From: Alphaproteobacteria bacterium | GTDB taxonomy: Bacteria > Pseudomonadota > Alphaproteobacteria > CAAHEQ01 > UBA3637 | Direction of reading: 5' to 3' | DNA: 32,986 nt | NCBI GenBank assembly: GCA_017394405.1 | Contig: JAFPYW010000056.1 | Span: forward strand, 1 to 32,986 | In this document: positions 1-32,986 of the stretch, piece by piece | Layout of the letters: each line of letters opens with the position of its first letter | Numbering within the stretch: position 1 is the stretch's first letter | Notes under the pieces: model-generated | Database searches by the model: none | What the model was told of the DNA's origin: nothing | What the model saw: only the letters and a program-made list of their open reading frames with translations | Made by a program: the position numbers and the translations under genes

Positions 1-752
1 ATCGGCTCCTGCATGGCCTCAGCGGCCTCAGCATTCGTGATATATCCGTTTTGCAACATTTGATTCAAAACCCAATCCCGACGTTCTTTTGCTGCCTCGG
101 GATGACGTTCTGGATGATAGTTATTCGGGGCCTTTGGTAAAGCCGCCAAATAGGCCATTTCACCCAATGTCAATTCGTTCATGGATTTATCAAAATAATT
201 CAAGGCCGCACTGGCCACACCATATGAACCCATTCCCAAATAAATTTCATTCATATACAATTCCAAAATATGATCTTTGGAAAAGGTCTTTTCAATTTTA
301 CGTGCCAACAAGGCCTCCTTAATCTTACGCGCCAATGTTCTGTCAGAGGTCAATAAAAAGTTTTTGGCCACTTGCTGCGTAATCGTAGAAGCCCCCACCG
401 GACGACGACTTGTTCCAAAGTTTTGTAAATTCACCACAACAGCCCGTGCCAAGCCCGTTAAATCTATACCGCCATGTTCATAGAAAGTTTTATCTTCTGC
501 CGACAAAAATGCTTGTTTCAAGCGATCAGGAATTTTGGAAATAGGAACAAAAGTCCGCTTTTCCGTGGCATATTCCATCAGCAATGATCCGTCATTTGCA
601 TATAAACGAGTCGTAATCGGTGGTTCATAATTTTCTAACTGGCGATAATCGGGCAACCCGATGGAATAATGCAACACCACCAGAAAAGCAATAACCGCGA
701 CGGCTAACGCCCCAAAAAACAGGACACTGACACACGTGGATAAAAAGCGCAT
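1..752 (-). CDS. mrcA: Penicillin-binding protein 1A (class A PBP), N-terminal part, runs off the left edge
   Basis: Bifunctional peptidoglycan glycosyltransferase/transpeptidase of the inner membrane, facing the periplasm. Only the first 250 codons lie in the window. Residues 8-28 are a hydrophobic membrane anchor. The glycosyltransferase (GT51) motifs follow in order: EDKTFYEHGG around residues 86-95 with the catalytic Glu86, STITQQVAKN at 122-131, and RKIKEALLARKIEKTFS with ILELYMNEIYLG at about 142-173. The transpeptidase domain is outside the window. The start at 752 is chosen because GAAAGGGA lies just upstream and the anchor begins directly after it. The gene stands alone on the minus strand with its own promoter, separated from the upstream isomerase gene by a terminator. 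The family is certain; the exact paralogue (1A rather than another class A PBP) is likely. Confidence 0.93.
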   Translation of the reverse strand, partial: MRFLSTCVSVLFFGALAVAVIAFLVVLHYSIGLPDYRQLENYEPPITTRLYANDGSLLMEYATEKRTFVPISKIPDRLKQAFLSAEDKTFYEHGGIDLTGLARAVVVNLQNFGTSRRPVGASTITQQVAKNFLLTSDRTLARKIKEALLARKIEKTFSKDHILELYMNEIYLGMGSYGVASAALNYFDKSMNELTLGEMAYLAALPKAPNNYHPERHPEAAKERRDWVLNQMLQNGYITNAEAAEAMQEP

Positions 753-779
753 TTATTTCCCTTTCAAAATATGTTTCTT

Positions 780-808
780 ATTTTATATTTTTTTCATAAA
801 AAAAACAA
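780..808 (-). promoter_or_regulatory. Predicted promoter of the class A PBP gene
   Basis: On the minus strand TTGTTT (803-808) is followed after 17 bases by TAAAAT (780-785), about 28 bases upstream of the start codon. The surroundings are very A/T-rich, so chance matches are possible. Confidence 0.45.
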
Positions 809-830
809 GTTTTTTATTATTTGTTTTGAT

Positions 831-862
831 AAAAAAAGCCCCCTGATTCGGGGACTTTTTTG
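831..862 (-). terminator. Intrinsic terminator after the parvulin gene
   Basis: On the minus strand an AAAAAAG / CTTTTTT arm pair encloses CCCC (840-843) and GGGG (850-853) with one mismatch and a 6-base loop, and ends in a T run. It lies directly downstream of the isomerase stop codon. Confidence 0.75.
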
Positions 863-873
863 TGATGATCCTA

Positions 874-1872
874 TTACTCCAATGTTGGTTTAACGATTTC
901 AACATTCATCTTGGTCCGTTCTGTCGCTAAAATAGCCGGCAACTTCGTTTCCATAATGGCCTTTTTAATATCATCTCGTGTTTCTTCCAAACTCGGTGGA
1001 TTGGCCAAACGTTTGTCTTCAATCAACACGACATGCCAACCAAATGGCGTTTTAATCGGGTTAGATAATTGGCCTTTTTTCATATCAAAAACAATATCGC
1101 CGAATTCAGGAATCATCATTCCTTTCGTAAAGTATCCCAAATCACCACCGCTGGTGTTTTCATCTAACGATTTTTTATCGGCCAATTCAGCAAAATCAGC
1201 ACCAGCTTTTAATTGCACTAACAAATCTTTGGCCTCTTTTTCTGTCTTCACCAAAATATGACGTGCATGAATTTCTTCCTCGCGGCGGAAATTTTTCACT
1301 TCCTCATCATACAGAGCTTGAATTTCTTCTTCGGTCACCTTGTCCGCCAACAATTCGTCTAAATAGGTTTGACCAACGATTTGTTCTTCCGCCATACGTA
1401 ACGCCTTTTTAATGGCTGGGCGATCTGCAACACCAGCCGCATGAGCGCCTTGCATCACAACGCGATTGTTGATTTGCATATCAATTAAATTCGGATAGAT
1501 TTTTTCAAACGGTAATTCCGCCAACTGAGGCATATCCGCCACCATTTCCCGAATCTCTGTCATTGTAATCGGTTCCCCATTCACAAATGCCACCGCATCT
1601 GCAATCTTGGCCTGACGAGCTTGTTCCGCTGCAATACGAATTTGTTCTAATTCGGCCTGTTTTTGCGCAATACGATTGCGATCTTCGGCTTTTTGTTGCA
1701 TTTCCGCGCGCCGATAATAAGCCAATTGATCCATCAAATCCCACATGCGGAAAGTGACGACAACTGCCGCCAAACAAATCAATGATCCAAATACAATTAA
1801 ACACAGCCAGCCCCAAACACCAATGGATGATTTACGTTTTGCCGGTTTCACAACAGGTTTCTTTTCAACCAT
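874..1872 (-). CDS. Membrane-anchored parvulin-type peptidyl-prolyl isomerase (PpiC/SurA-like)
   Basis: 332-residue protein predicted to be held by one N-terminal membrane segment (about 18-41) with the rest in the periplasm, where such enzymes assist folding of exported proteins. Residues 50-90 form a charged, Gln/Glu-rich probable coiled coil. A SurA_N-like helical chaperone region follows (about 91-190, beginning VAFVNGEPITMTEI). The parvulin domain occupies about 200-287 and shows the family signatures HARHILVKTE, GGDLGYFTKG, MIPEFGD and TPFGWHVVLIED. Start chosen for the AAAGGGGGA ribosome site just upstream. Its own promoter and terminator make it monocistronic. It is closer to generic PpiC foldases than to full SurA because only one parvulin domain is present. 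Confidence 0.9.
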   Translation of the reverse strand: MVEKKPVVKPAKRKSSIGVWGWLCLIVFGSLICLAAVVVTFRMWDLMDQLAYYRRAEMQQKAEDRNRIAQKQAELEQIRIAAEQARQAKIADAVAFVNGEPITMTEIREMVADMPQLAELPFEKIYPNLIDMQINNRVVMQGAHAAGVADRPAIKKALRMAEEQIVGQTYLDELLADKVTEEEIQALYDEEVKNFRREEEIHARHILVKTEKEAKDLLVQLKAGADFAELADKKSLDENTSGGDLGYFTKGMMIPEFGDIVFDMKKGQLSNPIKTPFGWHVVLIEDKRLANPPSLEETRDDIKKAIMETKLPAILATERTKMNVEIVKPTLE

Positions 1873-1901
1873 ACTTCCCCCTTTGCTTGAAAATCTACTC
1901 T

Positions 1902-1930
1902 AATTTAAATGATTTTGAAATAAAAATCAA
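1902..1930 (-). promoter_or_regulatory. Predicted promoter of the parvulin gene
   Basis: Minus strand TTGATT (1925-1930), 17 bases, TAAATT (1902-1907), about 30 bases upstream of the start codon. Confidence 0.45.
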
Positions 1931-1938
1931 GTCCTTGT

Positions 1939-2334
1939 TTATTTTTCGTGAATCAAACGACTGAGTTCGTGCAACAAAGCCGTTGCCAATGACGGGTGCA
2001 AAGCCATCATCCGATACAATTTATCACGAGCTACTTTCAACACGACACAATCTTCTGTTGTCTTGATGGTTTCTCTCGCAGGCGACACCCAAAATACGCT
2101 GTCCAGGCCGACCGCTTCATGTGCGCCAAATATTTTACCTCTTTCACTCGCCGCTGAACCGGACAAGATGAAATACACCACACGATTTTGCTTGGTTCCT
2201 TCCACCAAAACCATCTCTTTTTTCAAGGTTTGTTCTTCCGACACAGCCATCAAATCAGACAAGGCCATATTAGATACCGTCTTGAATAACGGAATTTGTT
2301 TTAACACTAATACTTTTTCAATCGTGATGAGCAT
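1939..2334 (-). CDS. Cyclic-nucleotide-binding-fold protein (degenerate cNMP domain)
   Basis: 131-residue protein that is essentially one cNMP-binding (Crp-like) beta-barrel: IPLFKTV, the strand after LMAVSEEQTLKKEM, VYFILSGSA, and the final helices. The phosphate-binding cassette normally reads like FGE-ALL-PR; here it is VGLDSVFWVSPARE, so cyclic nucleotide binding is uncertain. An in-frame ATG exists at 2349, but the start at 2334 is preferred because GGAGG (2341-2345) sits six bases ahead. The gene overlaps the 3' end of the HEAT-repeat membrane protein gene, implying translational coupling and a shared job. In known Npt-type transporters the membrane, HEAT and cNMP parts may occur in one chain; here the last part appears as a separate gene. 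Confidence 0.75.
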   Translation of the reverse strand: MLITIEKVLVLKQIPLFKTVSNMALSDLMAVSEEQTLKKEMVLVEGTKQNRVVYFILSGSAASERGKIFGAHEAVGLDSVFWVSPARETIKTTEDCVVLKVARDKLYRMMALHPSLATALLHELSRLIHEK

Positions 2335-5095
2335 GTTTTTCCTCCACAAATGATTCTAAGTTTTGTTTTAATAAATAACGCGTTGGAACATTTAACATCA
2401 TTTCTTGGACCTTCTTTTTGTTCTTTTCTAATTTACTCAAAGCAGACAACGCTGCCTCCAACACAACCCAATTGGATGATTTTAATCCTTCCGCGACAGC
2501 CGTTAAACCCGCCGAATCACCCGTTTTTTGCCAACCATATAAGGCCAATGCTTGGAACCATGGTGTTGTCCATTCAAACGGATCCAAAATAAATTTGTTC
2601 AAATAATGAGCCACAGACATAGATTCCATTTTTTCTGGCGCCTCATTTTCCAACGGATACATTAAAACCGGCCGCACTTCACGATAAAGTTTGGTTGGCA
2701 AAATATCTTGCAAACAACTGACTGCCCCAGCAAAAGCGTTCCAGTCATCTCCTTTTAAGGTTTCAATAGATTGTTTCATCAAAGGAGTGTCCCAATACAA
2801 ATCTAATTGATCCAAAATCAACATCCGCGTGCGGTTCATCTCTTCCACAAATGCTTCTTCAAACATGTTTTTCAATGAAGGTTGTTTGACTTCGTTCAAT
2901 ACTTCCAATGCCGTTTTCATCATTTTCATTTCGTGCCAACATGTCACGTCTTGCATCATACCGCGGGCTAGCACACGTTTGCGATCCCGATGCACCCACA
3001 CAATGGCCGCATCCATCAATGTTTCAATAATTGTCGGACGCAATGTCCGATTCGCGCTAAACAAACAACGCAACAAAATTTGCTTTCCTTCGCCGCTTGG
3101 CAAACGACCCAAGAAGCCGATTAAAACTTTACGACGATCCAAAGGTGCAAAATCGTTCAAAATCATTTTTTCAATAGCCGGGAATGCAATCTTTCCATAT
3201 CCATCCAATGTTTCCAAAACATGATCCCGCCACCGCACTTCATCCAACAGTGTTATCAAGCGGTTTAATAATGAAGGATTCGCCAATTTTCCGGCCACCG
3301 ATAAAGCCGCCTTCATCACCGACAAATCCGTCGTGTTTAACAAATTTGACACATCTTGAACCCAATCTTGTCGCGGGCAACATTGCATCACCAACAATGC
3401 CTTTAATTGGTCTTTTGTTTGATTAGATTTGGCCAACGTATGCACATGTTCAATCACCTGTGACAACCACGCGCCACGACCAGACAAAAATCCGATGCAA
3501 GCCCCCATTACCCATTCTTTTTGCGTCAAATATTCTTTATATTCCACCCATGCCCGACGCTCTCGATTTTCCAATTCTGACCGAATCAAAACGGCCAACG
3601 CTTGGTTCCTAACTTCCTCACAAGAGTCATCTTCCATCACACTTTTTACAACGTGTCTGGCTCGTTTTGTTAAAGAAAGTTTATTTATTTTCTTCAATGC
3701 AAACAGGCGCACCGTAATAGCCGGATGACGTAATGCTTTCAAAAGGCAATTATAATATCCGACAGCCCGACTTTCTTCCAAAATCGTCAAAAAGTAAATC
3801 ACTTCGGCTGGATTTTTTTTATCAATACCCTGGTAAATCATTTGTTTTAAGGGCGCATAGTTTAACATAAATTGACCACCACGCCAAAATCTGAGGCCAC
3901 ACATTTTTAATAATTGTCGCCCGTATAAATGCGCTGATAATAACATCATTGCAAATAACACAAACATCAGAATCATTAAAATCAACGCCACATAATCCAT
4001 ACGCAACGTCAACAGAATCGAACCGGCCAAAATAAATGCCCCCGGAACCATCACAAGCCATCTTAAACGCTTCACACGCCGCCCGCGTCCAACAGCCAGC
4101 GGCACCGGCAAAATGGATAAATATCGCCGAATGTAAAAATGACTACTGATCAAGAATATTAAAGTTCCCACGATAACAAATGTGCCCCATCCGAGCACTG
4201 ATCCAATACCACATAATCCCGCACCAATCGCCACCAACATCAACCCGATCGGCATCGTGTATAAAAATCGTGTTTGAGAAACAAAAATGGCAACAATCAA
4301 ACCAATTCCCGCAAACCACATGTACAAAGTACTCAATACTTCTTTGACATCCTGCCCCTGTTCCAAAATGCTGTCATATAAAGTGACATCCACCAAAAAC
4401 CGCGTAAAGGCCCAACAAAAACTCACCAACAAAATAACATCCAACAAAACACGTTCGGAAATGTCCTGAACGCCCCCTGTCTTTTTAATAAATGTTTCGG
4501 CCGGAACAGGTAACAACCATCCCAATACTTTGAATAAAACAACCAAAGCCGCAAACACACCTGTAATCGCCGGCACCACCACTTCAAGTGGAGTGTGACG
4601 CGCCAAAATAGCTCCGGCTAAAACACCCAAAAATTCAAAACTGAAAACGCCTAAAAATTTCAAGGAACCCATGGAAATTTGCATAAATCTGGCCGTCAAA
4701 TTCCAAAAACAAATCCATGTCAGAAAAATAATTGCATACTTACAACTGAATAATAAATTTTGTATGCCGGACGGAAAATAACGCATACCGACACTGGTTG
4801 CCGTTCCCCAAGCCAACGCCAACAAAAACATAATCCACGCACCACCATATCCGCGACGACGCTCCAAAATCAATGCCTGATAAGCCAATATCGCCCAACA
4901 TAATGCCCCGAGCAAATAATTAAAACCAATCCCAGCAAATCCTTGATTTTTCAATAACAGCGAAGTTGTTCCAATATCCACGCAGATCATTCCAAACCCC
5001 ATTACAAAGGCCGTAGAACACAGACACATCAAACGAATAATGTCCGACCATTGTAAGCATTTTAATCGCGCCCAAATATGGAACAAACGTCTCAT
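2318..5095 (-). CDS. Polytopic membrane protein fused to HEAT-like repeats (MFS / nucleotide-transporter-like)
   Basis: 925-residue protein in two halves. Residues about 20-420 contain eleven or twelve long hydrophobic segments, for example LCSTAFVMGFGMICVDIGTT and FAALVVLFKVLGWLLPV, in the layout of a 12-helix MFS or ATP/ADP-translocase-type carrier. Residues about 440-915 are soluble alpha-helical repeats of HEAT type, with recurring units such as HPAITVRLFALKKINKLSL and SCEEVRNQALAVLIRSE. No transport substrate can be read from the sequence; the resemblance to Npt1/Npt2-like proteins with HEAT tails is an architectural inference. The start overlaps the ftsY stop by four bases (ATGA), and the end overlaps the cNMP-fold gene, so these are one translationally coupled unit. 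Confidence 0.7.
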   Translation of the reverse strand: MRRLFHIWARLKCLQWSDIIRLMCLCSTAFVMGFGMICVDIGTTSLLLKNQGFAGIGFNYLLGALCWAILAYQALILERRRGYGGAWIMFLLALAWGTATSVGMRYFPSGIQNLLFSCKYAIIFLTWICFWNLTARFMQISMGSLKFLGVFSFEFLGVLAGAILARHTPLEVVVPAITGVFAALVVLFKVLGWLLPVPAETFIKKTGGVQDISERVLLDVILLVSFCWAFTRFLVDVTLYDSILEQGQDVKEVLSTLYMWFAGIGLIVAIFVSQTRFLYTMPIGLMLVAIGAGLCGIGSVLGWGTFVIVGTLIFLISSHFYIRRYLSILPVPLAVGRGRRVKRLRWLVMVPGAFILAGSILLTLRMDYVALILMILMFVLFAMMLLSAHLYGRQLLKMCGLRFWRGGQFMLNYAPLKQMIYQGIDKKNPAEVIYFLTILEESRAVGYYNCLLKALRHPAITVRLFALKKINKLSLTKRARHVVKSVMEDDSCEEVRNQALAVLIRSELENRERRAWVEYKEYLTQKEWVMGACIGFLSGRGAWLSQVIEHVHTLAKSNQTKDQLKALLVMQCCPRQDWVQDVSNLLNTTDLSVMKAALSVAGKLANPSLLNRLITLLDEVRWRDHVLETLDGYGKIAFPAIEKMILNDFAPLDRRKVLIGFLGRLPSGEGKQILLRCLFSANRTLRPTIIETLMDAAIVWVHRDRKRVLARGMMQDVTCWHEMKMMKTALEVLNEVKQPSLKNMFEEAFVEEMNRTRMLILDQLDLYWDTPLMKQSIETLKGDDWNAFAGAVSCLQDILPTKLYREVRPVLMYPLENEAPEKMESMSVAHYLNKFILDPFEWTTPWFQALALYGWQKTGDSAGLTAVAEGLKSSNWVVLEAALSALSKLEKNKKKVQEMMLNVPTRYLLKQNLESFVEEKHAHHD

Positions 5096-5964
5096 TTATC
5101 CCCCAATAAAGAATCAGCATAATCTGTGGCAGAAAAAGCATTCAAATCATCCACACCTTCACCCACACCAATAGCATAAATTGGTAATCCAAAAGCGGTC
5201 GTCAAAGCCACCAAAACACCACCTTTTGCCGTTCCATCCAATTTTGTCATCACTAATCCGGTTAAATGACACGCCTCTTGAAAACACTTGACTTGAGACA
5301 AAGCATTTTGTCCCACAGTTGCATCCAAAACCAAAATCGTTTCATGTGGCATATTTTCATCTACCTTATGAATCACACGCACAATTTTTTTCAATTCATC
5401 CATCAGATCTGTTCTGTTTTGTAATCTGCCCGCTGTATCCACAAAAACTACATCCGTTCCTTTTTCGGTGGCAGATTTCAACGCATCAAAAATCAATCCC
5501 GCCGCATCACATCCCGGCTCACCCGCATAAAAATCAGCCCCTGATTTGGCTGCCCATTTTTTTAGCTGCTCCACGGCGCCAGCACGGAAAGTATCCCCCG
5601 CGACACACGCAACTTTTTTCCCTTCATCCAGATATTTAGCTGCCAACTTACCGATTGTCGTAGTCTTTCCGGCCCCATTCACACCCACCATCAAAACCAC
5701 AGCGGGCTTTGTTTTGGGTAATGTTAAAGGCCGACACACCGATTCCATTTTACGCACAATTTCACGACGTAAAATAGTCCGCATTTCTTCAGGTGTTTTT
5801 GGTTTTTCACTTTTCACCACTTCCACCAAAGACATCGCCGTTTCAACCCCCATATCCGCCATAATCAATGACTCTTCCAATTCGTCTGTATCCATAGAAG
5901 AAAAAGACAAAACAGAGGCCGTTTTTTTGAAACCCTGCTTTAATTTATCCAACCAACGCATCAT
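5092..5964 (-). CDS. ftsY: Signal recognition particle receptor FtsY
   Basis: GTPase that docks ribosome-SRP complexes at the inner membrane for co-translational insertion. At 290 residues it consists of the NG core with only a short N-terminal helix; the long acidic A region of enterobacterial FtsY is absent. Visible elements: N-domain helices at about 20-75, P-loop GVNGAGKT at 94-101, GDTFRAGAVEQL at 123-134, DTAGR at 176-180, TKLD at 240-243 and GTAKGG at 244-249. AAAGGAG lies upstream of the start. Its first bases overlap the end of mtaB by 20 bases, and its last overlap the next gene by four. mtaB-ftsY is a familiar alphaproteobacterial arrangement. Confidence 0.97.
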   Translation of the reverse strand: MMRWLDKLKQGFKKTASVLSFSSMDTDELEESLIMADMGVETAMSLVEVVKSEKPKTPEEMRTILRREIVRKMESVCRPLTLPKTKPAVVLMVGVNGAGKTTTIGKLAAKYLDEGKKVACVAGDTFRAGAVEQLKKWAAKSGADFYAGEPGCDAAGLIFDALKSATEKGTDVVFVDTAGRLQNRTDLMDELKKIVRVIHKVDENMPHETILVLDATVGQNALSQVKCFQEACHLTGLVMTKLDGTAKGGVLVALTTAFGLPIYAIGVGEGVDDLNAFSATDYADSLLGDK

Positions 5965-7141
5965 CTTTTACTCCTTTAATTGTGACGGAAACTAAACTCC
6001 CTTTGGGATGAGTCTTGTTCAATATAACATGTAAATAATTTTCTGTCCAGCCCGATTTGCCATCATCTTCCACAACGATTGTCATTTCGCGTCCAACCAT
6101 TTTACGCAATAATGCCTCATGCATTTCATCACCCAGTGCCCGCAATTGTACTGCCCGCGCCCGCCGTTCAGCCACAGGCACCTGTTCCATTTTGGCAGCG
6201 GGTGTTCCCGGCCGTTCAGAATATGGGAACACATGCAAATGCGTCAATTTTGCTTCGGTGACTAACTTCTTTGTATTTTCAAACTGAGCATCTGTTTCCG
6301 TTGGAAAACCCGTAATAAAATCCGCCCCCAACACAACATCCGGTCGGACAGCACGCAATTTTTGAGCCAGCTGAATCACCTCTTCCCGTGTATGACGACG
6401 CCCCATCCGTTTCAAAATCAAATTGTCACCGGCCTGAATAGATAAATGGAAATGTGGCATCACTGCGGGATAATCTTTAACCAACGCCACAAAATCATCC
6501 CCCAACGCTGCCGGATCCAAAGAACCATACCGCAACCTTTTTATTTCAGGCACCTCATCCAAAATACGGCGCGTAATTGCCACCAAACCATCCGGATACG
6601 AAGCCACATCTGCCCCGGTTAAAACAATCTCGTGAAAACCGACGGCCGCAAAAGCCCGCGCCTGTGCCACTACCTGATCCGGTGGCAAGCCCTTGTTATG
6701 GCCACGCGCAAAACGAACCACACAAAATGTACATTTGTGATCGCACCCTTGCTGAATTTGCAAAAAAGCCCGATCACGTCCTTCAAAATCGGTAATTAAA
6801 GGCAAATCAAAATCTTGTTCAATATCACCCACAACAACTTTTTCATCCCCGCATAAAAGTTCTTTTTTCAACTTTTCATGGTTTCCTAAAACACGATCCA
6901 CTTCGGGCATGGCAGCATATTTTTCGGGATTTAGTTGAGCAGCACACCCCGTCACAATCAAGGTATTATTCGGATTTTCACGCTTCAATTTTCGGATCAT
7001 CTGACGGCATTGTCGTTCGGCTTCCCCCGTTACCGCACAGGTATTGACCACAACGACGCTGTCCGGCAAATGCGCCCCTAAGCGCCCAATCACCGTTGAT
7101 TCAAACGTATTCATCCGACATCCGAAAGTCACTATTTTCAT
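5945..7141 (-). CDS. mtaB: tRNA N6-threonylcarbamoyladenosine(37) C2-methylthiotransferase MtaB
   Basis: Radical SAM enzyme that adds a methylthio group to t6A37 of ANN-decoding tRNAs. The N-terminal UPF0004 domain carries the three cluster cysteines Cys8 (FGCRMNTFE), Cys35 (NTCAVTGEAE) and Cys66 (TGCAAQ). The radical SAM cluster motif is Cys133-x3-Cys137-x2-Cys140 (QGCDHKCTFC). HVFPYSERPGTPAA follows the barrel, and a C-terminal TRAM-like segment covers about 330-390. The length (398) is normal and the GCRMN signature favours MtaB over MiaB. The promoter places transcription initiation on or next to the start codon and no ribosome-binding sequence precedes it, so the message is probably leaderless. 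First gene of the mtaB-ftsY-HEAT-cNMP operon. Confidence 0.95.
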   Translation of the reverse strand: MKIVTFGCRMNTFESTVIGRLGAHLPDSVVVVNTCAVTGEAERQCRQMIRKLKRENPNNTLIVTGCAAQLNPEKYAAMPEVDRVLGNHEKLKKELLCGDEKVVVGDIEQDFDLPLITDFEGRDRAFLQIQQGCDHKCTFCVVRFARGHNKGLPPDQVVAQARAFAAVGFHEIVLTGADVASYPDGLVAITRRILDEVPEIKRLRYGSLDPAALGDDFVALVKDYPAVMPHFHLSIQAGDNLILKRMGRRHTREEVIQLAQKLRAVRPDVVLGADFITGFPTETDAQFENTKKLVTEAKLTHLHVFPYSERPGTPAAKMEQVPVAERRARAVQLRALGDEMHEALLRKMVGREMTIVVEDDGKSGWTENYLHVILNKTHPKGSLVSVTIKGVKDDALVG

Positions 7142-7147
7142 GTGACA

Positions 7148-7176
7148 ATTATAGCATATTTGAAAGGAAAAAGCAA
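7148..7176 (-). promoter_or_regulatory. Strong promoter of the mtaB-ftsY operon, apparently leaderless
   Basis: Minus strand TTGCTT (7171-7176), 17 bases, perfect TATAAT (7148-7153). Only six bases separate the -10 hexamer from the mtaB ATG, so the expected transcript start coincides with the start codon. Confidence 0.75.
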
Positions 7177-7201
7177 TTTTGCCCCTTTTTATATAAAATG
7201 T

Positions 7202-7229
7202 TTGCTTTTTATTTCAAAAGCGTTATATT
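7202..7229 (+). promoter_or_regulatory. Promoter of the moxR-DUF58 operon
   Basis: TTGCTT (7202-7207), 16 bases, TATATT (7224-7229). It diverges from the mtaB promoter and lies about 27 bases before the chosen moxR start. Confidence 0.6.
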
Positions 7230-7256
7230 ATGAAAAATATAGGGAAAGGATTTTAT

Positions 7257-8219
7257 ATGACAGACTTACAAAACACATTCCAAAATTTGCGTAATTATAT
7301 GAATGCCCAAATCATCGGGCAATCAAAATTGGTGGATCGGTTGTTGATTGCCTTGTTGGCGGATGGACACTTGTTGGTGGAAGGCGCCCCTGGATTGGCC
7401 AAAACAAAAGCCATTAAAATTTTATCACAAGCCATTGAATCCCAAGCACATCGTATTCAATTTACACCAGATTTGTTGCCTTCTGATGTCACCGGTAGCG
7501 ATGTCTATCGTCCTGAAAATGGCACATTTTACTTTCAAAAAGGCCCTATTTTCCACAATTTAATTTTGGCAGATGAAATCAATCGTGCGCCGGCAAAAGT
7601 TCAATCGGCTTTGTTGGAAGCTATGGGCGAACGCCAGGTGACAATTGGTAATACAACATATAAACTGCCTGAATTATTCACCGTTATGGCCACCCAAAAC
7701 CCCATTGAAAACGAAGGGACTTATCGTTTGCCGGAAGCCCAATTGGATCGTTTTTTAATGTATGTCGTGATTTACCATCCAGATATTGAATCTGAACGTC
7801 AAATTTTGAAATTGGTGCAAGGTGAGGAGAAAAAATTGCCACCGCCCCCCTTCAAAAAAATCAAAGAAAATACCATTTTTGATGCCCGCCAGGAAGTTTT
7901 GAAAATTCCGATGGCACCCGAATTGGAAGAATATATCGTTCAATTTATTATGGCCACTCGTGAAGCCGGCCGCTATGATAAAGAAATTGCACGTCTGATT
8001 CGTTACGGAGCTAGTCCTCGTGGCACAATTGCCCTGGATATTTGTGCCCGCGCCAATGCGTGGTTAAACGGCCACAAAGCCGTCATGCCCAGCGACATTA
8101 CCGAGTTGATTCATGATGTGTTACGGCACAGAATTACCTTGTCTTTTGATGCAAAATCTGAGCATGTAACCGCGGACGAAGTATTGGATATGCTGATTGA
8201 ACGCGTGCCTTTACCGTAA
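7257..8219 (+). CDS. MoxR-family AAA+ ATPase
   Basis: 320-residue AAA+ ATPase of the MoxR group, thought to act as a chaperone for partner proteins with von Willebrand A folds encoded beside it. Walker A is GAPGLAKT (43-50), Walker B ends LILADE (102-107), followed by NRAPAKVQSALLEAM, the sensor region MATQNPIENEGTYRLPEAQLD and the lid motif GASPRG. An ATG 27 bases upstream is in frame, but the start at 7257 is better placed behind AGGGAAAGGA (7241-7250) and leaves a normal MoxR N-terminus; the upstream ATG also lies at the promoter -10 itself. First gene of a three-gene operon with DUF58 and DUF4381 proteins. Confidence 0.93.
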   Translation: MTDLQNTFQNLRNYMNAQIIGQSKLVDRLLIALLADGHLLVEGAPGLAKTKAIKILSQAIESQAHRIQFTPDLLPSDVTGSDVYRPENGTFYFQKGPIFHNLILADEINRAPAKVQSALLEAMGERQVTIGNTTYKLPELFTVMATQNPIENEGTYRLPEAQLDRFLMYVVIYHPDIESERQILKLVQGEEKKLPPPPFKKIKENTIFDARQEVLKIPMAPELEEYIVQFIMATREAGRYDKEIARLIRYGASPRGTIALDICARANAWLNGHKAVMPSDITELIHDVLRHRITLSFDAKSEHVTADEVLDMLIERVPLP

Positions 8220-8228
8220 GGAGATTTC

Positions 8229-9137
8229 ATGTCCCTGCCGCACCATTCAACTCGCATTTTGTTGAAAGATTTGATTGCCTTAAAAAGTCAGGCAGAATTG
8301 TTTATGTTGCCACCAACGGGGAAAAAATCAACCACCGGTTTTGGTTCCACATATTCGCCCTTCAAGTCGCGCGGATTGGATTTTCAAGAAGTGCGTGTTT
8401 ATCAACCCGGGGATGATATTCGCCAAATTGATTGGCATGTCACCGCAAAATACGGCAAACCCTTTACAAAACTTTACACTGAAGAAAAGGAACGCACGAT
8501 TTTCTTTGTGGTAGATTTACGCAATAATATGCACTTTGCCACGCATGGTGATTTTAAGGATGTTATTGCTGCTCGATTAGCCGCCTTCATGGCTTTTATG
8601 GCGGAACATCAAAAAGATAAACTGGGCTATATCATTATCACAGATGAAGGCATCACATCCAGCGGAGATGCGGATGCTTATGGCGTATTGACACCGATGT
8701 TCAATGCTTTAACTGGGGATGCAAAATACACCCAAGTAGCCGATCCATTTAATGCAATATGTCGGGCCTTGACTCAGTTATTACCGCGCGGGGCCTTTAC
8801 CTTTTTATTCAGCGATTTTTATGATTGGAATGCCACGCATACAGATATTTTGGCTCCTTTGTCCGAAAAAACGACATTTTTGTTTTGCCCGATTTATGAC
8901 GAATTGGAAATTCATTTGCCGGATGATACATTATCTTTTTCCGATGGAACTGACACGCTGACTATCTCGGCACATCAATCCAAACTCAGACAAAAATTTT
9001 ATGATGATTGGAAGCAGCGGACACAGATGTTGGAAACTGCTGCTAAAAAATACGGGTGGGGATTGCTGCCCATTAAAACAGATTCCGACTATTTGGCCGA
9101 CATCAGCCACTTTTGCTTTCAAGGGAGGAACGGATGA
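8229..9137 (+). CDS. DUF58 domain protein (vWA-like partner of MoxR)
   Basis: 302-residue DUF58 protein. The signature block is SRGLDFQEVRVYQPGDDIRQ (48-67) followed by IDWHVTAKYGKPF. The region after it has the alternating strand-helix pattern of a von Willebrand A domain (IFFVVDLRNNM, LGYIIITDEG, FTFLFSDFYDW). The metal-site motif expected as DxSxS reads DLRNN, so a MIDAS site is doubtful. A GGAG (8220-8223) precedes the start nine bases after the moxR stop. The 3' end overlaps the next gene through ATGA. DUF58-MoxR pairs are linked to envelope or stress functions in other bacteria; the precise role here is unknown. Confidence 0.9.
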   Translation: MSLPHHSTRILLKDLIALKSQAELFMLPPTGKKSTTGFGSTYSPFKSRGLDFQEVRVYQPGDDIRQIDWHVTAKYGKPFTKLYTEEKERTIFFVVDLRNNMHFATHGDFKDVIAARLAAFMAFMAEHQKDKLGYIIITDEGITSSGDADAYGVLTPMFNALTGDAKYTQVADPFNAICRALTQLLPRGAFTFLFSDFYDWNATHTDILAPLSEKTTFLFCPIYDELEIHLPDDTLSFSDGTDTLTISAHQSKLRQKFYDDWKQRTQMLETAAKKYGWGLLPIKTDSDYLADISHFCFQGRNG

Positions 9138-9481
9138 CCGATACACCCATTGATTTATCTGAACTCAGGGATATTCATTTGCCGATTAAACCGGATTTTT
9201 GGCCTTTGGCAACCGGATGGTGGATCACGCTCGGGGCAGTTTTGGCGGCGGTAATTACCCTTTTTATATTATTCAAGATATGGCATAATTTACCGGTTGT
9301 TTATGCCGTGCGCAAACTCAAAAAAATCAGCAACGATAAAAATGGCGTTTTGGAATATTTGAAGGGGGTATCAGCCCTGTTAAAACGGGTGGCAATCAAG
9401 GCCTATGGTCGTCCAACCGTCGCGCCACTCAGCGATCAAAAATGGCAGGTTTTTTATTACAAAGTGCTCCCCATACACTGA
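9134..9481 (+). CDS. DUF4381-like single-pass membrane protein, C-terminus lost to a frameshift
   Basis: 115 residues as read. The ATG at 9134 overlaps the DUF58 stop (ATGA) and follows GGGAGGAA. Residues about 28-52 form one membrane segment (WWITLGAVLAAVITLFILFK), followed by a basic cytoplasmic helix region (AVRKLKKISNDKNGVLEYLK) typical of DUF4381 proteins in MoxR-DUF58 operons. The frame ends soon after DQKWQVF, but the -1 frame continues from a run of six T (9450-9455) for about 53 more residues with family-like content (LLQSAPHTLTQNQAHLLAFA). The full-length product would be near 160 residues, the usual family size. A lost T, a homopolymer sequencing error, or slippage on the T run would each explain this. 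Confidence 0.7.
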   Translation: MTDTPIDLSELRDIHLPIKPDFWPLATGWWITLGAVLAAVITLFILFKIWHNLPVVYAVRKLKKISNDKNGVLEYLKGVSALLKRVAIKAYGRPTVAPLSDQKWQVFYYKVLPIH

Positions 9482-9615
9482 CACAAAATCAGGCGCATTT
9501 ATTGGCCTTTGCCATTTATGAACCTCTGCCATCCAAACCCACAGATCGTGTGATTTTAACTCAAAATGCCGAAAAGTGGATCAAGAAAGTTTTGAAAAAC
9601 AAAAAATCTTCTTGA
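9454..9615 (+). pseudogene. Out-of-frame C-terminal continuation of the DUF4381-like gene
   Basis: Read in the -1 frame from the six-T run, this gives about 53 residues ending at TGA 9613-9615, including LLAFAIYEPLPSKP and AEKWIKKVLKNKKSS. This matches the kind of C-terminus expected after the W..FL motif of DUF4381 proteins. It has no start codon or ribosome site of its own. Its stop overlaps the rpmG promoter -35. Confidence 0.6.
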
Positions 9616-9641
9616 CAAGTTCAAAAAAAAAAGATTAGAAT
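9612..9641 (+). promoter_or_regulatory. rpmG promoter
   Basis: Consensus TTGACA (9612-9617), 18 bases, TAGAAT (9636-9641), about 36 bases before the rpmG start. Confidence 0.65.
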
Positions 9642-9676
9642 ATCGCCAGTTTTAACTTGAAGAAAAGGCAATAACT

Positions 9677-9847
9677 ATGGCAAAAAAGAATGTTAAAAAT
9701 GAAATTCGTTTAGTCAGTACCGAAGGTACAGGGTATTTTTATATTGCAAAGAAAAACCCGAAAACACATACTGAAAAAATGAAAGTGCGCAAATACGACC
9801 GCAAGGCCCGTAAGCACGTTGAGTTTACAGAAAAACCCATCAAATAA
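9677..9847 (+). CDS. rpmG: 50S ribosomal protein L33
   Basis: 56-residue ribosomal protein of the large subunit, near the E site. The sequence begins [20 protein letters not shown], continues FYIAKKNPK and [17 protein letters not shown], and ends TEKPIK, typical of alphaproteobacterial L33. It lacks the CxxC pairs, so it is the zinc-independent form. AAAAGGC (9663-9669) precedes the start. It has its own promoter and a strong terminator, so it is monocistronic. Confidence 0.96.
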
Positions 9848-9871
9848 TCTCCTTTTGGGTTATGTTTCAAA

Positions 9872-9907
9872 CGGGTCCGAAGAAATTCGGACTCGTTTTA
9901 TTTTATC
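9872..9907 (+). terminator. rpmG terminator, probably bidirectional
   Basis: Ten-base-pair stem (9872-9881 with 9886-9895, one G-T pair) closed by a GAAA tetraloop and followed by TTTTATTTTA. The convergent metallopeptidase gene ends just beyond it. Confidence 0.85.
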
Positions 9908-10572
9908 ATTTGAAGGGCTCGGCCATTTTTCTTCAACCATTTTTCTGCAACGCGCCGATGTGGTGTCAATTCATCCACTAACGCCCAAAAACGCACGCTG
10001 TGATTCATTTGTTTCAAGTGGGCAACTTCATGGGCGACCAAATAATCAATAACTTCCACCGGAGCAAAGGCAATTTTCCAACAAAAACTCAAATTTTTAG
10101 TGCTGGAACAACTGCCCCACCGAGATGAGGTGTTGCGCAATGTAATACGTCCTGCTTTGATACCCATTTTTGCCGTTAAATCCGCCACTTGTTTTTGAAT
10201 ATACGGCAACAATTTTTTTTGTCCATATGAACAAACACGGCGGTGGAAAAATTCGGCCTCACCGGATACCAGCAAAACACCTGCCTGTTCCCCCGTTTCT
10301 TTTCCCTGTTTTAATTTGTATTTTTTACCCATGATAGTGATGGTTTCGCCCGGTTCAAAAGCACGTGGCATCGGCCCATATTGAATATGAGCCCGAATCC
10401 ATGGTAATTGTTTTTTCGCAAAGGCCACAGCTAACATTTTAGGGCAAAACTTGGGACATGTTAAAACGATCTCCCCCCGTTGATTTTGCTTTAACAAAAT
10501 ATGATTAGCACGCGGATTTCTGTAAAATAAAACTTGAAAATTCCCGACTTTAATAGTTTCCTGACTTGACAT
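9898..10572 (-). CDS. YgjP-like (DUF45, M48-related) metallopeptidase
   Basis: 224-residue protein with the YgjP/DUF45 layout. The N-terminal beta-rich part contains RANHILLKQNQRGEIVLTCP and TITIMGKKYKLK. The conserved RWGSCSSTKNLSFCWKIAFA (151-170) leads to the zinc site HEVAH (181-185) with a third ligand in the H191-S-x-x-FW motif and the downstream helix that often ends this family. The HExxH motif predicts a zinc-dependent hydrolase, but no substrate is established for the family. AAGGG lies upstream of the start. It diverges from the small membrane protein gene. Confidence 0.92.
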   Translation of the reverse strand: MSSQETIKVGNFQVLFYRNPRANHILLKQNQRGEIVLTCPKFCPKMLAVAFAKKQLPWIRAHIQYGPMPRAFEPGETITIMGKKYKLKQGKETGEQAGVLLVSGEAEFFHRRVCSYGQKKLLPYIQKQVADLTAKMGIKAGRITLRNTSSRWGSCSSTKNLSFCWKIAFAPVEVIDYLVAHEVAHLKQMNHSVRFWALVDELTPHRRVAEKWLKKNGRALQMIK

Positions 10573-10627
10573 TATTACCCTTTTTTGTTATTGTTTGAGA
10601 ATATACAACAAGAAAGGGAAAATTTCA

Positions 10628-10885
10628 ATGGAGAAATTGTTTAAATTCATACATTTTATGCTCAGCGCTTTAATCAATGTGATGGCGGCCGTAGGTTTGG
10701 TCATTGTTTTGCTATGGTTGATTTGGGATGTTTCTCCACAACAAACCATTACGAAAACGGCTTATTTCTTTTCTGAAAGTTGGGCTTTAATAACAGGGCG
10801 GCAGCCAGATGATTCCACAAAAAATCTTGTCACACAACAACAATTAAACGATTCGGCCGAACATACGCATTATTTAGAAAAATAG
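10628..10885 (+). CDS. Small single-pass membrane protein of unknown function
   Basis: 85 residues. The start at 10628 is preferred over an upstream in-frame ATG at 10595 because AAGAAAGGGA (10611-10620) lies at the right distance. A hydrophobic segment covers about 12-37 (LSALINVMAAVGLVIVLLWL); the remainder is polar and ends QLNDSAEHTHYLEK. I do not recognise a family. It lies between the YgjP and SixA-like genes, with 68 bases before the latter, so the two could be cotranscribed. Confidence 0.6.
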   Translation: MEKLFKFIHFMLSALINVMAAVGLVIVLLWLIWDVSPQQTITKTAYFFSESWALITGRQPDDSTKNLVTQQQLNDSAEHTHYLEK

Positions 10886-10953
10886 AACGCGTTGCATTTT
10901 TAGAATATTCTGCCCATATTTTACACACCATTTAACAAAAGGGGGTGTTTCAT

Positions 10954-11445
10954 ATGGAATTACACAGATCATTATATATTTTAACTGCGGGGGAACCGGA
11001 TGAAACAGCACCGGTTTTGAACGAACTGAAACGCCCTTTATCGCGAAAGGGAGTCGCCCAGGTCTTGACATTGCTTGAACGAATAAAAGAAAAACCTTTT
11101 CCTTTACCAGATCTAATTTTATGTTCGCCCAGTTTATATGTCCGTCAGACGTTGGATCTATTACATGAGGTTTTGGGCAATATAGATACAACGTATAAAG
11201 ATGCCCTGTATTCAGCGCCAGATTATCGCATTTTGGATATTGTGCGATCATTAGATGACATTTTATCACATGTTATGATTTTGGGGGAATTACCGGGCTT
11301 AAATCAATTTATAAATTACGCATGCGAAGGATTAAAAAACAAAAAACTAAAACCGGCACAGGGCGTTTTGATTACCTTAAAAGACACGCAATCATGGCAT
11401 ACTTTTGGTCCGCAAAAAACCAAGTGCCGATCTTTATTCACCTAA
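10954..11445 (+). CDS. SixA-like histidine phosphatase homologue lacking its catalytic histidines
   Basis: 163 residues. The fold signatures of SixA-type phosphatases are in place: LYILTAGEPDE at the N-terminus, KRPLSRKGVAQ (26-36), PDLILCSPSLYVRQT (52-66), ALYSA (85-89) and VMILGELPGLNQFI (107-120). In active members the first motif is RHG or RHA and the last GHNPG. Here they read T11-A12-G13 and G111-E112-L-P-G, so both histidines are replaced while the arginine in CSPSLYVRQT is kept. It is therefore probably not a phosphatase and may bind a phosphohistidine partner or serve structurally. A GTG at 10945 is possible, but ATG 10954 behind AAAAGGGGG is better. It borders the phage-like cassette. 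Confidence 0.75.
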   Translation: MELHRSLYILTAGEPDETAPVLNELKRPLSRKGVAQVLTLLERIKEKPFPLPDLILCSPSLYVRQTLDLLHEVLGNIDTTYKDALYSAPDYRILDIVRSLDDILSHVMILGELPGLNQFINYACEGLKNKKLKPAQGVLITLKDTQSWHTFGPQKTKCRSLFT

Positions 11446-11471
11446 AACAAAATGAAAGGAAAGTTCTTTTT

Positions 11472-11651
11472 TTAGGCCGGTTTTGCATTACCGATATTTA
11501 ACGCAAATACGTTCAAACATGATTTTATTTTTCTCAACACATTATCATCTTTTGTTGTGGGTGTCAGCGCTGCTAATGCACTGGCGCCCGCAATAATGGA
11601 TGTAACGGCTGTCAAAATATCGTTAAAGTTTGTCATAATAAATTGAATCAT
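11472..11651 (-). CDS. Small phage-type protein (59 aa), last gene of the virion cassette
   Basis: 59 residues, starting MIQFIMTNFNDILTAVTSII and containing AGASALAALTPTTKDDNVLR, then FALNIGNAKPA. Short proteins with an alanine-rich hydrophobic stretch, a TPTTKDD-like turn and a C-terminal ALNxGxAK motif accompany lysis genes in many proteobacterial phages. Function is unproven; a holin-like or accessory membrane role is possible. GGAGG precedes the start by five bases. It follows the XhlA-like and endolysin genes. Confidence 0.65.
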   Translation of the reverse strand: MIQFIMTNFNDILTAVTSIIAGASALAALTPTTKDDNVLRKIKSCLNVFALNIGNAKPA

Positions 11652-11661
11652 TTTTCCTCCT

Positions 11662-11973
11662 TCATTTGAAAATCAAGTTTAACAATGCCACACAAATAGC
11701 CGTGGCGGTAGTAACCGAAATAGCCCCTAAAATTGTTTTTACTGGGGCTAATTCAGACCGGGCAACATAATCTTTTTTAATTTGATCATGTACCCGTTCG
11801 CAAACACTTTTTGTTTGAACACGACCGATAAAATTCATCAATTCGTCATGGACCGACAAAACATATTTGCTCAATGTATGCAATTCATTTTTAATGTCGC
11901 ACACCTCAGTCTGTAAATTGACAACTGAGGCCATCAATTTACCCATTTCTATATTCAAATTTTGCTGAACCAT
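11662..11973 (-). CDS. XhlA/holin-like phage membrane protein
   Basis: 103 residues from ATG 11973, which follows GAGGAGA; a longer in-frame reading to 12048 runs into the endolysin gene and is less likely. The N-terminal two thirds are a heptad-like helical region (MGKLMASVVNLQTEVCDIKN) and the C-terminus is one hydrophobic segment (LGAISVTTATAICVALLNLI). This coiled coil plus tail anchor resembles XhlA-type lysis proteins and some holins. Position directly after the endolysin supports a lysis role, but the family is inferred from topology only. Confidence 0.6.
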   Translation of the reverse strand: MVQQNLNIEMGKLMASVVNLQTEVCDIKNELHTLSKYVLSVHDELMNFIGRVQTKSVCERVHDQIKKDYVARSELAPVKTILGAISVTTATAICVALLNLIFK

Positions 11974-11984
11974 GTAATCTCTCC

Positions 11985-12392
11985 TCAATATAATGCGTAA
12001 AACACATGGTGACCTACTTCCGCGCTTGGAATAGCAACGCGCGCCCAATACGGATGAACCGATTTTGTGTGATAATGTGTTGCCCCTTTGGTATGATCAG
12101 GCAAAAAACCGGCAATAGCCCGTTTGGCGACACGCATACATATTTGATAGATTTTGTTATCTTTCAGATCTTGGTTTAACAAGGCACGATTAGGATCGTT
12201 GGGATTCCAACAAGAAAACTGAAAGGGCTTCAAACAAACCTCTTCTATTGTTTTTCCCCACCAAAACGATCCAATCCGTTCGGCGTGTTTTACACGATTG
12301 ATAATTACATTCGCAACGGCCTCTATTCCACTCAACGATTCGCCGCGCGCTTCACCAAATAATGTTTTGGCGAAAACTTCTAATTCTGTCAT
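11985..12392 (-). CDS. Phage endolysin, SleB/CwlJ-type cell wall hydrolase
   Basis: 135 residues from ATG 12392, which follows AAAAAGGAG; the longer reading to 12428 would overlap the terminase end. It matches the Hydrolase_2 family: LFGEARGES (11-19, with the presumed catalytic Glu), AVANVIINRVKH, FQFSCWNPNDPNRALL (58-73), GATHYHTKSVHPYWA and the GHHVFYALY end. Such enzymes cleave the glycan backbone of peptidoglycan. There is no signal peptide, so release would need a holin, consistent with the small membrane proteins downstream. It lies 15 bases after terL. Confidence 0.9.
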   Translation of the reverse strand: MTELEVFAKTLFGEARGESLSGIEAVANVIINRVKHAERIGSFWWGKTIEEVCLKPFQFSCWNPNDPNRALLNQDLKDNKIYQICMRVAKRAIAGFLPDHTKGATHYHTKSVHPYWARVAIPSAEVGHHVFYALY

Positions 12393-12406
12393 CCTAAAAC
12401 TCCTTT

Positions 12407-13831
12407 TTAATTTATATTTCCCTGCCATTTGGGCCTGTTCAGACGGACAAAGGCATTTCGTTTTAACCGCACCGGTTCAGCCAACAAACACCCGGCCACC
12501 GCATCCAAAGCGTCATCATGGCCCTTGGGGGCAAAGGGATGAAAGTCCTGTAATTCATCCAAAAAATTCGTCTGTTTAATGCTGGTATGAACAGATAAAG
12601 CCCCATTCATCAACGGCACTTCAAATGCAGACAAAATCCGGTTTTGCTTGCGTGTTCTGGCGATTTCTTCAATCACAGCACACCCCACTTTTGCGCGATT
12701 TAATTCCTGACGCAACAATGCCGGCAAAAACTTACCGATCCCATTTGTTTCCAAATGAATGGCTGGCAAATGATTTTCCTTGATAAAAGCTACCACTTCC
12801 CGACATTGATATCCTGCGGCTTCCACTTTTGGGGGCACCTTCAGGTATTTCAGGCGATGTAAATAGTAATGCCCTTCTGCGTCCGTAAAAACACAAGCAA
12901 TCACACTGCTATCCCCTTTGGCAGACCCGAATGCTGGATCCCACCAACAAGAAACCGATACCATTTGTGTGTCGCCAATTTTTAATGAGGCCGAATCGTT
13001 TGCCTCGTGGTATGTCAATTCATCCGAATAAAAGAGCAATCGTTTTACATCCAATCTGGCATCTGCACTTTGAATGGCCTTCAACATCATTTGGCTTTGG
13101 AATTTGAAACGTCCGGTACAACTTTTCATTTCCTCAATCTTTTTTAACGGGTATTTTTCAGGCCAATTTGATTCTCCATCCTTGTTTAACAAAGGGACTT
13201 TCATCACGGGCCAGTTTTTCAAAAAACCATCTTTGGTGTTATACAATGTATCTTGCGCATGCGGCGTACCCATATATAACATCATGCCATTTGGGGACAA
13301 GATATATTCCAAATCGGCCAATTTGCGCCGCAATTCACGCCGTTTAGCGGAAGTGTCACAGGTTTTGGGCACTTCCACATCGTCACAAATAATCACGTCA
13401 GCCCGACACCCGGTTAAATTAGATCCCAATCCTTTGGCCAAAACAGATGGATCGCGGCCTGTATCTGAACGGCGCACAGACAAACAATCTGACGCCCATT
13501 CTGACGGCTTGACGGGCTTCATATCTTGGCACAAAGGATGCGATGTTAAAATCCGTTTTATATGCTGTACCATTTTGCGGGCCAACATATAATCCGCCGC
13601 CACCACTAAAATGCGTAAATTCGGATGAAAACGCAATAACCAAGCGCAAAACAATCCCACTAATGTTGATTTACCAGATGCACGAAAAGCCATTAAAAGC
13701 CCCCGTTTGGGACCATGCCAAATGCGCTCCAAAAACCGGCAAATTCCCCGATGATGGCGGGGGAAATTCAAATGCAAACTGTGGTTCCAAAGCCACACGA
13801 ATTCATTCAAACGAATCGTCATCTGGGTCAT
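12407..13831 (-). CDS. Phage terminase large subunit
   Basis: 474-residue DNA-packaging motor. The ATPase half has Walker A FRASGKST (49-56) and Walker B VIICDDVE (146-153), with a coupling motif in YMGTPHAQD. The RNase H-like nuclease half has acidic residues in the expected positions: D298 (WWDPAFGSAKGDSS), E361 (HLETNGIGKF) and D439/D440 (GHDDALDAVAG). Length and motifs are intact. GGAGG precedes the start, which overlaps the preceding small gene by 29 bases. Terminase at the end of the cluster, behind the tail genes and ahead of the endolysin, follows the T7-like order. Confidence 0.95.
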   Translation of the reverse strand: MTQMTIRLNEFVWLWNHSLHLNFPRHHRGICRFLERIWHGPKRGLLMAFRASGKSTLVGLFCAWLLRFHPNLRILVVAADYMLARKMVQHIKRILTSHPLCQDMKPVKPSEWASDCLSVRRSDTGRDPSVLAKGLGSNLTGCRADVIICDDVEVPKTCDTSAKRRELRRKLADLEYILSPNGMMLYMGTPHAQDTLYNTKDGFLKNWPVMKVPLLNKDGESNWPEKYPLKKIEEMKSCTGRFKFQSQMMLKAIQSADARLDVKRLLFYSDELTYHEANDSASLKIGDTQMVSVSCWWDPAFGSAKGDSSVIACVFTDAEGHYYLHRLKYLKVPPKVEAAGYQCREVVAFIKENHLPAIHLETNGIGKFLPALLRQELNRAKVGCAVIEEIARTRKQNRILSAFEVPLMNGALSVHTSIKQTNFLDELQDFHPFAPKGHDDALDAVAGCLLAEPVRLKRNAFVRLNRPKWQGNIN

Positions 13832-14081
13832 TTTGAACCTCCATTTGTGCTTGTTTTAACAAGTCCATCAAAACATTTGCATCCGGACACACAGAAGTGC
13901 CTTCAATAATTTTTTTTATCATCAACAAATGTGCCAAAACGGCCTTACATGCGTTGTGATAAAGCATGAATGATTTAGCATCATCTGGGGCCGGTTGCTG
14001 ACAAAACTGGCGATAATCGGATATTGTTTTTTGTAAAAACTCCGACCAATTATCTGCGGAAAATACTGCTAAATCCACCAT
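13803..14081 (-). CDS. Small protein before terL, candidate small terminase subunit
   Basis: 92 residues, largely helical, beginning MVDLAVFSADNWSEFLQKTI and ending in an acidic tail (NDPDDDSFE). AGGAG precedes the start. No DNA-binding motif is obvious, and I do not recognise the family by sequence. Location immediately upstream of and overlapping terL, its size and its helical content fit a TerS-like role in podoviral packaging. This is an inference from context. Confidence 0.5.
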   Translation of the reverse strand: MVDLAVFSADNWSEFLQKTISDYRQFCQQPAPDDAKSFMLYHNACKAVLAHLLMIKKIIEGTSVCPDANVLMDLLKQAQMEVQNDPDDDSFE

Positions 14082-14089
14082 GTCTTCTC

Positions 14090-14560
14090 CTACTCACCGG
14101 AAGACATGCTGCTTAAACTCTTCGCGGTACTCAATAAAGACTGAGCTTGATTATTACGCAATTTTTCCAACGTCAGCAAATTCCGAGAATTTGTTTGTTT
14201 CAAACTATTATTCAGCTTTGACAACTTATATTGTTTTTGGGCAACTTGATATTTGTCTTCCATATCAAAATCTTTTTTCATTTGATCTAATACAACTTGT
14301 CCGGAACCGGATTTTGACGACAATCCGCTGGCGCCTAATTTGGCCTTATAAGTGGATTGTTGTTGAGCCAACAAATTTCTGTTTTTGCGTTGTTCTTCTT
14401 TGACAGACGATTCAATGTTTTGGCGTTCCAGTTGCGCCTGTTCAACGGCGGCTTGGTTTGCCTTTTTTGCGGCCTTTTTTTCGGCCTCAATACTTTTATG
14501 TGTAAAATATGCCGATCCCAAAACAGAAACGACATTTGCAACTGCTGCTGCGTGTGCCAT
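14090..14560 (-). CDS. Putative internal virion (core) protein
   Basis: 156 residues. A short Ala/Val-rich hydrophobic start (MAHAAAVANVVSVLGSAYFT) is followed by a long Lys/Glu/Gln/Ala-rich helix (about 25-75) and Ser/Asn/Gln-rich helices with SGLSSKSGSGQVVLDQM. This composition matches the small internal virion proteins of T7-like phages, which lie between tail tubular and packaging genes as here. The large gp15/gp16-type core proteins are absent. GGAGG precedes the start. Confidence 0.65.
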   Translation of the reverse strand: MAHAAAVANVVSVLGSAYFTHKSIEAEKKAAKKANQAAVEQAQLERQNIESSVKEEQRKNRNLLAQQQSTYKAKLGASGLSSKSGSGQVVLDQMKKDFDMEDKYQVAQKQYKLSKLNNSLKQTNSRNLLTLEKLRNNQAQSLLSTAKSLSSMSSGE

Positions 14561-14561
14561 T

Positions 14562-16487
14562 TTAACCTCCTAACTTTATATCACTTACGACAGACACCAA
14601 CCTGAATGGCTGAGGACTGGAGCCACGAATTTCCCACAAAGGACTTGTCGGACTGCGCATCCACCCCAAAGACCTCAAAACCAGATCTTTTGTTTTTTGC
14701 GTGGCGGGACTATCCAATTTATATGCTGCCAAATCTGGCACCATTTCCTGATGGACCCCCGTTCCCGTATCAATTTCCAATGATTGTGTATCAATTAAAC
14801 GAAAGACGGCACGCACCAAACGACAACTGGTCACTGGCGCATTACCATTATTTGCTGCGGCGGCCGGTGGCAAAGGAATCACTTGATGTGTAAAGGGCAG
14901 GCCTACTTCTATTTTTCTTGCATCGTGCAATAAAAACACACAGCCATTTTCCACCACTTGCGGATCCAACACGATGCCGTCCGTCGTCAAAGCAACCGTT
15001 TTTCCTTCCAAATGATCCAAATTTTCAATCATACTAACTGGGGTATCAGATGAAATCAAATGCCCGCTGTCTGTATGCAAATTTGGATCAAAACATTCCA
15101 ATGAATAGGCCTCGTCACGCTGAATCACGAAATAGGCCTTTTCACCCAAAAGAGCCACAGATAAAAATTGTCCGTCTGTTATTTGTTCCGTCCAACTTTG
15201 AATATCTTCAGATCTAAAACTGGTTAAAACAACCAATGATCCGTTGGACATCACCAAATAGGCCTGACGTTCATATTTGTCGTAGGCCATATCTAATGGG
15301 TGTTGTATCAAATGTTTGGACAACAACGAAATATCTCGGGCCTGATAGATACCTTCTAAATCCGAGAATAAAAATTCACGAATTTCACGGCCGTTTGCCC
15401 CTGCAAAAATAGTGGCACCATCTATACCTAATGGCGGCACATACAAATCCGTACGGCTGCCCACTTGGGTTTGACGTTTTAATTGAATATCGGCCGGTGT
15501 CAAAGGATCCCCCGATACCATCCATTCCGCACTGGCGGTAAAAACTTGTAAATGTCGGCCAGCAAATAATGCCGCAATATAATCAGATTGATCCGACAAA
15601 ATCTTAAATTCAATCGCTTCTGAATCATAACCCGATCCCTGTTCAAAATTCGTAATATCGCCGGTTTGACTAAACCACAAGGTGTTGGGTAAATCTCGGC
15701 TGCCACCAAAGACCAATCGGGATTGATAGGTACAAACCGTTCTGGGCCACCCATGAGCAGAACAAAAAGCCGGCTCCCCCCAACTGCGTGTCGGGTCCAA
15801 ACGTGTGTTGGCCCCCACACCATCCGCATCCAGTAATTTCTTTTTAACAACTGCCGTTGCGTGTGTGCTGTCTGTTACAGATTGAATCTGGGCATAGCCA
15901 TCACCTATTTTGAATTGTTGTCCCACATGACGATTTTCAAAAGTGGCGGCACTGGTTGTTAAAGTAACGGTACCGGAACACCCCGATGAAGATAAGGTTA
16001 CATCATCCCCTGCAAAACGAACATAGGGTTGATAAATGCAACCATCTTCCACCAAAAAGGCAAAGGAAACGATTTGCCATGTATTATTTGTATAAACCAA
16101 TTTTTGCGGTGCCACATCCGGATGAACAATCATAAAACCATCCGAAATTTGACACCAACATAATTGTCGGATTTGATCGTCAGTCCAAGGTGTTGTCAAT
16201 GTTGTTATCAAGACATCGTCTTGGAAAATTTTTGTCGCCTCATCTTGAATCAGCAACAAAAAATGTTGTGTTTTATTTGGTTCAAAAGCAATTAAACGCC
16301 CGAAATCTTCCACATCAGAAATGTACTTTAACCCCGAACGCCGATGAATACCACCGGTGGCTTCCAAAAACACATTTTTTAATGCAAAGGCCCCATTTTC
16401 ATAGGCGGTTAAATCAACACGGCCCAACAAATCTTGGGATAATTCGCCGGCCGAAAAATTTGTTTTACTTGTGAATAAATTTGTCAT
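14562..16487 (-). CDS. Tail tubular protein B-like protein (podovirus nozzle)
   Basis: 641 residues. The N-terminus (NFSAGELSQDLLGRVDLTAY, ALKNVFLEATGGIHRRSGLK) is characteristic of the large tail proteins of alphaproteobacterial podophages, which form the nozzle beneath the portal. Further typical stretches are WPRTVCTYQSRLVFGGSRDL, PNTLWFSQTGDITNFEQG and ATIFAGANGREIREFLFSDL. It is intact and of normal size. Its start overlaps the stop of the tail tubular A gene by four bases (ATGA), with GAGGTG upstream. No tail fibre gene follows it. Confidence 0.88.
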   Translation of the reverse strand: MTNLFTSKTNFSAGELSQDLLGRVDLTAYENGAFALKNVFLEATGGIHRRSGLKYISDVEDFGRLIAFEPNKTQHFLLLIQDEATKIFQDDVLITTLTTPWTDDQIRQLCWCQISDGFMIVHPDVAPQKLVYTNNTWQIVSFAFLVEDGCIYQPYVRFAGDDVTLSSSGCSGTVTLTTSAATFENRHVGQQFKIGDGYAQIQSVTDSTHATAVVKKKLLDADGVGANTRLDPTRSWGEPAFCSAHGWPRTVCTYQSRLVFGGSRDLPNTLWFSQTGDITNFEQGSGYDSEAIEFKILSDQSDYIAALFAGRHLQVFTASAEWMVSGDPLTPADIQLKRQTQVGSRTDLYVPPLGIDGATIFAGANGREIREFLFSDLEGIYQARDISLLSKHLIQHPLDMAYDKYERQAYLVMSNGSLVVLTSFRSEDIQSWTEQITDGQFLSVALLGEKAYFVIQRDEAYSLECFDPNLHTDSGHLISSDTPVSMIENLDHLEGKTVALTTDGIVLDPQVVENGCVFLLHDARKIEVGLPFTHQVIPLPPAAAANNGNAPVTSCRLVRAVFRLIDTQSLEIDTGTGVHQEMVPDLAAYKLDSPATQKTKDLVLRSLGWMRSPTSPLWEIRGSSPQPFRLVSVVSDIKLGG

Positions 16488-17053
16488 TGTCGCACCTCAA
16501 TCAACGAAAAATCTTGGAAACAAGACGGAATATCTTGTTGGCTATCTGTCAATTTAGCGGTCTTTAATTCTTCATCGGCGCGTTGATACATATAATCTGT
16601 TCGTGTTGTACTTTCCGTCAATGGCAAGGAAAATTCAGCAGCCAATCTGGCAATCAAGGCGTTACTGAAAAAAGGCGGAAAGGCATCTTCTTCCGGTCTG
16701 GCAATATACGAAATCATCACACGTTCTGCATTAGTTTGTAATGTATTATGGACAATTTTATATTGGATTCCCTGACTTTTTGTACCATATCCGGCCGACA
16801 AAACTCGCACACAATCATTGGGTAATTGATAGGCGTATTTATAATCTGCTGAAGGGGATGAAACCAATCTGGCCAATTCCACCTTGCCCAAAGCAAACCG
16901 CCAAGGATATGCAGACAACAAACTTTCCAATGTTGGTTCATATAATTGCGCACATACCTTCGCTTCTGCTGTTGCTTCATCAAAAGATGAAATTGCTTGA
17001 GCCCCCAACTTGACCAAAGCCCGTGAGCATAAATCAATTTTTGTATATGTCAT
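16484..17053 (-). CDS. Tail tubular protein A-like protein (podovirus adaptor)
   Basis: 189 residues from ATG 17053 behind GAAAGGA; the in-frame ATG at 17068 would lie inside the hairpin spacer. The N-terminal motif TKIDLCSRALVKLGAQAISS, then LYEPTLESLLSAYPWRFALG, YAYQLPNDCVRVLS and ALIARLAAEFSLPLTES, identify the T7 gp11-like adaptor connecting portal and nozzle. It is the first gene after the capsid and is preceded by a strong hairpin. Confidence 0.9.
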   Translation of the reverse strand: MTYTKIDLCSRALVKLGAQAISSFDEATAEAKVCAQLYEPTLESLLSAYPWRFALGKVELARLVSSPSADYKYAYQLPNDCVRVLSAGYGTKSQGIQYKIVHNTLQTNAERVMISYIARPEEDAFPPFFSNALIARLAAEFSLPLTESTTRTDYMYQRADEELKTAKLTDSQQDIPSCFQDFSLIEVRQ

Positions 17054-17070
17054 TGTGTTTCCTTTCAAAA

Positions 17071-17097
17071 AGAAGCCCCCTTGCGAACAAGGGGGCG
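17071..17097 (-). terminator. Hairpin between capsid and tail genes (attenuator or partial terminator)
   Basis: Perfect nine-base-pair stem (17075-17083 with 17088-17096). On the minus strand the loop is TTCG and TTCTTTTTG follows. It lies just after the capsid stop and before the tail ribosome site, so it may reduce tail gene expression relative to capsid or protect the capsid mRNA end. Confidence 0.65.
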
Positions 17098-17113
17098 GTT
17101 ATTTCCAGATGGA

Positions 17114-17983
17114 TTAGGTTGTTTCTGTTGCGGCTTCTGCGGCAGGCGGTATATCCAAACACACCATCTTCACCACACCATTATTGTCAATCAAGCAAGC
17201 CCCTTGGCTCATCATATTATTGACGTAATGAGCGGCATAATCACCATGCCACGTGATATCCGTTTTAATATCTTGACCTGCGGCCAAACCGACAGCAGAT
17301 TTGTGATAAATAAAACAGGTTGTTGTGGCACTGGAACCACTACCGGATGTTGGTAATCCGGTGTGCATGATCCAATTGATTCCCATCCATTTACGAGATT
17401 CGGAACCGGTCAGCATCGGATGTGCATCACCCACATAATTGGCATTGGAAAATTCTTCCAAACTGAGCAACTGATTCCATTGAGCAGGACCGACCAAGGC
17501 ATAACTTTCACCATCATCTGGCACGTTTTTGCTGTTCAATTTTTGGAAGGCCTCCAAAATACGTGCTTTGGTCAAAGCCTCGCTGGATGTACCGGCTGTA
17601 TTTGATGCCGTGGCCAAGGCGGTAATGATCAAATCATCTGTCTTTCGACCCAAAGCATAAGCGCCAGCCGTGGCCAACACTTTGCGTTCGTCATGACCGA
17701 CCTTTAATTCATCCAATTTATCCACCCATTGACCAGCATACCAGTCAGACAATTCACATTCCACAGGGGCATGTGTGACGGCAGATGGTGTCAATTGAGC
17801 ATTTCGGGCTGTTTTTTGGTTGGCAGATTGGGCACCAATCACTTGGAATGTTGTACTGGTTCCAGTAATACCATCCTTAAACCGCACGGTTTTCTTTAAT
17901 TTCGAGCCCTGTTGTTGATAGGCGTTATGTACTTCTGCTTCAAAATGTTTAACAAACGAAGCGTCAATAGCTGTTGATGTCAT
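17114..17983 (-). CDS. Major capsid protein (T7-like podovirus type)
   Basis: 289 residues. It starts TSTAIDASFVKHFEAEVHNA and carries the usual blocks of this capsid family: GTSTTFQVIGAQSANQKTAR, APVECELSDWYAGQWVDKLD, GRKTDDLIITALA, DGESYALVGPAQWNQLLSL and WMGINWIMHTGLP, ending near DITWHGDYAAHYVNN. Lysine and tryptophan blocks match HK97-fold capsids of podoviruses. AAAGGA precedes the start. The gene lies between two hairpins, one upstream with a T run and one downstream, and comes after the scaffold gene as expected. Confidence 0.92.
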   Translation of the reverse strand: MTSTAIDASFVKHFEAEVHNAYQQQGSKLKKTVRFKDGITGTSTTFQVIGAQSANQKTARNAQLTPSAVTHAPVECELSDWYAGQWVDKLDELKVGHDERKVLATAGAYALGRKTDDLIITALATASNTAGTSSEALTKARILEAFQKLNSKNVPDDGESYALVGPAQWNQLLSLEEFSNANYVGDAHPMLTGSESRKWMGINWIMHTGLPTSGSGSSATTTCFIYHKSAVGLAAGQDIKTDITWHGDYAAHYVNNMMSQGACLIDNNGVVKMVCLDIPPAAEAATETT

Positions 17984-18005
17984 AATATATCCTTTCTCTT
18001 ATGTT

Positions 18006-18037
18006 AAAAAAGCCAAGACAGAAAAATCCGTCTTGGC
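18006..18037 (-). terminator. Terminator-like hairpin upstream of the capsid gene
   Basis: Perfect eight-base-pair stem (18012-18019 with 18030-18037), ten-base loop, followed on the minus strand by TTTTTTAA. It lies between scaffold and capsid. A second weaker stem (ACTTTCC with GGGAAAGT) lies immediately before it. Confidence 0.7.
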
Positions 18038-18063
18038 GCCACTTTCCCTTTTTAAGAGGAAAG

Positions 18064-18714
18064 TTAGTCATACAGGCGTTTGAAGCCTGCTTCCACACGT
18101 TGGACCAATTCAGGGTCTTGATCTCGCCAATACTTTGGATCTTGCATCAATTGACGCAGGGTCTTTTCATCATCCAAAGGAGCAAATTGCCCTTTTCCTT
18201 GGATAAGCGGAGATTCCACTTTGCCCTGCATCATCTGATAAAGCGTCAAAATACCATTTTTTGTTTTGGCCAACGCATTAAAAGTGCTTTCATCTAAATT
18301 CTTTTCACCCCATTCTGAAATTTGACGAGCCAATTTATTAAATTGTTCTGGCCCACCAAAGGCCTGCTCCAGGCCCTGTAATTCTTGATCCGCAGCAATA
18401 TCATCCACCATATTTTCAATAATCGGTAAGACTTTGTCAGCGGCCAAATCATACACAACCTGGGCCTGCTCATTTGTGAAACCATGTTCAAACAAAATTT
18501 GATTGATTTCGGCATCGGGTTGAATCAATTCGTTTTTCATCGTCAATTGGTACGCATCCGCATTGGGCGGAACAACCTTTTTTTGATCATTTTCATGTGA
18601 TATTTTCGCGAGCAATTCCTGATACGCTGAAACCAACTCATTTACTTTCACATCCCCGTTTTCATCCAAAAATTCGGATGGGATTTGTATTTTTTCTGTT
18701 TGTTCTTCAACCAT
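18064..18714 (-). CDS. Capsid assembly scaffolding protein
   Basis: 216 residues, acidic and helical, resembling T7 gp9-type scaffolds: an N-terminal acidic region (IPSEFLDENGDVKVNELVSA), a central helical part (LEQAFGGPEQFNKLARQISEW, where GG-F-LA is a family-like motif) and a C-terminal capsid-interaction-like end (DPKYWRDQDPELVQRVEAGF). Its ribosome site AAAGGAG lies within the last codons of the portal gene, so the two are translationally linked. Confidence 0.85.
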   Translation of the reverse strand: MVEEQTEKIQIPSEFLDENGDVKVNELVSAYQELLAKISHENDQKKVVPPNADAYQLTMKNELIQPDAEINQILFEHGFTNEQAQVVYDLAADKVLPIIENMVDDIAADQELQGLEQAFGGPEQFNKLARQISEWGEKNLDESTFNALAKTKNGILTLYQMMQGKVESPLIQGKGQFAPLDDEKTLRQLMQDPKYWRDQDPELVQRVEAGFKRLYD

Positions 18715-18715
18715 T

Positions 18716-20215
18716 TTATTCTCCTTTGTTTGGTTGTTGTAACGGAATCAGGGGGGCATCCATTTCCGTCCTCATCAATGAGGCAGGAACATTCAATTTT
18801 TGTCCCAACCACTTCATAAAGGCGACAACATCCACCTGACTCAATGCTTCATTTCCAAATTTAGTGATCTCTGAAAGCCAAGTCAGCGCATTTTCAGCAT
18901 CTGTTTTGGCTTGCTTTTGTGCCCTGCCTGATTGATATGTAATTGTTAAATAATGACCATCTAAATAAATATCAGGCAACGCCCCACGTTTGCGCAACAA
19001 TGAGATGGCCCGATCAATCAGGGGCATCAACAATTCAGATTGCAACCGACCATATGTGGCACCCAACACCAAAATCATATCATCAGCACGTTCCATTACT
19101 TCGGTAGCAGTCATCGGATTTGCGGCGTCCAATTGCCCCAATTTATCACCCAACAAAGCGTGACGAATATGCTCGCGTAAATCTTTAATCACCAATTGAG
19201 AAACATCAAATTTACCTGGTGATTCCAACGCAGTCAGCCCCTTAGATCCAACCGCTTTTGGAATGATAGCCCCCGGGGTCAAACGGATATTGGCTGGATT
19301 CAAAACGCCATCATCCTCGGCCAACCAAATACCTGTGACGGCGATTGTGGCATTTTTAAGGATCAATTCCACAACCTTGTTTGCCGTTTTAATATCCGGC
19401 AATGCTTTCATCACAGGGGAACGGCCATAAACTTCCCCGGGTGCCTTCAGCCAGCGAAAAGCAATAAACGGAGAGGTATCGTAGCATGCTGTTTTTAACA
19501 CGATCGGTTCTCCATCATTGGGGACATACTGGCAATCTGGATTCAAAAAAGCCGTATAGGCAAAACTGCCATCCGGCATGGGTTCCACACACTCAATAAC
19601 ATCTAAATGGATATTTTCTTTTTCTGCTTTAATTAAAACATCTGGTGGTAAAACAAACTCACCAAAGCGGTCTATAAAACTGGGTACATCCATTTCAACA
19701 GATCTGAAAATATGGTCTAAACGTCCCGTTGTTCCTTCGGCTAAGCATAATTGTGACAATGGAACAGCCGTAAATTTGAACGCTGAAGCGGCACCGAATG
19801 GCGATTCTTCAAACATCAAACAAGCGGTTCCAACCGTAATCAAATCTAAATAGCACTGATGAATTTCCATCGCAAAATTACTGCGATCCAATTCGCCTTG
19901 AATGATTTGTGTCATCTTTTCCAAAGTCGGTGCCAAATCATTTTGTTCAGATTTAGATAATTCTGCACCGGCATTTAATTGAAACCAATTCATCCACGGT
20001 GGCGTCAATTGAGATAACATCAACGCCCCTAATTGATCCACTGCATCCGGGGCCGTTCCGTCATACAATTGTGTTGTTTTTGTGGCGTCTGTTCTGAAAA
20101 CAGATTCGCGTTGAGGAAAGGCATATTGATAACATTCTTGCCATGTCGGCTCCCATACGCTGCGTTCGGCCACCGCCTGCTGATACCGGCGATAGAGTTG
20201 TGAAATATGTGTCAT
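18716..20215 (-). CDS. Portal (head-to-tail connector) protein
   Basis: 499 residues from ATG 20215, which follows AAAGGAG; an in-frame reading to 20290 would cross the leader hairpin. It matches the podoviral Head-tail_con family: SVWEPTWQECYQYAFPQRES, DAVDQLGALMLSQLTPPWMN, WLKAPGEVYGRSPVMKALPD, NPMTATEVMERADDM and the glycine-rich region near LVLGATYGRL. The protein forms the dodecameric vertex ring through which DNA is packaged. It is intact. Its own strong promoter lies about 90 bases upstream, with an attenuator-like hairpin in the leader. Confidence 0.93.
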   Translation of the reverse strand: MTHISQLYRRYQQAVAERSVWEPTWQECYQYAFPQRESVFRTDATKTTQLYDGTAPDAVDQLGALMLSQLTPPWMNWFQLNAGAELSKSEQNDLAPTLEKMTQIIQGELDRSNFAMEIHQCYLDLITVGTACLMFEESPFGAASAFKFTAVPLSQLCLAEGTTGRLDHIFRSVEMDVPSFIDRFGEFVLPPDVLIKAEKENIHLDVIECVEPMPDGSFAYTAFLNPDCQYVPNDGEPIVLKTACYDTSPFIAFRWLKAPGEVYGRSPVMKALPDIKTANKVVELILKNATIAVTGIWLAEDDGVLNPANIRLTPGAIIPKAVGSKGLTALESPGKFDVSQLVIKDLREHIRHALLGDKLGQLDAANPMTATEVMERADDMILVLGATYGRLQSELLMPLIDRAISLLRKRGALPDIYLDGHYLTITYQSGRAQKQAKTDAENALTWLSEITKFGNEALSQVDVVAFMKWLGQKLNVPASLMRTEMDAPLIPLQQPNKGE

Positions 20216-20235
20216 AATAATTCTCCTTTTACAAT

Positions 20236-20274
20236 TAAAAATAGAAAAATCGCCCTTCAAATGAAGAGCGATTT
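20236..20274 (-). promoter_or_regulatory. Leader attenuator hairpin of the portal operon
   Basis: Thirteen-base-pair stem (20247-20259 with 20262-20274, one U-G pair on the minus strand) with a two-base loop, followed by TTTCTATTTTT. It lies between the portal promoter and the portal ribosome site, so most transcripts would be expected to stop here unless antiterminated. Confidence 0.65.
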
Positions 20275-20311
20275 CTTTCAATGGGTACACTTTTCCCCTT
20301 AACCGAATCGC

Positions 20312-20340
20312 ATTATATCACATTTTTAATCAAATGTCAA
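20312..20340 (-). promoter_or_regulatory. Near-consensus promoter of the virion operon
   Basis: Minus strand TTGACA (20335-20340), 17 bases, TATAAT (20312-20317): both hexamers are perfect and the spacing is optimal. The predicted start near 20305 leaves a leader of about 90 bases before portal. Confidence 0.8.
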
Positions 20341-20343
20341 GGA

Positions 20344-20736
20344 TTATTTTCCTTTTTTTGTTTTCAAATAGCAAAAAAGTTGATATGGCGTCCATAAATA
20401 CGGACGTTCTATTCCCAAAAATCTTTTCACAAACTCTACACATGTACAGGGGCGCAAACGGAATTGAACTTTCGTTGGAATATGCGGTGTTGTCCTAACC
20501 AATTGATACCCCTTATCCATGAACAACGCCTCAATATGGCGTGTTTTTATAACAATAAAGTCTGTATAATGGATCACCGGATCAATGATACACCATTCCC
20601 GACCATTGCCCAAAATAACAAAACAATGATAAAACCCTGTTTTCAAAAAATAAGTCCACCAATGGGTCGGACCACCACCAAAAGCAACCCACGCAAACGG
20701 ATATCTGTATCCAACAGATTGTGCCACACTAAACAT
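20344..20736 (-). CDS. Cassette protein with a possible permuted papain-like (YiiX/LRAT-type) fold
   Basis: 130 residues, aromatic- and cysteine-rich. A histidine in a hydrophobic strand (TGFYHCFVILGNGREW) comes first, then a strand (CIIDPVIHYTDF), and later a Cys-Val-Glu-Phe helix (CTCVEFVKRFLGI). The order His first, then Cys followed by E-F-V, matches circularly permuted NlpC/P60-like proteins such as YiiX; the fold is my inference. AAGGAGG precedes the start. It lies between the SOS-type promoter gene and portal. It might act on the cell envelope or as a regulator; the function is unknown. Confidence 0.55.
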   Translation of the reverse strand: MFSVAQSVGYRYPFAWVAFGGGPTHWWTYFLKTGFYHCFVILGNGREWCIIDPVIHYTDFIVIKTRHIEALFMDKGYQLVRTTPHIPTKVQFRLRPCTCVEFVKRFLGIERPYLWTPYQLFCYLKTKKGK

Positions 20737-20745
20737 CTTTCCTCC

Positions 20746-21102
20746 TTAGGTACCAACGATACCCTTTTGTTTCAAAATAGTTGTTAAAAAGCCCAGGGCC
20801 TCTTGCCATAACATACAAACTTTTGAACTGTCGCCGAAATGGGGATGTGGCGGCACCTGTTCAAAACCATATTTAGCCAAAACCTTAATATGCGCAGGCC
20901 GCAATTGTCCAATTTTTACCAATTTTTTAACTGCAATAATAATATCCGACAACTCGCATGGGCGAACAATTTTATGTTTTCGATTCGTTGAATGATTGGG
21001 CCCCATTTGTGTACATAAACAATACCAAAACCAGGCTTCTTCAGCAGACAAAAAAGGAACCATTTCTGATTCGTTTGAATTTATTAGGTCTTTATTCCGC
21101 AT
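20746..21102 (-). CDS. First gene of the cassette, unknown alphaproteobacterial-type protein
   Basis: 118 residues. The N-terminal part (AEEAWFWYCLCTQMG) and the helical C-terminal part (CELSDIIIAVKKLVKIGQLR, HIKVLAKYGFEQVPPHPHFG, MLWQEALGFLTTILKQKGIV) look like a conserved family I have seen beside virion genes in Rhodospirillales-type genomes, but I know no assigned function. The helix spacing could suit a small DNA-binding or late-activator protein. Strong ribosome site (AAGGAGGAG). It is transcribed from the promoter that carries the LexA box, so it is the most directly SOS-controlled gene. Confidence 0.6.
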   Translation of the reverse strand: MRNKDLINSNESEMVPFLSAEEAWFWYCLCTQMGPNHSTNRKHKIVRPCELSDIIIAVKKLVKIGQLRPAHIKVLAKYGFEQVPPHPHFGDSSKVCMLWQEALGFLTTILKQKGIVGT

Positions 21103-21128
21103 TTTCTCCTCCTTTTGGTAAAAAACGA

Positions 21129-21143
21129 GAACAAAATAGGAAC
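21129..21143 (-). promoter_or_regulatory. LexA (SOS) box of alphaproteobacterial type
   Basis: On the minus strand GTTC-N7-GTTC (GTTCCTATTTTGTTC), exactly the direct-repeat LexA operator known from alphaproteobacteria. It overlaps the -10 hexamer and the expected start of the cassette's first promoter, an ideal repressing position. Confidence 0.75.
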
Positions 21144-21169
21144 ATAGTGCAATTTTTTTTATTTGTCAA
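21141..21169 (-). promoter_or_regulatory. Promoter of the cassette's first two genes
   Basis: Minus strand TTGACA (21164-21169), 17 bases, TATGTT (21141-21146), about 40 bases before the 118-aa gene. Confidence 0.7.
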
Positions 21170-21193
21170 TATCATTTTATGAAAAAATTCCTA

Positions 21194-21222
21194 TTGACAT
21201 TCATCTTTTTTTATGTTAAAAA
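21194..21222 (+). promoter_or_regulatory. Promoter of the S24 repressor gene
   Basis: TTGACA (21194-21199), 17 bases, TAAAAA (21217-21222). TATTGACA here and TGTCAATA at 21164-21171 form an inverted repeat covering the -35 elements of the two diverging promoters. Confidence 0.55.
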
Positions 21223-21258
21223 GAAGATACAACCAAAAAGTGAAAGGAAATGTAAAAA

Positions 21259-21894
21259 ATGCAAATGTCTTATCATGAAATTTGGAACGGATTGGAACAA
21301 TTGGCCGCAGCTAAAGGACTATCTCTGTCCGGCTTGGCACAAAAAGCCGGCCTGGATCCGACCAGCTTTAATAAATCAAAACGAATCGGCGCTGATGGAC
21401 GAAAACGTTGGCCCTCAACAGAAAGCATGAACAAGGTTTTGAAGGCCACCAACACGACCGTATTTGAATTTATGGAATATGCGGGGCAACCCTTACCTGC
21501 GCCTCATTATACAATTCCTTTGTTGGGATTGGCAAAGGCCGGCCGCGATGGTTATTTTGATTCCGATGGATATCCATTATCCACCGCTGATTGGGATGGC
21601 ATAGATTTCCCGATGCAATTAGCCAAAGGAGTTTATGCCTTGGAAGTGTCTGGCGACAGTATGATTCCCGTTTATCGTGAAGGGGATAAATTGGTTGTTC
21701 AGCCTGATTCTGAAATCAGAGCACATGACCGAATCGTTGTAAAATTGGTCTCCGGGGAAGTGATGGTCAAAGAATTAAAACACAAAAGCGCAAAGCAAAT
21801 TACATTAAAATCGCTCAATCCTCAAAACGAAGACATTGTCTTACATCCGACCGATATTTTGTGGATGGCACGCGTTATTTGGGTCAGCCAATAG
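21259..21894 (+). CDS. XRE-family repressor with S24 self-cleaving domain
   Basis: 211 residues. The N-terminal helix-turn-helix (about 8-60) contains KGLSLSGLAQKAGLDPTSFN. The C-terminal peptidase S24 domain has a candidate Ala-Gly cleavage site in LAKAGRDG, the catalytic serine in VSGDSMIPVY and the catalytic lysine in RIVVKLVSGE, as in LexA and CI repressors. It is not LexA itself, because the DNA-binding part is XRE type rather than the LexA winged helix. Divergent orientation from the virion cassette across 156 bases suggests it represses the cassette and itself, with RecA-stimulated autocleavage after DNA damage. GAAAGGAAA precedes the start. Confidence 0.88.
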   Translation: MQMSYHEIWNGLEQLAAAKGLSLSGLAQKAGLDPTSFNKSKRIGADGRKRWPSTESMNKVLKATNTTVFEFMEYAGQPLPAPHYTIPLLGLAKAGRDGYFDSDGYPLSTADWDGIDFPMQLAKGVYALEVSGDSMIPVYREGDKLVVQPDSEIRAHDRIVVKLVSGEVMVKELKHKSAKQITLKSLNPQNEDIVLHPTDILWMARVIWVSQ

Positions 21895-21908
21895 CCGCCA
21901 CACAATAA

Positions 21909-21942
21909 AAAAATCCCCGACGAATCGGGGATTTTTATTTTT
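21909..21942. terminator. Bidirectional terminator between the repressor and ppiB genes
   Basis: Twelve-base-pair stem (21909-21920 with 21925-21936), CGAA loop, flanked by A and T runs so that it can work for both converging genes. Confidence 0.88.
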
Positions 21943-21946
21943 TAAT

Positions 21947-22468
21947 TTACTTATCTGCGTCAGCCGCAACTTGCATCTTGACAATGATATCCGGATTCAT
22001 CGGCGGTTCGCCACGCTTGATCATATCCACATATTCCATACCGGATGTCACTTGCCCCCAAACGGTATATTGGCCATCCAAGAAACCGGCGTCTTCAAAG
22101 CAGATAAAAAATTGGCTGTCTGCGCTGTTCGGATCCATAGCGCGTGCCATAGAAACCGTTCCGCGACCATGATGTTTTTCATTAAACTCTGCTGGTAATT
22201 TTTGTCCGGAACCACCCATACCGGTTCCCGTCGGATCACCCGTTTGTGCCATAAAACCGGAAATCACGCGGTGAAATTTGATTCCATCATAGAAACCTTT
22301 GCGTGTCAATTCTTTGATTCTGGCCACATGTTTGGGCGCCACATCCGGGAACATTTCAATCACGACACGGCCATAATCCAAATCTAAATAAAGTGTATTT
22401 TCTTTGTCCATTGTATATCCTTTCGTTGAAATTAATAATGTTAAAATTAATGCAATCAGTTTTTTCAT
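21947..22468 (-). CDS. ppiB: Cyclophilin-type peptidyl-prolyl isomerase, possible dual-location start
   Basis: 173 residues as read from 22468: a signal-like N-terminus (MKKLIALILTLLISTKGYT) followed by a complete cyclophilin domain with YDGIKFHRVISGFMAQTGDP, the conserved KLPAEFNEKHHGRGTVSMAR, DSQFFICFED and FLDGQYTVWGQV. A second start at 22411 (MDKENTLYLD) follows a better ribosome site, AAAGGA, and would give a cytoplasmic 154-residue form. The first start overlaps the upstream small gene through ATGA, so both forms may be made. Last gene of the gyrA transcription unit in this order, ending at the shared terminator. It catalyses proline isomerisation in protein folding. Confidence 0.94.
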   Translation of the reverse strand: MKKLIALILTLLISTKGYTMDKENTLYLDLDYGRVVIEMFPDVAPKHVARIKELTRKGFYDGIKFHRVISGFMAQTGDPTGTGMGGSGQKLPAEFNEKHHGRGTVSMARAMDPNSADSQFFICFEDAGFLDGQYTVWGQVTSGMEYVDMIKRGEPPMNPDIIVKMQVAADADK

Positions 22469-22686
22469 TTTCTTTTCCCCCGTTTCTGTTTATTTTTCTT
22501 TTTGCATTTTTCACAGGTACATTTAATATGCTCGGCCTTACAATGCTCATGTTCAGCATGTTGGCATGTTTCACATGATTTGTGATGCCGTTTGATTTTA
22601 TTCTTTAACCATGTCCGCGTTTTTTTGAACAACAATAACGGACATAACAACAATAAAACACCTGTACAAAATGGACAAGGACACAT
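22465..22686 (-). CDS. Small Cys/His-rich membrane-associated protein
   Basis: 73 residues. A short N-terminal CPCPFC motif is followed by a hydrophobic segment (TGVLLLLCPLLLF) and then a very basic tail with many metal-ligand residues (SCETCQHAEHEHCKAEHIKC, TCEKCKKK). It has a good GGAGG ribosome site inside the upstream gene's end and an ATGA overlap with ppiB, which supports real translation. No family recognised. Metal binding, possibly zinc or copper, is an inference from composition. Confidence 0.6.
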   Translation of the reverse strand: MCPCPFCTGVLLLLCPLLLFKKTRTWLKNKIKRHHKSCETCQHAEHEHCKAEHIKCTCEKCKKKNKQKRGKRK

Positions 22687-22687
22687 A

Positions 22688-23590
22688 TTATCTACCTCCT
22701 GCTAAAGTCTTATCATACGCCCGAGATGGGGTTGTTTCGCGCGTCCATGCAGAAGTAAATCCCGTCAGTTTTCTCACATCCTCCGCACGACTTACCCGCA
22801 AATACTTATCACCTTCTGCAATACGCTTTGTGGCCTTTGAGGCAGGACGAATACCATAATCAATACCCAAATCAGATAACACCGCTTTGATATGATTAAC
22901 TTCTTCCAATGATTTACCTTCTAGGTTCAAGCATTTGCCCATTTCTGGAATAAAACCATTCACATAAAACTCTTTATCATCCCAATTGTTCAAATTGCGC
23001 CAATCTTTCTTCGGATCAACACGATCTCCAAAGAATAAAGACAACTTCTCAATATTTGCAGCACCTTTAACTCGTATTGTTTTATCCCCTTTCTTGACGC
23101 GACCACTAGTCAATGTTGCCACACGCTCCTCATAGATAACCCCAATCGTAGCCAATTCTTCTTTTAATAAAGCCCAATCTGCCAGCGTCATTTTTTCAAG
23201 GTTTATACGCAAACTAGGAATCGATTTACCCAGACGCGAACTCCAAACCTCCACACGATCCCAATCGTCACGATTTTGGGGAAACAGGCGATCAAAACAA
23301 TCATCAGCGAAAGGAACACCGGATTCTTTTGCGCTTTTCCTCAAACGTTCCATACTTTCCGGATTGGTTACCTCAACAAACCAAGCATAGGCATTTGGTC
23401 CGTATTTTTGTTTTCTGTACAATGCATCAATATTACCATCCCGCAAAAATTTAGCAAATTCAGCGGCATCTTCCTCACTTTTTCTTTCAATACGAAACAC
23501 GGGCCTTTTGGTATATACCATTTTTCCTTGACTATCAAAACTACCGATTAAATCCACATCGGCACGCCATCCGTTTTCGAGCTTTGTCAT
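22688..23590 (-). CDS. Unknown protein made of about three repeated modules
   Basis: 300 residues, soluble, charged. Three units of roughly 55-60 residues share the pattern L-x2-K-S/T-x-E/D-[helix]-L-x2-L/I-x-I-x-Y followed by a GDKxxRV strand and a helix: about 32-86, 128-187 and 220-278. The clearest pair is [20 protein letters not shown] with [20 protein letters not shown], and [16 protein letters not shown] with [17 protein letters not shown] do not recognise a known domain. It overlaps the gyrA stop by four bases, so it is translationally coupled to gyrA. It sits where alphaproteobacteria often carry coaD. Confidence 0.6.
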
Positions 23591-26409
23591 GCATTCTCCT
23601 TTTCTTCTGTTTCAGCAACATTTTCCGCCGGGATATTTTCAACTGACGTTTCGGTGGCTTCTGTGCTTTCCACAGATTCTTCAGCCCCCTCTTCTTCGTC
23701 ACCCATATCGGCTACACAGGTAGCAGACACCACTTTTTCATCTTTACCCAAGCGGAACACAATCACACCCATTGTGGCACGTCCCGCTATGCTGATATCA
23801 TCCACACGGGTCCGAATCAGTTGTCCACCATCCGTTACTAACATCAAGTGATCGCCTGATTTTACTGGCATAGAAGCCACGACATCCGCGGCGCGTTTGC
23901 CTTCATCTGTCTTGATGTTTGTCACACCTTGTGTGCCACGAGATGTAATACGATATTCATAGGCACTGGTGCGCTTTCCATAACCGGCAGAAGTCAATGT
24001 CAACACGAATTCTTCGTCCGCCGCCATCTTTTCAATTTCTTCTGGTGTCAAAATTGTGTTGGTTGTGGACTCGGTTTCAACCACATCATCTTCGGTGGCT
24101 AATCCTGCCGCCCGACGACGGGCAGCCGCTTCTTTCAAGTAAGCATCCCGTTTGTCAATTTCAGCTTTGGCGTGTTTCAACACGGACATCGACATCACTT
24201 CATCGCCTTTGGCCAACTTCATACCACGCACACCGGTTGAGGCGCGGGAGGCAAACACACGCACATCTTCCACCGGGAAACGCACGCATTTACCATTCTT
24301 GGCGGAAAGTAAAATATCTTGGTTATCATCGCAAATCGCAACACCCACCAATTTGTCGCCTTCATCCAACTTCATGGCAATCTTACCATTTTGATTCACG
24401 CGCCAGAAATCGGACAATTTGTTGCGGCGCACCGTCCCTTTGCTGGTTGCAAACATAACGGTCAGCTTTTCGCATTCCTCCTCTGTTTCGGGCAAAATCA
24501 TAATTGTGGAAATCGTTTCGCCTTGTTGTAATGGCAACAAATTGATCAAAGCTTTACCTAAACTTTGCGGACTACCCTCTGGCAAACGATAGGTCTTCAT
24601 CTTATACACAATACCGCGGGTCGAGAAGAACAAAAGCGGGCTGTGTGTGCAGGCCACAAACAAATTTGTCACCGTATCTTCATCACGCGTGCTCATACCA
24701 GCACGACCTTTGCCACCACGATGTTGTGCCCGATAGGTGTTCAAGTTCACGCGTTTGATGTAACCTGTATTCGTGGTTGTCACCACCATTTGTTCGCGTG
24801 GAATCAAGTCTTCCATATCTTGTTCAAATTCGGCGTCTTCAATGGTTGTGCGACGCCCCTCTGGGAATTGAGCTTTCACAGCTTCCAATTCTTCGCGGAT
24901 AATCGCCAAAATCTTTTCACGGCTGGACAATGTTTCCAAATAGCCCTTGATCAAAGCGGCCAATTCACCCACCTCGGCATGAATTTTATCGCGTTCCAAA
25001 CCGGTCAAACGGCTGAGTTTCAATTCCAAAATCGCTTTGGCTTGGGCTTCAGACATCATATAAATGCCGTTTTCAACTTTGCGATCCGGTTCGTCAATCA
25101 GTTGAATCAAGGCCTCCACATCTTTCGCGGCCCAACGTTCAGCCATCAATTGATCTTTTGCCACATTCGGATCTGGCGCAGTTTTAATCATTTCCACCAC
25201 TTTGTCCAAATTCGCCACAGCAATGGCCAAACCAACTAACACATGCGCGCGATCACGGGCTTTATTCAAATCAAAGGCGGTCCGACGACGTACCACTTCT
25301 TCGCGGAAATCCAAGAACGCAGAAATAATTTGTTTCAGATTCATCAATTCTGGGCGACCATTATTCAAGGCCAACATATTCATACCAAAGCTGGATTGCA
25401 ATGGTGTGTATTTATACAACTGATTCAAAATCACATCTGGAAATGCGTCTTTTTTCAATTCAATCACAACACGCACACCTTGACGATCGGATTCATCACG
25501 CAAATCCGAAATACCATCAATAACTTTGTCCTTCACCAGTTGGGCAATCTTCATAATCATTTCGGCCTTGTTGACCTGATATGGAATCTCTGTCACAACA
25601 ATCGCGGTTTTATCTTTCTTGATTTCTTCAATGGAACAACGTCCACGAATAATAACGGATCCACGCCCTGTTTCATAAGCAGAACGAGCGCCACCGCGCC
25701 CCAAAATCACGCCACCAGTTGGAAAATCGGGGGCAGGTACATAACCAATGAGTTCATCAATCGTAATTTCCGGATTGTCAATTGTGGCAATACAGGCTGA
25801 CAATACTTCCGCCATATTGTGCGGCGGCATATTTGTGGCCATACCAACGGCGATACCGCCCGACCCGTTCACCAAAATGTTCGGGAATCTGGCTGGCAAA
25901 ACAACTGGTTCTTGGCAAGATTCATCATAGTTGGGCATAAAATCCACCGTGTCGCGGTCAATATCTTCCAATAACCAGTGTGCAGATTGAGCCAAACGTG
26001 CCTCGGTATAACGCATAGCAGCGGCTTTATCACCATCCATAGAACCAAAGTTACCCTGCGGGCTGATCAGCGGCACACGCATTGAAAAATCTTGCGCCAT
26101 ACGCACCATGGCTTCGTAAATCGAGCTATCACCATGCGGGTGATATTTACCCATAACATCACCGACGATACGGGCGGATTTTCTGAAAGGTTTGTTGTAA
26201 TCATAGCCATTTTCATACATACTGAACAAAATACGGCGATGCACGGGCTTTAAGCCATCACGCACATCTGGCAAAGCACGCGCCACAATCACGCTCATCG
26301 CGTAATCAAGGTAAGATTTGCGCATTTCTTCTTCAATGGCTGTTTGCATAATATCGTTCACAACAACGCCGCTGGAAAGGGCTGTTTCGTTCTTCATTTC
26401 TTCGGTCAT
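23587..26409 (-). CDS. gyrA: DNA gyrase subunit A
   Basis: 940-residue subunit of the type II topoisomerase that introduces negative supercoils. The breakage-reunion domain includes the catalytic Tyr134 ([11 protein letters not shown]) and the quinolone region [20 protein letters not shown]. There the residues matching E. coli Ser83 and Asp87 are Ser95 and Glu99. The C-terminal pinwheel contains the GyrA box [11 protein letters not shown]. An insert in the C-terminal half (around [20 protein letters not shown]) and a long acidic tail are lineage features. The start is followed by acidic residues typical of alphaproteobacterial GyrA. Heads a unit with three downstream genes, each separated by overlaps or very short gaps. 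Confidence 0.98.
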
Positions 26410-26436
26410 TTTTTACCTCATTTCACCTGTAAATTT

Positions 26437-26476
26437 ATTATAGGTTTAACCTAGCATTTTCCGATACGAAAAGCAA
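26437..26476 (-). promoter_or_regulatory. gyrA promoter with an overlapping palindrome
   Basis: Minus strand TTGCTT (26471-26476), 17 bases, TAGGTT (26448-26453); an alternative -10 TATAAT lies at 26437-26442. TAGGTT-T-AACCTA (26441-26453) is a perfect inverted repeat covering the -10, so a dimeric regulator could bind here. Confidence 0.5.
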
Positions 26477-26509
26477 GAAAAAAACATAAAAAAAGTGATT
26501 TTTTTTAGA

Positions 26510-26541
26510 AAAAATAAACACCCCGAAAAAAAGGGGTGTTT
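26510..26541 (-). terminator. Terminator after the 282-aa gene
   Basis: Nine-base-pair stem (26516-26524 with 26533-26541) followed on the minus strand by ATTTTTTCT. It separates the ssb-proximal gene pair from gyrA. Confidence 0.85.
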
Positions 26542-26552
26542 AAGAATACGAT

Positions 26553-27401
26553 TTAATAAGTATTTTGGGTCTTTTTGTAAGGTATTACAGGCACCGTTTC
26601 TGAGTTCTCCCACTCATTTCTCGTTTCCTCAAAGGTTGCACCATAAATATCCTGCCCCTTTTTGCTCATTTCCATGGTCATAAGATGTTTTTCCACCGCA
26701 TGAACATCTGCACGCCACTTCATTAAATCTTCCCGAGCCAAGCAAATCGGCATATTTTTTACAAAATCAATATATTGTTGATGTTCCTCCAACCTTTTCC
26801 ATGTTTGAGGAGCAAAACGTTGTAAAAAACGTTTTTTATCCAAGTCCTTGGCTCCGGCTGATCGTACAAATTCAACCCAAAGAAGTTCGTCCTTTGTCCA
26901 AAAATCACTTTCATAATCGACACGTTCAAATTCAAGTTCACCACAAAGGGTGTACCATTTTGTATTTACGTCATCAGCTGTTGTAAAAGCATCTATATTG
27001 TTCAAAACTTTTTCCTCAAACCTGTTTGATTCCATTTCGTATAAACCAGGCATTAGATAAATAGAGCCCAAATTTTTTTCCACAGAATCAGCGGTGACAA
27101 AAGTACGTCTGTTTTTATCATCTTTGCACCAACGACTCCGAATTTCTTTTTTCACAACCTCTGGGGAAAACAAAGTCGCCACACGTTCCAAAACATCCTG
27201 ATCAAGAACTGATGCGTCTAACTTCGGCTCCAACAAAAACGTCCGCAACATCTCATATGTCACGCCGACTTTCTCATATGCTTTCTGTTTTTTTGCAACC
27301 TGTTGCGCCAACAAAACAACATCCGGGCGAACCTTTAATTCCTCGCCTGTTAAAATTGTATTTTTTTGTAATCTTGTTGCTAATGTTTCTGTCTTTTTCA
27401 T
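26553..27401 (-). CDS. Unknown soluble protein downstream of the 313-aa gene
   Basis: 282 residues, mostly helical and charged, without membrane segments or a recognisable catalytic motif. It starts MKKTETLATRLQKNTILTGE and includes SRWCKDDKNRRTFVTADSVE and LCGELEFERVDYESDFWTKD. AAGGAAAA lies upstream of the start. It follows the 313-aa gene by nine bases and ends at a strong terminator, so the two are an operon. I cannot assign a function. Confidence 0.6.
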   Translation of the reverse strand: MKKTETLATRLQKNTILTGEELKVRPDVVLLAQQVAKKQKAYEKVGVTYEMLRTFLLEPKLDASVLDQDVLERVATLFSPEVVKKEIRSRWCKDDKNRRTFVTADSVEKNLGSIYLMPGLYEMESNRFEEKVLNNIDAFTTADDVNTKWYTLCGELEFERVDYESDFWTKDELLWVEFVRSAGAKDLDKKRFLQRFAPQTWKRLEEHQQYIDFVKNMPICLAREDLMKWRADVHAVEKHLMTMEMSKKGQDIYGATFEETRNEWENSETVPVIPYKKTQNTY

Positions 27402-27410
27402 TTGTTTTCC

Positions 27411-28352
27411 TTATCTTCCTCTATTTTCCTTTATCCGTCTTGTATCTTTCGCGAATTCTGTTTGAAAATCCAAATCATTAGATTTGCAATATTCGGCCAA
27501 CAAAATAATGCCTTGAAGTATTCTTACTTCGCGATTCCATGCACAAAACTGCACCCAAGGCACCTTGCATTCTCCGCGATTTCCGGGAATTGTCCAACTC
27601 ATTACTCGACGGAAAGAATGCCCCGCCTTGTTCCACTTTCTCATTTGCCGACGCACAGCGGATACACGATTGTAAAAACCATGTCCTAAATTCCTAACAT
27701 CATCCATCGTTAAATTAGTGTGACCAACCAAAGATTCTTCCAATGTTTCTTTTAATCCGCGACCCTCACACACTTTTTGACGATGCAATGCCCGACGTTC
27801 TTTTTTATACTCAATCAAATGCCGAGCAAACAAAGCACGCGCTTCAATCGTGTTGTCCAAACCCAATACCGTTTTGCGAGGCCCCGAGGCATAACATTCC
27901 ACAACCAAATGAGAAACACCATCTTTTTCATAGGTTGCTTTTGTTTCGTACAATTTCCTCAACACAGCCCTTACTGCATCTTCGCCAAGTCCCTTTATTT
28001 GAAGTTGTTTTTGGGTTAAATATTCTGAGCGAGGACGCCATGAACGATTTTGCATAATTTCTTGTTTAAAGGCGGCTTTTGCTTCGGGATCATTTGGTAC
28101 CGCCAAAAAACACCGCGTATGGTTGGGCTTACAAAAAACGACTAATTTTTTTGATTGTCCATTCTGGTCATATGTTGCCGTACTTGAATACAGTTTTTTT
28201 AAGGCCTTTAGAACACGATTTATCTTGTGATGAAAATATCTTGATAAATCCCAAGCACACAAAACCGACTCCCGTGGCACAACTTCCGGCTTTACACCCT
28301 GTGCCACTAAATCACGAAAAAACTGACCATTCGCACCACGAATTCCTCTCAT
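27411..28352 (-). CDS. Unknown protein with two tandem modules of about 70 residues
   Basis: 313 residues from ATG 28352, which follows AAAAGGA; an in-frame ATG at 28409 lies further upstream without a comparable site. Residues about 31-100 and 111-180 are homologous: VLKALKKLYSSTATYDQNG with VRAVLRKLYETKATYEKDG, then LVVFC with LVVEC, and DPEAKAAFKQEI with TIEARALFARHL. The helix-turn-strand layout looks like a small nucleic-acid or protein-binding module, but I recognise no family. Very basic overall. Lies between ssb and gyrA, in an operon with the 282-aa gene. Confidence 0.6.
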   Translation of the reverse strand: MRGIRGANGQFFRDLVAQGVKPEVVPRESVLCAWDLSRYFHHKINRVLKALKKLYSSTATYDQNGQSKKLVVFCKPNHTRCFLAVPNDPEAKAAFKQEIMQNRSWRPRSEYLTQKQLQIKGLGEDAVRAVLRKLYETKATYEKDGVSHLVVECYASGPRKTVLGLDNTIEARALFARHLIEYKKERRALHRQKVCEGRGLKETLEESLVGHTNLTMDDVRNLGHGFYNRVSAVRRQMRKWNKAGHSFRRVMSWTIPGNRGECKVPWVQFCAWNREVRILQGIILLAEYCKSNDLDFQTEFAKDTRRIKENRGR

Positions 28353-28461
28353 CTCATTCCTTTTCGGTTGAATAGGAAAGAGTATAACATAAAATAGATC
28401 TTTTGTCAAGTTTTAGCCGACAAAATTAAATTGTCTCAAAATCAACAAAAAACAACAGAGA

Positions 28462-28929
28462 TTAAAACGGAATTTCGTCGTTAAATCCTTCGGCTCCACC
28501 TGTCGGAGCAGAATCCCAACCAGCATCAGCTGTCGCTTCTTCACCCGCATCGCCACCCTCAACAGCTGCAGCATCACCACCGCGACCATCCAAAACAACC
28601 AATTCGCCACGATAGGATCCTAACACGATTTCTGTTGAAAATTTATCTTGACCGCTGGCATCTTGGAATTTACGTGTTTGCAAAGAACCTTCCACATAAA
28701 CCTTGGATCCTTTATGCAAATTCTTTTCCGCAAAATCAGCCAAATTGCTGTTAAATACAACAACGCGATGCCATTCTGTCTTTTCCTGACGTTCCCCGTT
28801 TTTATCTTTCCAAGAATCAGAGGTCGCCACAGATAAATGCACGATTTTTCCCCCTGTTGTTGTGTGACGAACTTCCGGATCACGTCCCAAATTGCCCACT
28901 AAAATCACTTTATTAATACTAATAGCCAT
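28462..28929 (-). CDS. ssb: Single-stranded DNA-binding protein
   Basis: 155-residue Ssb that coats single-stranded DNA in replication, repair and recombination. The OB fold covers about 1-110 with the diagnostic start [20 protein letters not shown], then [30 protein letters not shown] and [18 protein letters not shown] Gly/Ala/Asp-rich linker leads to the conserved tip NDEIPF that recruits partner proteins. AGAAAGGA precedes the start. It has its own promoter; no LexA box was found in it. Confidence 0.97.
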
Positions 28930-28964
28930 AACAAATCCTTTCTCTAAATTGAACGAATATAATT

Positions 28965-28993
28965 ATTTTATTCATTTCAAAACAAAAAAGCAA
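28965..28993 (-). promoter_or_regulatory. ssb promoter
   Basis: Minus strand TTGCTT (28988-28993), 17 bases, TAAAAT (28965-28970), about 35 bases before the ssb start. Confidence 0.6.
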
Positions 28994-29011
28994 GTTTTTT
29001 TGACTTTCCTC

Positions 29012-29041
29012 TTGACAGATACACCAAATGCGCGATATATT
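29012..29041 (+). promoter_or_regulatory. Promoter of the 72-aa gene
   Basis: TTGACA (29012-29017), 18 bases, TATATT (29036-29041), about 44 bases before the start codon. Confidence 0.5.
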
Positions 29042-29085
29042 ATATCTTATATATTACTAAAAATTGTATAAGAGGACAACAAAAA

Positions 29086-29304
29086 ATGAAAAAGGAATAC
29101 ACAATCAGACCCACAGATATCAAGGAATATATTGGCTTTCAATTTCAATGTTTAACGGAAACATTAGAGCAATTTGATTATGCCGGAATGGCAAAAATTG
29201 TCCGTGCAACTCACAACTTATTTGATAAAACGACACCGGATATACACCAACCTGTTCAACCGGATTGTTCCCTGCTAGACATCACAAAACAAAAAGCAGA
29301 TTAG
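29086..29304 (+). CDS. Small soluble protein of unknown function
   Basis: 72 residues: a helical N-terminal part (KKEYTIRPTDIKEYIGFQFQ, LEQFDYAGMAKIVRATHNLF) and a short polar tail. AGAGGA precedes the start and a promoter is visible. It ends in a four-base overlap with the convergent acidic protein gene. No family recognised. Confidence 0.55.
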   Translation: MKKEYTIRPTDIKEYIGFQFQCLTETLEQFDYAGMAKIVRATHNLFDKTTPDIHQPVQPDCSLLDITKQKAD

Positions 29305-30053
29305 TCTTCATCCACGGATTCAAATTCTTCTTCCGAGTCGGATTCTTCCATCATATACTCGGATTCATCTTCTGTCTCATCTTCGGGCACAAACTCATCT
29401 TCCACTTCTGAATCAGGTTCATCTGCATGTTCATAGGCCAAAGAAAGATATTCTTCCATAAAAGAATCCCACGATGCCTGCAAATCATCATGACGTTCCG
29501 TTAGCAAACCGACATCTTCTGGAGAGAAGGTAATCTCATCCTCGGACCTGGTCAATGTTTCACTCATCGCCGACAAGAAACCATTCCAATCGGCATATTC
29601 TTGTGTCAATTGTTCCCACTCGTCAGCCGGCACAACAACGGATTGTGATGCTTGAAGATATTCTTCATCATCTTCTGCTGTGTCCTCTACTCTTAAAACT
29701 TTGTTATGTTCATCCTCGGATAAAAACACTTCATCCACCACATCCATTTCCGCCAGATATTTCAAACGGAGTTGATGTAAATCGCGGGTCAACATACCTT
29801 CCAATAAATTCAAAGCCAACATATTTTCAACGGCATTTGGATTACGTTCAACACCTTTTTTAATTTTTTGGGTCAATTTTGCATGATCATATAAAATATC
29901 CCGAGTCTCATCCCACAAATCTTTACTGACAGCAATCTGTGCTTCCTCGTGCGTTTCAAACACTTCATCATCGCGCGTTTTCCAAAAATACCACACACCA
30001 ATGCCAACGCACACAAACAACAAAACAGTAATAATGATTCTGAATATTTTCAT
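29301..30053 (-). CDS. Membrane-anchored acidic protein of unknown function
   Basis: 250 residues from ATG 30053, behind AAAGGGGAA; the in-frame reading to 30089 is less likely. Residues about 4-24 (IFRIIITVLLFVCVGIGVWY) are an N-terminal membrane anchor. The rest is helical with increasing acidity and ends in a Glu/Asp/Ser tail (ESDSEEEFESVDED). No catalytic motif. It was probably the gene directly downstream of groEL before the restriction-modification island arrived, because the groEL 3'-end copy lies just upstream of it. Confidence 0.6.
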   Translation of the reverse strand: MKIFRIIITVLLFVCVGIGVWYFWKTRDDEVFETHEEAQIAVSKDLWDETRDILYDHAKLTQKIKKGVERNPNAVENMLALNLLEGMLTRDLHQLRLKYLAEMDVVDEVFLSEDEHNKVLRVEDTAEDDEEYLQASQSVVVPADEWEQLTQEYADWNGFLSAMSETLTRSEDEITFSPEDVGLLTERHDDLQASWDSFMEEYLSLAYEHADEPDSEVEDEFVPEDETEDESEYMMEESDSEEEFESVDED

Positions 30054-30109
30054 GATTTCCCCTTTCTCAACATTGTTATGTCGTATCATATTTTTATCAA
30101 ACAGTCAAC

Positions 30110-30171
30110 AAAAAAAGCGGCACCACATAGGCACCGCTTTGTTGAGGGTTTTCTTTTTATGTTTAATACAT
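30110..30171. repeat. 62-bp direct repeat, copy 1 (groEL 3' end plus terminator)
   Basis: Perfectly identical to 31867-31928. Includes the last two groEL codons with stop and the terminator hairpin (30114-30124 with 30130-30140). Here it is detached from any groEL reading frame, so it is the duplicated copy. A partial match (AGTCAA) continues to its left. Confidence 0.9.
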
Positions 30172-30267
30172 ACGACTGGTAGTGGTAAAATGCCGCAATT
30201 ACACCTTGGAACACGTTATAATGCTAGAGTCGAAAATTCATAATTGTATTTGAAATAGGCAGTTATC

Positions 30268-30939
30268 TTAATTGATTTTTTTTATAATAAGATTCCTTAT
30301 TTCTGATATTTTTAATAATTCGTCTATAAAATAATTTACATTATCTTGTGTATCTAAATTTCTTTGTCGAACAATCTGTTGATAATTAAGATTTAAAATA
30401 CAACACAATTCTTTGCCCGTTAGAATATTTTTCATCTCAAATTGATTTTTAAATCCCTCTTTTATTTTACCCTTATCTGTCTGATTAAAACAACAAATAT
30501 AATACTCGGCTACAAATGGAATTTGAGATCCAAATTTTAAGGTAAATTCCTCAAGGTGTTCTCTTTCTGCCATTGATTTTTTAGTATCAAAATTATCACC
30601 ATCTTTTAATTCTATAATCTTACATATTCTTTTCTGTTGCACAATAAATATCAAAAGGTCAGGATCAATTTTTTCAATGGAATACCTACTTTTCTTTAAA
30701 ATTTTTTTCTGACACACATATACTCCATTTGGCTGTTGTCCCTCGACAACGTTATTAATAAATTTTTCCAAATTATCAATATTATTTGTTTTGGATAAAA
30801 TAATACGTTCAAGTTCTGACCCATTTGAAATAACTGTTGCCTGAATTTTTGAAATTAATTGTCCCAAGGAGAAATTTCCCAACACTCGAACATATCCACT
30901 ATTTTCATCCTGTCGGCCTTTTGCGTCTGATATTTTCAT
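30268..30939 (-). CDS. Predicted type II restriction endonuclease (PD-(D/E)XK)
   Basis: 223 residues, visibly AT-richer in codon use than the surrounding genes. It opens MKISDAKGRQDENSGYVRVL and contains DPDLLIFIVQQKRICKIIELK. There D (about residue 119) followed by E-L-K fits the PD-(D/E)XK nuclease core, with the K-x-G-D-N-F-D-T-K-K-S stretch after it. It overlaps the methyltransferase stop by four bases (ATGA), the usual coupling of methylase and nuclease. Recognition sequence unknown. The assignment rests on the motif plus the neighbour. Confidence 0.75.
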   Translation of the reverse strand: MKISDAKGRQDENSGYVRVLGNFSLGQLISKIQATVISNGSELERIILSKTNNIDNLEKFINNVVEGQQPNGVYVCQKKILKKSRYSIEKIDPDLLIFIVQQKRICKIIELKDGDNFDTKKSMAEREHLEEFTLKFGSQIPFVAEYYICCFNQTDKGKIKEGFKNQFEMKNILTGKELCCILNLNYQQIVRQRNLDTQDNVNYFIDELLKISEIRNLIIKKIN

Positions 30940-31619
30940 ACGATATCCTCTCCATATTCTATGTCTCCACCTATAAAATTACGTTTTGTATCCTGTGTTG
31001 CCCTTAAAACAGAATATCCTCCTGCCGCTGGATCTACCACGAAATCATTTTCCTCTGTTACCGCTAAAATAAGATTTTTTTGTAGTTCTATTGGTTTCGC
31101 GTGAGTATGATTTTTAACCACCCGTTCTTCCCAAACATCTGGTATATCGTGTCGTTTCCAAGTATTTTTCGCTATTTGGGGGCGTTTTTGTATGACAATA
31201 CAATATTCGCTTTTTCGACGTGTTCTATATCCCATACCTATTCTTAATTTATTCCATGTAATCATGTCAACTGCGGATAGTGAGGGAATATTTTTAAACC
31301 ATTTTTGTATCCCCTCTACTAAATGAAACTTATCAACCCACAAGAACAAATATCCAGACGGAACTAAAACACGGTTAATTTCCAATAAAAATTTATGTAT
31401 TATTATTTCATCCATTTGAGGCAGTGCACTTCTCAATTTTCCGCGCAATTTTCCCTCGTTTCCATACTTTAATTTGTCCAATACTCCCCTGTATTGTGGA
31501 TCAAAAAACACAGCCTTGATTGCTCTGTTTGGTATTTTTTTTAGCAAAAAAACACCATCACATTTATTTTTGTAATTAATTTTTAACGGACCAATCCCTT
31601 CTCCATTAAATATTTTCAT
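30936..31619 (-). CDS. DNA methyltransferase (amino-methylating, beta-class order), type II R-M
   Basis: 227 residues from ATG 31619; an in-frame GTG at 31685 would lie before the RNA terminator and is not preferred, though the ribosome site of 31619 is weak. Motif IV comes first as FFDPQYRGVLDKLKYGNEGK (DPPY-like), then SGYLFLWVDKF. Near the C-terminus are THAKPIELQKNLILAV and VVDPAAGGYSVLRAT (motif I, SAM binding). IV before I is the beta-class order of N6-adenine or N4-cytosine enzymes. With the downstream nuclease it forms a restriction-modification pair. AT-rich codon use and flanking repeats indicate recent acquisition. Confidence 0.85.
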   Translation of the reverse strand: MKIFNGEGIGPLKINYKNKCDGVFLLKKIPNRAIKAVFFDPQYRGVLDKLKYGNEGKLRGKLRSALPQMDEIIIHKFLLEINRVLVPSGYLFLWVDKFHLVEGIQKWFKNIPSLSAVDMITWNKLRIGMGYRTRRKSEYCIVIQKRPQIAKNTWKRHDIPDVWEERVVKNHTHAKPIELQKNLILAVTEENDFVVDPAAGGYSVLRATQDTKRNFIGGDIEYGEDIV

Positions 31620-31633
31620 TCCATACTTACCCC

Positions 31634-31664
31634 AAAAAAATATCGCCTGTGGTGCTTCAGGCGA
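31634..31664 (-). terminator. Intrinsic terminator of the structured RNA, upstream of the methyltransferase
   Basis: Seven-base-pair stem (31643-31649 with 31658-31664), eight-base loop, then TATTTTTTT on the minus strand. It ends just before the methyltransferase start. Confidence 0.75.
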
Positions 31665-31829
31665 CTGGAAGTTAGTACCTATCACATAGAATAGTGCGGT
31701 CTATTGACCGAAAACGGCTTATTCAACCGCCTTCCAGTCTTAAACTAGAAGGCTAAGTTTTTCCGTAGAAAGTGCATCTACAACTATGTGTGAGGGTACT
31801 AATCCTCGGGGCAGACACCACCCTGCCTT
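31634..31829 (-). ncRNA. Putative structured RNA (about 195 nt) ahead of the R-M genes
   Basis: A consensus-like promoter, a densely folded stretch and an intrinsic terminator follow one another without a credible reading frame. Hairpins, in minus-strand order: 31810-31827 (GGCAG/CTGCC), 31792-31807 (GAGG/CCTC), 31765-31781 (GTAGA/TCTAC), 31729-31753 (GCCTTC/GAAGGC with an inner AGT/ACT), 31715-31729 (CGG/CCG plus TT/AA), 31697-31710 (CGGTC/GACCG) and the terminator. The sequence could be a free RNA or a leader that controls the methyltransferase by attenuation. The layout recalls HEARO/OMEGA-type RNAs, but no IscB gene is present and I cannot confirm membership. Confidence 0.6.
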
Positions 31830-31835
31830 ACCTGC

Positions 31836-31864
31836 ATTATAATAAACCACCCGAATAGAGTCAA
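31836..31864 (-). promoter_or_regulatory. Promoter of the structured RNA / R-M island
   Basis: Minus strand TTGACT (31859-31864), 17 bases, TATAAT (31836-31841). The -35 abuts the direct repeat. Expected transcript start is near 31829. Confidence 0.75.
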
Positions 31865-31866
31865 TA

Positions 31867-31928
31867 AAAAAAAGCGGCACCACATAGGCACCGCTTTGTT
31901 GAGGGTTTTCTTTTTATGTTTAATACAT
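31867..31928. repeat. 62-bp direct repeat, copy 2 (authentic groEL end and terminator)
   Basis: Identical to 30110-30171. It contains the groEL stop and its terminator: an 11-base-pair stem with two wobble pairs (31871-31881 with 31887-31897) followed on the minus strand by eight T. Confidence 0.9.
31871..31897 (-). terminator. groEL terminator
   Basis: Stem AAAGCGG/CCGCTTT extended by GGTGCC-type pairs, loop of five, followed by TTTTTTTTA on the minus strand. The duplicated copy is at 30114-30140. Confidence 0.85.
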
Positions 31929-32986
31929 GCCACCCATGCCACCGGGCATGCCGCCCATATCACCGCCATGGTTGCAACCGCATTTTTCTTCCGGTTTGTC
32001 GGCTACCATTGCTTCTGTTGTCAGCAATAAGCCACCCACAGAACTGGCGCCTTCCAAAGCAATACGCACTACTTTGGTCGGATCAATAATACCGGCTTTC
32101 AACATATCGGCATATTCGCCTTTGCGCGCATCATAACCATGTGTTGTTTTGTATTCTTCCAACAACTTACCAACAATTACCGCACCATCAACGGCCGCAT
32201 TAGCAGCGATTTGACGCACAGGCGCTTGCAACGTTTTACGAATAATATCAATACCAGCACGTTGTTCATCGTTTGCGGGCTTCAAAGAATCCAACGCCTT
32301 TGTGGCATACAACAAAGCCACACCGCCACCCGGTACAACACCTTCCTTCACTGCAGCGCGAGTCGCATGCAAAGCATCATCCACACGATCTTTTTTCTCC
32401 TTCACCTCCACTTCGGAAGCACCGCCCACTTTAATCACGGCGACACCACCGGAGAGTTTGCCCAAACGTTCTTCCAATTTTTCACGATCATAATCGCTGG
32501 AGGCCGCTTCAATTTGAGAGCGAATTTGAGCACAACGGGCTTGAATATCTTTCTTATCCCCCGCACCATCTACAATGGTTGTATCATCTTTGGTAATCGT
32601 AACAGTTTTTGCTGTACCCAACATTTCCAAACGCACATCTTCCAATTTCATACCTAAATCGGCAGAGATCACTTGACCATGTGTCAAAATAGCAATATCT
32701 TCCAACATCGCTTTACGACGATCACCAAAACCAGGGGCTTTCACAGCGGCGACCTTTAATCCGCCGCGTAATTTATTCACAACCAACGTAGCCAATGCTT
32801 CACCTTCAATATCTTCGGCGATAATCAAAAGTGGACGACCGGATTGTACAACGGCTTCCAACACCGGCAATAAAGCTTGCAAATTGTTTAACTTGGATTC
32901 GTTGATCAAAATATAGGGATTATCCAATTCCGCAATCATCTTTTCAGCATTTGTCACAAAATAAGGGGACAAATAACCACGATCAA
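31920..32986 (-). CDS. groEL: Chaperonin GroEL (60 kDa), C-terminal two thirds, runs off the right edge
   Basis: Large ATP-driven folding chaperonin. The window shows the apical domain ([59 protein letters not shown]), the intermediate hinge and the equatorial domain with the nucleotide-site motif [12 protein letters not shown] and the stretch [16 protein letters not shown]. The protein ends in the Gly-Gly-Met repeat ([15 protein letters not shown]), preceded by an unusual KCGCNHGG. The start and any groES lie outside the window. Complete through its stop and terminator despite the insertion of the R-M island next to it. Confidence 0.98.

Follow-up and report, generated by a model that had tools for sequence, protein, structure and literature searches.

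A podovirus-type virion cassette with a LexA box in Alphaproteobacteria, probably part of a domesticated gene transfer agent

What kind of element keeps the genes of a podovirus particle intact and has none with which to replicate or integrate itself? The question is raised by a cassette at positions 11472-21894 of the window (the whole 32,986-nucleotide stretch analysed), which is one entire contig (C31) of an alphaproteobacterial draft genome (1.04 Mb, 73 contigs, ~81% complete); its relatives' records are titled Alphaproteobacteria bacterium and many are of rumen or gut origin. The initial annotation had left a transfer agent, a phage satellite and a reduced prophage side by side as explanations, and the comparative evidence (single copy, gene order, selection, trees) favors the first: with a probability of about 0.84, the cassette is the operon for head, packaging, tail and lysis of a gene transfer agent (GTA) that was domesticated long ago from a podovirus and whose particles would package host DNA.

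Gene content of the cassette

The cassette comprises fourteen intact, tightly packed genes, thirteen on the minus strand, forming a 9.6-kb operon, and one divergent repressor gene; it is flanked by a sixA-like gene on one side and a ppiA-like gene on the other, and its GC and GC3 resemble those of the neighboring genes and are thus host-like. A compact and complete set of podovirus structural, packaging and lysis genes had been proposed for these ~10 kb, and profile searches recover all of them. The head is represented by a portal, or head-tail connector (18716-20212; PF12236, E 2.9e-124), which is single-copy per genome in the relatives, a scaffold protein (18064-18714; PF05396, E 3.6e-11) and a major capsid protein (17114-17983; PF19821, E 7e-71, and phrog_3437); the tail by tail tube proteins A (16484-17053; phrog_394, E 1.8e-50) and B (14562-16487; phrog_376, E 1.6e-119). 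They are followed by a T7 gp14-like internal virion protein (14090-14560; phrog_418, E 2e-5; PF24072, E 4e-4, under the cut-off of that family). Equivalents of T7 gp15 and gp16 were not seen in the cassette loci examined, in line with the reported lack of large core proteins.

For packaging, the large terminase subunit (TerL; 12407-13831) is of the T7 type (NF033889 termin_lrg_T7, E 5.9e-110), and its Walker A motif GKST, the acidic pair D150-D151 and the nuclease residues D298, D439 and D440 are invariant in 25 sequences. The 92-residue protein encoded immediately ahead of terL (13803-14081) is a candidate small subunit (TerS), to judge from its position, alignment A4 and an all-helical AlphaFold model (pLDDT 76) that has no recognizable DNA-binding domain; Foldseek returned no match under 0.001 for it in the PDB, and VIA-align returned common helical arrangements only. 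Its shortness was considered as a GTA hallmark and discarded, since the TerS of T7 itself is about as short. Lysis would fall to an endolysin of the cell-wall hydrolase type (11985-12428; PF07486, E 1.9e-20, and phrog_938) and to a small protein with a hydrophobic C-terminus (11662-11970), which adjoins the endolysin in 23 loci and is by this position holin-like; profile searches gave no family match for it. The last gene of the operon (11472-11636) encodes a protein of about 54 residues with homologues in the same place in 19 loci of the family.

One alternative is a domesticated particle that no longer packages DNA and serves a different purpose, for example lysis or the carriage of proteins; a candidate TerS of only ~95 residues fits such a particle, and DNA packaging by the cassette is a prediction from its genes. 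However, the invariance of the TerL catalytic residues and the purifying selection on terL argue against it, and we regard it as very unlikely.

The first two genes of the operon gave nothing significant in Pfam, PHROGs or NCBIfam. The product of the first (20746-21102) is conserved and has no match in any phage record; when its model (pLDDT 85) is compared by VIA-align, five phage-21 Q structures occupy the top rows, followed by sigma region 4, with Z-scores for Q of 6.1-7.6, in a range (under 8) that can reflect a common arrangement, and Foldseek against the PDB gave no match under 0.001. A role as Q-type antiterminator is therefore suggestive only; antitermination is described as also controlling the Caulobacter GTA (PMC11150451). 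The second (20344-20736) encodes a conserved protein with invariant H37, D52 and C99, possibly a permuted papain-like peptidase, for which Pfam gave no match; 32-kb Vibrio podophages encode its homologue between terL and portal.

Equally characteristic is what the cassette lacks. ORF and profile searches found no integrase, replication gene or RNA polymerase gene among its genes, as had been claimed; PF00589 matches in the genomes examined lie outside the cassette, the nearest ~3 kb away in genome G025, where it is probably a host Xer. An att-like repeat had likewise been reported absent, and the longest direct repeat common to the two flanks is indeed 10 bp, which is the chance level; the window contains no tRNA. 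The integrase and att sites of a temperate prophage are thus missing, and the cassette combines intact particle genes of caudoviricete origin with the absence of genes for autonomous replication or integration, both of which define GTAs as viriforms (PMC9662315). Plasmid carriage was also considered: no plasmid record holds a close relative, and only distant portals occur on Acinetobacter and Klebsiella records.

A tail fibre had been described as missing too, which is true of the window and not of the genome. In Rhodospirillales relatives (for example loci L106 and L095), a fibre with a T7-type N-domain (a weak PF03906 match, E 3e-4, under the cut-off) is encoded between a tail tube or gp14 gene and terS. 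With this fibre as the query, a single homologue appears in the window's genome, on contig C5 (4333-5331), followed by a gene of 100 residues; homologues form a separate single-copy locus in 16 of the 20 family genomes tested, and four cassette carriers among these 20 gave no fibre match. The element is thus probably divided, like RcGTA and FpGTA, and its particles may use the contig C5 fibre. The distribution of genes over more than one locus is a common, not universal, trait of GTAs (PMC9662315), which this candidate fibre locus would give the cassette; a divided genome is also attributed to VSH-1 of Brachyspira (Stanton 2009, cited in PMC3899980).

The divergent promoter

The cassette had been proposed to be controlled by a LexA box together with an S24 repressor, and both elements hold up. 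The box, GTTCCTATTTTGTTC (21129-21143, minus strand), lies in the divergent promoter region ~26 bases ahead of the first operon gene and has the form GAAC-N7-GAAC; GTTC-N7-GTTC is the known form of the alphaproteobacterial LexA box. By chance, a stretch as long as the window would contain about one such motif (0.72 on average). The more specific GTTCN4TTTGTTC occurs five times in the whole draft genome, and its backward control not once; the five sites lie at lexA, at recA, at ruvA (ruvAB), at the cassette promoter and within recN. Such LexA sites are present in all 11 genomes of the genus, and the exact box is kept in the cassette promoter of 20 of 27 loci in the family set. The cassette is thus apparently under direct SOS control; a predicted LexA site has also been described in the promoter of the Dinoroseobacter GTA (PMC6473078).

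The repressor (21259-21894, plus strand) is of the S24 type (PF00717, E 9e-22; its HTH match is weak), with an Ala-Gly site and the pair Ser134/Lys171, which most relatives retain. Among cultured, non-pathogenic carriers, Caenispirillum salinarum AK4 and Magnetospirillum aberrantis have the box as well as the Ser/Lys pair. The Ser/Lys pair is absent in genus g5, in genomes G016 and G054, in Haematospirillum and in the CAG-239 group. By an alignment-based count, the box is missing in 17 of 18 loci without the pair versus 19 of 57 with it (Fisher 4e-6, with loci treated without phylogenetic correction); as the two losses coincide, both inputs from DNA damage seem to vanish together.

Inheritance with the host

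The initial annotation had named presence at different sites, presence in single strains only and frameshifts in relatives as findings that would speak against a transfer agent, and had proposed vertical inheritance and dN/dS in relatives as the points to check. Restriction to single strains is contradicted: the portal is present in exactly one copy in all 11 genomes of the genus, and 28 of the 43 family genomes, which are draft MAGs, likewise carry it once; in this genome set the family constitutes the whole order. In a sample of 289 genomes of the class, 43 have a close relative, one copy in each. Nearly all family loci that cover the full length of the cassette have an identical gene order. 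The 15 family genomes without it belong to genera g2, g4, g6 and g10 or are genome G027; these absences are nested among carriers and thus look like losses.

Cassette and host phylogenies largely coincide. Within the family, a tree of nine cassette proteins shares 18 of 25 splits with the GyrA tree (shuffled labels: mean 0.2, maximum 3) and the distances correlate with r 0.91; across Rhodospirillales relatives, a tree of six proteins from 42 taxa (Magnetospirillum, Caenispirillum, Haematospirillum, Telmatospirillum and CAG-239 among them) shares 27 of 39 splits (shuffled maximum 3), with r 0.84. The host tree rests on the single gene GyrA, and the two trees conflict in places, among them the branching order of the genus's sub-clades. 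The dN/dS values are mostly 0.02-0.2, with synonymous sites saturated in the more distant pairs; the cassette, terL included, is under purifying selection. Trees, distances, single copy and common neighbors together show the vertical transmission with the host genome that characterizes GTAs (PMC9662315).

The position of the cassette does differ between sub-clades, so that different sites are literally found; within sub-clades the site is common. In the window's group the neighbors are ygjP-sixA; genomes G007, G029, G033 and G026 have the atp operon there, several genera lnt or its HTH neighbor, and G001, G004, G006, G008 and G009 pilB/pilC-like genes. The ygjP-sixA-cassette block is inverted between the window and G002, and these shifts of site look like rearrangements of the host chromosome. 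LysK, a class I lysyl-tRNA synthetase identified by eye from the sequence, adjoins the repressor in five deep-branching lineages of Rhodospirillales. As for frameshifts, they were found in one member, UBA7488 (L069), where terL is broken into three parts and the first gene into two, reflecting either decay in at least one member or a faulty assembly; across many genera the gene set is otherwise intact.

These observations bear on the two remaining alternatives. A recent temperate podovirus that, stripped of its genes for integration and replication, is now disappearing would explain why all genes are phage-derived, why 15 of 43 family genomes have no cassette and why L069 has broken frames. 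However, decay would yield different deletions in each genome, whereas the same reduced set has been kept intact through many genera and beyond, under dN/dS values of mostly 0.02-0.2 and with trees that track the hosts; such a reduced prophage is likewise very unlikely. Just as improbable is a phage satellite or other minimal mobile element with its own 10 kb as cargo and a helper as the source of replication or integration: it would account for the ~10-kb size, the own capsid and terminase genes, the SOS control and the varying chromosomal site, but not for the lack of an integrase and att sites, the single copy in every carrier, the order-wide co-divergence or site changes that, as in the block inverted in G002, resemble host rearrangements.

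Taken together, the absence of replication and integration genes, the intact packaging machine and the order-wide tracking of the hosts make a GTA, that is a domesticated viriform (PMC9662315), the best explanation.

Relation to known agents and proposed mode of action

The closest known design, likened by description and not by sequence, is the podovirus-like FpGTA of Faecalibacterium (PMC12946183, Nat Commun 2026). Its operon I of ~10.5 kb, present in 12 of 12 Faecalibacterium genomes examined (PMC12946183), encodes TerS, TerL, portal, scaffold and capsid as the cassette does, and its fibre is in a separate locus, as is the cassette's candidate. In contrast, its host is Gram-positive (Firmicutes) and not alphaproteobacterial, its lysis genes lie in its second operon and not, as here, in the main one, and LexA, for which the cassette promoter has a box, is unmentioned in the paper (PMC12946183). 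For FpGTA, particles and packaged DNA of 8.4-8.9 kb have been demonstrated, whereas for the cassette both are predicted.

RcGTA-like agents (type I, Rhodogtaviriformidae) are siphovirus-type; like the cassette they are alphaproteobacterial, with genes in more than one locus. Their siphovirus head-tail genes are not those of the cassette, whose portal, capsid, scaffold and terminase belong to T7-type families, which argues for a separate domestication. They have been inherited mostly vertically over hundreds of millions of years (PMC10883770), and particles of Azospirillum lipoferum with random 10-kb DNA have been ascribed to RcGTA-like genes (PMC3899980). BhGTA/VSH-1 of Brachyspira, in an unrelated host, is induced by DNA-damaging agents (PMC9662315), as is proposed for the cassette.

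Among free phages, the 32-kb Vibrio podophages (for example 1.138.O) have a capsid ~30% identical to the cassette's and large genes after gp14 (~713, 1057 and 833 residues) that the cassette lacks; the nearest complete phage found, Pelagibacter phage EXVC031P Hodr (capsid 42%, portal 35% identical), has a 34-kb genome with many genes beyond the cassette's set. An IMG/VR scan yielded 451 portal relatives, and many such cassettes have probably been logged as small prophages. No earlier report of a podovirus-type alphaproteobacterial GTA of this kind was found among open-licence PMC papers.

We conclude that this podovirus-type domestication was independent of those of the other GTAs. It is likely, though less so than the GTA reading of the cassette itself, that Rhodospirillales and gut Alphaproteobacteria hold an independent, order-old podovirus GTA lineage that belongs to the LexA regulon, has an unlinked fibre and was rewired off SOS in several lineages by loss of the box and the self-cleavage residues.

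Its mode of action may be envisaged as follows. In undamaged cells, LexA and the S24 repressor would keep the divergent promoter off; upon DNA damage, active RecA would lead to the clearing of LexA and the self-cleavage of the S24 repressor, and the first gene product, if an antiterminator, would allow read-through of the operon. T7-type capsids with short tails would then assemble with the fibre encoded elsewhere, host DNA would be packed into the heads by TerL and TerS, and lysis by the endolysin together with the holin-like protein would release particles that carry the bacterium's DNA to other cells. GTAs in general are described as being produced by a small fraction of the cells and as packaging mostly host DNA, with no more than part of their own genes (PMC9662315).

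Few independently domesticated GTA groups are recognized, and the sole podovirus-like case, FpGTA, was described in 2026 in Firmicutes. If the present reading is true, a second podovirus GTA lineage, alphaproteobacterial and apparently order-old, would mean that short-tailed phages have been domesticated repeatedly, and cultured hosts such as Magnetospirillum would become available for experiments. As the LexA regulon here appears to contain little beyond lexA, recA, ruvAB and the cassette, very small genomes would then have gene transfer coupled directly to DNA damage.

Cassette architecture and integrity in relatives

In the CAG-239-type relatives (L099, L108, L112, L117, L138 and L139), the genes for the small and large terminase subunits and the lysin (terS-terL-lysin) are relocated ahead of the portal; no fibre is seen within these cassettes, they are without a LexA box, and their repressor is without the Ser/Lys pair for self-cleavage. 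In a further relative locus (L106:20546-21097), the gene that follows the endolysin matches PF11351 (GTA_holin_3TM) in a profile search (E 3e-11). In L069 (UBA7488), terL is found in three pieces and the first operon gene in two, reflecting either decay or an assembly error. In L040 (genome G004, a MAG 59% complete), the gene for tail tube protein B is divided between two ORFs. More distant portals (E about 1e-130) are present in single copy in two 0.9-Mb genomes of one genus (G104 and G203), from the 289-genome class sample.

An unlinked tail fibre

A T7-type tail-fibre gene, followed by a 100-aa gene, occurs in single copy on another contig of the window's own genome, unlinked to the cassette (L338:4333-5633; contig C5 of G000). 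Its C-terminal part differs among species, the total length ranging from ~330 to 630 aa.

Chromosomal surroundings

Between ssb and groEL, the window carries a gene pair of low GC (0.27 and 0.36; window 30268-31685), which reads as a DNA methyltransferase adjoining a possible restriction enzyme; the pair has the appearance of a restriction-modification unit gained not long ago. When window 9898-21894 is compared with the corresponding locus of genome G002 (L032), the ygjP-sixA-cassette block lies in opposite orientation relative to ppiA and mtaB; this inversion appears to be a host rearrangement rather than phage movement.
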